Positions 1 through 64,000 of a DNA stretch of 64,000 nt are shown one piece after another. Below the pieces are notes generated by a model. The model was not told the origin of the DNA. It saw only the letters and a program-made list of their open reading frames with translations, and ran no database searches. Source of the stretch: Planktothricoides raciborskii GIHE-MW2. GTDB taxonomy: Bacteria > Cyanobacteriota > Cyanobacteriia > Cyanobacteriales > Laspinemataceae. A program made the translations under genes and the position numbers. Position 1 is the first letter of the stretch, and every line of letters begins with the position of its first letter. The DNA lies in assembly GCF_040564635.1 (NCBI RefSeq), contig NZ_CP159837.1, positions 2,777,001 to 2,841,000 of the forward strand, written 5' to 3'.

Positions 1-767
1 TAGAAGCTGTCGTGCTGGCGCGCGGCTAGATACTTCCAAGCTGGCGGGTACTCGTCGGTGTAGCGCCATGCCGCATAGGCACCCCAAGAGACAAACATAG
101 AGAAGGTGGCGTAACAGGTGCGCTGGACTTGCTCCGGCGTGGCGTACTGGCCCAAGTAGTCGATGGCCTTACTGAAGGCCACCAGCACCCGATCTTCGGC
201 GATCGCTTCCTCCACCGGTGGGGTAAATTCTCCCGCCGGGGGTGGCGGGTCCAAGGCGGTCATCGCCAAGACGAGACGTGGGGGCAGCAACATTGGATCC
301 GCACCGAGATCGCTGTCGTCGGCGTAGTAGTCGTCGGCAGCCCACCAGGCCATGTTCAGCTTGGCACCGATCAACAGCCGATCTGGGTCGTCGCAGTCCG
401 GGTGGGCCAGCATAACCAGCCGTCCGAACCGTACCTTACGAATCTTCTCCACCTCGTCCTCATCGAACCCGCACTCTAGTGCCCAGGCCGCCAGCCGATC
501 GTCTACCTCGTCCGCCAGCGGCTCGTTGAATCGCTCGGTAATGGGGCAGTAGAGCGGCGAGGCAGTCCCATCGCCCCAGGCTCTCTCTGCATAGGCCGGA
601 TCGAGGTCCCCCGCCGGGGCGAGGTCTGCCTGGGGCAGCCGTGGTTCCAGGTTACCGGCACGAGCAGCCTTGGCTAGCTCGCTCACAAAGCGAGCGGCGG
701 ATGTACCGAGGCCAGTCGGACCGAATAAAAATGGGGTACTCGTATTATCCAGGTTGGTATCTTTCAT
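1..767 (-). CDS. 2-methylisoborneol synthase (terpene cyclase), N-terminal part, runs off left edge
   Basis: Read on the minus strand from an ATG at 767, the frame stays open to the window edge (255 codons). It begins MKDTNLDNTSTPFLFG, then a Pro/Ala-rich low-complexity stretch, then a terpene-cyclase domain with the Asp-rich metal-binding motif DDYYADD at about residues 146-152, as in MIB synthases (family pattern DDYYCDD). The enzyme cyclises 2-methylgeranyl diphosphate to the earthy odorant 2-methylisoborneol. The C-terminal NSE metal motif lies outside the window. The disordered N-terminus is the part that, in family 2B systems, targets the cyclase into the encapsulin shell. It follows the methyltransferase gene by 95 bp in the same direction. 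Base composition is clearly GC-richer than the flanks. Identity rests on motif and operon context. Confidence 0.9.
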   Translation of the reverse strand, partial: MKDTNLDNTSTPFLFGPTGLGTSAARFVSELAKAARAGNLEPRLPQADLAPAGDLDPAYAERAWGDGTASPLYCPITERFNEPLADEVDDRLAAWALECGFDEDEVEKIRKVRFGRLVMLAHPDCDDPDRLLIGAKLNMAWWAADDYYADDSDLGADPMLLPPRLVLAMTALDPPPPAGEFTPPVEEAIAEDRVLVAFSKAIDYLGQYATPEQVQRTCYATFSMFVSWGAYAAWRYTDEYPPAWKYLAARQHDSF

Positions 768-862
768 CGTCTTATCCCTGTATCAGAGTGGTGGTGTGTG
801 GTGCGTGTGCGGTATGCGCGCTACGCACCACACTATGATGCGATTTGTGTTTTGGATAAGCC

Positions 863-1726
863 TTAGCGAATGATCCGATCGGCGACGATGAGCAGGTAGT
901 GGAAGCTGCCCTCTTTGTATGCCGTAAGGAAGTAATCCTCGACCCCGGTGACGAGCGAAGACTTGGCCCGCAGTTCCCAGTAGGGAATCGTTAGGGGAGT
1001 CAGGTCGGTGACGGTAATCGGGACGAGGTTGTTCGCTGCCAGTGCCTTGAAATATTGACTGCGCGGATGGATGTTACAGATGTAATGGGCATCGATTTGG
1101 CTGACCGCCCGCGAGCGCCCCCCCGTAACGTCGTTGTAGCAACCCGTGATGCAGGCGTAGCGACCACCATCCTGCAACAGGCGTGCAAACTCGGCGAACA
1201 GCTTGAACAAATCTACATACATGGTGGTCTCATTCGTCCAAATGCTACGCATGGCTCCCGTCTCGAAGCCTGTATCCAGCATATTGCGAAAGTGGAACTT
1301 GACCTTTTCGGTCACGCCGCGCTGCGCCGCCTGGTCGTTGGCAAACTCGACCTGAGATTCTGAGATTGACACTCCATCGACCTGACAACCAAAGCGTTCA
1401 TTGACCATGAAGCTGGTGCCGCCGCGACCGGAACCGCCGTCCATCACGCGGTCATCAGGCTTGACGTCGCCCAGATGATCGAGCAGGAACGCAGCCTGGG
1501 CGTGTTCGAGCCGGTGCAACTCGCGAATAATCCGATCGTCGCGCTCACCTTCGGGGGCCTCCAACACCGACCAATCGACATCGCCGATCCCGTAGTGGTG
1601 GTGGTAATAGCCGTCAACGTCGCCTAGCAGCAGATTAACGGGATTTTTTTCTTGGTTCCAATAGTTGGCAACCGACTTTTGATATTCGTTACGCAAAACA
1701 TTGTCGGCAGTGATATTTTGGGGCAT
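863..1726 (-). CDS. geranyl diphosphate 2-C-methyltransferase (SAM-dependent)
   Basis: 287 aa, close to the family length. A class I SAM-binding loop VMDGGSGRGGTSF lies at about residues 94-106, followed by the acidic-loop region QVDGVSISESQVEFA. The sequence WTNETTMYVDL and the C-terminal EDYFLTAYKEGSFHYLLIVA match GPP methyltransferases of MIB operons. The enzyme adds the extra methyl carbon to C2 of geranyl diphosphate, giving the C11 substrate of the downstream cyclase. It lies between the encapsulin gene (94 bp upstream) and the cyclase (95 bp downstream), all on the minus strand, so one operon is likely. ATG start at 1726. Function is assigned from family resemblance and context. Confidence 0.92.
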   Translation of the reverse strand: MPQNITADNVLRNEYQKSVANYWNQEKNPVNLLLGDVDGYYHHHYGIGDVDWSVLEAPEGERDDRIIRELHRLEHAQAAFLLDHLGDVKPDDRVMDGGSGRGGTSFMVNERFGCQVDGVSISESQVEFANDQAAQRGVTEKVKFHFRNMLDTGFETGAMRSIWTNETTMYVDLFKLFAEFARLLQDGGRYACITGCYNDVTGGRSRAVSQIDAHYICNIHPRSQYFKALAANNLVPITVTDLTPLTIPYWELRAKSSLVTGVEDYFLTAYKEGSFHYLLIVADRIIR

Positions 1727-1820
1727 GGCTATAGAATGCGTTACTTCTCAATAGGTGTTTCAATGAGTGTATGGTGAAGATGCTGACAGTTGACTGTTCA
1801 GGTACCTCTGCCGGGATTTA

Positions 1821-3221
1821 CTAGCGTCCTAGCTCGACATCTTCGAGCACGCCGACGGCATCGGGTACGAGGATGGCAGCGGAGAAGTAGTTGCTGACGA
1901 GATAGGAGATGATGCCTTTCTCGTTGATGCCCATAAAGCGCACGTTCAACCCCGGCTCGTGCTGATCGGGCAACTCTGCGGGTCGAAGACCGATCAGACC
2001 TTGATTGTCCTCACCGGTACGGACAACGATCACGGAAGTGGTCTGGGTGTTGCTGATGGGAATCTTGTTGCAGGGCAAAATCGGGATGTTGCGCCACGCC
2101 ATGACTCGTTCGCCCCCCATATCATGGCTGTCGGGGTAGAGACCCAGCTTGCTGCACTCGCGGCCAAAGGCGGCAATGGCACGCGGGTGGGCAAAAATGT
2201 ACTGGGCATTGCGGCGGCGGGTGATCAGCTCATCAAAATCATCTGGCGTGGGCGGGCCATTGCGGGTGGAGAAGCGCTGGCTGAGGTCGGCGTTGTGCAA
2301 CAGGCCGAACTCTTGGTTGTTGACCAACTCGTACTCCTGGCGCTCGCGCAACTCGTGCACCGTTAGCTTGAGTTGTTCTGCAATCTGGTTCATCGGATCG
2401 TTGTAGAGATCGGCAACGCGGGTGTGAACACGCAGCACCGTCTGCACCAGGCTCAACTCGTATTCACGCGGAGAGGTCTCGTAATCGACAAAGGTCGTGG
2501 GCAGCACGGGTTCGCCGCTGTGGCCAGCGGCCAGATCGATGGCGGCCTGACCGTACCGATCCTGGTCCTTGGGGGGTTGGGCTTGAAACGCCTCGATGTG
2601 CGCCTGAAGCGATTCTGAGGAGTTGACCAGTTCTTCAAAAGAGTTTTGTGTCAGCGCCAAGACCGTACAGCGCGTGAGCGCCTTGATGGTGAAGTCCCAT
2701 ACATCTTCGGATTCAAGAATGGCCTGATAGGTAAAGTGGTCGCCATCGATCAACACACCCAATTCCACCTCATCGCCATACTTGCCCGTACCGATCTTGC
2801 TCACTTTGCCGTGAGCAATCAGCACAATCTGGTCGGCGGGGGTTCCCTTCTCTACCAGGATGTCACCGGGTTGAAACTCCTGCTGCACAAAGCGGTCGGC
2901 CAACGCGTTCAAGACGGTTTCGTCTTCAAAGTCGCGCAGAAAGGCCAGCTCGCGCAGCTCCTGGGGAATTACCTGAATCGTTGACCCGACGTTCGTAAAG
3001 GTGACGCGACCATCACCCAGCGCATAGGTCAAGCGGCGGTTGACGCGATAAGAGCCGCCGCGCAGATGCACCCAAGGCAGCAGGCTGCTGATCCAGCGTG
3101 AGGTGATGCCCTGCATCTGCGGAGCGGTCTTGGTGGTTGTGGCCAACTGCTTCGCTGCCCGAGTACTCAGGCTCGACTGTTCCGCTAGCGTCTGCCCATT
3201 AGAATTCACATTTTCTGTCAT
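1821..3221 (-). CDS. family 2B encapsulin shell protein with inserted cyclic-nucleotide-binding domain
   Basis: 466 aa. The N-terminal 40 residues look disordered. Residues about 45-85 and 245-466 have the SrpI-like HK97-fold shell character ([55 protein letters not shown]). Residues about 90-210 are a cNMP-binding domain ([38 protein letters not shown]). Early MIB-operon papers called this gene cnb for its cyclic-nucleotide domain; the architecture is now known as a family 2B encapsulin that packages the terpene cyclase. It is first in the operon, upstream of the methyltransferase and cyclase. The next upstream feature is a perfect 41-bp palindrome about 50 bp before the ATG. Whether cNMP binds is not visible from sequence. 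Confidence 0.88.
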
Positions 3222-3269
3222 CTTTTACCCCTTGATTGTAATGAATGGGTTGATGGTTGTATGCCGTGT

Positions 3270-3310
3270 TGACATTTGATAGGCTCTTAAAGAGCCTATC
3301 AAATGTCAAG
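3270..3310. repeat. perfect 41-bp palindrome upstream of the MIB operon
   Basis: Two 20-base arms that are exact reverse complements (left arm TTGACATTTGATAGGCTCTT) are separated by one A. Each arm starts with TTGACA, a consensus -35 hexamer, so the element presents a -35-like box in both directions. It lies 49 bp upstream of the encapsulin start codon. It could be a regulator site, a transcript hairpin, or an abutting pair of insertion-sequence ends. Confidence 0.85.
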
Positions 3311-3510
3311 TTATTAGATAAAATTAATTCAACCATAAATATCAGAAATGTTGAATTTCGATACAAAAGTTTACATTGTAATTTACACTTATGTCTTTGA
3401 AGCATAAATTTTTCAAAAAAACGTCATCTCCTCAAACCAATGAACATAACTAATTAGGTAGGTACAAAAAATCAAAAGTATGTAAAGATAAGTAAAGACC
3501 AGTCAGCTCG

Positions 3511-3817
3511 TTGGAGGAAAAAATTATGGGCGCTCGTCTGAGAGTATTTCTGACCCCGGAAGAAGATCGAACCTTGTTTGAACTTAGAAAGGCAACCACT
3601 CTACCTCAAAGGGTAAAAGATAGAGCCTCCGTTGTCCGGTTGAATGCTGATGGATGGTATGTTGAAAAGATTGCGAGTCACTTTAACTGGTCTGTTGAGA
3701 GAGTCAGGGACACACTGCATCGTTGGGAGAAGAAGGGACTAGGGGGACTGTGGGACAAACCGGGGCGCGGAAACAAACCGAAGTGGAAAGAGGCTGATAT
3801 AGCTTATGTAGAAGAAT
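3511..3817 (+). pseudogene. IS630-type transposase, N-terminal part (interrupted)
   Basis: The frame gives an HTH-type N-terminus (ARLRVFLTPEEDRTLFEL, SVVRLNADGWYVEKIASHFN, VRDTLHRWEKKGLGGLWDKP) typical of IS630-family transposases, ending at YVEE where the GGCGTTGC end of an IS1-like element begins at 3818. The downstream half of the same protein is found at 4618-5014 on the opposite strand. The last 8 bp before the junction (AGAAGAAT, 3810-3817) recur in reverse complement at 5007-5014. The open frame nominally continues 20 residues into the insertion element before stopping at 3876. Confidence 0.8.
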
Positions 3818-4617
3818 GGCGTTGCACACTGGTGGTATGCTATAGAGACCGGGTTGGCAATGGCTCTCTAGAGTAAGTCAATGGAATAGGTACATTTTTA
3901 TGCCTTAAATAATAAATAACTAATCTGACTGAGAGTTGCAACATTAAGAGAGATTTAGAATCTTCTTAGAGTTTTTCTATGTAACCGAGCCAAGTAATGT
4001 CTTAGTCTTGTATTTTCCCCTTCCACACGAGTCATGTATGTTTTACTAATAATATGATCGGCCTCGTCAATAAATTGGGGATAAACAACATAACCATCTG
4101 TCACATAAAAAAATGATTCCCATCCTTTAAGAATTTTCCATAATGGTTTAAATGTTGCCGCCGAACGATCTCCTATTACATAAGCTAAAATTCCGGCTAC
4201 CCCTTTGTTGACGGCAGTCCACAGCCAGATTTTATTTTTTTTTACCTATATAAGTCTGTAATTCATCTATTTGAGTGACTGAGGGAATTTCCTGATAATC
4301 TGGTTGCTCTGGCAAGCTTAATGCGGCTGCTTTTATCCAATTAATAACTGTGTTATGACAAACACCAGTTAATCGTTCTATGCGACGAAGACCATTACCT
4401 TCAACATAAAGATGAAGGCAATGTTCCTTGACATGATCTGGATAGCCTTTAACAGAATAGCTATCAATAAATTGACGACCACAATCTTTACAATAATGAT
4501 TTTGTTTTTCTCTTTTATGGCCGTTTTTCTTAATGTTTTGAGATTGGCATACAGGACAAATCATCGCTATGTTTTATTTTAATGTTCATCCTTAGCATAC
4601 CACGAATGGGCAACGCC
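3818..4617 (-). mobile_element. IS1-like insertion sequence, copy A (about 800 bp)
   Basis: Bounded by imperfect inverted ends of about 25 bp: GGCGTTGCACACTGGTGGTA at the left, and its near reverse complement ending at 4617. The transposase lies on the minus strand. Copy B (5015-5808) is a close relative in the same orientation. Size, ends and the split zinc-finger/DDE reading frames fit the IS1 family. The 8-bp AGAAGAAT at 3810-3817 is the left-flank candidate target duplication. Confidence 0.85.
3840..4564 (-). pseudogene. IS1-family transposase (InsA/InsB-type) needing frameshift, copy A
   Basis: The first frame (4564-4232, 110 aa) has the zinc-finger CPVCQSQNIKKNGHKREKQ...CKDCGRQF and a helix-turn-helix (GVCHNTVINWIKAA), ending ...TYIGKKK. 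The catalytic DDE part continues in another frame down to 3840. The frame change is at a run of nine A on the coding strand (4231-4245 region); copy B has eight A there and reads straight through. IS1 elements normally use programmed -1 slippage at an A run, so this copy may still be functional rather than dead. That cannot be decided from sequence alone. Confidence 0.7.
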
Positions 4618-5014
4618 ATAATTAAAGCTCACTTTTGGTTGCATTATTCCTAAAATGCTCAGTCTTCTCCCTCGTCTTGGCGTTTGTTCCTGACGTTTCT
4701 GTTCCTTGGACGGAAAATAGGTATAACCGACTGAACTCCATAAACAAAACCCCGACTCGTCTAAATACTTGATAGTCAATTTCTCCCGCTGCTGCGGCGA
4801 ATTCCAGCATATCTAGATCGGCTTGTTTTATCTTTTTTTCTTCTGGGTCTTGCTTACTTTTATGACTGATTCTTGTTCGTTTCCAAATTATTCCCTTTTT
4901 TTTAGAACCCGTCTGAGGCGATCTGGACTTAGGTAAACTTGCCGTTCTGCCGCCAGTTTTTTAGCCAGTTGTTTACTGTTGTAGGTGCGTGGCTCCTGCC
5001 TAAGACATTCTTCT
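4618..5014 (-). pseudogene. IS630-type transposase, central/C-terminal fragment, inverted
   Basis: Read on the minus strand from 5014, the sequence continues exactly where the fragment at 3511-3817 stops: (V)[20 protein letters not shown], then [11 protein letters not shown] (after a small frameshift), DLDMLEFAAAAGEIDYQVF, DESGFCLWSSVGYTYFPS and ILGIMQPKVSFNYG. It is cut at 4618 by the right end of IS1-like copy A. The first eight bases, AGAAGAAT, duplicate the end of the N-terminal fragment. At least one frameshift near the A-rich run at about 4898-4905 also disables it. Confidence 0.78.
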
Positions 5015-5808
5015 GGCGTTGCACACTGATGGTATGCTATAGAGACCGCGTTGGCAATGGCTCTCTAGAGTAAGTCAATGGAATAGGTACATTTTTATGC
5101 CTTAAATAATAAATAACTAATCTGACTGAGAGTTGCAACATTAAGAGAGATTTAGAATAACACAGAGTTTTTCTATGTAACCGAGCCAAGTAATGTCTTA
5201 GTCTTGTATTTTCCCCTTCCACACGAGTCATATATGTTTTACTAATAATATGAGCGGCTTCGTCAATAAATTGGGGATAAACAACATAACCGTCTGTCAC
5301 ATAAAAAAATGATTCCCATCCTTTAAGGATTTTCCATAATGGTTCAAATGTTGCCGCCGAACGATCGCCTATTACATAAGCTAAAATTACTGCCAACCCT
5401 TTCTTTACCGCATTCGACAGCCAGATTTGATTTTTTTTACCTATATAAGTCTGTAATTCATCTATTTGAGTCACTTCGGGAATTTCCTGATAATCTGGTT
5501 GTTCTGGCAAGCTTAATGCGGCGGCTTTTATCCAATTAATAACTGTGTTATGACAAACGCCAGTTAATCGTTGCGACGAAGACCATTTCCCTCAACATAA
5601 AGATGAAGGCAATGTTTCTTGACATCATCTGGATAGCCTTTAGGAGAATAGCTATCAATAAATTGACGACCAGAATCCTTACAATAATGATTTTGTTTTC
5701 CTCTTTTATGGCCGTTTTTCTTAATGTTTGTAGATTGGGATGCAGGACAAATTATCGCCATGTTTTCTTTTAATGTTAATCCTTAGCATACCACAAGTGT
5801 GCAACGCC
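5015..5808 (-). mobile_element. IS1-like insertion sequence, copy B (about 794 bp)
   Basis: Starts GGCGTTGCACACTGATGGTA and ends with the near reverse complement at 5808, in the same orientation as copy A and highly similar to it. On its right it abuts an IS4-type transposase remnant, on its left the inverted IS630 fragment. Flanking 8-bp sequences on the two sides do not match, so simple insertion followed by rearrangement is likely. Confidence 0.85.
5037..5761 (-). pseudogene. IS1-family transposase, frameshifted, copy B
   Basis: The N-terminal frame (5761-5564) carries CPASQSTNIKKNGHKRGKQ...CKDSGRQF, where one zinc-finger cysteine of copy A (CKDCGRQF) is serine, and the first pair is CPAS instead of CPVC. 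A four-base deletion relative to copy A (CGTTGCGACG versus CGTTCTATGCGACG in plus-strand terms) breaks the frame. The catalytic half (5510-5037, from LPEQPDYQEI to the end, including YVTDGYVVYPQF and VEGENTRLRHYLARL) is intact. Loss of zinc-binding cysteines plus the deletion make this copy likely inactive by itself. Confidence 0.78.
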
Positions 5809-6376
5809 AATTTTTTGACAAATACAACATTGTAAATAGCGTAATTTATCTAATAGTGTATTTCCCCATTGTTCGGGAATAGATACAATCTGTAAAATTA
5901 GATAAGCTATCAAGCTTACGTAAGCATTCAGGTCGTAATAGTTCGGCTGTAAGCCTCGTTTATTATGGGTTATAAATTTTTCTACCTGTTTACCCATTAT
6001 CAACAAGAAAATCCAAAGCCCTTATTTTTTGGTATTTATTGAGAATGATCTGTTAGTCTAGACCTCACATTAATTCTGAAACCCTTGATCTGGCTGTGTT
6101 TCAGACACCTGAATAGTTACGATTTAATTTTTGATAAATTTGTTGAAAATGTTTTTAGTCGCGGTGAGAACTTGCCTTGGAAAATGTAGAGATATCTACG
6201 CCAAAACCCCTATTATTTATTCTTTTAAATAAATCGCGCATACTGGTTAAGCTGTTATCCATTACTAATGATAGCCAGCACCCGAAAAATAGACGGCTTT
6301 TTAATACTGGATAGTCATTTTTGGGTAGGTCTCTCAAGATGTCTTTGAGAATCATAGAGAATGAATATTTAGTCAT
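5809..6376 (-). pseudogene. IS4-type transposase remnant (both ends, centre deleted)
   Basis: The minus-strand N-terminal piece at 6376-6155 (KDILRDLPKNDYPVLKSRLF, VMDNSLTSMRDLFKRIN, GVDISTFSKASSHRD) and C-terminal piece at 6006-5809 (LNAYVSLIAYLILQIVSIPE, NTLLDKLRYLQCCICQKI) match the beginning and end of IS4-type transposases common in cyanobacteria. Only about 150 bp of degraded sequence lie between them, so most of the catalytic core is gone. The right end of IS1-like copy B truncates the extreme 3' end. Confidence 0.7.
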
Positions 6377-6523
6377 GCTTAAAGTTAAATATTTAAATTT
6401 TTCGCGCTTATTAGAACATCATTGTGGCTATTTTAACCACTTTTTTATTTACATTCAACACTTCTGCATAAATATTTACCAGAAGTATATAAATATAGAA
6501 GGAAATCGACGATGGGATAAGGG

Positions 6524-6638
6524 ATAAGTATAGCGCTTCGCGCTGGTCTAGTTACACTTTGTTTTTATGAACATCTCACCTGGACTCAGTTTCAGTTACG
6601 GGATTTGTAAATAGACCAGCGCGACTTGCTATACTTAT
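6524..6638. repeat. 115-bp inverted-repeat element (MITE-like)
   Basis: A 32-bp arm starting ATAAGTATAGCGCTTCGCGC (6524-6555) is matched with about four differences by its reverse complement at 6607-6638, enclosing about 50 bp with no reading frame. The rest of 6377-6898 is AT-rich intergenic sequence in which I see no gene. Confidence 0.6.
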
Positions 6639-6898
6639 GGTTCCCAAGAAGACAACTTGGACTAGCTAGCAATTTTCGGAAATGAGGGACACATACTTTT
6701 AGCTGGGAAAATGATTTTGATCTGTAAAGTCAGTTGAGAAATGCACTCGCATCTTAAGTAAAAAATTTTAAGACATTGAGAGGCAGAGGAAAAAGTAATA
6801 AATCAAGCTTTGCCACAGGCTTTCGGAGAGTTTTGACAACTCCAAAATCCTGGTTAGACGGGTCAGCGAAATACTTGATGGGGTCAGTAGCCTTACCT

Positions 6899-7558
6899 TT
6901 ATAAAGAAGTGACCATTGCTGGACAACTCACCTTGGTGCCACCTAATCCACAATAGCCATTGGGATTTTTCGCCAGGTATTGCTGATGATATTCTTCAGC
7001 AAAATAAAATTCTGGAGCATCCAGAATTTCTGTGGTAATTTCCCCATAACCCGCTTGACTGAGGGCTTGTTGATACAGGTTACGAGAGAGTTCGGCTTGC
7101 TGCCGTTGTGCGGGGGAATACACATAAATGCCGGAACGGTACTGGGTGCCCACGTCATTACCCTGACGCATTCCTTGGGTGGGGTCGTGATTTTCCCAAA
7201 ACACTTTCAGTAAGGTTTCATAAGAAATCACCTTGGGGTCAAACACCACATAGACCACCTCGTTGTGACCCGTCATCCCGGTACAGACCTCTTGGTAAGT
7301 GGGATTTGGGGTGAGTCCAGCCGCATATCCAACCGCTGTAATAAAAATTCCCTTTTGCTGCCAGAATTTGCGTTCTGCCCCCCAAAAGCAACCCATGCCA
7401 AACATGGCGGTTTCCATCCCATCCGCATAAGGGGGTTTCATGGGATTGCCGTTCACAAAATGCTTTTCAGGAACGGGCATTGCCTGCGATCGCCCCGGTA
7501 AAGCGTTTTCCTTAGTGGGTAGAGTCAGTTTTTTTCCAAATAATCCAAGTAGTCCCAT
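6899..7558 (-). CDS. msrA: peptide methionine sulfoxide reductase MsrA
   Basis: 219 aa, the cyanobacterial long form. The catalytic GCFWG motif places the nucleophile Cys at residue 57. Glu and aromatic residues of the (S)-MetO pocket follow ([17 protein letters not shown]), and [25 protein letters not shown] is the family signature. Recycling cysteines sit near the C-terminus (C203 in [10 protein letters not shown] and C212 in KVSCPAM). It reduces the S-epimer of methionine sulfoxide in proteins using thioredoxin. The N-terminal about 45 residues ([10 protein letters not shown]...) are an extension common in cyanobacterial MsrA. ATG at 7558; single gene, no evident operon partner. Confidence 0.95.
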
Positions 7559-8040
7559 GATCTTTGACTCTGATTCGATCCAGAGTGATATATGTTGACG
7601 TTCTTCATATTATGTAACTTTTTTACCAGACTTCGGAGAATTTGGCGTGAAGCGAAGCTATCCCGTAGGCGTTCCGCCTTCCCGTAGGGTAGGTAATCGC
7701 CGCCAAAAGCCGCACCGTAGTAGCAGTTCATCGATTTTGTTGCTACATCCCTACGGTGCAGAATAAGTCCCAGGGCTGTTTTTTTGACCGAAATTTAATG
7801 ATGCATTCTAGTTGAGTCGGTTATGATCCCCTTGTAGGGTCTACATCGGCTGAACAACCGTGATAGATCCGGTCTGCCGTTCTGAATGCTGACAATGCTG
7901 ACAAAATTCTCACCTAAAAAATGAGAAATATTAACAAAATCTAAAGATTTTATCGGATAATGTAACGAAATGTTAATATTTAACTGGCAGACAAGGAAAT
8001 CCGTAAGGCGACACCTGATATAATAAGAGGTTATTTAAAC
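7559..8040. other. intergenic, no gene seen
   Basis: Contains a short repeat-rich stretch at about 7640-7700 (GAAGCGAAGCTATCCCGTAG type, recurrent in cyanobacteria) and an inverted pair around 7690-7765 built on GCACCGTAGTAGCA and TGCTACATCCCTACGGTGC. AT-rich sequence before 8041 presumably holds the promoter of the DUF1830 gene. No convincing reading frame. Confidence 0.5.
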
Positions 8041-8343
8041 ATGGCTCAAATCATCGACCCAATACCCACCAACTGCGCTGATAAACGTTTATGCTGCTAT
8101 GTGAATCCCACAAGTCAAATTCAAGTAGCCCGAATTACCAATATCTCTAATTGGTATTTTGAACGAGTGGTATTTCCTGCCCAACGGCTGATGTTTGAAG
8201 CCCCAAGTCAGGCAGTGTTAGAAATTCATACCAGTTGTATGGCGGGTGCGGTGCTGGCTGATACCATTCCATGCGATCGCCTCCAGTTAAAAGAAGACAC
8301 CTCATTAAGTCAGTCCAAAGCCTTAATTTCCAGTTATTCATAG
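8041..8343 (+). CDS. DUF1830 domain protein
   Basis: 100 aa, the usual length of this cyanobacterial family. Conserved core CCYVNPTSQIQVARITNISN, WYFERVVFPAQRLMFEAP and LEIHTSCMAGAVLADTIPCD covers residues 18-80. No membrane segment or signal peptide; probably a small cytosolic protein. The function of the family is unknown. ATG start at 8041; a strong hairpin follows 22 bp after the stop, so the gene looks monocistronic. Confidence 0.9.
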   Translation: MAQIIDPIPTNCADKRLCCYVNPTSQIQVARITNISNWYFERVVFPAQRLMFEAPSQAVLEIHTSCMAGAVLADTIPCDRLQLKEDTSLSQSKALISSYS

Positions 8344-8365
8344 CCGACCTGTACCATTCGGCGTC

Positions 8366-8408
8366 AATTCACCCCAAAGCCCATAAATGCTGGGCTTTGG
8401 GGTGAATT
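8366..8408 (+). terminator. hairpin terminator after the DUF1830 gene
   Basis: 17-bp perfect stem (AATTCACCCCAAAGCCC and its reverse complement) with a 9-base loop, followed by the T-rich TATTTTAG. Position immediately after the stop codon supports transcription termination. Confidence 0.8.
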
Positions 8409-8809
8409 TATTTTAGGGATTTGGTCATCGGTGACTGACCCCAGCAGACCCCAGGGTTTCCAACCTGAATGGCGAATTTATGGCAAATTAATGATTGCGA
8501 TATTGACAGAAAGTCAACGCTCCAGTGGGTGAAGTGGAAAGCAATCAATTTGAAAAAGAAAGTCTTTCTACTGTCGAAAGATTTTGGATTGCAGGATATG
8601 GGGAAAAAACCAAAAAATTTATTCTAGATTTTATCCTATATCTATATATAGATGAAATTAGAGAGATGCAAACCAATCATTTCAGTATAAAAGTATAAAA
8701 TTATTTTTGACCAGCCGGAATCTCAATCTAAATCCCCCGGCAAATTGTATCCACCGAAAATATGCCTAATCGAATTATTTACATAAGTTTTATCTAATCT
8801 TGCCAAAAT
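8409..8809. other. intergenic, no gene seen
   Basis: AT-rich sequence between the DUF1830 terminator and the psbA terminator. No frame, RNA gene or clear repeat recognised. Confidence 0.4.
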
Positions 8810-8846
8810 AAAAAAACGCCCCCCTTTTCAGGAGAGCGTTTTTTTA
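8810..8846. terminator. psbA copy 1 terminator
   Basis: AAAAAAACGC...GCGTTTTTTT hairpin, 25 bp downstream of the psbA stop (minus strand). The A and T runs on both sides make it able to work in both directions. The same structure follows all four psbA copies. Confidence 0.85.
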
Positions 8847-8871
8847 TTTATTTAGTTAAATTAGCTAAGAA

Positions 8872-9954
8872 TTAGCCATTGATTTGAGGAGCACTCAAAG
8901 CCACAGGAGCAGCTTCACCAGCAGCCAAATCTAAGGGGAAGTTGTGAGCGTTGCGCTCGTGCATCACTTCCATACCCAAGTTAGCGCGGTTGATCACATC
9001 AGCCCAGGTATTGATGACGCGACCTTGAGAGTCAACGATAGATTGGTTGAAGTTGAAACCGTTCAGGTTGAAGGCCATCGTGGACACACCCAGAGCGGTG
9101 AACCAGATCCCAATCACCGGCCATGCACCCAAGAAGAAGTGCAAGGAGCGGCTGTTGTTGAAAGAAGCGTATTGGAAGATCAAACGACCAAAGTAACCGT
9201 GAGCGGCAACGATGTTGTAGGTTTCTTCTTCTTGACCGAACTTGTAACCATAGTTTTGAGATTCAACTTCGGTGGTTTCACGAACCAAGGAAGAGGTTAC
9301 CAAAGAACCGTGCATGGCGGAGAACAGAGCGCCACCGAACACACCGGCCACACCTAACATATGGAAGGGGTGCATCAGGATATTGTGTTCAGCTTGGAAT
9401 ACCAACATGAAGTTGAAGGTTCCAGAGATACCCAGAGGCATACCGTCAGAGAAAGAACCTTGACCGATGGGGTAGATCAGGAACACGGCGCTGGCAGCAG
9501 CCACAGGAGCGCTGTAAGCGACGCAGATCCAAGGACGCATACCCAAGCGGTAGGATAATTCCCACTCACGACCCATGTAGCAGAAGATGCCGATCAGGAA
9601 GTGGAAAATCACCAACTGGTATGGGCCACCATTGTACAGCCACTCATCGAGAGAAGCGGCTTCCCAAATGGGGTAGAAGTGTAAGCCAATGGCGTTAGAA
9701 GAAGGAACAACGGCACCAGAGATGATGTTGTTGCCTAACAGTAAGGAACCCGCCACAGGTTCACGGATACCGTCGATGTCCACGGGAGGAGCAGCGACGA
9801 AAGCAATGATGTAGCAGATGGTTGCGGTCAGAAGGGTGGGGATCATCAGGACGCCGAACCAGCCCACATACAGGCGGTTATCGGTGCTCGTGACCCAAGA
9901 ACAGAAGCGCTGCCACAGAGAAGCGCTTTCGCGTTGTTGCAGAGTAGTAGTCAT
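8872..9954 (-). CDS. psbA: photosystem II D1 protein, copy 1
   Basis: 360 aa, full-length D1, appearing identical in protein sequence to the three other copies in the window. Visible ligands: Tyr161 (TyrZ, in LIYPIGQG), Asp170, Glu189 and His190, His198 (P680 chlorophyll), His215 and His272 (non-haem iron), Ser264 (QB pocket), His332, Glu333 and Asp342 (Mn cluster), and a C-terminal extension after Ala344 removed by CtpA. Residue 130 is Glu, the high-light/stress type. Synonymous differences from the other copies are scattered. ATG at 9954; it has its own promoter and terminator. Unlike the other three copies, it has no adjacent NTPase gene. Confidence 0.98.
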
Positions 9955-10001
9955 GTGCTTTATGAGTGCTATGTAGTTTTCAATGTTCGGATGATGTTTA
10001 T

Positions 10002-10030
10002 AGATTAACCGGATTGTTAAGCTTTGTAAA
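10002..10030 (-). promoter_or_regulatory. psbA copy 1 promoter
   Basis: Minus-strand TTTACA (10025-10030), 17-bp spacer, TAATCT (10002-10007), about 50 bp before the ATG. The same boxes and 5' leader (GCACTCATAAAGC) precede copies 2 and 4. The leader lacks a strong Shine-Dalgarno sequence. Confidence 0.75.
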
Positions 10031-10193
10031 GGGGTTTAATAAATATTTATTCTCATCAGTCTGATAAGTTATGGTTATCATTGATTTCCTCATAGGGGCA
10101 AAACCGCTCCAATGCCCGTGGGATAAGGCTGCCAGCTATTTGCCTCAAGGGATATAATCATCAACAAGAACTACCAACCGTAGGGAGCCGAAA

Positions 10194-10312
10194 ATGTCCG
10201 TAGCGCTCACAGCCTATAACCCCGAAACCGTTGTGGATCCGGACTGGTAACCCCCCATGCCGCCGACGGACTAGATTTTTGATGATGGAGAATCCTTGGA
10301 GAGTAATCAATC
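10194..10312 (+). pseudogene. Uma2-family nuclease, 5' remnant
   Basis: Begins MSVALTAYNPETVVDPDW, matching the start of the intact Uma2 gene at 33130-32330 (MSVELTAYNPETVVEPDW). It hits in-frame stops where the intact gene has Glu and Leu, then runs FDDGESLESNQ and joins the mntA gene. The upstream region (10100-10190) is also homologous to that of the intact gene. Everything downstream of codon 40 has been deleted. Confidence 0.8.
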
Positions 10313-10603
10313 ATGCAGCGGGATGAGGTATTGCGAATTTTGATACAACACCAGCAGGTATTAAAAGAGTTTGGCGTAAAATCGCTGGCGATATTTGGCT
10401 CTGTCGCTAGGGATGAAGCCAGACCAGACAGTGATGTGGATATTTTAGTAGAATTTGACGGGCTGGTGACATTCGATCGTTATATGGATGTCAAATTTTA
10501 TTTAGAAGATCGTCTAGGGACGCGGGTTGATTTGGTGAGTAGATTAATGCTGAAACCCCTGATTCTTTCTACAGTAGAACAGGAGGCAATTGATGTCGCG
10601 TAG
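10313..10603 (+). CDS. mntA: MntA-type nucleotidyltransferase antitoxin
   Basis: 96 aa, minimal nucleotidyltransferase with the [20 protein letters not shown] signature (Gly-Ser followed by Asp-x-Asp) at residues 29-48. In MntA/HepT systems this protein AMPylates (or di/tri-adenylylates) a tyrosine of the HEPN RNase toxin HepT to silence it. The frame overlaps the start of the hepT remnant by 11 bp, the usual arrangement. The partner toxin here has a nonsense mutation. Paralogues are at 28626-28916 and 31831-32121. Confidence 0.85.
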   Translation: MQRDEVLRILIQHQQVLKEFGVKSLAIFGSVARDEARPDSDVDILVEFDGLVTFDRYMDVKFYLEDRLGTRVDLVSRLMLKPLILSTVEQEAIDVA

Positions 10604-10943
10604 TATTCGGCTGTATTTAGAAGATATTCTCACTTCTTGCGTTAAAGTTAGGCGATACACCCAAGGAATGAATTTTGAAGACTTCCAAGCTGATGATCGT
10701 ACTTATGATGCGGTTGTACGGAATTTACAGATTATCGGAGAAGCGGTTAAAAATATTCCTCAATAAATGCGATCGCAATATCCAGAAGTTGCATGGCGCA
10801 AAATTGCAGGATTGCGCGATATTTTGGCTCACGCTTACTTTAGCTTAGAAGATGAAACCCTCTGGGATATTGTGGAAACTAAAACAACGCCTTTGCTGGA
10901 AGTGGTGCAGCAAATTATAGAGGTAGAGTTTGAGGATAAATAA
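10593..10943 (+). pseudogene. HepT-type HEPN RNase toxin with internal stop
   Basis: 116-codon frame like the intact copy at 31491-31841, but codon 58 is TAA (10764-10766) where the intact gene has GAA (NIPQ*MRSQYP versus [11 protein letters not shown]). The HEPN catalytic RxxxxH motif (RDILAHAYF) lies after the stop, so any product would be a truncated non-toxic fragment. The remaining sequence is otherwise in frame to 10943, which points to a recent loss or to selection against the toxin. Confidence 0.88.
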
Positions 10944-10944
10944 G

Positions 10945-11295
10945 GGTAGATAATTTAGAAAATTACCGCCCGATCGTCAAACAAATATTGACCGAATATT
11001 ATGAGATGAAGGTTAATCAAGGCAAGAAAACTCCTGAATATGAAGTAAGCGATCGCCTAGCCTTGGATGAAATTAGAGATGAATACCTTTGGTTTCGCTT
11101 TGGCTGGTATGATACAAAGGTAGTACAGCATATTATCATATATATGAAAATTAAAGATAGCTGTGGTTGGAACAAGATTTAACCAATTTATGTATAGTGG
11201 ATGATTTACTGTTTGCGGGAATTCCTCAAAGTGATATTCTTTTAGCTTTTCATCATCCCAGTAAACGGCCTTTGACAGAATTTGCTACAGCTTAA
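10945..11295 (+). pseudogene. XisI-family protein, frameshifted
   Basis: Starts immediately after the hepT stop (DNLENYRPIVKQILTEYYEM...), lacking its ATG and the xisH gene that precedes xisI at the intact locus. The match continues through KTPEYEVSDRLALDEIRDEY and IIIYMKIKDS. A small deletion near 11160 then shifts the frame, after which TNLCIVDDLLFAGIPQSDI and HHPSKRPLTEFATA follow in another frame to 11295. Compare the intact gene at 30532-30885. Confidence 0.82.
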
Positions 11296-11387
11296 TTTTT
11301 TGGATTAAAATATATGGTATTAAAATATAAATGACTTTCAGCAAACAAATTTTTGGGTAAAAATGATGACAAACATATCCATTGATA

Positions 11388-11445
11388 CCAATCGCCCTAC
11401 GGTTGAAGCTGAGTATCATCAGGTGCTTAAGGAAGCGGAAGAAGG
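11388..11445 (+). pseudogene. DUF433 gene fragment
   Basis: NRPTVEAEYHQVLKEAEE matches residues of the intact DUF433 protein encoded at 29178-29552, in the same position relative to xisI (reverse order). Only about 20 codons remain. Confidence 0.6.
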
Positions 11446-11448
11446 CTG

Positions 11449-11580
11449 TTCGGGACAAGGTATGTTATTGAAGATAGAGTCATAACGCCAGATGGCAGAA
11501 ACCCGTAAGTGCGTTCTATTTGGTTTATTTCTACCGGAGATGATACCCCTAGACTGGTCAGTGCATATCCACTCGAATAA
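11449..11580 (+). pseudogene. DUF6883-type gene fragment with in-frame stop
   Basis: Frame reads FGTRYVIEDRVITPDGRNP, an in-frame TAA (11506-11508), then VRSIWFISTGDDTPRLVSAY to a stop at 11580. This looks like the C-terminal end of a DUF6883-family protein. These commonly precede DUF4926 genes, as here. Family assignment is from memory of the motif and is tentative. Confidence 0.5.
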
Positions 11581-11600
11581 AATTATTTAAATTAAGTAAA

Positions 11601-11798
11601 ATGATTAGTGAATTAGACCGAGTTTTTTTAACCGCAGATTTACCTGAATATGATTTAAAAACGGGCGATATTGGCACGGTTGTTTTAGTCGATCAATAAG
11701 GTTTGGGCTATGAAGTAGAATTTATGAGACTCACAGGAAAAACGCTCGCGGTTGTTTCTTTATTTAGTTATCAAGTTAGGGCGATTGGTGACAGATAA
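11601..11798 (+). pseudogene. DUF4926-type protein with in-frame stop
   Basis: MISELDRVFLTADLPEYDLK followed by TGDIGTVVLVDQ, a TAA at 11697-11699, then GLGYEVEFMRLTGKTLAVVS to 11798. Length and motif (GDIGTVV...YEVEF) fit DUF4926 small proteins. The single stop makes it a pseudogene unless it is a sequencing error. Confidence 0.65.
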
Positions 11799-11854
11799 AT
11801 TGCTCAATCGCGGGTTTTGGCATGAATGATCGTTAATGGCGTAATGAGAAAACC

Positions 11855-11890
11855 AGAAACCGGGTTTTTTCCAAAAAAAAACCGGTTTCT
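11855..11890. repeat. dispersed palindromic repeat (AGAAACCGGGTTT type)
   Basis: Inverted arms AGAAACCGGGTTTTTT and AAAAAACCGGTTTCT. Members of the same family occur at 17568, 29037, 32242, 39379 and 56482. It lies just downstream of the beta-barrel gene and may also act as its terminator. Confidence 0.7.
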
Positions 11891-11920
11891 TTGGGTATAG
11901 ATGCGCTAAAACAATAATTG

Positions 11921-12793
11921 CTATTTTAAGTAATAATTAGGTAAGACATCATTAATAGAATTAGAAGGAATAAGAGATGTAGTATTCTCCTCTTCAGGAA
12001 TTTGCCGTTTGCTGCTAATAATTCCTCGACCTCCCCATTCAATGCTGATTCCTAATCTGGTATCTCCACCCCGCATACTCAGAGTGGTGCGTAGTCCAAT
12101 ATCCTGATTTCCTCGATCGTCCAAATTGTAGCCAGTACGGAAGGACAAAGAAGTGGCAGGCAAATTAGTTTCACCGATGGGAATGCTGTAGCTGGCATAC
12201 CCACTGAAACTAACTCTATCATTGGCGACAAACCCGGATCCGATGCCAAAATTTAAGCTATGGTTATCAGACTCTAACGATTGAGAATATCCTAAAGAAG
12301 CTAAGATAATTACAGGATCTCTGATTAAACTAGCTTGACTTTGAACGGTCATTGTCCAAGGGTATGCAACACCGACGGAAAAACGAGGATCTATAGTAGA
12401 GCCAGGAGAAGGACGGTATTCTAGAGATAAATCACTGGTAATGTCCGTGTTAGTTTCTGTTCTCGTTTCAGTGCGATCGCCAAAATCTCTTTTTTCCTTA
12501 GAAATGAACCAACTAGGGGTAACGTTGGCGGAAATACTTACATAGGGGCTAAAACTGTAGCTTCCAGATCCCGAAAAGTTAATCAATTGATTAAAGGTTT
12601 CAAAATTAAACGGATTCCCCTCTGGATCAAAATCAAATCCTTCTCTTCCATCAGGGATATAATTGATGCTGAAAGTATAGATGTAGCCTCCCGTTTCTTC
12701 TTCTGGTAGTCGCAATGGGTCAATGGGAACTTGAGCAACTGCGGGCTGAGAGATTAACAAAGCGATCGGCAAAATCAACAGTCCCTTGTTCAT
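11921..12793 (-). CDS. predicted outer-membrane beta-barrel protein of the C39-protease operon
   Basis: 290 aa with a Sec signal peptide (MNKGLLILPIALLISQPAVA, cleavage after residue 20). The rest alternates polar and hydrophobic residues in strand-like segments ending in aromatic residues (YIYTFSINYIP, SGSYSFSPYVSISANVTPSW, SLNFGIGSGFVANDRVSFSG, LGISIEWGGRG), as expected for a transmembrane beta-barrel. I do not recognise a named family. The start codon overlaps the stop of the C39-type protease gene (ATGA), so the two are translationally coupled. By analogy with Fap-type amyloid loci (C39 protease FapD plus barrel FapF), it could be the outer-membrane exit for the small protein encoded at 13574-13972. 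That role is inferred. Confidence 0.75.
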   Translation of the reverse strand: MNKGLLILPIALLISQPAVAQVPIDPLRLPEEETGGYIYTFSINYIPDGREGFDFDPEGNPFNFETFNQLINFSGSGSYSFSPYVSISANVTPSWFISKEKRDFGDRTETRTETNTDITSDLSLEYRPSPGSTIDPRFSVGVAYPWTMTVQSQASLIRDPVIILASLGYSQSLESDNHSLNFGIGSGFVANDRVSFSGYASYSIPIGETNLPATSLSFRTGYNLDDRGNQDIGLRTTLSMRGGDTRLGISIEWGGRGIISSKRQIPEEENTTSLIPSNSINDVLPNYYLK

Positions 12794-13431
12794 AATTTCC
12801 TTCTCAGCGAGTTGAGTGTTGTTAAACGGGACTCTGCCCAGCTTAGAGTTTCGCTTTGTTTTTCTTTGGCAGTAAAAATTAAGTTTTCCGGTGGAATTGG
12901 TACAAGTGTTACACCACTAAAACCTTGTTTATTGACTAAATCATCAAGGGGTTGAATGCGTCGTCCCCATGATGGATCCGCTAAAATGATCCAATCTCCT
13001 ACCATGCCGACGGCTAAAACATAGTGCATTTGAGGTTTGGTGACGTGCAGAACTACCGGCAGTCCACCGTTACCAAAATATTCGGCTAAGGATGTAAGGG
13101 TTAGTCGCATTCCCCTAGCTTGAATGTCGCGATCGCCTAAAGCCTCTATTAATGCTAAAGCGGTGATTCCTCTTTCTTCTGGACTTTTACCGCTTCCTTC
13201 CATTGCTTTTTCTGATAGTTCTAAAATTTCTGCCTCTGTAGTTGGGCGATCGTAGTAGTGAGTCAATAAGGTGGCAACAGCCGCAGCACCACAGGTGTAA
13301 TAGCTGGTCTGTCCGATTACTCCCTCATAGCGAAGAGTCCGGTAAGGTGTTATTGAATTCGCCAATGCTACTTTGTGAGATAAAATTAACAAAAACAATA
13401 TCAAGTTTACCAACAAATTTTTAAAAAACAT
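12790..13431 (-). CDS. secreted C39-like (double-glycine type) cysteine peptidase
   Basis: 213 aa. The N-terminal hydrophobic signal segment (residues 1-24, ending KVALA) puts the enzyme in the periplasm. The papain-like C39 fold is visible: oxyanion Gln41 and nucleophile Cys47 in GQTSYYTCGAAAVATLL, His136 in KPQMHYVLAVG, Asp152 in ILADPSWGRR. It has no ABC-transporter domains, unlike bacteriocin exporters, so it is a free-standing protease like FapD. It is second in a minus-strand unit after the small glycine-zipper protein gene (142 bp away across a hairpin) and overlaps the barrel gene by 4 bp. The likely substrate is the neighbouring small protein, cleaved near its MTDAELAEVEGE motif. The substrate assignment is inferred. 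Confidence 0.85.
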   Translation of the reverse strand: MFFKNLLVNLILFLLILSHKVALANSITPYRTLRYEGVIGQTSYYTCGAAAVATLLTHYYDRPTTEAEILELSEKAMEGSGKSPEERGITALALIEALGDRDIQARGMRLTLTSLAEYFGNGGLPVVLHVTKPQMHYVLAVGMVGDWIILADPSWGRRIQPLDDLVNKQGFSGVTLVPIPPENLIFTAKEKQSETLSWAESRLTTLNSLRRKL

Positions 13432-13510
13432 TACATAACTTTTTGGATTAAATTAATGTCAAAAATATATTGATAAATTATTGAATAATACTATATGTTT
13501 ATCAAAATAT

Positions 13511-13542
13511 CACCCTGCAATTTGATAAGATTTTGCAGGGTG
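13511..13542 (-). terminator. hairpin between peptide gene and protease gene (attenuator candidate)
   Basis: CACCCTGCAA...TTGCAGGGTG, 10-bp perfect stem and 12-base loop, 31 bp after the stop of the small protein gene and 80 bp before the protease start. The downstream minus-strand sequence ATATTTTGAT is only moderately U-rich, so partial termination would give more peptide than processing machinery, as in many peptide operons. Confidence 0.65.
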
Positions 13543-13573
13543 ACATTAAGCTAATTGAGCGACTTGGGAATTG

Positions 13574-13972
13574 TTACCAACCGAACGCTCTGTTTGCTCC
13601 GTATGCTGCTGCACTACCAGCTAATCCACAACCCATAAGATTGCCAGTTCCAGCGCGACAACCGCCTGCAACTGCTCCTCCTACTGTTGCGCCACGCCAA
13701 CCTTGATTCCAAGATTGTCTATTCCGCAAATTGTTGAAACCGTTGGTAGCATAACCTGCGGCAGCGCCAAATCCAGCACCTACAGCAATATGCACCCACT
13801 CGCCTTCAACTTCTGCGAGTTCAGCATCGGTCATCATTTCCCCTTCCGGTAGTACAATTTGATATTGTGTCTCCGGTTCAATTTCTGATGATAAAGAATC
13901 CGCAAAAGCAGGAGCGATCGCCATATTAGAGAATAAAATGGCCGTGCCTGTTGCCATTAATAACTTTTTCAT
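13574..13972 (-). CDS. Sec-exported small glycine-zipper protein with bacteriocin-leader-like motif
   Basis: 132 aa in three parts. Residues 1-24 are a Sec signal peptide (MKKLLMATG...APAFA). Residues 25-58 are acidic and end in MTDAELAEVEGE, which resembles double-glycine leaders (LSDAEL..V.GG) with GE in place of GG. Residues 59-132 are rich in Gly/Ala in zipper spacing (AVGAGFGAAAG, ATVGGAVAGG, GCGLAGSAAAYG) with two cysteines (C105, C115), like class II bacteriocin or membrane-active peptides. It is first in a unit with a periplasmic C39-type protease and a barrel protein. It is divergent from an HTH-NTPase gene 228 bp away. I infer a precursor peptide; antibacterial or amyloid roles are both open. 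Confidence 0.8.
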   Translation of the reverse strand: MKKLLMATGTAILFSNMAIAPAFADSLSSEIEPETQYQIVLPEGEMMTDAELAEVEGEWVHIAVGAGFGAAAGYATNGFNNLRNRQSWNQGWRGATVGGAVAGGCRAGTGNLMGCGLAGSAAAYGANRAFGW

Positions 13973-14104
13973 GGTAACAATCGTGTAATTTGGTTGGTCT
14001 TGGTTTATTCAATATAAATTCTAGTTAGATAAATCAGCCACTTAAAACCATAGAATTTGGTTGGATTTAGTACCCAATTTTTCCCAGTACCCTGAAAAAA
14101 TTTA

Positions 14105-14165
14105 GTAGGATTTGGTAGGATTTGGTTCCCGGTGATTGACAAAGTAGGATTTGGTAGGATATAGT
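14105..14165 (+). promoter_or_regulatory. NTPase promoter with tandem 10-bp operator repeats, copy 1
   Basis: GTAGGATTTG is repeated back to back at 14105-14124 and again at 14144-14159. The second pair fills the 18-bp spacer between TTGACA (14136-14141) and TATAGT (14160-14165). The -10 box lies 35 bp before the ATG at 14201. One repeat per helical turn over the promoter is a classic repressor layout. The same array precedes the NTPase genes at 25540-26940 and 54413-55843. Confidence 0.75.
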
Positions 14166-14200
14166 TCTTGCTTTAAGATTAAGTCTCTGTATTTTTACTG

Positions 14201-15640
14201 ATGAAAAATATTGAAGAAGTGTTAGAGTGGGCTGAAAAGCTGATCCTTGAGAAAACAGGCGAACCTCTCAAGCCGATAGAGGAAGCCATACTCAAGGGTG
14301 TGTGGTCAGGAAAAAAATATGCTCAAATTGCTAAAGAATATAATAATTGTCGTGTATCTCACGTTAAGAAAGAAGCCGCTAAGTTATGGGATAAGCTGCG
14401 GGATGAGTTAGGAGAAGACCTGAAGAAATATAATTTTCGTTCTAAGGTAGAAAAAAAACATCGGGTTTCTCAAGGAGCAAATTTTGGTTACTGTGTACAG
14501 ATTAATGAGGGAAGTATTCATCTTTGGGGGGAAGGTTTACATCCTGTTAAAGAATTGGAAACCCGATCGCCCTCTTCTCCTGAATCTTCCCCCGACTCTT
14601 CTCCTAACTCTTCCCCCACCCAAAATTCCTCACCCATTATTGACTTAACCGACGCCCCAGACCTCAGCGAATTTTACAACCGCACCACCGAAATAAATAC
14701 CCTCAAACAGTGGATCTTAAAAGACCAGATCCGCTTAATCACCATCTATGGATTAAGTGGCATTGGCAAAAGCTTACTAACCAGGCAACTCATCGAACAA
14801 ATCAAGCCTGAATTTGACTATATTATTTGGAAAAGTCTCACAGAAACTCCCACCCTTTCCTGCCTAAAAAACCAACTGCAACAATTTTTTGCCCAGTCAC
14901 AACAGCCCCCATTACCCACAATAATTGATTACTTTCGTAACTCGCGCTGTTTAGTCATCCTCGATGACCTGCAAAATCTGTTTCAAAGCGGGTTCCTTGC
15001 CGGTCAATACTTAACCGAACATAAAGACTATGGCCAATTTTGGCAACAAATCGCCAAAAACCATCATCAAAGTTGCGTCATTCTCCTGAGTTGGGAAAAA
15101 CCCAGAGAACTCGTCACTTTACAAGGCGAAAAACAATCCACCCGCACCTTAAACTTGAAAGGATTATCAGCGGATGCTGAAGAAATTTTGAAAGAACACG
15201 GATTAACCGATTCAGAAAAATGGCCAGAATTAATCAACCTATACCAAGGTCATCCCACCTGGTTAAATATCATCGCCTCAACGATATTAGAACTATTTGA
15301 TGGTAGCGTTTCCTTATTTTTAGCCGACCAAGAGGAGATATTTATCGGCGACTTATCCCCCATTCTCGAATCTCACTTAGACCGTTTATCGGAGTTAGAA
15401 AAAAAAGTCATATCCACGTTTTCAGAATATGAATCGGTAGATATTTCTCAAGCATCTGGATTACGGGAATTTGCCAAATCAGAATTAACCGAAGCCATGC
15501 AATCTTTAGGCAGACGGGGCTTAGTCGAAAAAGTGACCACAGGAGGGCGATCGCGCTTTCTGCTAAATCCTGTATTTAATACATCCTCAAATCATTATGA
15601 AATTTTAATAACCACCAAGACACAAAGAACACAAAGATGA
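14201..15640 (+). CDS. HTH-STAND (NB-ARC-like) NTPase, copy 1
   Basis: 479 aa. Residues 1-85 form a helical HTH-type domain (ILKGVWSGKKYAQIAKEY, VSHVKKEAAKLWDKLRDEL). Residues about 86-122 are a variable linker; 123-145 a Ser/Pro repeat linker (SPESSPDSSPNSSP); from about 155 an NB-ARC/STAND ATPase with P-loop GLSGIGKS (184-191), Walker B LVILDD (251-256) and a GHPTWLNIIA helix typical of the STAND winged-helix boundary. It ends in a winged-helix-like segment with no WD40, TPR or other sensor repeats, so it is shorter than typical STAND proteins. Convergent with psbA copy 2 (shared terminator). Paralogues at 25540-26940 and 54413-55843 are nearly identical outside the linker. Role unknown; signalling ATPase or transcription regulator. 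Confidence 0.82.
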   Translation: MKNIEEVLEWAEKLILEKTGEPLKPIEEAILKGVWSGKKYAQIAKEYNNCRVSHVKKEAAKLWDKLRDELGEDLKKYNFRSKVEKKHRVSQGANFGYCVQINEGSIHLWGEGLHPVKELETRSPSSPESSPDSSPNSSPTQNSSPIIDLTDAPDLSEFYNRTTEINTLKQWILKDQIRLITIYGLSGIGKSLLTRQLIEQIKPEFDYIIWKSLTETPTLSCLKNQLQQFFAQSQQPPLPTIIDYFRNSRCLVILDDLQNLFQSGFLAGQYLTEHKDYGQFWQQIAKNHHQSCVILLSWEKPRELVTLQGEKQSTRTLNLKGLSADAEEILKEHGLTDSEKWPELINLYQGHPTWLNIIASTILELFDGSVSLFLADQEEIFIGDLSPILESHLDRLSELEKKVISTFSEYESVDISQASGLREFAKSELTEAMQSLGRRGLVEKVTTGGRSRFLLNPVFNTSSNHYEILITTKTQRTQR

Positions 15641-15708
15641 TTCTTGATTTCCTTTGTGTTCTTCGTGTCGAAAGTGGTAAAAATAGCCCTTCACAATATT
15701 TAAACAAC

Positions 15709-15742
15709 AAAAAACGCCCCCCTTGTCAGGAGAGCGTTTTTT
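15709..15742. terminator. bidirectional terminator between NTPase copy 1 and psbA copy 2
   Basis: CAAAAAACGCC...AGAGCGTTTTTT hairpin lying between the two convergent stop codons, so it can serve both genes. Confidence 0.85.
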
Positions 15743-15763
15743 ATTTATTTAGTTAGCTAAGAA

Positions 15764-16846
15764 TTAGCCATTGATTTGAGGAGCACTCAAAGCCACAGGA
15801 GCAGCTTCACCAGCAGCCAAATCTAAGGGGAAGTTGTGAGCGTTGCGCTCGTGCATCACTTCCATACCCAAGTTAGCGCGGTTGATCACGTCAGCCCAAG
15901 TATTGATTACGCGACCTTGAGAGTCAACGATAGATTGGTTGAAGTTGAAACCGTTCAGGTTGAAGGCCATCGTGGACACACCCAGAGCGGTGAACCAGAT
16001 ACCGATAACAGGCCATGCACCCAAGAAGAAGTGCAGAGAGCGGCTGTTGTTGAAGGAAGCATATTGGAAGATTAAACGACCAAAGTAACCGTGAGCGGCA
16101 ACGATGTTGTAGGTTTCTTCTTCTTGACCGAACTTGTAACCATAGTTTTGAGATTCAACTTCGGTGGTTTCACGAACCAAAGAAGAAGTCACCAAAGAAC
16201 CGTGCATAGCGGAGAACAGAGCGCCACCGAACACACCGGCCACACCTAACATATGGAAGGGGTGCATCAGGATGTTGTGTTCAGCTTGGAATACCAACAT
16301 AAAGTTGAAGGTTCCAGAGATACCCAGAGGCATACCATCGGAGAAAGAACCTTGACCGATGGGGTAGATCAGGAACACGGCGCTGGCAGCAGCCACAGGA
16401 GCGCTGTAAGCGACGCAGATCCAAGGACGCATACCCAAGCGGTAGGATAATTCCCACTCACGACCCATGTAGCAGAAGATGCCGATCAGGAAGTGGAAAA
16501 TCACTAACTGGTATGGGCCACCATTGTACAGCCACTCATCGAGAGAAGCAGCTTCCCAAATGGGGTAGAAGTGCAGACCGATCGCATTGCTGGAAGGAAC
16601 AACGGCACCAGAGATGATGTTGTTGCCTAACAGTAAGGAACCAGCCACGGGTTCGCGGATCCCGTCGATGTCCACTGGAGGAGCAGCGACGAAAGCAATG
16701 ATGTAGCAGATGGTTGCGGTCAACAAGGTGGGGATCATCAGGACGCCGAACCAGCCCACATACAGGCGGTTGTCGGTGCTCGTGACCCAGGAGCAGAAGC
16801 GCTGCCACAAAGAGGCGCTCTCGCGTTGTTGCAGAGTAGTAGTCAT
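15764..16846 (-). CDS. psbA: photosystem II D1 protein, copy 2
   Basis: 360 aa, apparently identical in protein sequence to the other copies (Glu130 form, all cofactor ligands present, C-terminal extension after Ala344). DNA differs from copy 1 by synonymous changes. It forms, with NTPase copy 1, a tail-to-tail pair that recurs almost unchanged and inverted at 53207-55843. Promoter boxes match copies 1 and 4. Just upstream lies a truncated nitronate monooxygenase gene, suggesting the cassette boundary is near 16950. Confidence 0.98.
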
Positions 16847-16893
16847 TTGCTTTATGAGTGCTATGTAGTTTTCAATGTTCGGATGATGTTTTT

Positions 16894-16922
16894 AGATTAA
16901 CCCGATTGTTAAGCTTTGTAAA
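16894..16922 (-). promoter_or_regulatory. psbA copy 2 promoter
   Basis: Minus-strand TTTACA (16917-16922), 17-bp spacer, TAATCT (16894-16899), same 5' leader as copies 1 and 4. Confidence 0.75.
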
Positions 16923-16972
16923 GGGGTTTAATAAATATTTATTCTCATCAGTCTGATAATTTGCACTTATGA

Positions 16973-17425
16973 TTAGAGTGGTGGCATCCCTAGGAATATA
17001 CCCCCAACCCCTCTTTTTAAGCTAATCTTGTGGGGGTTCGGGGGCAAACCGGCGCCGGAAATAATCAGGTTTACCCCCTGTTCCGCCGAAGTGCGAACTA
17101 GAGTTTCATAATCTCTAGCCACCACCATCACGTTGACGCCGATAATCCCATCGGGACTCAGTTGGCGGGCGGTTTGCAGTTCGTCAATCAACGCCAATCG
17201 ATTGGCCTCAAAAAACTGTTCTCGTCTGATCCGAGGGTTGCTTTCGTTGGGGTCAAAGTAGGGCGAATTTAACCCTAATCCCACCCCGGAGACGACGCCG
17301 ACTCCTCCCGCATTGGCAACGGCAGCGGCCAGATGCGATCCCGAAATGCGGATCCCCATTCCCCCCTGGATGATGGGATAACGGGCGATATGTTGACCAA
17401 TTTGTAGTGAAGGCAATGTTTCCAT
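16973..17425 (-). pseudogene. nitronate monooxygenase / FMN TIM-barrel enzyme, N-terminal fragment
   Basis: 150 aa frame whose first about 130 residues (ARYPIIQGGMGIRISGSHLA, VANAGGVGVVSGVGLG, DGIIGVNVMVVARDYE, VNLIISGAGLPPN) match the N-terminus of 2-nitropropane dioxygenase/nitronate monooxygenase-type flavoproteins. The catalytic His and phosphate-binding half are absent. After GAGLPPN the frame runs into a repeat (PHKISLKRGVGG) and stops 50 bp from the psbA upstream region. It appears to be truncated by the psbA cassette junction. Confidence 0.78.
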
Positions 17426-17518
17426 AGGTTTTTGTCTTCTGGTTTAGGAATATCTTGTGGGTGGTCGGTGAAGCCGTGACTTTAGCCGTTCCTAGTTCAG
17501 TATAAGTATTTTTGTTAA

Positions 17519-17556
17519 GTCATACAACTATATAGTGTAATAGTTATATAAAAGTT
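17519..17556. promoter_or_regulatory. AT-rich inverted motif, possible operator
   Basis: ACAACTATATAGTGTAATAG followed by TTATATAAAA, about 95 bp upstream of the nitronate monooxygenase remnant. The TTATATAAC core resembles the TTATATAACAATATAGCTAT motif upstream of the sulfide:quinone reductase gene at 41286-41313. Common regulation is speculative. Confidence 0.3.
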
Positions 17557-17567
17557 AGCGGACAAAT

Positions 17568-17616
17568 AAACCCGGTTTCTTCAAGAAACCGGGTTGCTTC
17601 AAGAAACCGGGTTGCT
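17568..17616. repeat. dispersed palindromic repeat after hoxH
   Basis: AAACCCGGTTTCTTCAAGAA, then AACCGGGTTGC twice in tandem. Same family as 29037, 32242 and 56482. Located between the hoxH stop and the next gene, it could act as a terminator for the hydrogenase operon. Confidence 0.7.
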
Positions 17617-17620
17617 GAGA

Positions 17621-19045
17621 TTAATCGCGCAAAACTCGATCCAAAACTTGGCCATTTGCCCCAACTAATTCGATATGCAGAGGCATTTGTCCGGCAGCGT
17701 GGGTGGAACAACTCAAGCAAGGATCGTAGCAACGAATCCCCGCTTCTACGCGGTTGAGCATTTCTTCAGGAATGTCATTCCCGTGAATATAATGCTTGGC
17801 AATTTGGGCCACGGTTTTATTCATCGCCAAGTTATTATTGCCGGTGGCAACAATCAGGTTGACTTTTTGCAGCAAACCATTTTCATCTACTTGGTAATGA
17901 TGGAATAAAGTACCCCGTGGGGCTTCGCTGACCCCGATCGCATCCAATTCATTCACTCCACCCGTAGCCCGAACTCGGCTAGAAACCACATCGGGATCGT
18001 TAACTAGCTGTTCAATTTTCTCTAACGAAGCGACGATTTCTAGCAACCGGGCATAGTGATAGAAGAAGGAAGAAGTCGCCACACCACCAGCCCGATCGCG
18101 GAATTCTTGTAACTCGCGATCGGCGAGAGGAGTACCAAAATTAGAGCAAATATTCACCCGCGCCAAAGGCCCAACCCGATAAATCCCATCAGGATAACCC
18201 AAAGGTTTGTAATAGGGGAATTTCAGATAAGACCATTTTTCCACGGACTCACCGATAAAGTCCCGATAATTATCTTCACTCAAATTATCGGCCACAATAT
18301 TGCCTTGACTATCGGTAAAGCGCAGATGACCGCCATAATGTTCCCATTCGCCATTTTTGCCCACTAATCCCATAAATAGGGAGGGGAAATTACCAAACTC
18401 TGCTACTTCTGTGGTCAGTTGATCTAAAAGACGCTTAAACAAACTCAAAGCTGTTTCAATGGTCGCGAAAGATTCTGGTAGGCGATCGCGAATCCACTGG
18501 CATTTTTCGTCATTCAGAGGCGATCGCACCCCACCGGGAACCGCCCAAGCAGCGTGAATCTTTTTCGCCCCCAGCAACTCAATAATCGTTTGGCCAAACT
18601 GCCGCAAACGAATCCCTGCCCTGGCTAAATCCGGGTCTGCCGCCATCAAACCAAACACATTTCGGGTCGCAGGATCGCTATCCCATCCTAACAAAAAGTC
18701 AGGACTACTTAAGTGGAAAAACGACAAAGCATGAGATTGGGTAAACTGGGCCAAATTCATCATGCGCCGCAATTTTTCCGCAGCTACCGGCACCTTCACC
18801 GCCAGAATTTTATCCCCAGTTTTTGCCGCTGCCAACAAATGACTTACTGGACAAATTCCGCAAATCCGAGCGGTAATCCCAGCCATTTCTGTAAAAGGTC
18901 TACCTTCGCAGAACTTCTCAAAACCGCGATATTCGACCACATGAAATCGAACATCATCGACTTCACCGGCATCATCTAGAAAAATCGATATTTTTGCGTG
19001 ACCTTCAATCCGCGTCACCGGATCAATTACTACTGTTTTCGCCAT
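17621..19045 (-). CDS. hoxH: bidirectional [NiFe] hydrogenase large subunit HoxH
   Basis: 474 aa. The nickel ligands are visible in the L1 motif [10 protein letters not shown] (C62, C65) and the L2 motif DPCLSCSTH (C443, C446). The residues after it ([16 protein letters not shown] to the end) form the C-terminal extension removed by the HoxW protease after metal insertion; no hoxW is in the window. The protein holds the NiFe(CN)2CO site and reversibly oxidises H2 with the HoxEFU diaphorase, exchanging electrons with NAD(H) or ferredoxin. Last gene of hoxEFUYH, 119 bp after hoxY. Confidence 0.97.
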
Positions 19046-19164
19046 AATAACTTGCCTGAATTCTTGTGATTTTTAACTGGTTATTTGTTAGTGGTTATTG
19101 GTGGTTTGTGATTGGCACTTTTGCATCAAAAATAACAAATAACCAATAACCCCTAACCAAATTT

Positions 19165-19713
19165 TTAACCAAACTTAATCATTTCTCGTCCTGCCATCAC
19201 GGGTTTTTCGCCATTCAGGAGTGGTGCGATCGCCGCTTTAATCCGAGCCGCATCCGGGGGACAACCGGGCAAATACAAATCTACCGACACCACCTCATGT
19301 ACCGGACTCACCCGGTCAAGTAACTCTGGCACAATCCCCGGTTCATCGGGCAACTGTGGCGTAATATCGCCCAATTCCAGATAACCCCGTTTCAACACAG
19401 GTTCAGCGGAACCCAACATATTCCGCATCGCGGGCACATTCGCCGTCACCGCACAATCCCCAAAAGAAATCAGGAACTTAGTACGTTCTCGAACTAACTT
19501 GAGTAGTTCCAAATTATCTTCATTGGCAACAGCGCCTTCCACCAAACAAACATCAACGTTTTCGGGATATTCTTTGATATCAGACCCCACCGGGCTGTAC
19601 ACCACATCTACATATTTGGCGACTTCAAACAGCCACTCATCCAAGTCTAGAAAAGACATATGACAGCCGGAACAGCCAGCCAGCCAAACCGTAGCAAATC
19701 TTATCTTGTCCAT
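19165..19713 (-). CDS. hoxY: hydrogenase small subunit HoxY
   Basis: 182 aa. C14 and C17 in [13 protein letters not shown], a central Cys in [12 protein letters not shown], and [13 protein letters not shown] near the C-terminus ligate the proximal [4Fe-4S] cluster. No twin-arginine signal, as expected for the cytosolic bidirectional enzyme. Overlaps hoxU by 13 bp. Confidence 0.96.
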
Positions 19714-20417
19714 TGCTTATTCTCCCGTGCGTTGACCAAAAATTCGAGTTTGTCGCGATCGTGGGTCATTTCTCCTGTGGTAGAACCCTTACGGAAAATC
19801 GACCCCGTGGGGCAAGCTTCCACGCACTTACCGCAGGAAGTACAAGCATCTACCTCACCCCAAGGTTGATTCAATCCCGTAATCAGACGTGAATTGCCGC
19901 CACGATTTGCCACATCCCAAACGTGCGCCCCTTCAATTTCATCGCACACCCGCACGCACCGTGTACACATAATGCAGCGGTTGTGGTCGATGCCAAACTG
20001 AGCATGAGACATATCCACGTCCCGTTTGGGGAAACGGTACTCAAAGCGGCTGTGATCCATCCCCACTTCGATCGCCAAATCTTGCAACTCACAATTGCCA
20101 TTCGCCACACAAACCGCACAAACATGGTTGCCTTCCGCAAACAGCAACTCCAAAATCATGCGCCGATATTCTTGAAGCTTCGGACTATTTGTATGGATCA
20201 CCATCCCTTCCGTGGGCTGGGTGGTACAAGCGGGCAACAACTTGGGGATCCCTTCCACTTCCACCAAACAAACCCGACAAGCGCCCACATCGGTGATACC
20301 TTCCAAGTGACACAACGTGGGAATCCGAATCCCGGTCTCTCGCGCTACTTGTAGGACTGTTTCCCCCTCGCGAGCGCTGACCATCTCACCATTGATCGTT
20401 AAAGTGATAACTGACAT
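19701..20417 (-). CDS. hoxU: hydrogenase diaphorase subunit HoxU (iron-sulfur)
   Basis: 238 aa. N-terminal [2Fe-2S] ferredoxin-like domain ([19 protein letters not shown]), a Cys/His cluster region ([20 protein letters not shown]), and two [4Fe-4S] motifs ([14 protein letters not shown] and [15 protein letters not shown]). Homologous to the NuoG N-terminus; it relays electrons between HoxF and HoxY. Overlaps hoxY, 151 bp from hoxF. Confidence 0.96.
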
Positions 20418-20429
20418 AAGACCTAATTT

Positions 20430-20568
20430 CTCCTTTTATTTGTTATTGGTTAATTGTTGTTGGTTATTTGTTGTTAGTGATTCGTTATTCGTTATTCGTT
20501 ATTTGGTACAGTTTCCCCCCACCAACCAAAGAATCCCTACCCAACAACCAACAACCACCAGCCAATAA
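20430..20568. repeat. heptanucleotide STRR sequence in the hox operon
   Basis: Runs of GTTATTG/GTTATTC-type heptamers (about 20450-20505) face complementary CCAACAACCAACAACCACCA further on, able to form a long imperfect hairpin between hoxF and hoxU. Similar GTTATT repeats lie between hoxY and hoxH (about 19080-19160), at 49136-49185 and around 50180-50205 and 50430-50465. Confidence 0.65.
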
Positions 20569-22188
20569 CTAACAACTCACTGCCACTTTTCCATTAGGAC
20601 TGTCCTGAAGCAGCACTAAATACTCATCGCGGAAATAGCGGAGGGTACTGAGGATCGGGTTCGGTGCGCTCATCCCCAGTCCACACAAGCTGGTTTCTTT
20701 GACCATCAGGCAGAGGGCTTCTAATTTTTCGATATCTGCCAAAGTTGCTTGTCCCTTGAGGATTTTGGTCAGGGCTTCGTGCATTTGCACTGTACCCGCA
20801 CGGCAAGGAATACATTTACCGCAGGATTCTTCCCGGCAGAACTCCATATAGAATTGCGCCACGTCTACCATGTTGGTGTTTTGATCCATGACCACCATAC
20901 CGCCGGAACCCATCATCGAACCCAGTTTGGTCAGGGAATCGTAATCCACGGGCGTATCGAGCAAATGAGCCGGAATACAACCACCGGAAGGGCCGCCGGT
21001 TTGCACCGCTTTGACGCTGCCATTGGGAACGCCGCCGCCCATTTCTTCCACAATTTCCCGCAGGGTAATCCCCATCGGCACTTCAATCAGGCCATTGTTG
21101 CGGATTTTGCCCGTGAGGGCGAAAATTTTCGTGCCTTTGCTCTTTTCGGTGCCAATGCTGGCATACCACTCGGCCCCTTTATTAATAATCGTGGCAATAT
21201 TGGCAAAGGTTTCCACGTTGTTAATCAGGGTGGGACATTCCCATAGTCCTGACTGGGCCGGGTAGGGAGGACGAGGACGAGGATTGCCCCGTTCGCCTTC
21301 CACGGAGGCGATCAGAGCGGTTTCTTCCCCACAGACAAAGGCTCCCGCCCCCATGCGAATATCAATTTTGAAGTCAAACGGTGAGCCAAAGATTTGACTG
21401 CCTAGGACACCATATTTCTTGCCTTGTTGAATGGCTTTTTCTAAGCGTTTGATCGCCAGGGGATATTCCGCCCGCACATAGATAAACCCGTGGTTGGCAC
21501 CCAAAGCATAACCGGCGATCGCCATCCCTTCGATGACCAAATGGGGGTCACTTTCTAGGACACTGCGATCCATAAACGCACCAGGGTCGCCTTCATCTCC
21601 ATTGCAGACCACATATTTCTGATCTCCGGGCATCTTCGCCACCGTTGCCCACTTCAGACCCGTGGGAAAACCCCCGCCCCCACGTCCGCGCAATCCACTC
21701 TTGGTAATTTCCTGCACCACTTCCGCAGGACTCATGTCATGGATCACCTTATATAAAGACTCATAACCACCCACGGCAATATATTCTTCAATCCGTTCTG
21801 GGTCAATTTTGCCGCTATTTTCTCTGACAATCTGAACTTGACGGCTAAAAAATGGGTGATTCGGGTCGCCTTTAAGCAAGTCTGCTTCCGTATTGTTTTT
21901 CAGGGCGTCAATAATCAGGGTGGCTTGTTCTGGCTTCACCTCTTCATACAAAATATTGTCTGGGTCAATTTGGACTAATGGCCCGCGACCGCAAAAGCCC
22001 ATGCAGCCAACCCCGACCACTTCCACCGTCGCATCTAAGCCCGCTTCGGTGGCGGCGGTTTCCAGATTTTTCTTCAGTTCCACTGAATTAGACGCTTGGC
22101 AACCCGTCGATGTACAGCAATGTACCCGAATGTTCTTCTGTCTTGCCCGTTCTTTAGCGGCTATTTCACGCAGTTCAATTAAATCCAT
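20569..22188 (-). CDS. hoxF: hydrogenase diaphorase subunit HoxF (FMN, NADH-binding)
   Basis: 539 aa. N-terminal thioredoxin-like [2Fe-2S] domain ([25 protein letters not shown]), then the NuoF-like core with the glycine-rich NADH/FMN loop [16 protein letters not shown] and GNVETF-type region [10 protein letters not shown], ending in the [4Fe-4S] motif [15 protein letters not shown] with a fourth Cys in KETSLCGLG. It is the NAD(H)/ferredoxin-reacting entry of the hydrogenase. ATG at 22188; 58 bp after hoxE. Confidence 0.97.
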
Positions 22189-22246
22189 ATTACTTACTCC
22201 TCTGTTTCAATTCCTCGGCAAAATTCAGGAGGTGATGTTCTTTCTA

Positions 22247-22780
22247 TCATTCAGTTTTCTGGTATTGCGCCAGTCGATTCACCACCACTTCTGGAGTTTG
22301 TTTACTCGCCACTGTGCCGTCAAAAACCACCGCCGGGGCAATGCCACAAGCCCCAATACACCGGGCGGCCATCACCGATACCTGGCCATCGGGGGTTGTT
22401 TCACCGGGGCGAATGCCGAATTTCTGCTCAATTTCTTTGACAATTTCACCCCCACCTTTGACATAACAAGCAGTGCCCAAGCAAACGACGCAAGTATGCG
22501 CCCCACTGGGTTTCAGGGTGAAGAGATGGTAAAAGGTCGCCACGCCATATACACGACTCAGGGGCAGTTTCAGACCTCTTGCTACATAGAGCAATACATC
22601 TTCTTCTAGGTAGCCAAAAGCTTCTTGAGCTTTATGCAATACCTCAATCAACGCATCTTGACGATATTGATTCCGCTTCATCGTCATGTCTAGCACTTTG
22701 AAGCGTTTATCCCCGCTAGGATGGTCTGATGGGCTTTTTTTGGCTTTGGCCGCTTCACTTTTCACTTCTTTAGATTGCAT
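22247..22780 (-). CDS. hoxE: hydrogenase subunit HoxE (NuoE-like)
   Basis: 177 aa. NuoE-type fold with [2Fe-2S] cysteines in [14 protein letters not shown] and [12 protein letters not shown], and the helix [16 protein letters not shown]. The N-terminal about 30 residues are Lys/Ser-rich. First gene of the minus-strand hoxEFUYH operon; the upstream 0.95 kb is non-coding up to the divergent psbA copy 3. Confidence 0.96.
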
Positions 22781-23635
22781 AGCTAATTTAGTCCTTTGTT
22801 TCGCTCGAAATAAGGGATTCTATGGGTCGCGATCGGGTAATGCTTCTCTATTAGGTTGACCGCGTAAATTACCCGTTGAGAAAGATTTCCACTTCCCATG
22901 TTGAGTCGGTATTTATCTCCCCAGATAATCGTTTATGGTTTTAACCTCCTAGCTAATTGAGGCGGTTGAGACAGGTTTTTCATTATGCTCAAACTTCTGG
23001 TTGACTGCTCACTCTATATCCTGACATATTTTTTAGGAATATATTGCCTGATTCCAGAATGTTTTTATAATTTATCCGTTAAATTTTCTCCCCGCTGGTT
23101 ATTCGATCGATCTGATTTTTTGCCGATTTATTAGTTAAATTCCTCTGACATTAGATTTTTTGTAAGCTATTCTATGAATTATAGTCAAAACCATTCCCTA
23201 AACAGATTAAATTATGTGAAGTAATATGAGATACAGACATCGGCTTGATTTATTTATATTTTCAGTTTTGCCAGTTGAAAAACTTAAGATTTGTTTAAGA
23301 TTTATTTCAAAAAAACAACATGGTTGTTGTTTAATCTCTGCTTTTGGTTAAGACAGTTTTTCTCTATTTTTGACTGACTCAGCTTGTGTCATGTATTCAT
23401 CAAAAACAAGGGGAAATCATGGATGGGGATTTATTTTTTCTGTTGATTTGCCCGCTTTTTTGCGACCCCGAGAGTGATTCACCACAACCCAGCCTTCAGT
23501 AAAATATGATTCACGGGCAAATTCAGCCATGATTCCCTAGCGGCGATCGCGCCCCTGGTTTCGATGGAAATAGGCGATCGCGCTTTAATCAAAAAAACTT
23601 ACTCTTTACATAAAAAAGCTTAATCTTAATCAGGG
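22781..23635. other. long intergenic region between hoxE and psbA copy 3
   Basis: AT-rich, about 850 bp, no credible gene. It must hold the hox promoter and the far-upstream control region of psbA copy 3. HIP1 octamers at about 23540-23590. A TTTACA...AAGCTTAA stretch (23615-23631) looks like a degraded version of the promoter seen in the other psbA copies. Confidence 0.5.
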
Positions 23636-23664
23636 TTGAAATGTAAAGAATTGTGTGTTATATT
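23636..23664 (+). promoter_or_regulatory. psbA copy 3 promoter, different from the other copies
   Basis: TTGAAA (23636-23641), 17-bp spacer, TATATT (23659-23664), giving a longer leader with a small TGGGC...GCCCA hairpin at 23669-23687. It replaces the TTTACA/TAATCT boxes of copies 1, 2 and 4. The last part of the leader (ACATAGCACTCATAAA) is still shared. Confidence 0.7.
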
Positions 23665-23728
23665 AAAAATGGGCAAACAAAAAGCCCAATAAATAGAACC
23701 TAGAAAAATACATAGCACTCATAAACAC

Positions 23729-24811
23729 ATGACCACTACTCTGCAACAGCGCGAGAGCGCTTCTCTGTGGCAGCGCTTCTGCTCCTGGGTCACGAGCACC
23801 GATAACCGCCTGTATGTGGGCTGGTTCGGCGTCCTGATGATCCCCACCCTTTTGACCGCAACCATCTGCTACATCATTGCTTTCGTCGCTGCTCCTCCAG
23901 TGGACATCGACGGTATCCGTGAACCTGTGGCGGGTTCCTTACTGTTAGGCAACAACATCATCTCTGGTGCCGTTGTTCCTTCCAGCAATGCGATCGGTCT
24001 GCACTTCTACCCCATTTGGGAAGCCGCTTCTCTCGATGAGTGGCTGTACAATGGTGGCCCATACCAGTTAGTGATTTTCCACTTCCTGATCGGCATCTTC
24101 TGCTACATGGGTCGTGAGTGGGAATTGTCCTACCGCTTGGGTATGCGTCCTTGGATCTGCGTCGCTTACAGCGCTCCTGTGGCTGCTGCCAGCGCCGTGT
24201 TCCTGATCTACCCCATCGGTCAAGGTTCTTTCTCCGATGGTATGCCTCTGGGTATCTCTGGAACCTTCAACTTTATGTTGGTATTCCAAGCTGAACACAA
24301 CATCCTGATGCACCCCTTCCATATGTTAGGTGTGGCCGGTGTGTTCGGTGGCGCTCTGTTCTCCGCTATGCACGGTTCTTTGGTGACTTCTTCTTTGGTT
24401 CGTGAAACCACCGAAGTTGAATCTCAAAACTATGGTTACAAGTTCGGTCAAGAAGAAGAAACCTACAACATCGTTGCCGCTCACGGTTACTTTGGTCGTT
24501 TAATCTTCCAATATGCTTCCTTCAACAACAGCCGCTCTCTGCACTTCTTCTTGGGTGCATGGCCGGTGATTGGGATCTGGTTCACCGCTCTGGGTGTGTC
24601 CACGATGGCCTTCAACCTGAACGGTTTCAACTTCAACCAATCTATTGTTGACTCTCAAGGTCGCGTAATCAACACCTGGGCTGATGTGATCAACCGCGCT
24701 AACCTGGGTATGGAAGTGATGCACGAGCGTAATGCTCACAACTTCCCCTTAGACTTAGCTGCTGGTGAAGCTGCTCCTGTGGCTTTGAGTGCTCCTCAAA
24801 TCAATGGCTAA
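23729..24811 (+). CDS. psbA: photosystem II D1 protein, copy 3
   Basis: 360 aa, apparently identical in protein sequence to the other three copies, with Glu130. Synonymous sites differ from copies 1, 2 and 4. It is head-to-head with the hydrogenase operon, and tail-to-tail with an NTPase gene with a hicAB pair between. Its promoter is distinct from those of the other copies, so its expression is probably controlled differently. Confidence 0.98.
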
Positions 24812-24837
24812 TTCTTAGCTAATTTAGCTAAATAAAT

Positions 24838-24873
24838 AAAAAAACGCTCTCCTTAAAAGGGGGGCGTTTTTTT
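24838..24873. terminator. psbA copy 3 terminator
   Basis: AAAAAAACGCTCTCC...GGGGGGCGTTTTTTT hairpin 27 bp after the stop codon; same structure as the other psbA terminators. Confidence 0.85.
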
Positions 24874-24954
24874 GTTTGGGGGTATGGCTTTGGTCATTAC
24901 CCCAGCTAGAACAGGAAATTAAAATATAATGGTGAAAACAAGCTTTGTGCGCTT

Positions 24955-25176
24955 ATGCCAAAAAAAATTCGAGAATTGAAAAGCCTGTTGCTAAAAGCAG
25001 GATTTATTTGCCAACCTGCCAAAGGTAGCCACAGCAAATGGAAGCATCCTAAATTGTCACAGGCGATCGTTATAGCTGGTCAAGATGGCAGTGATGCTAA
25101 AATTTATTTGGAAAAACAAGTGAATGAAGCTTTAGCAGAACTGAAAAAACTGGAAGATGAGGAGGCAGGAGAATGA
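24955..25176 (+). CDS. hicA: HicA-family mRNA interferase toxin
   Basis: 73 aa, double-stranded RNA-binding-like HicA fold. The catalytic His lies in GSHSKWKHP (residues 24-32), within AGFICQPAKGSHSKW. It blocks translation by cleaving mRNA when free of HicB. It overlaps hicB by 4 bp (ATGA), so the pair is coupled. It is inserted between psbA copy 3 and NTPase copy 2, a position empty in the other two cassettes. Confidence 0.88.
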   Translation: MPKKIRELKSLLLKAGFICQPAKGSHSKWKHPKLSQAIVIAGQDGSDAKIYLEKQVNEALAELKKLEDEEAGE

Positions 25177-25397
25177 ACTATACGGTGATTATTCAGTGGT
25201 CACAAGAAGATGAATGTTTTGTTGTGTTTCTCCCTGAATTTGAAGATGTGATGCAACCTGTCACTCATGGAGAGTCTTATGAAGCGGCGATTAAAAATGC
25301 TCAAGAGGTCATAGATTTATTGATTTCTAGTTATCGCGAAGAGGGCAAACCTTTACCAGCGATGAAGAATTTAGAGCGCTTAATTAAGGCGGCATAA
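25173..25397 (+). CDS. hicB: HicB-family antitoxin
   Basis: 74 aa. Partial RNase H-like HicB fold: YTVIIQWSQEDECFVVFLPE, HGESYEAAIKNAQEVIDLLI, REEGKPLPA. No C-terminal DNA-binding domain, so autoregulation would need HicA or another factor. The ATG overlaps the hicA stop. Confidence 0.88.
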   Translation: MNYTVIIQWSQEDECFVVFLPEFEDVMQPVTHGESYEAAIKNAQEVIDLLISSYREEGKPLPAMKNLERLIKAA

Positions 25398-25539
25398 ATA
25401 AAATGAGAAAACAGCATGAAACGAGTTTGTTGCGTAATCTTAGTAGAGATTCGTAGGTTGGGTTGAAGCATGAAACCCAACATTTATCATAGCGCAAGTT
25501 GTGTTTCGTCCCAAGGCTAACCCGACAGGATTTGAGGAT

Positions 25540-26940
25540 TTAATCATTGTAGTTCACATAGATGTACTGTTTAAAGACAGGATTCAGTTGAAACTGCGAT
25601 CGCCCTCCCGTGGTCACTTTTTCGACTAAGCCCCGTCTGCCTAAAGATTGCATAGCTTCGGTTAATTCTGATTTGGCAAATTCCCGTAATCCAGGTGGTT
25701 GAGAAATATCTACCGCTTCATATTCTGAAAACCTGGATATGACTTTTTTTTCTAACTCCGATAAACGGTCTAAGTGAGATTCGAGAATTGGGGATAAGTC
25801 GCCGATAAATATCTCCTCTTGGTCGGCTAAAAATAAGGAAACGCTACCATCAAATAGTTCTAATATCGTTGAGGCGATGATATTTAACCAGGTGGGATGA
25901 CCTTGATAGAGGTTGATTAATTCTGGCCATTTTTCTGAATCGGTTAATCCGTGTTCTTTCAAAATTTCTTCAGCATCCGCTGATAATCCTTTCAAGTTTA
26001 AGGTGCGGGTGGATTGTTTTTCGCCTTGTAAAGTGGCGATTTCTCTGGGTTTTTCCCAACTGAGGAGAATCACGGAACTTTGATGATGGTTTTTGGCGAT
26101 TTGTTGCCAGAATTGGCCATATTCTTTATGTTCGGTTAAGTATTGACCGGCAAGGAACCCGCTTTGAAAAAGATTTTGCAGGTCATCGAGGATGACTAAA
26201 CAGCGCGAGTTACGAAAGTAATCAATTATTGTGGGTAATGGGGGATTTTGTGACTGGGAAAAAAATTGTTGCAGTTGGTTTTTTAGGGAGGAAAGGTTGG
26301 GAGTTTCTGTGAGACTTTTCCAAATAATATAGTCAAATTCAGGCTTGATTTGTTCGATGAGTTGCCTGGTTAGTACGCTTTTGCCAATGCCACTGAGTCC
26401 ATAGATGGTAATTAAGCGGATCTGGTCTTGTAAGATCCACTGTTTGAGGGTATTTAGTTCGGTGGTGCGGTTGTAAAAGTCCGTGAGGTCTGGTGCGTCG
26501 GTTAGGTCGATAATGGGTGAAGGATTTTGGGTGGGGGAAGAGTGAGGAGAAGAGTGAGGGGAAGAGTCAGGGGAAGAAGGCGATCGGGGTTGTACATCTT
26601 TAATAGTTTGTATTGATTGGTTACAAATAACATTATCAATTTGTAAGAAAGATTCATGTAAATGAGAAATCTTAGAAACCCGATGTTTTTTCTCTACCTT
26701 GGAACGAAAGTTATATTTATTCAGGTCTTTCCCTAATTCTTCCCGCAACTTATCCCATAACTTAGCGGCTTCTTTTTTAACGTGAGATTCACTGCACTTA
26801 TACTCTGTAGCAATTTGAGGATATTTTTTACCTGACCACACCCCCGTCAGTATAGCCTCCTCTATAGATGTCAGATTTTCTCCAGTTTTATCAAGTATCA
26901 ACCGATCCGCCCATTGTAATATATCTTCAACATTCTTCAT
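25540..26940 (-). CDS. HTH-STAND (NB-ARC-like) NTPase, copy 2
   Basis: 466 aa from the ATG at 26940. A longer frame to 27012 exists, but its first 24 codons overlap the promoter and operator repeats, and the paralogues start at the equivalent MKN. Architecture as copy 1: HTH domain (ILTGVWSGKKYPQIATEY), variable linker (KISHLHESFLQIDN), Ser/Pro linker, P-loop GLSGIGKS, Walker B LVILDD. The C-terminus differs (NPVFKQYIYVNYND). Convergent with psbA copy 3 across hicAB; divergent from the 27193-28518 gene pair. Confidence 0.82.
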   Translation of the reverse strand: MKNVEDILQWADRLILDKTGENLTSIEEAILTGVWSGKKYPQIATEYKCSESHVKKEAAKLWDKLREELGKDLNKYNFRSKVEKKHRVSKISHLHESFLQIDNVICNQSIQTIKDVQPRSPSSPDSSPHSSPHSSPTQNPSPIIDLTDAPDLTDFYNRTTELNTLKQWILQDQIRLITIYGLSGIGKSVLTRQLIEQIKPEFDYIIWKSLTETPNLSSLKNQLQQFFSQSQNPPLPTIIDYFRNSRCLVILDDLQNLFQSGFLAGQYLTEHKEYGQFWQQIAKNHHQSSVILLSWEKPREIATLQGEKQSTRTLNLKGLSADAEEILKEHGLTDSEKWPELINLYQGHPTWLNIIASTILELFDGSVSLFLADQEEIFIGDLSPILESHLDRLSELEKKVISRFSEYEAVDISQPPGLREFAKSELTEAMQSLGRRGLVEKVTTGGRSQFQLNPVFKQYIYVNYND

Positions 26941-26978
26941 ATTTGGATACAAATAGAGATATTTTTTAATTTTTTTCA

Positions 26979-27030
26979 AAAATATCCTACCGAATCCTAC
27001 TTTGTCAACCAAATCCTACCAAATCCTACT
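26979..27030 (-). promoter_or_regulatory. NTPase promoter with tandem 10-bp operator repeats, copy 2
   Basis: Minus strand: GTAGGATTTG twice (27011-27030), TTGACA (27003-27008), then GTAGGATTCGGTAGGA filling the 18-bp spacer, and TATTTT (26979-26984). Same layout as 14105-14165 and 55879-55935. Confidence 0.72.
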
Positions 27031-27192
27031 AAATTCCGTCAGGATAATTAGACAAAGTGTGTACCAAATGTACTGTTTTAGGCTTGTCGCATATAAATGT
27101 TACAGGATAAAATTAGGGAAACGGCCAGTAAAACCTTTAGGACAATTCTGGCATCTCAAAAATTATTATTTACTCCAATAAAGGAGGATTGA

Positions 27193-27642
27193 ATGTCTAA
27201 TAAAAATATTACTGTAATTGATTCAAAGAAAGACAACTGTCCACTTTCTCCTGGAGAGTCTTATGAAAAATATGTTTATTTAGAAAAAGGAAGTTACCGA
27301 ACATACGTATGCCCTTATGAATATAAGGGAATTAAAATCAGTGGAAGCATAACAGCAAATCTTCTATATATGGAGATAATGGCAGACCTTCAGTTAGGTT
27401 TAGAAGGTCGTAAGAGGTTCGCAGACACAATAAACAAAGAGGGTTTTCTAGATCTAGAGCTATTTTATGAATCCGGTAAGCGTTTCGCATCTAATACAGA
27501 GGATTTTGAAATTACAGCGGGATTGATACATTTTTCATCTGGTAGCCCCGTAAATTTCAAGTTCAAAGTCTCAAGGATTGGCGGTAATTACGGAAAAATA
27601 GATTTTATTGTCATGTTACAGTGTCTCGAGGATTGGCGGTAA
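27193..27642 (+). CDS. hypothetical protein divergent from NTPase copy 2
   Basis: 149 aa, ATG preceded by a strong AAAGGAGG ribosome-binding site. No recognised domain: central strand-rich part (SYEKYVYLEKGSYRTYVCPY, IKISGSITANLLYMEIMADL) without signal peptide or membrane segment. A 55-bp direct duplication (27571-27680) alters the end. Without it the frame would read ...VMLRCLRKK and stop at a TGA overlapping the next gene's ATG (27691). The present C-terminus CLEDWR is thus probably secondary. It sits at the position held by a glycine-zipper protein in the first cassette and a DUF697-like protein in the third. Confidence 0.6.
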   Translation: MSNKNITVIDSKKDNCPLSPGESYEKYVYLEKGSYRTYVCPYEYKGIKISGSITANLLYMEIMADLQLGLEGRKRFADTINKEGFLDLELFYESGKRFASNTEDFEITAGLIHFSSGSPVNFKFKVSRIGGNYGKIDFIVMLQCLEDWR

Positions 27643-27680
27643 TTCCAGAAAAATAGATTTTATTGTCATGTTACGGTGCC
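27571..27680 (+). repeat. 55-bp tandem duplication at the gene junction
   Basis: Unit 1 27571-27625 and unit 2 27626-27680 differ at only a few positions. 55 is not a multiple of 3, so the duplication changes the reading frame of the 27193 gene and separates it from the following MORN gene. Confidence 0.9.
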
Positions 27681-27690
27681 TGAGAAAAAA

Positions 27691-28518
27691 ATGAAACCTG
27701 AAGATATCGAAGAAATAGAACGCTTAATTAGACTCGGATATTACGAAGGTGTAATATTTCCATCTGGTCTAATCTATCAAGGGGGGCTTTATCGGGGACT
27801 TCCTCATGGAAAAGGAACTATTATATTGCCAAATGGAAATACATACTCTTATGAGTTTCGTGAAGGAAAGTTAATTGATGGGCGGTCAATACTATTTTAT
27901 CCAGACGGTTCTTTTTATGAAGGAGAAGTTTCTAGCAGTGGGCAACCTTACGGCAGGGGAATCATCAGAAACTTAGACGGATCTATTTACTATCAAGGAA
28001 ACTGGTGGTATCATGGATACGATCCTAAAATAGTCTGGGTATGTGAACCTTTGTTATGGTATGAAAACGGAGAGGTATTTTCAATAAGATGGGAAACGGA
28101 TATTGGACCATCAATAAATAAGCTTGTTCCGGCTGTTTGTCTTCAAATGCCTGAATCATGGGATAAAGATAAATATAAATTGTGTTCAGTTCAGATCATG
28201 TTACCCCATCTACAGATTTTAGGTTGTCCAAATATCAAGAATAATTTTACTATACATCGGTGGAACCCTACTCCTGAACAAGCGGTCGAACGGGTTGGAT
28301 TTCGGGATTTACAGGATTACTATGAGTGGGTTAACGATCCTGCTGAGAAAATTTTGCCTGATAAAGTTGTGAAGATAATTGAAAAATCAGTAAAAACCGC
28401 AAAAAAAGTAATCCCAAAAGTAATTCCAATTGTACTGTATTTTAACTTCCTGCCTCCGCAATATCAGAAAACATTGGAATTTTTACAACTTCTCTTTCCA
28501 TTTATGGAAAGAGAATAA
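27691..28518 (+). CDS. MORN-repeat protein
   Basis: 275 aa from ATG 27691 (an in-frame GTG at 27676 is the alternative). MORN-type repeats occupy about residues 20-110 (YQGGLYRGLPHGKGTIILPN, SFYEGEVSSSGQPYGRG, DGSIYYQGNW), then an unrecognised domain (VCLQMPESWDKDKYKLCSVQ) and a Lys-rich plus hydrophobic C-terminus (VIPKVIPIVLYFNFLPP). MORN repeats often mediate lipid or protein contacts. It was probably once translationally coupled to the preceding gene (see the 55-bp duplication). Role unknown; the neighbourhood is toxin-antitoxin rich. Confidence 0.7.
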   Translation: MKPEDIEEIERLIRLGYYEGVIFPSGLIYQGGLYRGLPHGKGTIILPNGNTYSYEFREGKLIDGRSILFYPDGSFYEGEVSSSGQPYGRGIIRNLDGSIYYQGNWWYHGYDPKIVWVCEPLLWYENGEVFSIRWETDIGPSINKLVPAVCLQMPESWDKDKYKLCSVQIMLPHLQILGCPNIKNNFTIHRWNPTPEQAVERVGFRDLQDYYEWVNDPAEKILPDKVVKIIEKSVKTAKKVIPKVIPIVLYFNFLPPQYQKTLEFLQLLFPFMERE

Positions 28519-28570
28519 TTATTATTAATTTTTCTCTTGAAAAGTCAGATGGAAACAAGAAACCGTTTTT

Positions 28571-28636
28571 TCAGCGGCTCACTGTGGAGCAAGAAGTCAG
28601 GATATCTTCTAGGTATAGTCGAATGCTACGAGACAT
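28571..28636 (-). pseudogene. HepT toxin remnant (21 codons)
   Basis: Starts [16 protein letters not shown] exactly like intact HepT (31841), overlapping the upstream mntA by 11 bp in the usual way, then diverges to STVSR and stops. The HEPN catalytic part is gone, leaving the mntA at 28626-28916 without a toxin. Confidence 0.85.
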
Positions 28637-28916
28637 AGATAGCCTCCCGTTGCACCTGGGGGCGAATTAGGGGTTTAAGCATTAGTCCACTCACCAAATC
28701 TACCCGCGTCCCTAGACGATCTTCTAGATAAAATTTGACATCCATATAAAGGTCAAATGTCACCGGCCTGTCAAATTCTACTAAAATATCCACATCACTA
28801 TCTGGTGTGGCTTCATCCCTAGCGACAGAGCCAAATATCGCCAGGGACTTTACGCCAAAATCTTTTACTACCTGCTGGTTTTGTCCCAGAATCCGCAATA
28901 CTTCTTCCCGCTGCAT
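28626..28916 (-). CDS. mntA: MntA-type nucleotidyltransferase antitoxin (orphan)
   Basis: 96 aa with [20 protein letters not shown]. Nearly identical to the copy at 31831-32121 except at the C-terminus (IRPQVQREAIYVS). The upstream 150 bp, including the palindromic repeat, are also the same as at 32122-32275, so the two loci are direct duplicates. Its HepT partner is reduced to a 21-codon stub, so it could act on the intact HepT elsewhere or be decaying. Confidence 0.85.
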   Translation of the reverse strand: MQREEVLRILGQNQQVVKDFGVKSLAIFGSVARDEATPDSDVDILVEFDRPVTFDLYMDVKFYLEDRLGTRVDLVSGLMLKPLIRPQVQREAIYVS

Positions 28917-29036
28917 AATTGACGACTCTTTCCAGACGATTTGACAATTCTTTTAGTCTAATTATATTCATTATCGCTGTTATATAGTAGCGCCTTGATT
29001 TCTCCGATGACCGCGATCGCACCTATAATCTCCTAT

Positions 29037-29069
29037 AGAAACCCGGTTTCTTCAAGAAACCGGGTTTCT
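29037..29069. repeat. 33-bp palindromic repeat
   Basis: AGAAACCCGGTTTCTT and its exact reverse complement separated by one C. An identical copy is at 32242-32274 in the duplicated mntA upstream region. Confidence 0.85.
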
Positions 29070-29177
29070 ATGTTTTTGTGGGGGCGCGATCGCACCTCTC
29101 CTAACCAGTAGCAGAATAATCCTGGAAAACATCAGGGAATAAAGACTCTTATCGAACCTCTATAGTTGTCAAAACAA

Positions 29178-29552
29178 TCATGCTTTAGCCTCACGTTTTG
29201 CTTTGGCTGCTTGAAGTTTTGCCCGAATCTCTTCTTGGCCTGGTTTGGGGGGCATGGCGGCAATTTTAGCAATTAAATCCCGATTTTTTTCTTCATAATA
29301 CAGCCGCAGTTCCTCCGCTTCCCGAAGCACTTGATGATACTCAGCTTCAACCGTGGAACGATTGGCCTCAATATAAGCTAAAGCCGCGTTAATTTGTGCT
29401 TCTGTCAGGTCAAATAATCCCCTGATAAACTTAGGCGGATATTGAGCGGTTACATAGTCCATAATGTCGTAGATCGTAATCCGTGTACCGGCAATGGTTA
29501 ACCCTCGTTCTGTACGGATAATCCCTGTTTGTTCCTTGGATATTTTTTTCAT
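29178..29552 (-). CDS. DUF433 domain protein (antitoxin-like)
   Basis: 124 aa from the ATG at 29552 (a TTG frame start at 29567 is less likely). N-terminal DUF433 helix-turn-helix (RGLTIAGTRITIYDIMDYVT, QYPPKFIRGLFDLTEAQINAAL), then a charged helical tail. DUF433 proteins often act as VapB-type antitoxins with a DUF5615 PIN-like toxin, but no partner gene follows here. A fragment of a paralogue lies at 11388-11445. Confidence 0.75.
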   Translation of the reverse strand: MKKISKEQTGIIRTERGLTIAGTRITIYDIMDYVTAQYPPKFIRGLFDLTEAQINAALAYIEANRSTVEAEYHQVLREAEELRLYYEEKNRDLIAKIAAMPPKPGQEEIRAKLQAAKAKREAKA

Positions 29553-29588
29553 AATTTTTCCCAACAATCTGTTGGCTGAAAGTCATTT

Positions 29589-30498
<910 letters not shown>

Positions 30499-30531
30499 AT
30501 CTTTTAATACCATATATTTTAATCCAAAAAA

Positions 30532-30885
30532 TTAAGCTGTGGCAAATTCTGTTAAAGGCCGTTTACTGGGATGATGGAACCCTAAAACAATATCACTTTG
30601 GGGAATTCCCGCAAACAGTAAATCATCCACTATACAGAAATTGGTTAAATCTTGTTCCACCCAAACTTTGCTATCTTTAATTTTCAGATAGATGATAATA
30701 TGCTGTACTAGCTTTGTATCCTCCCAGCCAAAGCGAAACCAAAGGTATTCATCTCTAATTTCATCCAAGGCTAGGCGATCGCTTACTTCATATTCAGGAG
30801 TTTTCTTGCCTTGATTAAGCTTTATTTCATAATATTCGGTCAAGATTCGTTTGATGATCTGGCGGTAATTTTCTAAGTCAGCCAT
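30532..30885 (-). CDS. xisI: XisI-family protein
   Basis: 117 aa (KTPEYEVSDRLALDEIRDEY, FRFGWEDTKLVQHIIIYLKI, IVDDLLFAGIPQSDIVLGFH). Homologous to the fdxN element excision-controlling factor XisI of Anabaena; widespread with XisH outside any fdxN element, so the name does not prove that role. Overlaps xisH by 13 bp. Degenerate copies are at 10945-11295 and 56708-56990. Confidence 0.88.
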   Translation of the reverse strand: MADLENYRQIIKRILTEYYEIKLNQGKKTPEYEVSDRLALDEIRDEYLWFRFGWEDTKLVQHIIIYLKIKDSKVWVEQDLTNFCIVDDLLFAGIPQSDIVLGFHHPSKRPLTEFATA

Positions 30886-31289
30886 TTTAGCAGTTCCTCC
30901 TTCGCCGTATCTACTACCATTAAAAAAACTCGATTATCTTTAATCACTGCTTGCACAGATTTTCTTTGAAAAAAATCTTCATAGACCAGAGAATCGATCG
31001 CTAAATACAGAGTATATTCTGGTTCAGTCAGTTGAATCAGGTTTCTATATACAATGTATTGTCCCAATGCTCCATGAAAGTCATACATTAGGGATTTTCC
31101 AACAAAGCTTTTGACTTCAACAACGATTTTTTCGCCTCCTCTTGCTGCGGCAATTGGTTTTTCGGCTGCTAGATCGGCATACAATTCAGCATCCTCATAT
31201 TTGATGAAGTAAGGATCGTCGGTGATGATCCAACCCTCTTTGATTAAGGCGTTCTTGACCGCATCATGGTAAATGTCTTTGGCAGGCAT
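30873..31289 (-). CDS. xisH: XisH-family protein (endonuclease-like fold)
   Basis: 138 aa. MPAKDIYHDAVKNALIKEGW, YADLAAEKPIAAARGGEKIV, VEVKSFVGKSLMYDFHGALG. The D...EVK pattern (EKIVVEVKSF) resembles a PD-(D/E)XK nuclease core. Forms a two-gene unit with xisI. Together they may be a nuclease/inhibitor pair; this functional reading is inference. Confidence 0.87.
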   Translation of the reverse strand: MPAKDIYHDAVKNALIKEGWIITDDPYFIKYEDAELYADLAAEKPIAAARGGEKIVVEVKSFVGKSLMYDFHGALGQYIVYRNLIQLTEPEYTLYLAIDSLVYEDFFQRKSVQAVIKDNRVFLMVVDTAKEELLKWLT

Positions 31290-31490
31290 AGTTTAAGGGA
31301 GTGGGTAGTAATTTTATTTTACACTATTACTTTAAGCGTGGATTGATTGGTGAAAGAAGAATAAGCACTGCGATCGCACAGTAAAGTTTGACAAAAACCC
31401 CGTTTCTGCTTTTATGAGTTATTTTGGTGCAGAAGTGGGAGGCGCTACTCCCGCAAGGTATCCGCTTGGCAGCATCGCACCTCTCTCTAA

Positions 31491-31841
31491 TTATTCATCC
31501 CCAAACTCTGTCTCTATAATTCGCTGCACCACTGCCAGCAATGGGGTTATTTTAGTTTCCAAAATATCCCAGAGGGTTTCGTCTTCTAAGCTAAAGTAAG
31601 CGTGAGCTAAAATATCGCGCAAGCCAGCAATTTTGCGCCACTCACCTTCTGGATATCTCGATCGCATTTCTTGAGGAATATTTTTAACCGCTTCTCCGAT
31701 AATCTGCAAATTCCTTACAACGGCATCATAAGTACGATCTTCAGTTTGGAAATCTTCAAAAGTCATTCCTTGAGTGTATCGTTTGACTTTGGTACAAGAA
31801 GTGAGTATATCTTCCAAATACAGACGAATACTACGCGACAT
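31491..31841 (-). CDS. hepT: HepT-type HEPN RNase toxin
   Basis: 116 aa, intact. HEPN RNase motif RDILAHAYF at about residues 75-83 (RxxxxH plus aromatic, with the Tyr that MntA-type partners adenylylate). The frame overlaps mntA by 11 bp, giving antitoxin-toxin order in transcription. This is the only full-length HepT among three related loci in the window. Confidence 0.88.
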
Positions 31842-32121
31842 AAATTGCCTCCTGTTCTACCGTAGAACGAATCAGAGGTTTAAGCATTAGGTTACTCACC
31901 AAATCTACCCGCGTCCCTAGATTATCTTCTAGATAAAATTTAACATCCATATAAAGGTCAAATGTCACCGGCCTGTCAAATTCTACTAAAATATCCACAT
32001 CACTATCTGGTGTGGCTTCATCCCTAGCGACAGAGCCAAATATCGCCAGGGACTTTACGCCAAAATCTTTTAATACCTGCTGGTTTTGTCCCAGAATCCG
32101 CAATACTTCTTCCCGCTGCAT
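31831..32121 (-). CDS. mntA: MntA-type nucleotidyltransferase antitoxin
   Basis: 96 aa with [20 protein letters not shown] and [15 protein letters not shown]. The predicted AMPylating antitoxin of the overlapping HepT. Direct-duplicate relationship with 28626-28916. Confidence 0.88.
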
Positions 32122-32241
32122 AATTAACGACTCTTTACAGACGATTTGACAATGATTTTAGTCTAATTATCTTCATTATCGCTGTTATATAGTAGCGCCT
32201 TGATTTCTCCGATGACCGCGATCGCACCTATAATCTCCTAT

Positions 32242-32274
32242 AGAAACCCGGTTTCTTCAAGAAACCGGGTTTCT
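32242..32274. repeat. 33-bp palindromic repeat
   Basis: Identical to 29037-29069 and in the same position upstream of mntA; part of the direct duplication. Confidence 0.85.
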
Positions 32275-32329
32275 GCGTTTCTGGGCAATTTATGGGCGGT
32301 TTGGGAAAGCGATCGCCCCTATCTTTCCC

Positions 32330-33130
32330 TTAAAGATTATCGGGATCTAGCCCGATCGCCCGCAACCGTTCCGCGAGACGTTCCGCTCGTTGGTGTTCAA
32401 TTTCCGCCCGTTGGCGTTCAATCTCCGCCCGCTGGCGTTCTGCCTCAGCAAGCTCAACCGCTTGTTCAGCTTTTTGGCGTTCAGCCTCTTCCGGCAACAG
32501 CACCAAATTGCCTTCGGTATCGTAAAACCGTAACCAAACGGCCTCCTCTCGGTCGATAGTACCCGACCAAGTTCCCAGCCAAAAGCCCAAACTCTCACAC
32601 CAGAGCCAACCTCGGTCATTTGCCCCCAAGGGCTGATAACCGTGGGAACTGTGCAAATGCCATCCCTGCAAGGAATTTGGCTCAAATGGGTCAAAGACAA
32701 AGTAATCAGGGGTGCGGAAAACCCGCTGATAAATATCCTTCTTGACTCCTTTATCTATCCTCGCGGTACTGGGGGACATGAACTCGACAATCACATCTGG
32801 GTAGCGACCGCCTTCCTGCCAGACCACCCAGCCCTGTCGTTCCCTTGTCCCGTCTACATCTAAGACCGCAAAAAAATCAGGGCCGCGAAAATCTTTGTTT
32901 CTAACTTGTTCGCTGCTGTAGTAAATAAACATATTGCCGCCCGTATAGAAATCATTGCGATCGCTCCAAGCTTGTTGCAATGACCGGATCAGGACGTTCA
33001 TGGCAATGCGGTGGCGGTTAGTCTCCAAGGGTTCTCCATCATCAAAAATCAAGTCCGTCGGCGGCATGGGGGGTTCCCAGTCCGGTTCCACAACGGTTTC
33101 GGGGTTATAGGCGGTGAGCTCTACTGACAT
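32330..33130 (-). CDS. Uma2-family PD-(D/E)XK nuclease-like protein with coiled-coil tail
   Basis: 266 aa. Residues 1-200 are a Uma2 (DUF820) domain: MPPTDLIFDDGEPLETNRHR, GPDFFAVLDVDGTRERQGWV, PDVIVEFMSPSTARIDKGVK (catalytic D...E...K pattern). Residues about 205-255 are a Glu/Arg/Ala coiled coil with repeated QRAEIE units. Very expanded family in cyanobacteria, biological role not established. A 5' fragment of a close paralogue is at 10194-10312. Confidence 0.88.
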   Translation of the reverse strand: MSVELTAYNPETVVEPDWEPPMPPTDLIFDDGEPLETNRHRIAMNVLIRSLQQAWSDRNDFYTGGNMFIYYSSEQVRNKDFRGPDFFAVLDVDGTRERQGWVVWQEGGRYPDVIVEFMSPSTARIDKGVKKDIYQRVFRTPDYFVFDPFEPNSLQGWHLHSSHGYQPLGANDRGWLWCESLGFWLGTWSGTIDREEAVWLRFYDTEGNLVLLPEEAERQKAEQAVELAEAERQRAEIERQRAEIEHQRAERLAERLRAIGLDPDNL

Positions 33131-33370
33131 TTTCGGCTCCCTACGGTTGGTAGTTCTTGTTGATGATTATATCCCTTGGGGCAAATAGCTGGCGGCCTCA
33201 TCCCACGGGCATTGGAGCCGCCCAATCAGTTCTCAAAAGCCCCCCGAACGGCTGGTCTTGTAGCGGTTTTTGTTCTCGTTGTTCTTCCAGGCTCTAGCAG
33301 GGGAACGAGAAAATGCCCGGTTTATGGTTACTTTTCCAGAGTTTCTACGGCTAATTTCCACCCTTGAAAG

Positions 33371-33637
33371 CTAGGAGGAAATCCTCGGACGTTGCTGTAT
33401 CCTAACATTTGCAAACTCATCATTCCCCTTGATGATATTTTTGAGGGCGGCGGTATTACCAATGGTGTAATAATCCCCCGGTAGGGAGGTTAAAAACTGG
33501 GTGATTTCTGCGGATAATTCTGCTTGGGGCAGGGAACTTTCCGCCATGACTGCTAAAGGTGCGATCGCTCCTATCCCCATTTCTAGGGAAATAGATAATA
33601 AAGTCCCCAGGACAACTGATATCAATTTTTTGGCCAT
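33371..33637 (-). pseudogene. secreted rhodanese-type protein, N-terminal remnant
   Basis: 88 aa with a signal peptide (MAKKLISVVLGTLLSISLEM...VMA) followed by LPGDYYTIGNTAALKNIIKG, the lead-in segment of periplasmic rhodanese domains. The rhodanese body and its Cys are missing; the last residues (VRIQQRPRISS) are unrelated. A C-terminal rhodanese fragment at 35536-35670 comes from another copy. Confidence 0.5.
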
Positions 33638-33712
33638 TGTTTTTTGCTGCCAGATTAATCAAGACGCTAACTTAATTTATAGAAATTTTCAGATAAATAC
33701 AATACTTTAGGG

Positions 33713-33835
33713 GCGAAGCATTCCGGCAATGAATTTCTGATTTTAAGCAATAACGTATCTGCCGGAATGCTTCGCCCTTACGGAGATTTGTGGTTTACCC
33801 ATCTGCTCTTTGGGCGAAGCATTACAGGCATAAAT
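33713..33835. repeat. dispersed repeat (GGGCGAAGCATTCCG type)
   Basis: Inverted copies GGGGCGAAGCATTCCGGCA and TGCCGGAATGCTTCGCCC, then GGGCGAAGCATTACAGGC. Family members at 42828-42940 and 47587-47700. Confidence 0.7.
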
Positions 33836-33978
33836 TTTTGCTTTGAACTGATAAATTAATTGAGTAAGGAGACTAAGTAGCGATCGCTCTGAGGATTTAT
33901 TAGGTTGGCGATCGCGCATCTATAATACATCTATAATATAAAACTGAATACCACCAGGTACAAAATGAGGTCAAACCA

Positions 33979-34752
33979 ATGTGGGAAATAGCACGTCGTG
34001 AAGTTTGGGAGTTACTGAGCAAAAGCCAGGAAACAACAACAGAACCAATCAGCGAAAAAGATATGATTAAACTACCCGAACCAGTGCAACGTTATCTTAG
34101 GTATAGTGGGGTTGTTGGTAAAGAGAAGATTAAAACTGTTCGCCTCAAACAAAAGGGATTTTTTCGACCCGGTGAAAACTTACCTTGGATGCCGATGATG
34201 GCGGAGCAATATTATACAACAAATCCCCCGGCTTTTTTGTGGTTTGGCACTGTGAAAGCTTTGCCGTTTCTGTCCATTTCAGCGAGAGATAAATTTATCG
34301 ATGGGCAGGGCAATATGCTGGTTAAACTACAGTCTTTTTTCACCTTAACCAATGCCAGCGGTGACAAAATAGATCAAGGGGCATTGTTGCGTTATCTGGG
34401 TGAAATGATGTGGTTTCCCACAGCGTGGCTATCGGATTATATCCAGTGGCAAGAAATAGATCGCCACTCAGTCCGGGCTATTTTGAACTGCAATGGGTTG
34501 GAGGTTTCCGCTGTACTACATTTTAATGCCGATGGGCAAATCGTGAAATTAACTGCCCAAAGATATCGAGAAGTCAAAGGTGAATATGCTTTAGATGAAT
34601 GGGAGGCTATTCCTATGACTAACTATCAAGAATTTAATGGGTTACGCATTCCGGTTAACGTGGAAGTTTTATGGAAGTTGGAATATGGCAATTTTAGTTA
34701 CTTTCGAGGTGAAGTCGTGGATATTGATTACAACAACGTCGGACTCTATTAG
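33979..34752 (+). CDS. DUF6544-type protein
   Basis: 257 aa, no signal peptide. Conserved core LPEPVQRYLRYSGVVGKEKI, KTVRLKQKGFFRPGENLPWM, LLRYLGEMMWFPTAWL and ALDEWEAIPMTNYQEFNGLR is typical of a family of uncharacterised proteins, which I place as DUF6544 from memory. ATG at 33979 has no strong ribosome-binding site. Not evidently part of the adjacent sulfur genes, which lie on the other strand. Confidence 0.65.
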   Translation: MWEIARREVWELLSKSQETTTEPISEKDMIKLPEPVQRYLRYSGVVGKEKIKTVRLKQKGFFRPGENLPWMPMMAEQYYTTNPPAFLWFGTVKALPFLSISARDKFIDGQGNMLVKLQSFFTLTNASGDKIDQGALLRYLGEMMWFPTAWLSDYIQWQEIDRHSVRAILNCNGLEVSAVLHFNADGQIVKLTAQRYREVKGEYALDEWEAIPMTNYQEFNGLRIPVNVEVLWKLEYGNFSYFRGEVVDIDYNNVGLY

Positions 34753-34897
34753 ACTTTTTGCACCCCCCTAAAAAGTCCCCCTTTTTAATGGGGGGTTGGG
34801 GGTATCGATCTGGTATGCAAGCCAGAATTGTCTATTAAATGCTGGTTTACATGAAGTGCGATCGCCTAGGCTAATACTACCGGGGGCAATATTAAAT

Positions 34898-35356
34898 CTA
34901 GCCAATCCAGCCACTCATTCTAGCCATTAATGCGGCGAATAGCGGCAATAGCGTAAAACAGATTAACTCCCCTTTAATCAGCCAAGAAATCAGGTTTACT
35001 TTGCCGATTTCTAATTGGGGCGTTTCACCTCTTTGCAGGCTTTTAGTCCAGGTAATAAAAGTAAAGGTGGGATACAGGGACAACAGACTGACTAGGATAA
35101 ATACCCCGATTTTTGCATAGAAAAATGGATTGCTAAGATAGTAATCGCTGCCTTTGCCGAAATAGATGACTCTTAATATTCCGGTGACTAGAATTGCCGT
35201 AGCTGCTATCCCATAAGCGGCATCTGCAAAAGCCACTCTTTTGGCTTCATTGAGGGTCATTTCTTGTTTGAAGTTAAATACTTCTACGGTTAAAGCCCCA
35301 AAAGCTAACATGAAACCTAAGTAATGGAAATAAGCGGTAATTGCACTTGCCCACAT
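34898..35356 (-). CDS. DUF2214 family membrane protein
   Basis: 152 aa from MWASAITAYFHYLGF (upstream in-frame start at 35386 possible). Four predicted membrane helices: FHYLGFMLAFGALTVEVF, ADAAYGIAATAILVTGILRV, FFYAKIGVFILVSLLSLYPT, LISWLIKGELICFTLLPLFA. Typical DUF2214, function unknown. Same strand as the downstream end of the Rieske/hdr cluster. Confidence 0.8.
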   Translation of the reverse strand: MWASAITAYFHYLGFMLAFGALTVEVFNFKQEMTLNEAKRVAFADAAYGIAATAILVTGILRVIYFGKGSDYYLSNPFFYAKIGVFILVSLLSLYPTFTFITWTKSLQRGETPQLEIGKVNLISWLIKGELICFTLLPLFAALMARMSGWIG

Positions 35357-35535
35357 TATAATGATTTCCCTAAGTATGATGAACAATCGATCGCCGCTTG
35401 ATAAGTTACTTAATAAGTTAAAAAGGCGATCGCGATTATCTTACCCCATTACCCAGTTGTTTGACAATGATTTGGTGGCGGATTATTGAATTTTCGGTTA
35501 AAGATTCCTGACCGGCAATCTACTTAATTTAATTA

Positions 35536-35670
35536 TCAAGATTTACCCGTGGCTATGGCTAATTTTAATTGCCGCCATTCTACCATGCCGCCGGTAATAT
35601 TAAAAACCGATTGAAACCCTGATTGAATCAGAAAATCAGCGGCGATCGGACTACGTTTATTTAAACTAAA
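35536..35670 (-). pseudogene. rhodanese C-terminal fragment
   Basis: Frame KRSPIAADFLIQSGFQSVFN followed by ITGGMVEW matches the end of rhodanese domains (R.AIAA..L...GF..V.NLTGGM..W), but the upstream catalytic part is missing. It begins only a few bases after the Rieske gene stop, so a rhodanese gene was probably lost here by deletion. Confidence 0.6.
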
Positions 35671-35675
35671 TTTAG

Positions 35676-36209
35676 TTAAACCCACCAAGGAGTTTCGCCC
35701 GTGCGCGGGTCTATTTCCGTCCAAGGAGAAATCAAAATCACGTTATCTTTGACGACCACATTCACTAATTTCAGTGGCAAAGGTGCGGGGCCACGCAATA
35801 CAGAACCGTCCGCACTATAGCGAGAACCGTGACAGGGACATTGAAATTCTTGGTCAGTTCCATTCCAAGGAAATGTGCAGCCTAAATGGGTGCAATTATC
35901 CACAATTCCTATGCGATCGATCCCATCATTTTGGATGGTTAAATAAGTCGGTTCACCGGCTAAACCGGCAACTAAAGCGCGAGTGCCTACGGGTTCCGCT
36001 AAAATTTGACTCGCAGGAATAGGATTACCTAAAACATCTTTGGCGATAATTGCTCCCCCGGCGCCCTGTTCTGATGGGGGAATAAAATATTTGGCGACGG
36101 GATAAAGTGCAGCCCCGGCAGTAGAGGCAACGGCAGCACCAGTCAAAAAGTTGAGCAACTTTCGCCGAGACATGGAAGGGCTTTCGAGAGGTAAACTATG
36201 ATTATCCAT
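35676..36209 (-). CDS. Rieske [2Fe-2S] protein (PetC-like)
   Basis: 177 aa from MDNHSLPLESPSMSRRKLL (a TTG frame start at 36275 would add 22 residues). N-terminal Arg-rich segment plus one membrane helix (LLNFLTGAAVASTAGAALYP), then a Rieske domain with CTHLGC and CPCHGS cluster ligands and the GPAPLPL loop. Length and build fit PetC of the cytochrome b6f complex. Its place within sulfur-oxidation genes and apart from petA suggests a secondary isoform used under special conditions; this is inferred. Confidence 0.85.
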   Translation of the reverse strand: MDNHSLPLESPSMSRRKLLNFLTGAAVASTAGAALYPVAKYFIPPSEQGAGGAIIAKDVLGNPIPASQILAEPVGTRALVAGLAGEPTYLTIQNDGIDRIGIVDNCTHLGCTFPWNGTDQEFQCPCHGSRYSADGSVLRGPAPLPLKLVNVVVKDNVILISPWTEIDPRTGETPWWV

Positions 36210-36311
36210 TGGAGTGTTTTTGTCCTGTGATGATTGATTGATTTCAGAGTGATAGTTGGGATAATTTAAGGGCAAATTATTCCAGTCAGTTTTGGGATTT
36301 ATTTCTGTAAT

Positions 36312-36518
36312 TTATTTGGGGGATTTACTGGTGTTAATCCCTAGCAAGCGATAGATGCCACAAAAGCCAAATGCCGCACTGAAAGCCAGCAAACCCGCGC
36401 CGATATCTAAGCCAATGGCTAAGGGCGTACCTTGGTAAACATTCAAACCTGTATAAAGTAGGGCTGCGGCTAATAAAAACCGCACCATCCGATCTAAGCT
36501 GCCAACATTGTTAGACAT
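36312..36518 (-). CDS. DUF2892 small membrane protein
   Basis: 68 aa from MSNNVGSLDRMVRFLL (9-codon longer frame start at 36545). Two hydrophobic helices with the family motif NVGSLDRMVRFLLAAALLYT and FGFCGIYRLLGI. DUF2892 (YgaP-type membrane part) proteins often accompany rhodaneses and sulfur genes, consistent with this position between the hdr cluster and the Rieske gene. Confidence 0.8.
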   Translation of the reverse strand: MSNNVGSLDRMVRFLLAAALLYTGLNVYQGTPLAIGLDIGAGLLAFSAAFGFCGIYRLLGINTSKSPK

Positions 36519-36556
36519 GATAAATTCTCGTATAATTTTTGACATTAACTAATGCT

Positions 36557-37465
36557 TTAAAGACCCAATTTAGCTAAAACCGGCTTGACCGAAACAATAT
36601 GCTTATTCATGCCCAGCTTACTCGGCTTAATGCCTAAAGCCAAACCGATAATTTCGGTGATATAAATAATCGGCATATTGTAAGAAACATTGTATTGTTT
36701 CTCGATATCCGGCTGGCGGAGTTCTAAATTAGTGTCACACAGAGGACAAGCCAAAACAATGCAATCTGCCCCCAAAGCTTTGGCCTCATCTAATATATTC
36801 TTAGTCAGGTCAAAAGCTACATCTTGTTTAGATACCAAAATCGGGCCACCGCAGCACTTAACTTTGGATTTGAATTCAACAAATTCTGCCCCACAAATTT
36901 CCGACAATCGATCCATTGATGTGGGGAAAACTGGCGAATCCTAGCCGGTGATATCGGCGGGTCGAGTCAACAAACACCCATAATAACAAGCCACTTTTAA
37001 GCCGGTTAATGGTCTTTTGACTCGCGAGGCAATATCGATATCATTGACTAACACATCTACGAGATTTCTCACCCGGATATTATATTCAGAAACATCGATC
37101 CCCATTTCTGACATAATCGCCGTGATTTTTTCCTTTTCCGTAGAATCTTTTAATGCCTTCATTGCCCGGGCTGATTTGTTGTAACAACCGGAACAAGATG
37201 CCAATAAATCGAGGTTTTGTTTTTGGGCTAAGGCCACATTTCGGGCAGCCATTGCCATACCCACATCGTGAGAAACACTGGCGGCGATCGAACCTCCACA
37301 ACAAGACCAGTCTTTGAGGTCTTCGAGTTCAATTCCTAACTCTTTCATCACCACTTTGGTGGAAATATCAAATTCTTTGGCGGTGGTATGCAGGCTGCAT
37401 CCGGGATAGTAAGAATATCTTTGATTTTTGGTAGTTTTGCTAGTTTTGGTAATTGTTGTCGTCAT
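36557..37465 (-). pseudogene. HdrB-like (CCG-domain) subunit 2 with one in-frame TAG
   Basis: Reads as one frame of about 300 residues except for an amber codon at 36941-36943 (LTRPADITG*DSPVFPTSMD). First CCG domain: YPGCSLHTTAKEF, WSCCGGSIAASVSHD, LASCSGCYNKSARA. Second CCG domain: VACYYGCLLTRPAD, KVKCCGGPIL, VLACPLCDTNLELRQ. All cysteines expected for the noncubane [4Fe-4S] clusters are present, so only the stop argues for inactivity. It may be a sequencing error, a fresh mutation, or two separate polypeptides (re-initiation at ATG 36916). Last gene of the C-B-A-C-B cluster, 2 bp after hdrC. Confidence 0.8.
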
Positions 37466-37467
37466 GG

Positions 37468-38094
37468 TTATTTCGCCTTTTCTAATGCTTGTTTAAATGT
37501 TTTGGGATCTTTGATTGTGTCCGGCAAGGGTGACATTTTGCCTTTGAGGGCTAATTGAATCCCTAATGGCGCTTGGTCGATCATGGCTTTTAATCCGCCA
37601 TATCGCTGCATTAATTCTGGTTCAAAAAGGATGCCGCGTTTTTCAACTAAGTCCACAAATATTTGATTAAATCGAGTGGAGTCGTTTTCGATTCCTTGGC
37701 GAATGGCGATCGCTTTTACCGCTTCAATTACGTCGGAAGGACGGACTCCACGGGGGCATCGGGTGGTACAGATATAGCAAGAACTACACATCCATAAAGT
37801 GTTACTTTGCAGCACTTTTTCCCATTCCCCCCGTTGCACCATTAAAATTAGAGTTCTTGGGGACATATCCATCCGGTCAATATTGGTACAGCCACCGCTA
37901 CAAGTGCCACATTGCATACAAGCAGCGATCGCTGCTTGTATGCCACCTTCCTCTACGACTTTCTGCATAAAATCGGGATTCATTTTATCGCCATCTAATT
38001 GGCGATCGCTTTTCAGCCCAAAGACAAACTTTCTTTTAGATTTTGCGGTTTTTGTTGCTTCTTTTGTTGTTTCTTTTGTTGGGTTAATTGTCAT
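37468..38094 (-). CDS. HdrC-like iron-sulfur subunit 2 of an sHdr-type complex
   Basis: 208 aa with two [4Fe-4S] motifs, CMQCGTCSGGCTNIDRMDMS and CSSCYICTTRCPRG, typical of HdrC. Passes electrons between the HdrA flavoprotein and HdrB. 10 bp from hdrA and 2 bp from hdrB, so one transcript. Confidence 0.88.
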   Translation of the reverse strand: MTINPTKETTKEATKTAKSKRKFVFGLKSDRQLDGDKMNPDFMQKVVEEGGIQAAIAACMQCGTCSGGCTNIDRMDMSPRTLILMVQRGEWEKVLQSNTLWMCSSCYICTTRCPRGVRPSDVIEAVKAIAIRQGIENDSTRFNQIFVDLVEKRGILFEPELMQRYGGLKAMIDQAPLGIQLALKGKMSPLPDTIKDPKTFKQALEKAK

Positions 38095-38104
38095 GGTTTT
38101 TACC

Positions 38105-39172
38105 TCACTTCACTGCTGCCATTGTTGCCACTGCTTGCCCATTCATGCTTAAGGAAAAATTCGCGGGATTGCTGGCAATAAAACTGACCATTTCTGCCGC
38201 CGCCGATCGCCCATCGGTAATTGATTCCATAATCGCTTTTGGCCCCGTGGCTGCCCCCGCGAGAAAAATCCCTTCCCGGTGAGACGCATTATTAGAATAT
38301 TGTTGATGGGCAGTGGCATAGAAGCGATCGCAACCAATTTTTAAACCAGCCACTTCTGCTAAATCAGAATTTCCTTCCATTCCCACCATCAAAACCAACA
38401 AATCCACCGTCAACCGCATTGGTTTTGCCGTCAAAGTATCTTCTAAACGCATCAACAAACTGCCATCATTTTGCTCTGCTGCTTCAGAAAGCCGACCTCG
38501 GAGAAACTGCACCCCAAACCGTTCCTGAGAAGTGCGATAAAGTTCCTCATAACCGCGACCAAACACCCGAATATCCATATAGAGGCAGTAAACTTGGCAA
38601 TCGGGAATTTGTTCTTTCACCTCAATGGCTACTTTAATCGCATTAGTACAGCAAACTCGCGAACAATAATTATTATTCACCTTCTCATCGCGAGAACCAA
38701 CACAATGAATCATCGCCACTTTTTTCGGCGGTTTCCCGGCCTTAGTTTGCAAATTTTTTGCCTTCAACATCGCATCTAGTTCTACCGAATTGATGCAATT
38801 ATCATAAACTCCGTAGCCGTATTCTTCCTTTAAAGTGGCATCAAAATGATGATATCCCGTGGCCACTAGAATTGAGGCTGCCTCAATTTTTTCTCCAGTG
38901 GATGTAGTCACGGTAAAATGCGGGGCAGCACCGTTAATCTCAGTCACCGTCGTATTAGTTAAAATTCTCGTATTCCCCAAACCTGCCGTCAGATTCGCGG
39001 TAATTTCCGAAGCATCGGTAAAATCCGGAAATACTTTATACCACTTATTTAAATGTCCGCCAATTTTTGCTTGCTTCTCAATTAAAACCACATTGAGGCC
39101 AAAATTTTGCAGTTTTCCCGCCGCTGCTAATCCCGCAGGGCCGCCACCAATTACTACTACTTGTTTATTCAT
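38105..39172 (-). CDS. HdrA-like flavoprotein subunit of an sHdr-type complex
   Basis: 355 aa from MNKQVVVIGGGPAG (a 12-codon longer frame is less likely). FAD-binding Rossmann motif VVVIGGGPAGLAAAGKLQ at the N-terminus, a Cys cluster CVGSRDEKVNNNYCSRVCCT of the HdrA [4Fe-4S] site, and the second FAD segment GIFLAGAATGPKAIMESI. The short form (about 350 aa, no extra ferredoxin domains) matches sHdrA of sulfur oxidisers rather than methanogen HdrA. Centre of the C-B-A-C-B cluster. Confidence 0.88.
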   Translation of the reverse strand: MNKQVVVIGGGPAGLAAAGKLQNFGLNVVLIEKQAKIGGHLNKWYKVFPDFTDASEITANLTAGLGNTRILTNTTVTEINGAAPHFTVTTSTGEKIEAASILVATGYHHFDATLKEEYGYGVYDNCINSVELDAMLKAKNLQTKAGKPPKKVAMIHCVGSRDEKVNNNYCSRVCCTNAIKVAIEVKEQIPDCQVYCLYMDIRVFGRGYEELYRTSQERFGVQFLRGRLSEAAEQNDGSLLMRLEDTLTAKPMRLTVDLLVLMVGMEGNSDLAEVAGLKIGCDRFYATAHQQYSNNASHREGIFLAGAATGPKAIMESITDGRSAAAEMVSFIASNPANFSLSMNGQAVATMAAVK

Positions 39173-39202
39173 TTTTTTTACCTGAAAATTACAATTAGCT
39201 AA

Positions 39203-39347
39203 TACCATTTACAAAAATTCATCCAACAGCCCCTAACATTGGTAGGGTGGGCAACAATATTCACCCAAAATTAACATATATTATGGTGGATTATTGCCCA
39301 CCCTACAATATAAATACTTATTGGTGTATATTTTTTTGTAATTGGTA
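39203..39347. mobile_element. MITE, about 145 bp
   Basis: Ends TACCATTTACAAAAATT and (reverse complement) TACCAATTACAAAAAAAT; interior has GTAGGGTGGGCAAC...GCCCACCCTAC. A second copy at 56772-56908 interrupts an xisI gene. Here it lies in the hdrB-hdrA gap. Confidence 0.78.
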
Positions 39348-39378
39348 TAATTTAACGAAAAGAAGAGGTAAGAGAAAA

Positions 39379-39444
39379 AGAAACCGGGTTTCTTTAATGG
39401 GTTTAACAAAAAGCTTACTTTAGCCAAATAGAAACCCGGTTTCT
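39379..39444. repeat. spaced pair of AGAAACCGGGTTTCT repeats
   Basis: AGAAACCGGGTTTCT at 39379-39393 and AGAAACCCGGTTTCT at 39430-39444, between hdrB (39456) and the MITE. Same family as 29037. Confidence 0.7.
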
Positions 39445-39455
39445 CTCTGAGGTAT

Positions 39456-40352
39456 CTAAAACGGTCTTCTCCGTTGTTCAGGAGTTTTAGACTTATCGTA
39501 GGGAATGCCAATTTTATCCAGCAAAGGCTCGATCGCCACTACTTTGGCATTCAATCCACAATCTTTAAAGGGGTCATAACCTAACATTAACCCGGTCAAT
39601 TGTGCGTAATCCAGAACACTGACATTAAATTCCTCTTCCAGCACTTCTTTAATCGTGCCTTGTTCCGCATCCAAAAACACCGTACAACCGGGACAATTAG
39701 TGAGGATTAAATTACAGTCTGGATGGGCTTCTTTCAAACTAGCCATTTTCTTATAAACGCTACTGGCAGTATAGTCGCGGTTTTCGGGGAAAGCGCACTG
39801 ACGGAAACCCATGCCACAGCAATGGCGACGTTCTGGATAATCAACAATTTCCGCCCCAAAAGCTTCGAGCAATCCCACTAAAACTTGGGGAAATTCTACC
39901 CCACCCATTGCTTCACCTGGAAATATTTTACCATAGTGACAGCCAATATGATCGACTGCCTTAATTCCCTTCAAGCTATACTTAGCTTTTTCGGCTAATT
40001 TATGTCGGTTAGCATAGAAAACATCAGAAGCATGAACTACTGAAGGTCTGCCCCCAGAAACATGAGGAATCCAGAATTCCCGTCCGGTAGTTTCTTTTAA
40101 GGTTTTGGCAGTATATTCTCGTAATTCTGGTTCTTCTTCCCAGAGTTTAATTACTTCGGTGTAGTTGGCAAAAGAAGTGACACAGAATGAGAAGAGATTA
40201 TCAACTCCTTGTTCATAGTGAGCGAGGGAAAAATTCCGCGCTGCAATCACCATTTGGGCTTCGATGGTTGTGACATCTCCGTGATAGCCGATCGCCCCAC
40301 AAGAAGTATGTCCGGGGGCTTCCCGCAAATCCATACCCAAATCATTTTTCAA
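39456..40352 (-). CDS. HdrB-like (CCG-domain) subunit 1 of an sHdr-type complex, N-terminus short
   Basis: 298 aa from a TTG start. CCG-domain cysteines: TSCGAIGYHGD, FSFCVTSFANY, DHIGCHYGKIF, RRHCCGMGFR, LTNCPGCTVFLD. The usual start of HdrB (…FPGC...) is missing. Upstream codons (TEGIAYKIL) extend the homology only a little before an in-frame TGA, with no ATG. The gene either uses TTG/ATT or has lost its first about 20 codons by a deletion next to hdrC1. The second CCG domain is complete. 40 bp downstream of hdrC1. Confidence 0.82.
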   Translation of the reverse strand: MKNDLGMDLREAPGHTSCGAIGYHGDVTTIEAQMVIAARNFSLAHYEQGVDNLFSFCVTSFANYTEVIKLWEEEPELREYTAKTLKETTGREFWIPHVSGGRPSVVHASDVFYANRHKLAEKAKYSLKGIKAVDHIGCHYGKIFPGEAMGGVEFPQVLVGLLEAFGAEIVDYPERRHCCGMGFRQCAFPENRDYTASSVYKKMASLKEAHPDCNLILTNCPGCTVFLDAEQGTIKEVLEEEFNVSVLDYAQLTGLMLGYDPFKDCGLNAKVVAIEPLLDKIGIPYDKSKTPEQRRRPF

Positions 40353-40392
40353 AATTTTATAAGCAATGCCTTCGGTGTATATGGATTTTGTC

Positions 40393-41091
40393 TTATTTCA
40401 TTTCGTAGTTTCTGCTATCCGCAGTCTCTACCCAGTTGTCCCAAAACTTCTCAACCTCTTCTTTGCTCCCGAGTTTCTTTTCCATGCCTTTTTCTACCGC
40501 ATCCATTAACTCGATCGCCCCGGTTGCTTTATAAATTGCCCGCAATTCATCCATATCTTTTTCGGGAATTACTCGGTGGGAACCGGCGCTATTTTCCTTG
40601 TCCATTGGGACATCCCACCATTCGCGCATTTCCGCTCTATGTTCATAATAATATTCCCAGTTTTCGCCCAGTTCGGGGAAATGTTCCGGGGTAATATTTT
40701 CTGCCAACAAGGTATAGCCGCGTTTCAGCATATTTTCCCCAAATACTCGCTTGGCAAATAACTGTTGTCTGCCTTTTTTTGACTCGGCAAAATAACCGTG
40801 ACGCACGGAAAGACGACGCAAAGCGAGAATTACTGAAGCGGTACTGTTGCCTCTCGGACACCGGGTTTTACAAGAAAAACATTGCCCGCAAAACCAAATT
40901 TTGTCTGACTTGAGTAACTGCACCAACCAATCTTCATCTTCCGTTTGGCAAATGTTCATCACCTCGCGAGGGGAATAGTCATAAACCTCCGCTGCTGGAC
41001 AAACCGCCGTACATACACCGCAGTTCAGGCAGGCATTCATCCCATGCTGGTATTGAATGTCTTGTTTCAGTTCGTCAACTAACTTGCCCAT
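40393..41091 (-). CDS. HdrC-like iron-sulfur subunit 1 of an sHdr-type complex
   Basis: 232 aa with CLNCGVCTAVCPAAEVYDYS and CGQCFSCKTRCPRGNSTASV, two [4Fe-4S] clusters. First gene of the minus-strand cluster hdrC-hdrB-hdrA-hdrC-hdrB, the order of the shdrC1B1A(hyp)C2B2 operon of sulfur-oxidising bacteria. Divergent from the SQR gene at 41421, with a 329-bp shared control region. Confidence 0.88.
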   Translation of the reverse strand: MGKLVDELKQDIQYQHGMNACLNCGVCTAVCPAAEVYDYSPREVMNICQTEDEDWLVQLLKSDKIWFCGQCFSCKTRCPRGNSTASVILALRRLSVRHGYFAESKKGRQQLFAKRVFGENMLKRGYTLLAENITPEHFPELGENWEYYYEHRAEMREWWDVPMDKENSAGSHRVIPEKDMDELRAIYKATGAIELMDAVEKGMEKKLGSKEEVEKFWDNWVETADSRNYEMK

Positions 41092-41142
41092 TGGTAAACT
41101 CCTTGTTGTTCGCTAATGCGTCATATTTATATTCTTTTGTAT

Positions 41143-41313
41143 GGCTATATAATGATTTATTTAAATAATGTCTTCAATAAGTAGTTTTGCTTAAATTTTC
41201 CGCAAACCTCAGCAACTTATGGATATCAAGGGAAATTTAAGCAAAAATTGGCCTGGAGCGAAAATTATGCTTTTTTATTTTAAAAGTTATATAACAATAT
41301 AGCTATATAATGA
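41143..41313. promoter_or_regulatory. repeated operator-like motif between hdrC1 and sqr
   Basis: GCTATATAATGA occurs in direct orientation at 41144-41155 (near hdrC1) and 41302-41313 (near sqr). The second lies in an inverted repeat TTATATAACAATATAGCTAT plus ATAA. AT-rich palindromes of this kind suit ArsR/SmtB-type repressors, which control sqr genes in several bacteria. The regulator is not in the window. Confidence 0.45.
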
Positions 41314-41420
41314 AAAAATTTAAGCCGGAAATCTGACAACCGGCTTAGGTATATAGACTTCAGACTTCCTTGTCAGTTGGCAATCAGTAACATTACCCAC
41401 ACCTTACCCAAATAGATAAA

Positions 41421-42737
41421 ATGGCAACTTTAACCTCAGAAACCGCTCAAACTCCCGCATTAACCGCAGTTCCCGCAGTCAGCAAAACCGTCCATTACCA
41501 AATTGCGATCGTTGGGGGTGGTGCAGCGGGAATTACCACCGCGTCTGTACTGTTGAAACGAAATAGTCAGTTAGATGTGGCGATTATTGAGCCTTCAAAT
41601 AAGCACTATTATCAACCCGGTTGGACATTGACCGGAGGGGGAATTTTTCAAATTCAAGATACGGTGAGAAACCAACGGGATTTGATTCCGGCTGGGGCAA
41701 CTTGGATTCAAGATCGAGTGGTGAAATTAGACCCCGATCGCAATGCGGTGATTACTCAAGAAGGCATTGAAGTTTTATATGAATATTTAATTCTTTGCCC
41801 CGGAATTCAAGTTGATTGGCATTTAATTAAAGGATTACCAGAAGCGATCGGGAAAAACGGCGTTACTAGCAACTATTCCCCTAAATATGCCCCTTACACC
41901 TGGGAACTGATTCAAAAATTCTCTGGTGGCAACGCCCTATTTACCTTTCCGAATACGCCGATTAAATGTGGTGGGGCTCCGCAAAAAGTGATGTATATGG
42001 CCGATGATGTATTCCGCAGTAAATGGGGCGTGCGTCAGCGCAGCAACGTCATGTTTTTAACTCCGGCAACCAAAATGTTTGCGGTGCCGGAATATTACGC
42101 TTTATTAGATAAAGTGGTCAAAGAACGGGAAATAGACGTAAAATTCCGCCACAATCTTAAGGAAATCAAAGGAGAAAGTAAAGCAGCTATCTTTGATATT
42201 TTTGATACTTCCGGCAATGTGGTGGATGAAGTCACTTATCAATATGAAATGATTCACGTTGCCCCACCGCAAAGTGCCCCGGATTTTATTAAACAAAGTC
42301 CTTTAGCCACCCCCAACAATTCTTATGGTTGGGTAGATGTGGATCAATATACAATGCAACACAATCGCTATCCCAACGTATTTGCTTTAGGGGATGCTTC
42401 TTCGGCGCCTACGTCTAAAACCGCTGCTGCCGTCCGCAAACAAGCCCCCGTGGTTGCCGAAAATTTACTCGCTTTCATGGCCGCGAAACCGTTAAATGCT
42501 AAATATGATGGTTATACTTGTTGCCCTTTAATTACTGGCTATGATAAAACCATCATGTCAGAATTTAGTGGTTATACGGCTACCCCCATGTCTAGTTTTC
42601 CCCTCAATCCGATCAAAGAACGTTGGATTATGTGGAAAATGAAGACAGATATTTTACCCTGGGTTTACTGGAATCGGATGCTGAAAGGCGCAAAATTTGA
42701 GGGAGATTATATTAAGTTTCTGCAATGGAAAAAATAG
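41421..42737 (+). CDS. sqr: sulfide:quinone reductase, type II-like
   Basis: 438 aa. FAD-binding AIVGGGAAGITTASVLLKR near residue 30, then SNKHYYQPGWTLTGGGIFQI typical of type II (mitochondrial-like) SQR. Redox cysteines are in FPNTPIKCGGAPQKVMYMAD and YTCCPLITGY, and FALGDASSAPTSKTAAAVRK is the second FAD contact. C-terminal amphipathic residues (WVYWNRMLKG) fit membrane association. Oxidises H2S to sulfane sulfur and passes electrons to plastoquinone. Divergent from the hdr cluster. Confidence 0.9.
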   Translation: MATLTSETAQTPALTAVPAVSKTVHYQIAIVGGGAAGITTASVLLKRNSQLDVAIIEPSNKHYYQPGWTLTGGGIFQIQDTVRNQRDLIPAGATWIQDRVVKLDPDRNAVITQEGIEVLYEYLILCPGIQVDWHLIKGLPEAIGKNGVTSNYSPKYAPYTWELIQKFSGGNALFTFPNTPIKCGGAPQKVMYMADDVFRSKWGVRQRSNVMFLTPATKMFAVPEYYALLDKVVKEREIDVKFRHNLKEIKGESKAAIFDIFDTSGNVVDEVTYQYEMIHVAPPQSAPDFIKQSPLATPNNSYGWVDVDQYTMQHNRYPNVFALGDASSAPTSKTAAAVRKQAPVVAENLLAFMAAKPLNAKYDGYTCCPLITGYDKTIMSEFSGYTATPMSSFPLNPIKERWIMWKMKTDILPWVYWNRMLKGAKFEGDYIKFLQWKK

Positions 42738-42827
42738 AGTTATTACTTTGACTCCAAAAAGCCTCTCTTAAAAAGGGTGGTTGGGGGGATCGACACCTTA
42801 CAGCGCTTTTCAGATTACTGAACCATG

Positions 42828-42940
42828 AGCGGGCGAAGCATTCCGGTATTTAATTTAATACTTTCAGTATTGTAGGGGCGAATGGCCATTCGCCCCTACG
42901 GAATGCTTCGCCCCTACGGAATGCTTCGCCCCTACAGGTA
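42828..42940. repeat. dispersed palindromic repeats (GTAGGGGCGAATGGC type)
   Basis: GTAGGGGCGAATGGCCATTC plus GCCCCTAC forms a perfect palindrome, followed by two copies of GGAATGCTTCGCCCCTAC and preceded by GGGCGAAGCATTCCGG. Related copies at 33713, 44885 and 47587. Confidence 0.75.
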
Positions 42941-43125
42941 TTTGTGGTTTACTCAAGAGAAAATTGCTGTATTAAAGCCAGAATTGTCTAATAAACACAT
43001 AACGGGAACATTTATTCTATATTTGCTGTAAAATTAGTGTAAAATCGGGGTAGGCACGGGGGCACTACCCCTACAAGTGTTATGTATGCGTTAGTGCTGA
43101 TTCGTAAGCGAGGTTATTACTTAAA

Positions 43126-44394
43126 ATGGCGAATATTGTCGTGATTGGTGCAGGAATTGGCGGATTGCCCACCGCTTACGAACTCAGGCATTTACTTTCT
43201 CATTCTCATCAAGTTACGTTAATTTCGGCATCTCCTAAATTTACTTTTATTCCCTCTTTGCCTTGGGTGACAATGGGGTTAACGGCTTTATCAGATGTTC
43301 AGGTCGATCTGAAAACCGCGATCGCCAATCGAGGGATTGAGTTAATCATTGGACAAGTCACAAAACTCGATCCAATTAATCAACAAATCACGGTAAAAGA
43401 CCGGATCATTTCCTATGATTTTGCGATCGTGGCTACGGGCGCTGAACTTGCTTTAGATGTTATCCCTGGCTTAGGCCCAGAAAACGGTTATACCCAGTCA
43501 GTTTGTAATCCCCACCATGCGGAAATTGCCCGTCAAGCTTGGGTAAAATTTCTGGAAAATCGGGGACATTTAGTAGTAGGTGCCATGCCTGGGGCGGGTT
43601 GTTTAGGGCCAGTTTATGAGTTTGCTTTATTAGCCGATTTTGTATTAAGAAAAGCGGGCAAACGTCAAGAAATCCCGATTACTTTGATCACCCCAGAACC
43701 TTATGCCGGTCATTTAGGGGTTGGCGGCATGGCGAATTCCGCCGAATTGGTGCAAAATTTGCTGGCCATTCGAGAAATTAATTTAATCGAAAATGCCGCC
43801 ATTGACCAGATTTTTCCTGACCAGATTACTTTAGGCGATCGCCAAGAAATTCCTTTTAATTATGCCATGATATTCCCATCATTTAGAGGGCCAAGTTTTG
43901 CCCGCAAATTTCCCGGTTTGGCAGATGAAAAAGGCTTTTTGCCGGTGTTGCCGACGGGTCAGCATCCCCAGTTTGACTCAATTTATGCGGCTGGAGTAGC
44001 GGTGCAAATTCAGCCCCCAGAAACAACCCCAATTCCCGTTGGAGTGCCGAAAACCGGCCAAATGACTGAAGCAATGGGTATGGCGGCAGCCCATAATATT
44101 GCTTTAAGATTGGGTGAAATTTCCGGAAGTCCGGTTAAACCAACTTTAGAAGCGATTTGTTTAGCAGATTTTGGGGATATGGGCATCGCTTTTATTGCCA
44201 GTCCAGTTTTACCGGATCCTGTCACTGGCAAACGACGCAACGCTGTCGCTTTGCAAGGTCGCTGGGTAAGTTGGAGTAAAGTGGCTTTTGAGAAGTTTTT
44301 CTTAACAAAAATGCGCTGGGGTTTAGCAGTGCCTTGGTTTGAAAAATTGGGGTTGAAAATGTTGGGTTTGTCCCTAGTTGAACCCTTAGAGTGA
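43126..44394 (+). CDS. sulfide:quinone reductase-family flavoprotein, second copy
   Basis: 422 aa. FAD motif IVVIGAGIGGLPTAYELRH at the N-terminus and three cysteines in SQR positions: C127 (SVCNPHHA), C159 (GAMPGAGCLGPVYEF) and C345 (LEAICLADFGDMG), the spacing of active type I-like SQRs. The C-terminal part (SKVAFEKFFLTKMRWGLAVP) is amphipathic. It differs strongly from the 41421 gene, so the two are different SQR types, not duplicates. Flavocytochrome c or a polysulfide-related function is the alternative. Confidence 0.8.
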   Translation: MANIVVIGAGIGGLPTAYELRHLLSHSHQVTLISASPKFTFIPSLPWVTMGLTALSDVQVDLKTAIANRGIELIIGQVTKLDPINQQITVKDRIISYDFAIVATGAELALDVIPGLGPENGYTQSVCNPHHAEIARQAWVKFLENRGHLVVGAMPGAGCLGPVYEFALLADFVLRKAGKRQEIPITLITPEPYAGHLGVGGMANSAELVQNLLAIREINLIENAAIDQIFPDQITLGDRQEIPFNYAMIFPSFRGPSFARKFPGLADEKGFLPVLPTGQHPQFDSIYAAGVAVQIQPPETTPIPVGVPKTGQMTEAMGMAAAHNIALRLGEISGSPVKPTLEAICLADFGDMGIAFIASPVLPDPVTGKRRNAVALQGRWVSWSKVAFEKFFLTKMRWGLAVPWFEKLGLKMLGLSLVEPLE

Positions 44395-44407
44395 GAGGTA
44401 AAAAGTG

Positions 44408-44794
44408 ATGCCTTTAACGAATCTAAAGTGGACTAAAAACATCAGACGGGCTGATGGTGCTTGGGCTTACTCAGAGTTTAAAGCTTATCATTTATTCAAG
44501 CTGGAGTGGAAAGATAATGAACCTAATGCCAATAAACCTGAAAAAGACGATCTTATTTTACTCAGACAAAAGGGATATGTCACCCATTTAGTCCGAGTTC
44601 TAGACTACAAAGCTGAACGAGAAGTTGGGCAAGGTGATTACAACATTTACCGAATTGTTGAGTCACTTTGGACTATTGATTTTGGTCATCCACCTGGATG
44701 GGCAAAAGCAGATCAAATGTTTGGTTATTCAGTCACTTATCAAGGGGGGAATGTGATGGAATTAGAAAGCTTGCCTACTTTTAGACAGCGTTAG
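44408..44794 (+). CDS. hypothetical protein
   Basis: 128 aa from ATG 44408 (preceded by an in-frame GTG), 13 bp after the SQR-like gene, so probably cotranscribed. Aromatic- and charge-rich soluble protein (ADGAWAYSEFKAYHLFKLEW, DDLILLRQKGYVTHLVRVLD, YRIVESLWTIDFGHPPGWAK). I do not recognise a family. The beta-rich fold could be a small nucleic-acid- or nucleotide-binding barrel, but this is a guess. Confidence 0.6.
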   Translation: MPLTNLKWTKNIRRADGAWAYSEFKAYHLFKLEWKDNEPNANKPEKDDLILLRQKGYVTHLVRVLDYKAEREVGQGDYNIYRIVESLWTIDFGHPPGWAKADQMFGYSVTYQGGNVMELESLPTFRQR

Positions 44795-45267
44795 GATAAT
44801 GATGGTGGGCTTTTGGCTTTTCAGAAACATATCCAACAAACCTTACAAACGTTTTCTTTCTGATCAACTACAGACAAAATATGTATGTAGAAGCGATTCG
44901 GGAATCGCCTCTGTAGGGGTGATTCGGGAATCACCCCTACAGGTTGTGTGGTTTACTTAACAGAAGAGCGCTGTAAATAACAGGTTTGTAAGCTACCTAC
45001 GAGCAATTTACTGCGGAACGCTACGGGACGATCGCCTTTAAGTGGAGAGAGGGCGCGATCGCAGGATCATTTCCTTGAATCCAGAGGGCATCAGGCAACG
45101 CGATCGCCCCTCGATCCTGAGTATTCAGCAAAATCATCCCGCTAAAAATCCCGCTAAAAATCCCGCTAAAAGCAGGTGCTTAGGTTAGAATTTGCATAAC
45201 CTCCCAGATACCTTTTCCGTCTCAAGAACCATAAACTAATCCTCATACTGAATTACTACTGAATCCC
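44795..45267. other. intergenic with repeats
   Basis: Contains a perfect palindrome TGTAGGGGTGATTCGGGAAT plus CACCCCTACA (about 44911-44941) and a diverged version before it, HIP1 octamers, and three tandem copies of ATCCCGCTAAAA (45136-45172). No gene seen. Confidence 0.6.
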
Positions 45268-47553
45268 ATGCTGGTCTGTCCCAAATGTCAATATACAAAT
45301 CCCATTAACCATAAGTTTTGCCAAAAGTGTGGCATTTCCCTTACCCAAAAAGCGTGCTCGGAATGTGGCACTCAGATTTCACTCAGCGCCTTGACTTGCG
45401 ATCATTGTGGCGCCAAGACGGGCAAAACTTTGTGGGGCATTATTCTGCCCAAAACTGGTGCAATCACTCCCCGGGAGGAAGTTTCACTAGAAGATCAATC
45501 TACGCAAGTAGAGACTGAGGAAATCTTTGCCATTAACCCACCGATTCTTAATCAGACGGACATCTCCTCTGAAACCAACAAAATCGATGTACTGAGTTCT
45601 TTTGAAGAAGCGGAAAATACTCAAGCGTCTCAGGTGGTGACAGAAATCGGTCAACCTGATGAAGGGACAAAACCAATTGAGGCAGAACCCTCGACTAATA
45701 TAGAAGAGACAGAAGATACAATGGCTGCGGCTGTTGTGGTAGAAGCCGCAGAAACGGTTGTGGAAACTGTGGTTGAAGATGTCTTGACCCCACAGACTCC
45801 AGCCACAGAAACTCCAGCCACAGAAACTCCAGCCCTAGAAACTCCAGCCCCAGAAACTCCAGCAACCAGCAAACCGGATTTTTCTATGGCCCCTGGGGAC
45901 TATTTAGACGATCAACAGCGGTATCAGTTGATTTCTCAAATCAGCGAAAAGACGAAATCCGGTGACTGGCAAGGTTGTGTATTAGATTGTCAACCCTTAC
46001 AAGTTTCTCCCTTGTTAACTTCAATTTCCGCCTCATCAACTGCCTCAAGGTCTGGTTCTACTACAGTGATGCAACCCTCGATCAACTTGATTCCCGCGAT
46101 CGCACAGCCCTACTTGCGGCTTCGCAACCAATGGGCGCCCATAATTCCCTTAATCCATGATGCTTGGGAAAATCAAGACCATTCCATTTTACTAATTGAA
46201 GACCGCTCAAACTTCCCTCGTTTAATTGACCAATGTCATCAACTCACCCAGGTAGAACCTTTAGATTTACAGCCATTCATCCAATGGTTTCAACAAATGA
46301 CCCAATTATGGCAGGTCTTGACCCCGTTGAAATGTCGTCAAAGTCTGCTGAACATCGAGAATTTATTAGTGGATCAAATTAGTGGGGGGTTACGTCTGCA
46401 ACGACTCTATGGAGATGCCACTACCGCCCCAACATTGGCAGAGTTAGGCAAAATTTGGCAACAACTATTGCCCATCGATAGCAACGATTCAGCATCAAAT
46501 CATCCAGAAATCATCCAAGATGTGAAATGTGTTGTGAATGATGTCGTCAACGAAAATATTTTCACCGCTGATAAATTATTAGCCACGATTCAGGCAGTTA
46601 GCGGACGCAACGCTACCGCGATGTTGCATCCGCAACGCTACGCGATCGCCCATCCCAGGCATGATAACGCTGAACTCAGCCACGGAGATGACCTCTCGAC
46701 GATGTTGCATCCGCAACGCTACGCGAACGTAATGACTGAAGGCTTAAGGAATTTAGAAGCGATCGGCGCCACTGATGTCGGTCAGCAACGGAATCACAAT
46801 GAAGATGACTTTGCCATCAAAACGGACATATTCAAATCCCAAACCTCGCGCGATCGCTCTCTCCAATTCCGGGGCATCTATATTGTTTGTGATGGCATGG
46901 GTGGACATGAGGGCGGTGAAGTAGCCAGCGCCCAAGCGGTCAAAACCCTACAAGAATACTTTGCCACTCACTGGCAAGATCCACTCACCCTGCCCGACGA
47001 AGCCACCATTCGCGCTGCCATCATAGAAGCCAATCAAGCCATCTACGACCTCAACCAAGCCGAAGTCCGCAGCGGCAGTGGTCGCATGGGCACCACCTTA
47101 GTCATGGCTTTAGTCAACCAAAATCAAATCGCCGTCGCCCATGTCGGAGATAGTCGCCTTTACCGACTCACCAAAACTCAAGGTCTGCAACAACTCACCG
47201 TCGATCATGAAGTAGGGCAGCGGGAAATTCAACGGGGAATTGACCCAGAAATCGCCTATAGTCGCCCAGATGCCTACCAACTGACTCAAGCCCTTGGCCC
47301 TCGTCCAGAAAATTTTGTGCAACCGGATATCCAGTTTTTTCCCATAGAAGAAAACTCTTTATTTATCCTCGCCTCTGATGGTCTCACCGATAATGACTTA
47401 CTAGAAAATCATATTTCCACTCATCTAGAGCCCTTACTCAATTCAGACATCGACCTCAACCAAGGGGTCAAAGATTTAATCGCCTTAGCCAATGACTACA
47501 ATGGTCACGACAATATTACGGCGATCGCGATTCGGGCAATGGTACAACAATAG
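45268..47553 (+). CDS. zinc-ribbon PP2C-type Ser/Thr protein phosphatase
   Basis: 761 aa. Residues 1-47 are two zinc ribbons (C4, C7, C18, C21 and C30, C33, C44, C47). Residues 50-230 are an acidic low-complexity region including TETPA repeats. A middle region follows with kinase-like helices (QHSLLNIENLLVDQISGGLR type). A PP2C domain runs from about residue 498 to the end: DVGQQRNHNEDDFAI, VCDGMGGHEGGEVAS, GRMGTTLVMALV, VGDSRLYRL, LASDGLTDND, DNITAI (metal-binding Asp residues present). Two copies of a HIP-type repeat encode MLHPQRYA within residues 450-490. Precedes an FHA-kinase by 274 bp, an opposing phosphatase/kinase pair. Confidence 0.9.
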   Translation: MLVCPKCQYTNPINHKFCQKCGISLTQKACSECGTQISLSALTCDHCGAKTGKTLWGIILPKTGAITPREEVSLEDQSTQVETEEIFAINPPILNQTDISSETNKIDVLSSFEEAENTQASQVVTEIGQPDEGTKPIEAEPSTNIEETEDTMAAAVVVEAAETVVETVVEDVLTPQTPATETPATETPALETPAPETPATSKPDFSMAPGDYLDDQQRYQLISQISEKTKSGDWQGCVLDCQPLQVSPLLTSISASSTASRSGSTTVMQPSINLIPAIAQPYLRLRNQWAPIIPLIHDAWENQDHSILLIEDRSNFPRLIDQCHQLTQVEPLDLQPFIQWFQQMTQLWQVLTPLKCRQSLLNIENLLVDQISGGLRLQRLYGDATTAPTLAELGKIWQQLLPIDSNDSASNHPEIIQDVKCVVNDVVNENIFTADKLLATIQAVSGRNATAMLHPQRYAIAHPRHDNAELSHGDDLSTMLHPQRYANVMTEGLRNLEAIGATDVGQQRNHNEDDFAIKTDIFKSQTSRDRSLQFRGIYIVCDGMGGHEGGEVASAQAVKTLQEYFATHWQDPLTLPDEATIRAAIIEANQAIYDLNQAEVRSGSGRMGTTLVMALVNQNQIAVAHVGDSRLYRLTKTQGLQQLTVDHEVGQREIQRGIDPEIAYSRPDAYQLTQALGPRPENFVQPDIQFFPIEENSLFILASDGLTDNDLLENHISTHLEPLLNSDIDLNQGVKDLIALANDYNGHDNITAIAIRAMVQQ

Positions 47554-47586
47554 TTACAGCAATTTTCTCCGCGAGTAAATCACAAA

Positions 47587-47700
47587 TACCTGTAGGGGCG
47601 AACCATTCCGTAGGGGCGAATGGCCATTCGCCCGTACAAGGGCGAAGCATTCCGGTAGATAAATTATTGCTTAGAATATTAAATGGATTGCCGGAAAGAT
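47587..47700. repeat. dispersed GGGGCGAA/GGGCGAAGCATTCCGG repeats
   Basis: TGTAGGGGCGAACCATTCCG, GTAGGGGCGAATGGCCATTC, GGGCGAAGCATTCCGGTAG and a diverged copy; same family as 42828-42940. Confidence 0.7.
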
Positions 47701-47827
47701 CACGCCCCTACTGCTGAAAATATTAATCTGAATACGCTCAAGATCACGCCCTACCGTGGTTAAGTAAGAAAGAAAACCGCTGTAAACCAATAATCGCGCA
47801 ATTCAAATTCTTTGAGGACATTCCGAC

Positions 47828-49120
47828 GTGGTTAACCTGGCATTGTTAGACCTGCAAAACAAGACCTTGGTTGCTGAGTGGCACTTTGAGGGAACTGAAA
47901 GCGTGCGAATAGGCCGTTCTCCAGATAATGATGTAGTCATTGACAACCCGGTTGTTTCTCGACAGCATTTAGAACTCAAGAAAATCGAGAGTTCTGGGAT
48001 TGCTTCTGGGATTGGTTCTGGAATTGATGAAACTTGGCAGCTAATCAGTCACGGCACCAATGGCACTTTTATCAATGGCACCCTAGTCACTATCGCCACC
48101 CTCAATCATGGGGCACTGATTCAACTGGCCAAAAACGGCCCACTGCTGCGATTTACCCTAGATAAATCTCCAGGGTCTAATGCTGCTGTGACAGCGGCAG
48201 CGGGCGCAACCGTTAACCCAGAAATTCCCCTCCCTGCACCCCTAAAAGTTTGCACCCACCAGGATAACCCCCCAAACAACTTATTTTGTATTCACTGCGG
48301 AGAACCCCTCCATGTGGAAAGAACCATTCGCAATTATCAAATCTTGCGAACTTTGGGCATTGGGGGCATGGGAACCACCTATTTAACCGTGAAAAAAGTC
48401 GAGGGGTTAGTCCCCAGTCGCCAGTTGCTTGTCCTGAAAGAAATGAATGCGGATATGACCAAAATTCTCAAGGCGCAAGAATTATTTGAGCGAGAAGCCC
48501 GGGTTTTATCCTCTTTAAATCATTCAGGAATTCCTCAGTTTTTTGACTTTTTTGTAGAAGATGGCAAAAAATGCCTGGTCATGGAAATGATCCACGGCCA
48601 GGACTTAGAAAAAATTGTCTTTGCCAAAGGTCCAGTGGTGATGCATCAGGCAATTTCCTGGATGATTCAAACCTGTGAAGTGCTTGATTATTTGCATAAT
48701 CAAGATCCACCAGTAGTTCACCGGGATATTAAACCGGCAAATTTGATGGTGCGGACTTTGGATCGTCGGATCGTGGTGCTTGATTTCGGCGCCGTTAAAG
48801 AAATTGGTACGCCGTTAGGCACTTGTATTGGCGCACCAGATTATACCGCCCCCGAACAAAATCGAGGCGAACCGCTTACTCAGTCAGACCTCTATGGAGT
48901 TGGGGCGACGTTAATTTTTTTGCTTACTGGGGAAAGTCCCCAAAAATTTGTGCAATTAAAAGGACAAGGTTATCGGTTTAATTTGGACGGCGATCCCAGA
49001 ATTCCTACGGAATTAAGAGCAGTAATTGATCGCGCTACGGAACCAAAACCGAGCGATCGCTATCAAACAGCAGTAGAACTTTCCCAAGCATTAGCTGATT
49101 TTTTGTCAACAATTTCTTAG
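47828..49120 (+). CDS. FHA-domain Ser/Thr protein kinase
   Basis: 430 aa, GTG start. FHA domain at about residues 20-110 (VRIGRSPDNDVVIDNPVVSR, QHLEL, GTNGTFINGT), an SGIASGIGSGID insert, then a zinc ribbon (CTHQDNPPNNLFCIHCGEPL). A Hanks-type kinase from about 165 shows LGIGGMGTTYLTV, VLKEM, VVHRDIKPANLM, VVLDFGAVKEIG and YTAPEQNRGE. The FHA domain would bind phosphothreonine targets. It probably works with the upstream PP2C phosphatase. Confidence 0.92.
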   Translation: MVNLALLDLQNKTLVAEWHFEGTESVRIGRSPDNDVVIDNPVVSRQHLELKKIESSGIASGIGSGIDETWQLISHGTNGTFINGTLVTIATLNHGALIQLAKNGPLLRFTLDKSPGSNAAVTAAAGATVNPEIPLPAPLKVCTHQDNPPNNLFCIHCGEPLHVERTIRNYQILRTLGIGGMGTTYLTVKKVEGLVPSRQLLVLKEMNADMTKILKAQELFEREARVLSSLNHSGIPQFFDFFVEDGKKCLVMEMIHGQDLEKIVFAKGPVVMHQAISWMIQTCEVLDYLHNQDPPVVHRDIKPANLMVRTLDRRIVVLDFGAVKEIGTPLGTCIGAPDYTAPEQNRGEPLTQSDLYGVGATLIFLLTGESPQKFVQLKGQGYRFNLDGDPRIPTELRAVIDRATEPKPSDRYQTAVELSQALADFLSTIS

Positions 49121-49135
49121 CTGGTTTTTATTAGT

Positions 49136-49185
49136 TATTGGTTGTTGGTTATTGGTTATTCGTTATTGGTTATTGGTTATTATTC
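49136..49185. repeat. heptanucleotide STRR (GTTATTG)
   Basis: GTTATTGGTTGTTGGTTATT-type tandem heptamers immediately after the kinase gene; same family as 20430. Confidence 0.7.
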
Positions 49186-49273
49186 CTGAGTAACTCAATA
49201 ATCACCCATCTAATGCCAAAAAAACCTCGGCGCAAATCAGTTTTATTTGACATTTGTCGGACATTTTTTCAGA

Positions 49274-49305
49274 CCTGAAACGTTAACATTGCATAACGTT
49301 TCAGG
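49274..49305. terminator. hairpin terminator between kinase and DUF4327 genes
   Basis: CCTGAAACGTTA...TAACGTTTCAGG, 12-bp perfect stem followed by GTCTATTTTTTAG. It lies between convergent genes (47828-49120 plus, 49448-49669 minus). Confidence 0.75.
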
Positions 49306-49447
49306 GTCTATTTTTTAGTGAAATTGCATCCGATTAATATCCCGTAGCGGCGCGTGAATCATATCCGCAAGTTTTGGCAATTGAATTAATCGAAATCATT
49401 GGACAATTTTTGATTAAATAATTTCAGTTTTGATTCGTTGAAAGCCT

Positions 49448-49669
49448 TTATTCATCTTCTTCCCAGGTTTCGACAGCCAGTAATTCGCTAATCGGATCTC
49501 TCATTGTGAAGTCAAATTCTTCGAGTTCTTTTTTCCAGTGAGACCAATCGTCACGATACAGAAAGGCAATTTTCCACAGGCTATCGGATGGTTTGATAAC
49601 GTTGGATTCTACTAACGATCGCACCTGACGTTGAAACTTCACCATCGGGTGAGCAACCTTCTGGATCAT
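49448..49669 (-). CDS. DUF4327 family protein
   Basis: 73 aa, the family length. The whole protein matches the pattern: HPMVKFQRQVRSLVESNVIK, PSDSLWKIAFLYRDDWSHWK, FDFTMRDPISELLAVETWEE. Cyanobacteria-specific, acidic, soluble, function unknown. ATG at 49669. Confidence 0.9.
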   Translation of the reverse strand: MIQKVAHPMVKFQRQVRSLVESNVIKPSDSLWKIAFLYRDDWSHWKKELEEFDFTMRDPISELLAVETWEEDE

Positions 49670-50462
49670 AATACCTCAATTTAATTTTGTGAATCTTCAT
49701 GTCAACAATCGCTTCCCCACCTTCGTTTTTGCATATTCGTAGATGGTTTACAGACGGGAAGCTTATTTTTTTATCCTACCGTTCGGTAGATTTAGGAAAT
49801 TTGTTGATGGTGTACTAACCATCTGACATCTAGTTTTCACTAGGTGCCTAGCCACATCCGGATTAATCAACCTCACGTCCGCTAATTTTGACCGGGTTGA
49901 TTAAAGCTAATTAAGCTTTAAGGATGGGTTGAGATTTTGATTGAGCGTTTCATCACTGTCATCTCTATAAGGTTACGGCTCGCGCCTATTAGCCTGTATT
50001 CCTTTTTGGATCTGAAACAATTTTTGATTGGTACGAACGCCCCAATCTCTGAAATATATATTACCACTTCTCCGGGAAAGCGATCGCTTTTTTGGGGGAA
50101 ATTTATATTTAAAATTTTAATATTTCTTAAAGAATCTATAATTTTCTCAATTATCAGCTATCAACTATCAGTTATCGACTATTATTTATTGGTTATTGGT
50201 TGGTTAAGGGAACGGGGTGTGGAGTGTGCGGAAGTGGGGGAGCGGATGGTGCGGATGGTGCGGGGGCGATGAGGATATGAGGAGATGAGGGGCAAAGGAG
50301 ATGAGATGTAGGGGCGCGGCGGCTTGCGCCCATGCTCTCCCCCGCACCCCCAGGGCAGGCGTGGCGCACTCCTGCTCGATTGGCGGAACCTCTGCTCCTC
50401 TGCTCCCCGTTTCCCGTTCCCCGTTCCCCAGCCAACAACCAACAACCATCAACCATCAACCA
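49670..50462. other. long intergenic region, repeats but no gene
   Basis: AT-rich to about 50200, then a low-complexity G-rich stretch (GGTGCGGATGGTGCGGGGGC, 50250-50330) with facing C-rich sequence, and CCAACAACCAACAACCATCA repeats at 50430-50465. Short frames here are compositional artefacts. A structured RNA is conceivable but I cannot support one. Confidence 0.5.
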
Positions 50463-52067
50463 TCAATTAAGCCCTAACAACAGTTGCACGTTTTGGGCTG
50501 CATATCCTACCTCTAGTTCTGGTTCCCCTTGCAGGAGAGTTTGAATTTGGGTCAAATATTCGGTAATTCTGCTTTCACTTCTAAAGGTTCGCCGCAGTCG
50601 ATCTTGAATCGGCGTGAGAATATCAGTGATTTGATCGGCTTTCACGGCGGCTGGGGCTTGAGGCTGAACGAGGACATGACTCCGCAACAGAACTAATTTC
50701 TCGGTTTTTTTGGTGCGGAACACTTCCCGAATTTCGGCGGATACTTGGTCAATAATTTGGCTGGTGACATATTCCATTAATAAAGGTTGAAGGGAAAACA
50801 CCGCTTCCTCGCGATCGGGATGTTTTTCAATGAGCGATCGCTGTCCCAGGGAAGCGACTGCTTCGAGTAATTCCCGTTGGGACACTGGCAGGATCATATT
50901 TTCCCGCAGTTTGGCCAAAGAAACGGGCTGACGTTCAATGGCTAACCATTGCAGAATTTCCTTTTCTAAAAGAGAGAGGCGATCGCACTGTGTCGCTACT
51001 AAACCGCTAATCTGCCCAAAGACCAGGGTATTGTGTTTGAGAAATTCCGCAACCTGACCGCCAAATAAATCTTGAATGGTGGTGGCCACAATTTTCAGCG
51101 CCAGAGGGTTGCCTCGATACAGGGAAATCAGAGAATCCCATTTTCCTGGTTCGGCCAGACTTTTTTCTTGGAAAATTTTCCGGGCTTGGGGGGTTTGTAA
51201 GTCTGACAAAGCCAGCGATCGCCCCGGCATGGTTTTGCCTTCCAATAGAGCAATTTCCTTGGGTTTTTCCTGACTGGTAATCAGCAGACAGCTTTTATGG
51301 GGTTCTTCCCCCAGACGGCGAAAAAACTCACCATACTCCTGATATCCAGGGGCATATTGTGCCGCCAAAGAGCCACTTTGCAGAATCGTTTCCGCACTAT
51401 CAAGCACTAACAGACAGCGATATTTGCGGAGATAGGCCACAAGAAAGCTAATTTTATCGTTAATTTCAGTGAGGGGATAGTTAAAAGGTCGGCGATAGAG
51501 AAATTTCAGCAGATTATCTAATAAATCTTGCAACGAAGGGGCATGACGGAGCGATCGCCAAATCAAATAATCAAAATGATCCTTAAGTTGGTGGGCTAAC
51601 TTCACCGATAAAGCGGTTTTGCCAATTCCTGCCATGCCAACCAAGGCCACCACACGGCATTCTTGAGACAAAATCCAATCTTCTAAAGTCCCCAATTCCT
51701 CAGTCCGACCATAAAAAATTGACACATCTGGGGCTTCCCCCCAATCTTGCCGAGGTTTCGTCGTATCTTCCATCAACAAAGAAAGCTCATCCCCAGAAGT
51801 TTGCATTACCATAAGGGCTTGATGGTCTTGATACTGGGTGACTAAAATCTGTTGCAACTTAGCCATTTTTCCCGGACCTGCCCCACCAATATGAAATTTC
51901 TTATATACCTCGCCCAAGCGTTTGCGTACTGCTTCGGCGCGGATCTCTAAGTTAGTGGCGATCGCCGTAATCGTTTCACCAGCCAAAGCATGAGACAGCA
52001 CCTCTAACTCTGACTCCGACACACTGTGTTCAGCCGCCACAGCTTTGAGAAAATCTTGAGGAATCAC
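50463..52067 (-). CDS. HTH-STAND (NB-ARC-like) NTPase, divergent type
   Basis: 534 aa, GTG start. LuxR-like HTH at residues about 18-62 (LEVLSHALAGETITAIATNL, AVRKRLGEVYKKF), linker, then STAND ATPase with P-loop GMAGIGKT (144-151), Walker B LLVLDS (219-224) and GNPLALKIVATTI. Winged-helix and helical C-terminus (FRSESRITEYLTQIQTLLQG) without sensor repeats. Related in architecture but clearly diverged from the three psbA-linked NTPases, and without their operator repeats upstream. Confidence 0.82.
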   Translation of the reverse strand: MIPQDFLKAVAAEHSVSESELEVLSHALAGETITAIATNLEIRAEAVRKRLGEVYKKFHIGGAGPGKMAKLQQILVTQYQDHQALMVMQTSGDELSLLMEDTTKPRQDWGEAPDVSIFYGRTEELGTLEDWILSQECRVVALVGMAGIGKTALSVKLAHQLKDHFDYLIWRSLRHAPSLQDLLDNLLKFLYRRPFNYPLTEINDKISFLVAYLRKYRCLLVLDSAETILQSGSLAAQYAPGYQEYGEFFRRLGEEPHKSCLLITSQEKPKEIALLEGKTMPGRSLALSDLQTPQARKIFQEKSLAEPGKWDSLISLYRGNPLALKIVATTIQDLFGGQVAEFLKHNTLVFGQISGLVATQCDRLSLLEKEILQWLAIERQPVSLAKLRENMILPVSQRELLEAVASLGQRSLIEKHPDREEAVFSLQPLLMEYVTSQIIDQVSAEIREVFRTKKTEKLVLLRSHVLVQPQAPAAVKADQITDILTPIQDRLRRTFRSESRITEYLTQIQTLLQGEPELEVGYAAQNVQLLLGLN

Positions 52068-52440
52068 AGCAGTTCTCTACTTACTTAATGTATTTGGTAC
52101 GAATAATGTTTCGGCAGGGATAGGCAGACCGCCAATATATCACCTGTACCGAGAATATGTGAGTTCTAATTTCTCTCCCATTACATTACCTCACTTTTGT
52201 CATCGCCGCTAATTTTCTAAACTACGGACTGCTTAATCTCACATTTCCCAGTGAGATCAAGTCTCAGGCAAATTTTCCAGAAACCCACCACACCGGCTAA
52301 TTAGTGCATTCCTGCCTCAACAAGTCTTCAACGCGATCGCAGACAGATTAACCGCCCAAACTCACATCAGCATCCAGCATATATGATCCCAATTCCGCCC
52401 CGAATCGCGCTCAATTTCCCCGCCATTTTCTCACTTATCC
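52068..52440. other. intergenic, no gene seen
   Basis: Presumably holds the NTPase promoter on the minus strand. Contains one HIP1-like site; no repeat or RNA recognised. Confidence 0.4.
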
Positions 52441-52965
52441 TTATCTTCTATGCGCTGCCCATCTTCTATCCGCTGCCTCTAAACGCTTTCCCAGAATTAC
52501 TACATCTCTTTCCACCCCATCCAACTCTGCCACCTGGGGTAAATGACCCCAACGTTCAAAGCCGAATTTCTCAAACAACCTCAAAGAAGCTTGATTATGA
52601 CCAAAAATAAACCCTAATAAAGTTTTCAACCCCAGTTGAGGAGATTGGCTAATCCCATAAGCGAGTAATTCCTGACCAATGCCTTGATGTTGCGCTTCAG
52701 CAACCACATAAATACTGACTTCTGCGGTTGGGTGAAAAGCCGGTCTACCATAAAATGCTTGAAAACTCAGCCAACCAATGACTAGATCGTGCTTCACTTT
52801 TACGAAAATCGGATATTTCTGAGGATTATGCGCCAAAAACCAATCTCGACGGGATGCAACGGATACGGGAGTGAGATCCGCTGTGGCCATTCTTTCGGGA
52901 ATACTGGCATTATAAATGTTCACAATTGTGGGTAAATCGGATTCTGTTGCTAATCTGATGGTCAT
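52441..52965 (-). CDS. GNAT-family N-acetyltransferase (phosphinothricin acetyltransferase-like)
   Basis: 174 aa. MTIRLATESDLPTIVNIYNA start, acceptor-site region FYGRPAFHPTAEVSIYVVAE, acetyl-CoA P-loop QHQGIGQELLAYGI at about 90-103, and ASLRLFEKFGFERWGHLPQV. Matches the PAT/YncA-type group that acetylates amino groups of methionine sulfone/sulfoximine or phosphinothricin-like compounds; the real substrate is unknown. Single gene before psbA copy 4. Confidence 0.85.
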   Translation of the reverse strand: MTIRLATESDLPTIVNIYNASIPERMATADLTPVSVASRRDWFLAHNPQKYPIFVKVKHDLVIGWLSFQAFYGRPAFHPTAEVSIYVVAEAQHQGIGQELLAYGISQSPQLGLKTLLGFIFGHNQASLRLFEKFGFERWGHLPQVAELDGVERDVVILGKRLEAADRRWAAHRR

Positions 52966-53130
52966 AAACTGCCGTCCGGGTTTAAGTCGGTGATTACCAT
53001 ATCAGAAGTGAGGGCTATTTCAAATCCAGACCAACAGGAAATCAATTGCCTCCCTAATTGCCTCTTGCCGCCCTTAACACTGATAATCCACGCTTATGAC
53101 ACTGATTAAAATAAATATTTGTTAAACCCC

Positions 53131-53159
53131 TTTACAAAGCTTAACAATCCGGTTAATCT
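53131..53159 (+). promoter_or_regulatory. psbA copy 4 promoter
   Basis: TTTACA (53131-53136), 17-bp spacer, TAATCT (53154-53159); identical boxes to copies 1 and 2. Confidence 0.75.
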
Positions 53160-53206
53160 ATAAACATCATCCGAACATTGAAAACTACATAGCACTCATA
53201 AAGCAA

Positions 53207-54289
53207 ATGACTACTACTCTCCAACAACGCGAAAGCGCTTCTCTGTGGCAGCGCTTCTGCTCCTGGGTCACAAGCACCGACAACCGCCTGTATGTAGGCT
53301 GGTTCGGCGTCCTGATGATCCCCACCCTTTTGACCGCAACCATCTGCTACATCATTGCTTTCGTCGCTGCTCCTCCAGTGGACATTGACGGGATCCGCGA
53401 ACCCGTGGCTGGTTCCTTACTGTTAGGCAACAACATCATCTCTGGTGCCGTTGTTCCTTCCAGCAATGCGATCGGTCTGCACTTCTACCCCATTTGGGAA
53501 GCTGCTTCTCTCGATGAGTGGCTGTACAATGGTGGCCCATACCAGTTAGTGATTTTCCACTTCCTGATCGGCATCTTCTGCTACATGGGTCGTGAGTGGG
53601 AATTATCCTACCGCTTGGGTATGCGTCCTTGGATCTGCGTCGCTTACAGCGCTCCTGTGGCTGCTGCCAGCGCCGTGTTCCTGATCTACCCCATCGGTCA
53701 AGGTTCTTTCTCCGATGGTATGCCTCTGGGTATCTCTGGAACCTTCAACTTTATGTTGGTATTCCAAGCTGAACACAACATCCTGATGCACCCCTTCCAT
53801 ATGTTAGGTGTGGCCGGTGTGTTCGGTGGCGCTCTGTTCTCCGCTATGCACGGTTCTTTGGTGACTTCTTCCTTGGTTCGTGAAACCACCGAAGTTGAAT
53901 CTCAAAACTATGGTTACAAGTTCGGTCAAGAAGAAGAAACCTACAACATCGTTGCCGCTCACGGTTACTTTGGTCGTTTGATCTTCCAATACGCTTCCTT
54001 CAACAACAGCCGCTCTCTGCACTTCTTCTTGGGTGCATGGCCTGTTATCGGTATCTGGTTCACCGCTCTGGGTGTGTCCACGATGGCCTTCAACCTGAAC
54101 GGTTTCAACTTCAACCAATCCATTGTTGATTCTCAAGGTCGCGTCATCAATACCTGGGCTGATGTGATCAACCGCGCTAACTTGGGTATGGAAGTGATGC
54201 ACGAGCGCAACGCTCACAACTTCCCCTTAGATTTGGCTGCTGGTGAAGCTGCTCCTGTGGCTTTGAGTGCTCCTCAAATCAATGGCTAA
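53207..54289 (+). CDS. psbA: photosystem II D1 protein, copy 4
   Basis: 360 aa, apparently the same protein as copies 1-3 (Glu130, all ligands). Tail-to-tail with NTPase copy 3; the psbA-terminator-NTPase block is an inverted near-copy of 14.1-16.9 kb. Relative to psbA copy 3 (23729) it is in direct orientation 29.5 kb away. Confidence 0.98.
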
Positions 54290-54310
54290 TTCTTAGCTAA
54301 CTAAATAAAT

Positions 54311-54344
54311 AAAAAACGCTCTCCTGAAAAGGGGGGCGTTTTTT
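54311..54344. terminator. bidirectional terminator between psbA copy 4 and NTPase copy 3
   Basis: AAAAAACGCTCTCC...GGGGGGCGTTTTTT hairpin between convergent stops; same as at 15709-15742. Confidence 0.85.
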
Positions 54345-54412
54345 GTTGTTTAAATATTGTGAAGGGCTATTTTTACCACTTTCGACACGAAGAACACAAA
54401 GGAAATCAAGAA

Positions 54413-55843
54413 TCATCTTTGTGTTCTTTGTGTCTTGGTGGTTATTAAAATTTCATAATGATTTGAGGATGTATTAAATACAGGATTTAGCAGAAAGCGC
54501 GATCGCCCTCCTGTGGTCACTTTTTCGACTAAGCCCCGTCTGCCTAAAGATTGCATGGCTTCGGTTAATTCTGATTTGGCAAATTCCCGTAATCCAGATG
54601 CTTGAGAAATATCTACCGATTCATATTCTGAAAACGTGGATATGACTTTTTTTTCTAACTCCGATAAACGGTCTAAGTGAGATTCGAGAATGGGGGATAA
54701 GTCGCCGATAAATATCTCCTCTTGGTCGGCTAAAAATAAGGAAACGCTACCATCAAATAGTTCTAATATCGTTGAGGCGATGATATTTAACCAGGTGGGA
54801 TGACCTTGGTATAGGTTGATTAATTCTGGCCATTTTTCTGAGTCGGTTAATCCGTGTTCTTTCAAAATTTCCTCAGCATCCGCTGATAATCCTTTGAGGT
54901 TTAAAGTGCGGGTGGATTGTTTTTCGCCTTGTAAAGTGGCGATTTCTCTGGGTTTTTCCCAACTCAGGAGAATCACGGAACTTTGATGATGGTTTTTGGC
55001 GATTTGTTGCCAAAATTGGCCATAGTCTTTATGTTCGGTTAAGTATTGACCGGCAAGGAACCCGCTTTGAAAAAGATTTTGCAGGTCATCCAGTATGACT
55101 AAACAGCGCGAGTTACGAAAGTAATCAATTATTGTGGGTAATGGGGGATTTTGTGACTGGGCAAAAAATTGTTGTAGTTGGTTTTTTAGGCAGGAAAGGG
55201 TGGGAGTTTCTGTGAGACTTTTCCAAATAATATAGTCAAATTCAGGCTTGATTTGTTCGATGAGTTGCCTGGTTAGTAAGCTTTTGCCAATGCCACTTAA
55301 TCCATAGATGGTGATTAAGCGGATCTGGTCTTTTAAGATCCACTGTTTGAGGGTATTTATTTCGGTGGTGCGGTTGTAAAATTCGCTGAGGTCTGGAGCG
55401 TCGGTTAAGTCAATAATGGGTGAGGAATTTTGGGTGGGGGAAGAGTTAGGAGAAGAGTCGGGGGAAGATTCAGGAGAAGAGGGCGATCGATCATCTTTTA
55501 TCGTTTGTATGAATTCACCTCCAATATTCACATTATCAACTTGTACTAAACAGTGACCTGATTGAGAACATGGAGAAACCCTATTTCTTTTCTCTACCTT
55601 GGAACGAAAATTATATTTCTTCAGGTCTTCTCCTAACTCATCCCGCAGCTTATCCCATAACTTAGCGGCTTCTTTCTTAACGTGAGATACACGACAATTA
55701 TTATATTCTTTAGCAATTTGAGCATATTTTTTTCCTGACCACACACCCTTGAGTATGGCTTCCTCTATCGGCTTGAGAGGTTCGCCTGTTTTCTCAAGGA
55801 TCAGCTTTTCAGCCCACTCTAACACTTCTTCAATATTTTTCAT
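54413..55843 (-). CDS. HTH-STAND (NB-ARC-like) NTPase, copy 3
   Basis: 476 aa. HTH domain and ATPase core nearly identical to copy 1, including the C-terminus (SSNHYEILITTKTQRTQR). The linker after the HTH differs entirely (NRVSPCSQSGHCLVQVDNVN versus HRVSQGANFGYCVQINEGS). P-loop GLSGIGKS, Walker B LVILDD. Convergent with psbA copy 4; divergent from the DUF697-like gene at 56064. Confidence 0.82.
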   Translation of the reverse strand: MKNIEEVLEWAEKLILEKTGEPLKPIEEAILKGVWSGKKYAQIAKEYNNCRVSHVKKEAAKLWDKLRDELGEDLKKYNFRSKVEKRNRVSPCSQSGHCLVQVDNVNIGGEFIQTIKDDRSPSSPESSPDSSPNSSPTQNSSPIIDLTDAPDLSEFYNRTTEINTLKQWILKDQIRLITIYGLSGIGKSLLTRQLIEQIKPEFDYIIWKSLTETPTLSCLKNQLQQFFAQSQNPPLPTIIDYFRNSRCLVILDDLQNLFQSGFLAGQYLTEHKDYGQFWQQIAKNHHQSSVILLSWEKPREIATLQGEKQSTRTLNLKGLSADAEEILKEHGLTDSEKWPELINLYQGHPTWLNIIASTILELFDGSVSLFLADQEEIFIGDLSPILESHLDRLSELEKKVISTFSEYESVDISQASGLREFAKSELTEAMQSLGRRGLVEKVTTGGRSRFLLNPVFNTSSNHYEILITTKTQRTQR

Positions 55844-55878
55844 CAGTAAAAATACAGAGACTTAATCTTAAATAAATA

Positions 55879-55935
55879 ACTATATCCTACCAAATCCTAC
55901 TTTGTCAATCATTGGAAACCAAATCCTACTAAATC
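55879..55935 (-). promoter_or_regulatory. NTPase promoter with tandem 10-bp operator repeats, copy 3
   Basis: Minus strand: a degenerate upstream pair (GTAAGATTTAGTAGGATTTG, about 55920-55940), TTGACA (55903-55908), GTAGGATTTGGTAGGA in the 18-bp spacer, TATAGT (55879-55884). Same geometry as copies 1 and 2. Confidence 0.75.
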
Positions 55936-56063
55936 TTACTAATTTTTTTCAGGTTACTTGGAAAATTTGGGTACTAAATTTAGTGTATTATATTTGTAAA
56001 TTATACATATTACAAAAAAAAATTGGGGAAACGATCAAAAGCAGATTCAAGGAGCATAATTTT

Positions 56064-56447
56064 ATGATTTTGATGATCATTAATCATCTGAAACATTTTA
56101 TGCCTAGTCGCAGAGCACGTTTACATACTATTATTCATGTAGCAGCGACAGAAGCTACAGCCGTTGGGTTTGCCACTGCCCAAATTCCGGGAGACCGCTG
56201 GGTGATTGGTGCTGTTCAACTCAATATGAAAATTGAATTGGCGGCTGAGTTCGGAGAAAGTATCGATAAAGCTGCCGCTATGTCTCTAATAACTACAAAT
56301 GTATCCGCTTTTATAGGAGTTGAGACATGTAATGCTATCATCAAATATGCTCCTGGAATAGGAAATGCAGCTAATATGGTTACTGCTGCTTCTGTGACTG
56401 AAACTCTTGGTTGGGCTGTTGTTGAATATTACGAAAAAAAAAAATAA
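56064..56447 (+). CDS. DUF697-like glycine-rich membrane-associated protein
   Basis: 127 aa from ATG 56064, preceded by AAGGAG at a good distance; this favours it over the longer frame from 55902, which overlaps the NTPase operator. The helical, Ala/Gly-rich body (TEATAVGFATAQIPGDRWVI, AAEFGESIDKAAAMSLITTN, YAPGIGNAANMVTAASVTET) resembles DUF697-type domains found near small GTPases, often membrane-associated. Divergent from NTPase copy 3, in the position of the glycine-zipper peptide gene of cassette 1. Function unknown. Confidence 0.65.
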   Translation: MILMIINHLKHFMPSRRARLHTIIHVAATEATAVGFATAQIPGDRWVIGAVQLNMKIELAAEFGESIDKAAAMSLITTNVSAFIGVETCNAIIKYAPGIGNAANMVTAASVTETLGWAVVEYYEKKK

Positions 56448-56481
56448 TGGCATTGCATTATTTTGAATTTCCCAGGCAAGA

Positions 56482-56515
56482 AGAAACCGGGTTTTTTTGA
56501 AAAAACCCGGTTTCT
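56482..56515. repeat. palindromic repeat after the DUF697-like gene
   Basis: AGAAACCGGGTTTTTTTG / AAAAAACCCGGTTTCT arms; same family as 29037. May serve as terminator. Confidence 0.75.
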
Positions 56516-56707
56516 GTGTTTTTGGGGGCGCGATCGCGTCACTCCTACCCAGTAGCAGAATAATCCTGGAAAAAATCAGAGAATATTGATTGACAATTCC
56601 ATTTGTGCAAAAGTCACAAAAAGAATTGGCATGAGATAGAGCCATCCTTGATTTCCAAAAACCCAAAGAAAACCATTGCGTGGCCATTGAGATTATGATC
56701 TATAAAA

Positions 56708-56990
56708 TTAAGCTGTGGCAAATTCTCTCAAAGGTCGTTTACTGGGATGATGGAAACCTAAAACAATATCATACCATTTACAAAAATTAATCCAACAGCC
56801 CCTAACATTCTTAGGGTGGGCAAAAACTTTTACCCACCCTAACAAATATGATGGTGGATTTTTGCCCACCCTACAATATAAATACTTATTGTTGCATAAA
56901 TTTTGGTAAACAATATCACTTTGAGGAATTCCCGCAAACAGTAAATCATCCACTATACAGAAATTGGTTAAATCTTGTTCCACCCACAGC
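56708..56990 (-). pseudogene. XisI-family gene fragment interrupted by a MITE
   Basis: Only the C-terminal part is present (VEQDLTNFCIVDDLLFAGIP, QSDI, then after the insertion VLGFHHPSKRPLREFATA). Compared with intact xisI (30532-30885), the insertion point is between QSDI and VLGF. The N-terminal half is gone. Confidence 0.82.
56772..56908. mobile_element. MITE, about 137 bp, inserted in xisI
   Basis: Ends TACCATTTACAAAAATT and (reverse complement) TACCAAAATT. Flanked by a 10-bp target duplication AACAATATCA on both sides, single in the intact gene at 30532-30885. Interior GGGTGGGCAAAAAC...TTTGCCCACCC. Second copy at 39203-39347. Confidence 0.85.
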
Positions 56991-57099
56991 TATCTTTAAT
57001 TTTCAGATATTTGACTAAGCACGGCGATCGCGCTACGTATATGAAACCAGCGAATTATAATTGAAGGTGATGTGAATATAACGAATCGAGCCGAAAATT

Positions 57100-58452
57100 A
57101 TGCAATGGAAGCCTGGGGACAGACTACAAAACTATATTATTGAAGAAATCCTCGGAGAAGGGGGGTTTGGGGTGACGTATCGCGCTAGGGATCCTAGGGG
57201 CGATCGCGTAGCGATTAAAGTGTTGAACCTGAAAGGATTGGTAGCCGCAAAAGCAGCCAAGTATCGGGAACTTTTAATCAAAGAGGCGGAATTTTTATCT
57301 CAGTGTCATCATCCGAGTATTGTTCAGGTGAAGGAGTTGATCCAGCAAGACCCGAACTGGTGTATGGTGATGGAATATGTGGAGGGCATGGACTTGGCTA
57401 CGATGGTTGAAGACCAAGGGCCATTGGCAGAATCCCAAGCACTCTTCTATATTTATCAAATCGGTGAAGCATTGCATCAGATTCACCAGCAAGGATTTTT
57501 ACATCGAGATATCAAACCTCTGAATATTTTAATTCGCCAAGAAAGGTCTGATGCGGTACTAATTGATTTTGGCTTTGTTCAAGAATTTCAGGAACAGCAA
57601 ATAGACATTCATCCTGAGTATGGTTCCAGAGGATTTGCACCGATTGAGCAGTATGATTGGCGATCGCTCAGAGGGGCTTATACCGATGTCTATGGATTAG
57701 CTGCCACCTTATATACGCTATTAACCGCAAAAATTCCCGCCTCTGCCACCTCAAGAGATCGGGAGATATTCAAGCATCAAACCGATCCTTTAGTTCCCCC
57801 AAAAAAATATAATCCGCAAATTAGCGATACAGTCAATGAGGCAATTCTCAAAGGTTTAGAATTCCAGCCAGAAAATCGTCCCCAGTCCGTCGCTGAATGG
57901 TTAAAACTTTTGGGCTATGATCTGCCAACTGAAGTGATCGCGATCGCGTTGCGGAGCAATATCGCCACTGCCACCGAGGAAAACGAAACTACCGAGAAAC
58001 CAACAGCCCAGCAGACAAATCCCTGGGGATCCGCTGTGGGCATGGACTATGGCAAACTGCAAGCATTACTCGCTGCCGGTCAGTGGCAAGAAGCCGATCG
58101 CGAAACCGAAGCGATCATGCTGGCGATATCCGGGCAAGAAGAACAGGGGAAATTGAATGCCCACCACCTGAAAAACTTCCCCTGTCGGGATTTACGCATT
58201 CTGAACCAACTATGGCTAGAATCAAGCAATGGTCGTTTTGGCTTTAGCGTGCAAAATCAGATTTGGGCTGAGGTGAAACAAAATTACCAAACCTTCAGTG
58301 ATCGCGTCGGATGGCGTGTTGGCAAATCCTGGTTGCCCTATTCCGAGTTAAAGTTTAACCATGAAGCCCCGACGGGACATTTACCCAGTTGGGGGCGACG
58401 GGGACGTTTTTGGCCATTTTTGGCGGCGAGAGTTGAGGAGTGCATCCTTTAA
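57100..58452 (+). CDS. Ser/Thr protein kinase with C-terminal GUN4 domain
   Basis: 450 aa. Hanks kinase in residues 1-270: LGEGGFGVTYRARDPRGD, VAIKVLNL, FLHRDIKPLNILI, VLIDFGFVQEF and GFAPIEQYDW. A linker follows, then from about 305 a GUN4 domain (YGKLQALLAAGQWQEADRET, CRDLRILNQLWLESSNGRFG, FSVQNQIW, VGWRVG). GUN4 binds Mg-protoporphyrin IX and stimulates Mg-chelatase; kinase-GUN4 fusions in cyanobacteria probably sense tetrapyrroles. ATG at 57100. Confidence 0.93.
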   Translation: MQWKPGDRLQNYIIEEILGEGGFGVTYRARDPRGDRVAIKVLNLKGLVAAKAAKYRELLIKEAEFLSQCHHPSIVQVKELIQQDPNWCMVMEYVEGMDLATMVEDQGPLAESQALFYIYQIGEALHQIHQQGFLHRDIKPLNILIRQERSDAVLIDFGFVQEFQEQQIDIHPEYGSRGFAPIEQYDWRSLRGAYTDVYGLAATLYTLLTAKIPASATSRDREIFKHQTDPLVPPKKYNPQISDTVNEAILKGLEFQPENRPQSVAEWLKLLGYDLPTEVIAIALRSNIATATEENETTEKPTAQQTNPWGSAVGMDYGKLQALLAAGQWQEADRETEAIMLAISGQEEQGKLNAHHLKNFPCRDLRILNQLWLESSNGRFGFSVQNQIWAEVKQNYQTFSDRVGWRVGKSWLPYSELKFNHEAPTGHLPSWGRRGRFWPFLAARVEECIL

Positions 58453-58566
58453 AAGGTAACGTTATTTAATTGTTGCCAGACAAATGAAGTCAGTCTTATC
58501 TGCGAACAGCATTCCCAATCCATAAAACAACATTTGTCCAGCAGACCTATTAAGATCAATTATTTT

Positions 58567-59967
58567 ATGAGCAGCGATCCAAATTCCACTCAGTCTAGGT
58601 TGAACTCTTCTGGGATGCCGGAAAACCAAAACCAGTATGTGAGTCAATCAACGGGTGGTGTCACCAACTCAAATAACTCCCACAGTTCCGACATTTCTGA
58701 GAGTAATGGGTCTGAACCTGGGGAAAATTTTTCCAGTTTCAGTGGCGAAACTATGATGGAAGAAAAAGTAGCCTCTTTGCCAGTCAACGTTTCATTAGAA
58801 AACGACTATACTTTAACCCAGACGAATCCCTCAAACCTTGAAATTAACATCAAAAATGTAGCGCTACTTAACCTCAATCCAGGGGTGGTGATCCTGGGGT
58901 CAATTACTTTAATGGTTTTGGGGTTAGCCATTGATAATGCCTGGATCGGGTTTATGGGTGCCCTGGTCACATTGGCGGTTTCCTTGCGGATTATTTTGCC
59001 CAATTGGGGCAAAATCTGGGTGCAGTTGGTGCCAGAGAGTTGGCGAGCTATTGTGGTGTCTTGCTTGGGCTTAATTGCCGGGATTGTTGGTTTATTAATG
59101 CTCAGTGGGGCGAATCAAGTACCGGATTCTCGCAATATCCACATTAATTGGGAGGCGATTGGCGCCGTCGGGGAAGTGGTGGGTGCCTTGGGGCAAATTT
59201 TAATTGCCATCATTGCGGTTTATGTGGCTTGGCGTCAATATGTGATTTCCAAGGAGTTGACGATTCAGCAAAACCGGATAACGCAACAGCAAACCATTGA
59301 TGCCTATTTTCAAGGGGTGTCTGATTTGGCGTTGAGTGATGAGGGGTTGCTAGAAGATTGGCCACAAGAACGGGCGATCGCTGAGGGCAGAACGGCGGCA
59401 ATTCTCGGCAGCGTTGACTCGGAAGGCAAAGCCAAAATTATCCGGTTTTTATCCCAGTCTAAATTACTCACTCCCCTACAACGCGATCGCCATCTCGGTC
59501 GTCCGATCCTCGATGGGGATGGGGGCTATGCGGAAGATCGGGCTTATGGCGTCCGTGTCATCTACTTAGGGGTGATGTTAGCGGGGGCTGACCTAGCGGG
59601 GACAGATTTGCGCTGGACTGAGTTAAGCGAAGCCAATCTCGTCCGGGCGAATCTGAAAAACTGCGATCTGGTAAAAGCCAATCTTTCTCGCACAATTTTG
59701 TATGAAGCCAACCTTGCTGGTGCGGATTTAATGGGGACTCGCTTATTTTACGGCAAAGCGGAAACCGCATCCCCGCGCAATCGCACCGACCCGCCCAACT
59801 ATAAAACCGGAGAATTTACTGGCGCGGTGATCGAAAATGCAGACATGACTAATGTTCAGCGACTATCCGATGCTCAACGATATTATTGTTGTGCGTGGGG
59901 CGGGTCGAAAACTCGTTCGACTATCCCTGGCGGCTGTGAGGGAATTCCTAACAAATTAGGCCGATAA
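58567..59967 (+). CDS. membrane protein with C-terminal pentapeptide repeats
   Basis: 466 aa from ATG 58567 (a TTG frame begins at 58534). Disordered Ser/Asn-rich N-terminus to about residue 75. Four hydrophobic segments follow (VVILGSITLMVLGLAI, WIGFMGALVTLAVSLRIIL, AIVVSCLGLIAGIVGLLML, GQILIAIIAVYVAWRQYVIS), then an extended helix (KELTIQQNRITQQQTIDAYF). Pentapeptide repeats (AGADLAGTDL, LSEANLVRANLKNCDLVKAN, YEANLAGADLMGTRL) fill about 340-420. Function unknown; widespread type in cyanobacteria. It follows the kinase-GUN4 gene, but the gap is over 100 bp. Confidence 0.85.
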   Translation: MSSDPNSTQSRLNSSGMPENQNQYVSQSTGGVTNSNNSHSSDISESNGSEPGENFSSFSGETMMEEKVASLPVNVSLENDYTLTQTNPSNLEINIKNVALLNLNPGVVILGSITLMVLGLAIDNAWIGFMGALVTLAVSLRIILPNWGKIWVQLVPESWRAIVVSCLGLIAGIVGLLMLSGANQVPDSRNIHINWEAIGAVGEVVGALGQILIAIIAVYVAWRQYVISKELTIQQNRITQQQTIDAYFQGVSDLALSDEGLLEDWPQERAIAEGRTAAILGSVDSEGKAKIIRFLSQSKLLTPLQRDRHLGRPILDGDGGYAEDRAYGVRVIYLGVMLAGADLAGTDLRWTELSEANLVRANLKNCDLVKANLSRTILYEANLAGADLMGTRLFYGKAETASPRNRTDPPNYKTGEFTGAVIENADMTNVQRLSDAQRYYCCAWGGSKTRSTIPGGCEGIPNKLGR

Positions 59968-60126
59968 ACTAGCCGATAAACTAAACGGGCGGAGTTTTTC
60001 CTCCGCCCCGGATATTGCTTGAATGCAATATTGTGGTCAGATAGAAAAATTTGCCTTTGTTTTCCAGCTTCCATTGGGGGGGTTCTGCCCCGCATATTTG
60101 CCCCGCATATTTGCCCGCATATTTAT

Positions 60127-60696
60127 TTAAAACGTTGAGTGATCCGACGGAAAAATTCCCCTTTTTTTGCGGGCTTCCATCGCTTTTTCTAATAAGTTTA
60201 AAAGTCCCGGTGCTTCTTCTTGTAGGGTTAACAATAGCCGCTCACCAATATCTTCATTGCCCGGATCGTGACCAGTGTTCATTACGGCAGTGAGTCGGGG
60301 CATGGCAATATCATCTACAATCTGAATTAGTCCACTTAAGCACCGATTAAATTGTCTTTCTGTTAATGGGGCATCTTCCAAAGGAAACTCGACGATCGCC
60401 CGAATTTCGCCATCAGAGGGATCGTATTCCCACTGAAGCATCTTGGTTTCCCAAGAAATACAAAGCATGGTTTGTAAAATCGCTTCTTTATAAGGATGAT
60501 CGCTAATTCCTGATAAAACTTGGGGAGCAAATAGTTTAAAAAATTCTCCCTCTTCATCCAATTGAATCACTAACAGAAAACTGTCTAAATTTTCGGCTTG
60601 GACTCCGGTGATAATCCGATTGTTTTCTTCATCTTCTTCATAATTCCAACCTCGATTATCAAGATATTTAGCGATCTGTTCTAAGGTTGCGGCCAT
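60127..60696 (-). CDS. YbjN-domain / CesT-like protein
   Basis: 189 aa, acidic. YbjN-type fold: LEQIAKYLDNRGWNYEEDEE, FLLVIQLDEEGEFFKLFAPQ, EAILQTMLCISWETKMLQWE, IRAIVEFPLEDAPLTERQFN. A C-terminal helical tail (LLNLLEKAMEARKKRG) follows. Related to type III secretion chaperone-like folds; the cyanobacterial role is unknown. Confidence 0.8.
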   Translation of the reverse strand: MAATLEQIAKYLDNRGWNYEEDEENNRIITGVQAENLDSFLLVIQLDEEGEFFKLFAPQVLSGISDHPYKEAILQTMLCISWETKMLQWEYDPSDGEIRAIVEFPLEDAPLTERQFNRCLSGLIQIVDDIAMPRLTAVMNTGHDPGNEDIGERLLLTLQEEAPGLLNLLEKAMEARKKRGIFPSDHSTF

Positions 60697-61007
60697 ATAT
60701 TAGATGTCCTTCTCTTAAATCAAAACATAAATTTTAACTCAAATCCGCTGGAGTATTTTCATCAAAAATCAGTCCAGACCAATTTTGATGAGGTGACTCC
60801 TTGACTCTGTGATTTTCCTAGGGAGTCAAACGCAGGTGAGTGCTGCCACGTCTAAGAATTTTTCTGGGTCAAGGTTTTCCGCATATGTGCGCTTTCCATT
60901 CGATCATAACAAGTGAGTGATGGTGAATCTACTTCTATGCTTAAATATAGACAAAATCAACAAAAATTAGCGCTGTTGCCGGGAGTGGTGAGGGCATTTA
61001 GTCCCAC
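60697..61007. other. intergenic, no gene seen
   Basis: GACTCC...GGGAGTC imperfect hairpin at about 60796-60830, otherwise nothing recognised. Confidence 0.4.
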
Positions 61008-62048
61008 TTACTCAGGAGCGGAAATCGAGACGACTTGCCCGGTTTCGCCCGCTACTCGGATGGCGTCGGCAATTTTTAAGGTATATACACTATCGATCGC
61101 GTTTATATATAAAGGTGTGCCATCGATCAGGTGGTCTAAGACCATTGTGGTATCTTGGGCAAATAAGCCCCGTCGAGAACCCACGGGGATCTCGGTGATG
61201 TCAGCGTCACGGAATAATTGACCCTGGTCTCCGTCAAATACCAAGGTGCCGCGATCGCCATACACTTCCAGCTTGCGCTCATCTTTCCAAAATCTTTCCC
61301 CTTTGCCATAAATCAATTCGGCGATCGCCCCACAGGTAAACCGCAACTGCGCCGTACATAAACAAGCGGTAAAATACTCCGGCTGTGGCGACGGCCAAAA
61401 CTGACTCTGGGCGCTGACTGTGGCAACGGTGCCCCATATATCCGTCAACCGATGTAAGCGAGAAAGGGCGCCGGTAAAGGGAAAGCCAAACAAGTCTGGG
61501 TGATAAGTCCAACTTCGAGGGGCGGGTCTTTTGCTGCTAATGGTGGCGTAACGGGCATAAAATACTTCACCGGCTTCCGCTAAGGATGCTTTCAGGGCAT
61601 TGTGTACTCCGCCCAACAGTTCAATATGTTCTATATGTAGGAGGCGCCTTTGGCGATCGGCCAATGCCAGCAATGTTTCCGCTTCCAGGGGATCCAAAGA
61701 TAGCGGATATTCCACGACGACGTGCTTGCCTGCTTCCAGGGCTGCCCGCGCTACAGGCCCATGATCCCGATTAATGGTGCAAATCATAATCAGGTCAACG
61801 TCATCGCGATCGACCAATTCTTGCCAAGAGTTGACCGCCGTTGCTTGATAAATCTGGCTAAACTCCTGGGTTTTTTCCGGGGTATGACCCGTCACCGCAA
61901 CTAACTGGCTCCGAGGATCCTCTTGCAGGGTCGGAGCTCTCAGTTTGGCCGTAAAACCCGTTCCGACCATTCCGACTCGGATCGGTAATGTCATCGCATC
62001 TAAAAATAAGGGTGTTTGATTGTTGTTGGCAGGATAAATCTGACTCAC
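61008..62048 (-). CDS. bvdR: biliverdin reductase BvdR (Gfo/Idh/MocA family)
   Basis: 346 aa (internal start MTLPIRVGMVGTG at 61997 possible). NAD(P)-binding VGMVGTGFTAKLRAPTL at the N-terminus, VVEYPLSLDP, then LLHIEHIELLGGVHNALKAS and GEVFYARYATISSKRPAPRS. These, with AELIYGKGERFWKDE and VGSRRGLFAQDT, are diagnostic of cyanobacterial biliverdin reductase (Synechocystis slr1784 type) rather than a generic sugar dehydrogenase. Reduces biliverdin to bilirubin; linked to phycobilisome function. Confidence 0.88.
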   Translation of the reverse strand: MSQIYPANNNQTPLFLDAMTLPIRVGMVGTGFTAKLRAPTLQEDPRSQLVAVTGHTPEKTQEFSQIYQATAVNSWQELVDRDDVDLIMICTINRDHGPVARAALEAGKHVVVEYPLSLDPLEAETLLALADRQRRLLHIEHIELLGGVHNALKASLAEAGEVFYARYATISSKRPAPRSWTYHPDLFGFPFTGALSRLHRLTDIWGTVATVSAQSQFWPSPQPEYFTACLCTAQLRFTCGAIAELIYGKGERFWKDERKLEVYGDRGTLVFDGDQGQLFRDADITEIPVGSRRGLFAQDTTMVLDHLIDGTPLYINAIDSVYTLKIADAIRVAGETGQVVSISAPE

Positions 62049-62647
<599 letters not shown>

Positions 62648-62670
62648 GTTGCTCCTCTGAGCTTGAGATA

Positions 62671-62720
62671 AACAGGGCAATTAGCTGGATCCGTTAGAGA
62701 GATCGTGGCTAATTGCCCTG
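62671..62720 (+). terminator. ferredoxin terminator
   Basis: ACAGGGCAATTAGC and its reverse complement GCTAATTGCCCTGT around a 21-base loop, followed by TTTTATT; 24 bp after the petF stop. Confidence 0.88.
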
Positions 62721-62805
62721 TTTTATTGGTTAGTCCATGAACCTTGAAGCCGATCGCTTTCTCAATCCAGATCAAGCAGGCAATGGGTTTGATTATTTTT
62801 GATGC

Positions 62806-64000
62806 TTATGGGTTGGATGATTGCGGATCCGGATCCTGCCAGAAGACGATTCCATCATTAATCGGTTGCAGTTCGCTACCGGGATAATAGAATTTGAGGA
62901 TGCGATCGCTACTCCATCCCAGGTCGGCCAAGCGGTGAGAGCCGGTTTGACTCAGACCCACCCCATGTCCGAAGCCACCGCCGACAAAGACATAACCTTT
63001 TAAAGTTTTATCGGCTCCATAAATAGGCTCTAGATAAAATAAGGTACTCAGAGGGGCATAAAAAGCTTGTAAGATTTCATCTTTTCGCAACAGCAGGTGG
63101 CCCATGTCAGTGGTGACTTTGAGCGCGATCGCCCGACCCGCAGGACTGCGTTCGACCACTTCGAGAAGCTGAATAGTTTTGAAATTGACGAAAGGATGTT
63201 TCTGCCGCTCTAGATATTTCCGCAAGTCTTGGTTTAGTTTGGCCATGAGACTGGTTTCCCGCCACCGAAACAAGCCATCCCAGTCTTCTTCGTTAAATCC
63301 TTTTTGCAAACTAATAAATTTGCGGAAGTTTTCCTCCGAGGATAAATTCATCTTAGATAAGTCCCAGATATTGCTCACGGAGTCTATCACCGCTTGCAAG
63401 TAGGGGCGATCGGATCCATCCCACATATCACTAAAGGGTGCAGTGATGCCCCCAGTGGTGGAAGAGTAGAGGGCATCGACTAATTCGTTGTTGTAGGTGA
63501 GGACTTTGCCTGCGGTGGCAGCGATCGCCTGATCTGCGGGTTCCCAGCTTTCCCCAATGCCTTTGTAAACTTGGCATTGAGTATCGGCACAAATTTGATA
63601 ATCATCCACGGCAAATCGCCGTAAGTTTCGCAATACATAAGTCCGGGCAATGATCGCTTGGGCTTCCAAGGCCGCATTAGGGGCATCAGCCCCGACTTCA
63701 TGGGGGACGACTCCCCGTAAGTAAGTTTCCAAGGCCACCTGGTTGACTAAGGTAAAGTTGCCGTGGGCATTGGGCTGGATGCGAAGTTTTCCGGGATAAA
63801 GTCGTCGATCTCGGTCGTTTTTACTTCGAGAAACTTGGATTAATCCTTTCCCAGCGGTAATTTCCAGTTCCCGTCGATGATAGCTATAGCCATTTAGCTG
63901 CCAAGTGACGGTGAGTTGTTGATTTTGGAGTCCCGTGTCTAGAAATGCGGTTTTGGCGATTTCTGCGGGTAAACTGACCAAGAGGAGGCGCCGCAGTAGG
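62806..64000 (-). CDS. SpoIID/LytB domain protein, N-terminus beyond right edge
   Basis: At least 398 codons; the frame is open to the window edge (…LLRRLLLVSLPAEIAKTAF), so the start lies outside. SpoIID signature: YLRGVVPHEVGADAPNAALE, AQAIIARTYVLRN, YSSTTGGITAPFSDMWDGSD, FVGGGFGHGVGLSQTGSHRL. SpoIID-type enzymes are lytic transglycosylases acting on denuded glycan strands; cyanobacterial homologues have a presumed cell-wall amidase-enhancer role. Confidence 0.88.
   Translation of the reverse strand, partial: LLRRLLLVSLPAEIAKTAFLDTGLQNQQLTVTWQLNGYSYHRRELEITAGKGLIQVSRSKNDRDRRLYPGKLRIQPNAHGNFTLVNQVALETYLRGVVPHEVGADAPNAALEAQAIIARTYVLRNLRRFAVDDYQICADTQCQVYKGIGESWEPADQAIAATAGKVLTYNNELVDALYSSTTGGITAPFSDMWDGSDRPYLQAVIDSVSNIWDLSKMNLSSEENFRKFISLQKGFNEEDWDGLFRWRETSLMAKLNQDLRKYLERQKHPFVNFKTIQLLEVVERSPAGRAIALKVTTDMGHLLLRKDEILQAFYAPLSTLFYLEPIYGADKTLKGYVFVGGGFGHGVGLSQTGSHRLADLGWSSDRILKFYYPGSELQPINDGIVFWQDPDPQSSNP

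What the first reader, a model, noticed from the sequence alone, without database searches (positions are those of the whole stretch)
11921..13972. Candidate new secretion/processing system: Sec-exported glycine-zipper peptide, periplasmic C39-type protease, outer-membrane barrel
The first gene encodes a protein with a Sec signal and a second, internal leader-like motif (MTDAELAEVEGE) before a Gly/Ala zipper core with two cysteines. The second encodes a free-standing periplasmic C39-type peptidase with a full Q-C-H-D set; the third an outer-membrane barrel overlapping it by 4 bp. A hairpin after the peptide gene would set high peptide:machinery ratio. In known bacteriocins C39 cleavage occurs at the inner membrane within an ABC exporter. 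Here it would occur in the periplasm after Sec export, with exit through the barrel. The nearest logic is the Fap amyloid system (FapC/D/F), but the substrate looks like a class II bacteriocin. I regard this as the best candidate for an undescribed system in the window.
Basis: partly seen in the sequence, partly recalled or inferred. Interest (0 to 1): 0.75.

Follow-up and report, generated by a model that had tools for sequence, protein, structure and literature searches.

The report
Swappable toxin-peptide export cassette in cyanobacteria
A small operon appears to export a short toxin-like peptide in two steps, through the inner membrane and then, after clipping in the periplasm, through an outer-membrane channel, and relatives show the peptide part being swapped like a cartridge, once for a recognised toxin with its likely antidote.

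Summary
The three genes are real and belong together. The same order (Sec-signalled small protein, signal-bearing C39 peptidase, barrel) occurs in 8 of 8 cyanobacterial loci found. The small protein is modular. Signal and leader (ending EL..[VI]EGE) follow the machinery's phylogeny, but the 61-79 aa cationic two-cysteine core does not; DNA identity collapses at the leader/core junction and returns near the C39 start. In two Deinococcus plasmids homology stops at that junction; one core is an Ntox33 toxin followed by DUF4279, a pair described elsewhere as toxin and likely immunity. The C39 clade is separate from ABC-exporter C39s. The barrel is predicted 12-stranded; its best Foldseek match is the amyloid transporter FapF. 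Best reading: a FapD/FapF-like export system specialised for interchangeable bacteriocin- or toxin-like cargo. The principle is not wholly new: Fap and the Neisseria nap island are published. Cassette exchange, toxin/immunity cargo and the STAND neighbour were not seen in my limited searches. Against: no immunity gene in the cyanobacterial gaps, no recognisable leader gene at Thermus homologues, no experiment.

The parts
13574..13972 (-). cargo precursor, 132 aa: Sec signal + C39-type leader + cationic Gly/Ala-rich core with 2 Cys
   Evidence: ORF; homologues in 7 further loci; core properties; no Pfam hit
13901..13972 (-). Sec signal peptide, residues 1-24 (ends ...APAFA), judged by eye
   Evidence: sequence; aligned
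13799..13858 (-). leader IVLPEGEMMTDAELAEVEGE, residues 39-58; predicted C39 cut after the final Glu
   Evidence: aligned in 7 rows and read in all 8 loci; motif in 1 of 173 window ORFs
13577..13798 (-). exchangeable core, residues 59-132, 2 Cys, pI 10.8
13506..13547 (-). RNA hairpin between cargo and protease genes (attenuator-like)
   Evidence: z -3.93; not called a terminator
12790..13431 (-). signal-bearing, free-standing C39 cysteine peptidase (Q41 C47 H136 D152)
11921..12793 (-). outer-membrane 12-strand barrel with FapF-like fold; lacks the C-terminal coiled-coil-like stretch found in 5 of 8 homologues
13982..14167 (+). five direct-repeat copies (TTTGGTAGGATTTGGT type, partly 10-nt period), candidate operator in the divergent promoter region
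14201..15640 (+). divergent STAND/NB-ARC ATPase, neighbour in 8 of 8 loci; candidate regulator
   Evidence: NB-ARC E 1.6e-8; a paralogue has a weak LuxR-type HTH hit, GerE E 0.0096

Best explanation
A FapD/FapF-like two-step export operon specialised for interchangeable bacteriocin- or toxin-like cargo. Proposed steps: (1) the divergent STAND/NB-ARC protein controls the operon through the direct repeats in the shared promoter (inferred). (2) Precursor, C39 and barrel each cross the inner membrane by Sec (from signal sequences by eye). (3) In the periplasm the C39 removes the leader after EL..[VI]EGE, at the canonical double-glycine position with Glu at P1 (inferred from the conserved motif, the catalytic residues and the exchange breakpoint). 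(4) The 61-79 residue cationic, two-cysteine core leaves through the 12-strand barrel (inferred from predicted fold and gene order). (5) Outside, the core acts on other cells, probably on membranes (inferred from core properties, diversification and the Ntox33/DUF4279 cargo of a Deinococcus relative). Cargo is renewed by replacing the core block between conserved leader and C39 DNA (shown as a pattern; the recombination mechanism is inferred).
Against: No immunity candidate between cargo and C39 in cyanobacteria: no closed ATG-started ORF of 25 aa or more in 6 of 8 gaps; L031 has one 25-aa antisense ORF, L032 (968-bp gap) several. Thermus homologues (3 loci) have C39 and a barrel-like gene but no recognisable leader gene; upstream is a membrane protein. 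P1 Glu is unusual for C39 enzymes (general knowledge). Some cores are alike within a clade too (L029/L089 51%), and exchange fits any diversifying cargo. The window barrel lacks the C-terminal coiled-coil-like stretch of 5 of 8 homologues; in FapF the N-terminal periplasmic part is needed for secretion. NCBIfam's FapF model does not hit the window barrel. KdgM, NanC and EstA barrels score as high as FapF in the second look, and three of five barrel models were poor. Cargo fold prediction failed (mean pLDDT 45.9). Nap peptides showed no antimicrobial activity. Nothing shows expression.
Confidence: 0.6

Rival explanations
1. A cyanobacterial functional-amyloid or matrix system: the zipper core is a Fap-like fibre or adhesive subunit exported through a FapF-like channel.
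For: FapF-like barrel fold; NCBIfam C39 matches include FapD (E 5.7e-10, far below its cut-off); Gly/Ala-rich core.
Against: Core N+Q only 0-13% and no repeats seen by eye, unlike the N/Q-rich repeats reported for FapC; cores short, cationic, two-Cys and exchangeable; a Deinococcus cargo carries Ntox33 with DUF4279 next to it; no FapA, B, C or E partners seen by eye among the listed ORFs.
Confidence: 0.13
2. A Nap-like self-lysis system: the core promotes lysis of the producer's own population.
For: Same parts list as the published nap island; no linked immunity gene in cyanobacterial gaps; STAND proteins are often tied to cell-death signalling (general knowledge).
Against: Rapid core exchange is not expected for a purely self-directed lysin; Deinococcus loci do hold a gene in the immunity position.
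Confidence: 0.1
3. A secreted signalling or kin-recognition peptide: the variable core is read by receptors of neighbours, which would explain diversity without immunity genes.
For: Diversifying core without a linked immunity ORF.
Against: No linked receptor gene recognised; the STAND protein type also sits beside two unrelated cargos in this window; Ntox33 cargo in a relative.
Confidence: 0.1
4. The small gene is not the substrate; the C39 trims the barrel or acts as a chaperone, as was considered for FapD.
For: FapD's substrate was reported as unclear; Thermus loci have C39 and a barrel-like gene without a recognisable leader gene.
Against: Catalytic Q, C, H and D invariant; leader motif conserved while the sequence after it is not; exchange breakpoint at the predicted cleavage site.
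Confidence: 0.07

Closest known systems
Fap functional-amyloid system (FapD periplasmic C39, FapF barrel), Pseudomonas
   Same: signal-bearing periplasmic C39 near an outer-membrane barrel; barrel fold best matched to FapF by Foldseek; FapD activity needed for FapC export
   Different: no amyloid-repeat subunits or FapA/B/C/E seen; C39 in a separate supported clade from three FapD-like ones; FapF sequence model not met; cargo is a short cationic exchangeable core; coiled coil, where present, is C-terminal
nap island, Neisseria (PLoS Biol 2025, PMC11798529)
   Same: C39 (NapP) + FapF homologue (NapF) + GG-motif bacteriocin-like cationic peptides; published model of periplasmic cleavage and export
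   Different: several short peptides (mature 16-36 aa), LagC-like napI, holin-like napH, own putative regulator; no cassette exchange in the passages I read; self-lysis role; different phylum
FapD/FapF gene pairs in five further phyla (JMB 2018, PMC6173800)
   Same: co-localised C39 and barrel homologues reported outside Fap-bearing bacteria
   Different: cargo not discussed in the passages I saw; its Fig. S1 was not seen, so whether these loci are among them is open
C39-ABC exported cyanobacterial bacteriocins (NHLP/N11P; PMC3140520)
   Same: EL..[IV].G leader logic and variable core (passages)
   Different: here a Sec signal precedes the leader, the C39 is free-standing and signal-bearing, and no ABC transporter is seen in the operon
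Polymorphic toxin/immunity systems (Ntox33/DUF4279)
   Same: one Deinococcus homologue carries this pair, and the toxic end differs between two loci
   Different: cyanobacterial precursors scanned (window, L028, L031, L033) match no Pfam family and have no linked immunity ORF in 6 of 8 gaps

Membership tests
Fap system | C39_FapD equivalog (NF058616, cut-off 330 bits) | tested here: not met
   window C39 38.8 bits, E 5.7e-10; separate clade in the tree
Fap system | FapF sequence family (NF058560, cut-off 700 bits) | tested here: not met
   no hit for the window barrel at E<=1; a Polymorphobacter protein hits at 1.2e-45, itself below the cut-off
Fap system | FapF-like 12-strand barrel fold | tested here: met
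   12 strands; FapF 5o65 best Foldseek hit E 2.8e-10, TM 0.56; porins and autotransporters score alike
Fap system | amyloid subunits with N/Q-rich repeats (FapB/C/E) | tested here: not met
   none seen by eye among the ORFs listed for the 8 loci; core N+Q 0-13%
Nap-type export (C39 + FapF-like barrel + leader-bearing cationic peptide) | the three parts side by side | tested here: met
   8 of 8 cyanobacterial loci; 2 of 2 Deinococcus; barrel fold tested for the window protein only
Nap-type export (C39 + FapF-like barrel + leader-bearing cationic peptide) | homology of cargo to NapA/B/C | not tested
   Neisseria sequences were not fetched
Class II bacteriocin / microcin | double-glycine-type leader EL..[IV].G with small cationic core | tested here: met
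   P1 is Glu, not Gly/Ala
Class II bacteriocin / microcin | dedicated C39-ABC exporter in the cluster | tested here: not met
   no ABC transporter seen by eye among the ORFs listed for the loci
Class II bacteriocin / microcin | linked immunity gene | tested here: inconclusive
   cyanobacteria: no closed ORF of 25 aa or more in 6 of 8 cargo-C39 gaps, other positions not tested; Deinococcus L086 and L087 do have a gene there
Class II bacteriocin / microcin | killing of sensitive strains | not testable with these tools
   needs bench work
Polymorphic toxin system | constant N-terminus with exchangeable C-terminal toxin and immunity | tested here: inconclusive
   fits in Deinococcus; in cyanobacteria exchange is shown but no toxin family or immunity gene
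STAND-class transcription regulators | NB-ARC-type NTPase with DNA-binding domain | tested here: inconclusive
   NB-ARC E 1.6e-8; HTH only a weak GerE hit in a paralogue; repeats in the shared promoter

The most novel reading that the evidence does not exclude
An NLR-like (STAND/NB-ARC) sensor fires a secreted, cartridge-loaded weapon: an intracellular ATPase controls a two-step exporter whose toxin core is exchanged by recombination at the protease cleavage site, so that any core, from bacteriocin-like zipper to Ntox33 toxin with its immunity gene, can be plugged into one leader, one protease and one channel. Two further cassettes in this window carry closely similar sensors and repeats with different cargo, so the sensor-operator unit would itself be a portable control module.
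Probability: 0.25. Interest if true: 0.85.

Novelty: new variant of a known kind. Interest (0 to 1): 0.62.

Why it matters
It ties the poorly understood periplasmic C39 peptidases to a clear substrate rule (Sec signal, then an EL..[VI].G leader, then a replaceable core), which bears on the question left open for FapD in the passages read. It extends the FapD/FapF principle from amyloid to diversifying, in one relative toxin-bearing, cargo in Cyanobacteria and Deinococcota. It offers simple tests: one protease mutant, one barrel deletion, one swapped core. If the STAND protein proves to be the switch, it would link NLR-type sensing to secreted rather than only intracellular effectors.

Tried and rejected
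Carried by phage or virus: 29 viral-contig stretches matched a peptide pattern but none encodes a relative (short-pattern scan); no match in phage records. Cores as ends of larger proteins: none on plasmids for two cores; in 388 genomes only the six source loci plus one weak fragment.

Small-gene homologue at G044 (E 9.5e-4): the motif search of its 15-kb region hit only one large frame at its edge; treated as chance.

Same-species absence: genome G419 has no C39 match at E<=1e-12, but its contig ends in the psbA repeat at window 8882, so absence is not proven. Not used as evidence.

Intrinsic terminator after the cargo gene: not called by the scan; kept as a hairpin only. In L031 and L033 the fold includes inverted repeats further downstream that may be unrelated.

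Operator as ACYAAA pairs 10 nt apart: found in 6 of 8 loci; absent in L028 and L089. The pattern was drawn from the window, so the window is not an independent case. L028 has another 10-nt repeat (CCTAC type); L089 was not run through the repeat finder. The reversed-pattern control in the own genome had 13 matches at up to 3 mismatches against 11 for the pattern, so only the 1-2 mismatch hits at the three NB-ARC loci are leaned on.

Cargo structure: mean pLDDT 45.9, pTM 0.25; not interpreted. The VIA second look ranks KdgM, EstA and NanC barrels level with FapF; Foldseek puts FapF first. Tree: long branches L009 and L088, a warning that long branches meet between L088 and the ABC group, and compositional outliers L083/L084; L003 gave no domain and L085 was left out. 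A fourth Thermus record with a partial match (H13) was not fetched.

Literature: five searches on the C39/Fap/bacteriocin question, one on DUF4279 (106), one on NB-ARC/STAND regulators (97), all in an open-licence library; 'not seen' is limited to those. Papers: passages of PMC5557850, PMC6173800, PMC3140520, PMC7159879, PMC13304343; outline with abstract, one section and passages of PMC11798529; others as search listings. The name 'vMAP-like HTH' in my notes is recalled and confirmed by no call; it is not used here.

Full report
Observation. The three genes are present as described on the minus strand: cargo 13574-13972, C39 12790-13431, barrel 11921-12793, the last two overlapping by 4 bp. 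The protease is a true C39 (PF03412 E 3.1e-13) with Q41, C47, H136 and D152 invariant in the seven-row alignment. The leader-like motif is rare: 1 of 173 ORFs of 60 aa or more in the window. The hairpin after the peptide gene is significant (z -3.93, 0 of 200 shuffles). Of the seven gaps folded, six have z of -1.82 or lower, with different stems; three of these gaps were folded only in their first 145-147 nt. Signal peptides were judged by eye.

Conservation. A scan of genome contigs with a three-row C39 alignment gave six loci. An order-wide search gave 8 of 388 genomes at E<=1e-12, the own genome included, and a phylum-wide sample 2 of 386 at E<=1e-15. The eight loci are the window, L028, L029, L030, L031, L032, L033 and L089. 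All eight have, in order, a leader-bearing Sec-type small gene, the C39 and the barrel, and all eight have a divergent NB-ARC/STAND gene next to the small gene. In L029 the NB-ARC gene runs off the contig and in L033 its ORF ends early. L032 has a 968-bp gap between cargo and C39 that holds a degenerate copy of the C39 start.

Relatives elsewhere. tblastn on plasmids found 22 records; the five best are Thermus (3) and Deinococcus (2) at 41-45% identity over 80-90% of the query. In each the C39 gene is followed at once by a barrel-like gene: PF13505 at E 3.5e-5 and 1.1e-6 in Deinococcus, resemblance by eye only in Thermus. The two Deinococcus cargos have signal plus leader (LPQVLSDEELDGVTGE, LPQALSDAELDEVKGE). 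One core is short and zipper-like and is followed by a 63-aa gene with a hydrophobic stretch; the other carries Ntox33 (E 3.7e-23) and is followed by DUF4279 (E 1.6e-16). Ntox33 with DUF4279 is described as an effector with its likely immunity protein in an Rhs system (PMC13304343, passages). Between these two loci BLAST homology stops at L086 base 3425 and L087 base 3137, the last base of the leader's final Glu codon in both, and resumes at base 3997 in both. That is two bases inside the annotated C39 start of L086, which is probably too late since tblastn extends the frame to about 3914, and 65 bases inside the C39 gene of L087. The differing block is thus the core, the gene after it and perhaps the C39 signal peptide. 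This is one pair of loci. In the divergent position L087 has an annotated histidine kinase and response regulator, L086 a response regulator and a hypothetical protein, not a STAND gene. Thermus is the exception: no leader-motif ORF fits beside C39 and barrel.

Regulator. The shared promoter region of the window has five direct-repeat copies. Pairs of ACYAAA 10 nt apart occur in 6 of 8 loci, where at most 2 of 500 shuffles reach the observed number; in all 8 loci no ACYAAA lies on the other strand. L028 and L089 lack the pairs. In the 7.2-Mb own genome the repeat pattern with 1-2 mismatches is found at three NB-ARC loci, all inside this window, and at two other places. The three NB-ARC genes are the closest paralogues by N-terminal region (78-100% identity; 50 further matches at 49% or less) and have different divergent neighbours. 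This suggests, but does not show, that the STAND protein binds the repeats.

Interpretation. The parts, their co-occurrence and the exchange breakpoint at the predicted cleavage site make the Sec, then periplasmic C39, then barrel route the most economical reading. The Ntox33/DUF4279 cargo of a relative makes an antagonistic role more likely than amyloid, with the open problem that most cyanobacterial cargo-C39 gaps have no room for an immunity gene. Self-lysis as in the nap island, or a recognition signal, remain live.

Known or new. Fap (PMC5557850, passages) and the nap island (PMC11798529, abstract, section 5 and passages) already show the principle, and PMC6173800 (passages) reports FapD/FapF pairs in five further phyla. 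Formal membership in Fap is not met. I file it as a new variant of a known kind. Within the searches listed I saw no description of cassette exchange, toxin/immunity cargo or STAND control for such a system.

Noticed in passing
window 25540-28518 and 54413-56447: Two further divergent cassettes: NB-ARC genes 88-96% identical in DNA to the one here, with the same repeat type but other cargo (149-aa unknown + MORN protein; a 127-aa hydrophobic Ala/Gly-rich protein).
   Followed up: partly
window 14065-16959 and 53094-55979: A 2.9-kb block (repeats, NB-ARC, psbA) is duplicated at 96.4% identity; four psbA copies lie in the window, three next to or near these NB-ARC genes. A same-species assembly breaks at this repeat.
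   Followed up: partly
own genome, 53 places: The N-terminal region of the NB-ARC protein has 53 matches in this one genome: a large STAND family.
   Followed up: no
L090 3634-5238, L091 3468-5277, L092 3381-3869: Fap-like loci of Polymorphobacter, Croceicoccus and Cupriavidus: small proteins beside the C39 carry leader-like motifs (VSDAELGEVAGK, YELATMRGG, LDDVRGG), candidate substrates for FapD-type enzymes (by eye).
   Followed up: partly
L088 1605-5882: Campylobacter concisus plasmid pCCON16: two signal-bearing proteins with GG-type leaders, a barrel-like protein (no Pfam hit) and a C39 peptidase together.
   Followed up: partly
L032 5003-5970: Gap between cargo and C39 holds a degenerate copy of the C39 start.
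   Followed up: partly
window 10309-10943, 28581-29069, 31491-32274: Repeated nucleotidyltransferase/HEPN-like toxin-antitoxin-type genes (names by eye; repeats); the HEPN-like frame at about 10593-10943 appears interrupted.
   Followed up: no
L083-L085: Thermus plasmids carry the C39 + barrel-like pair after an unrelated membrane-protein gene, with no leader gene seen; their substrate is unknown.
   Followed up: partly
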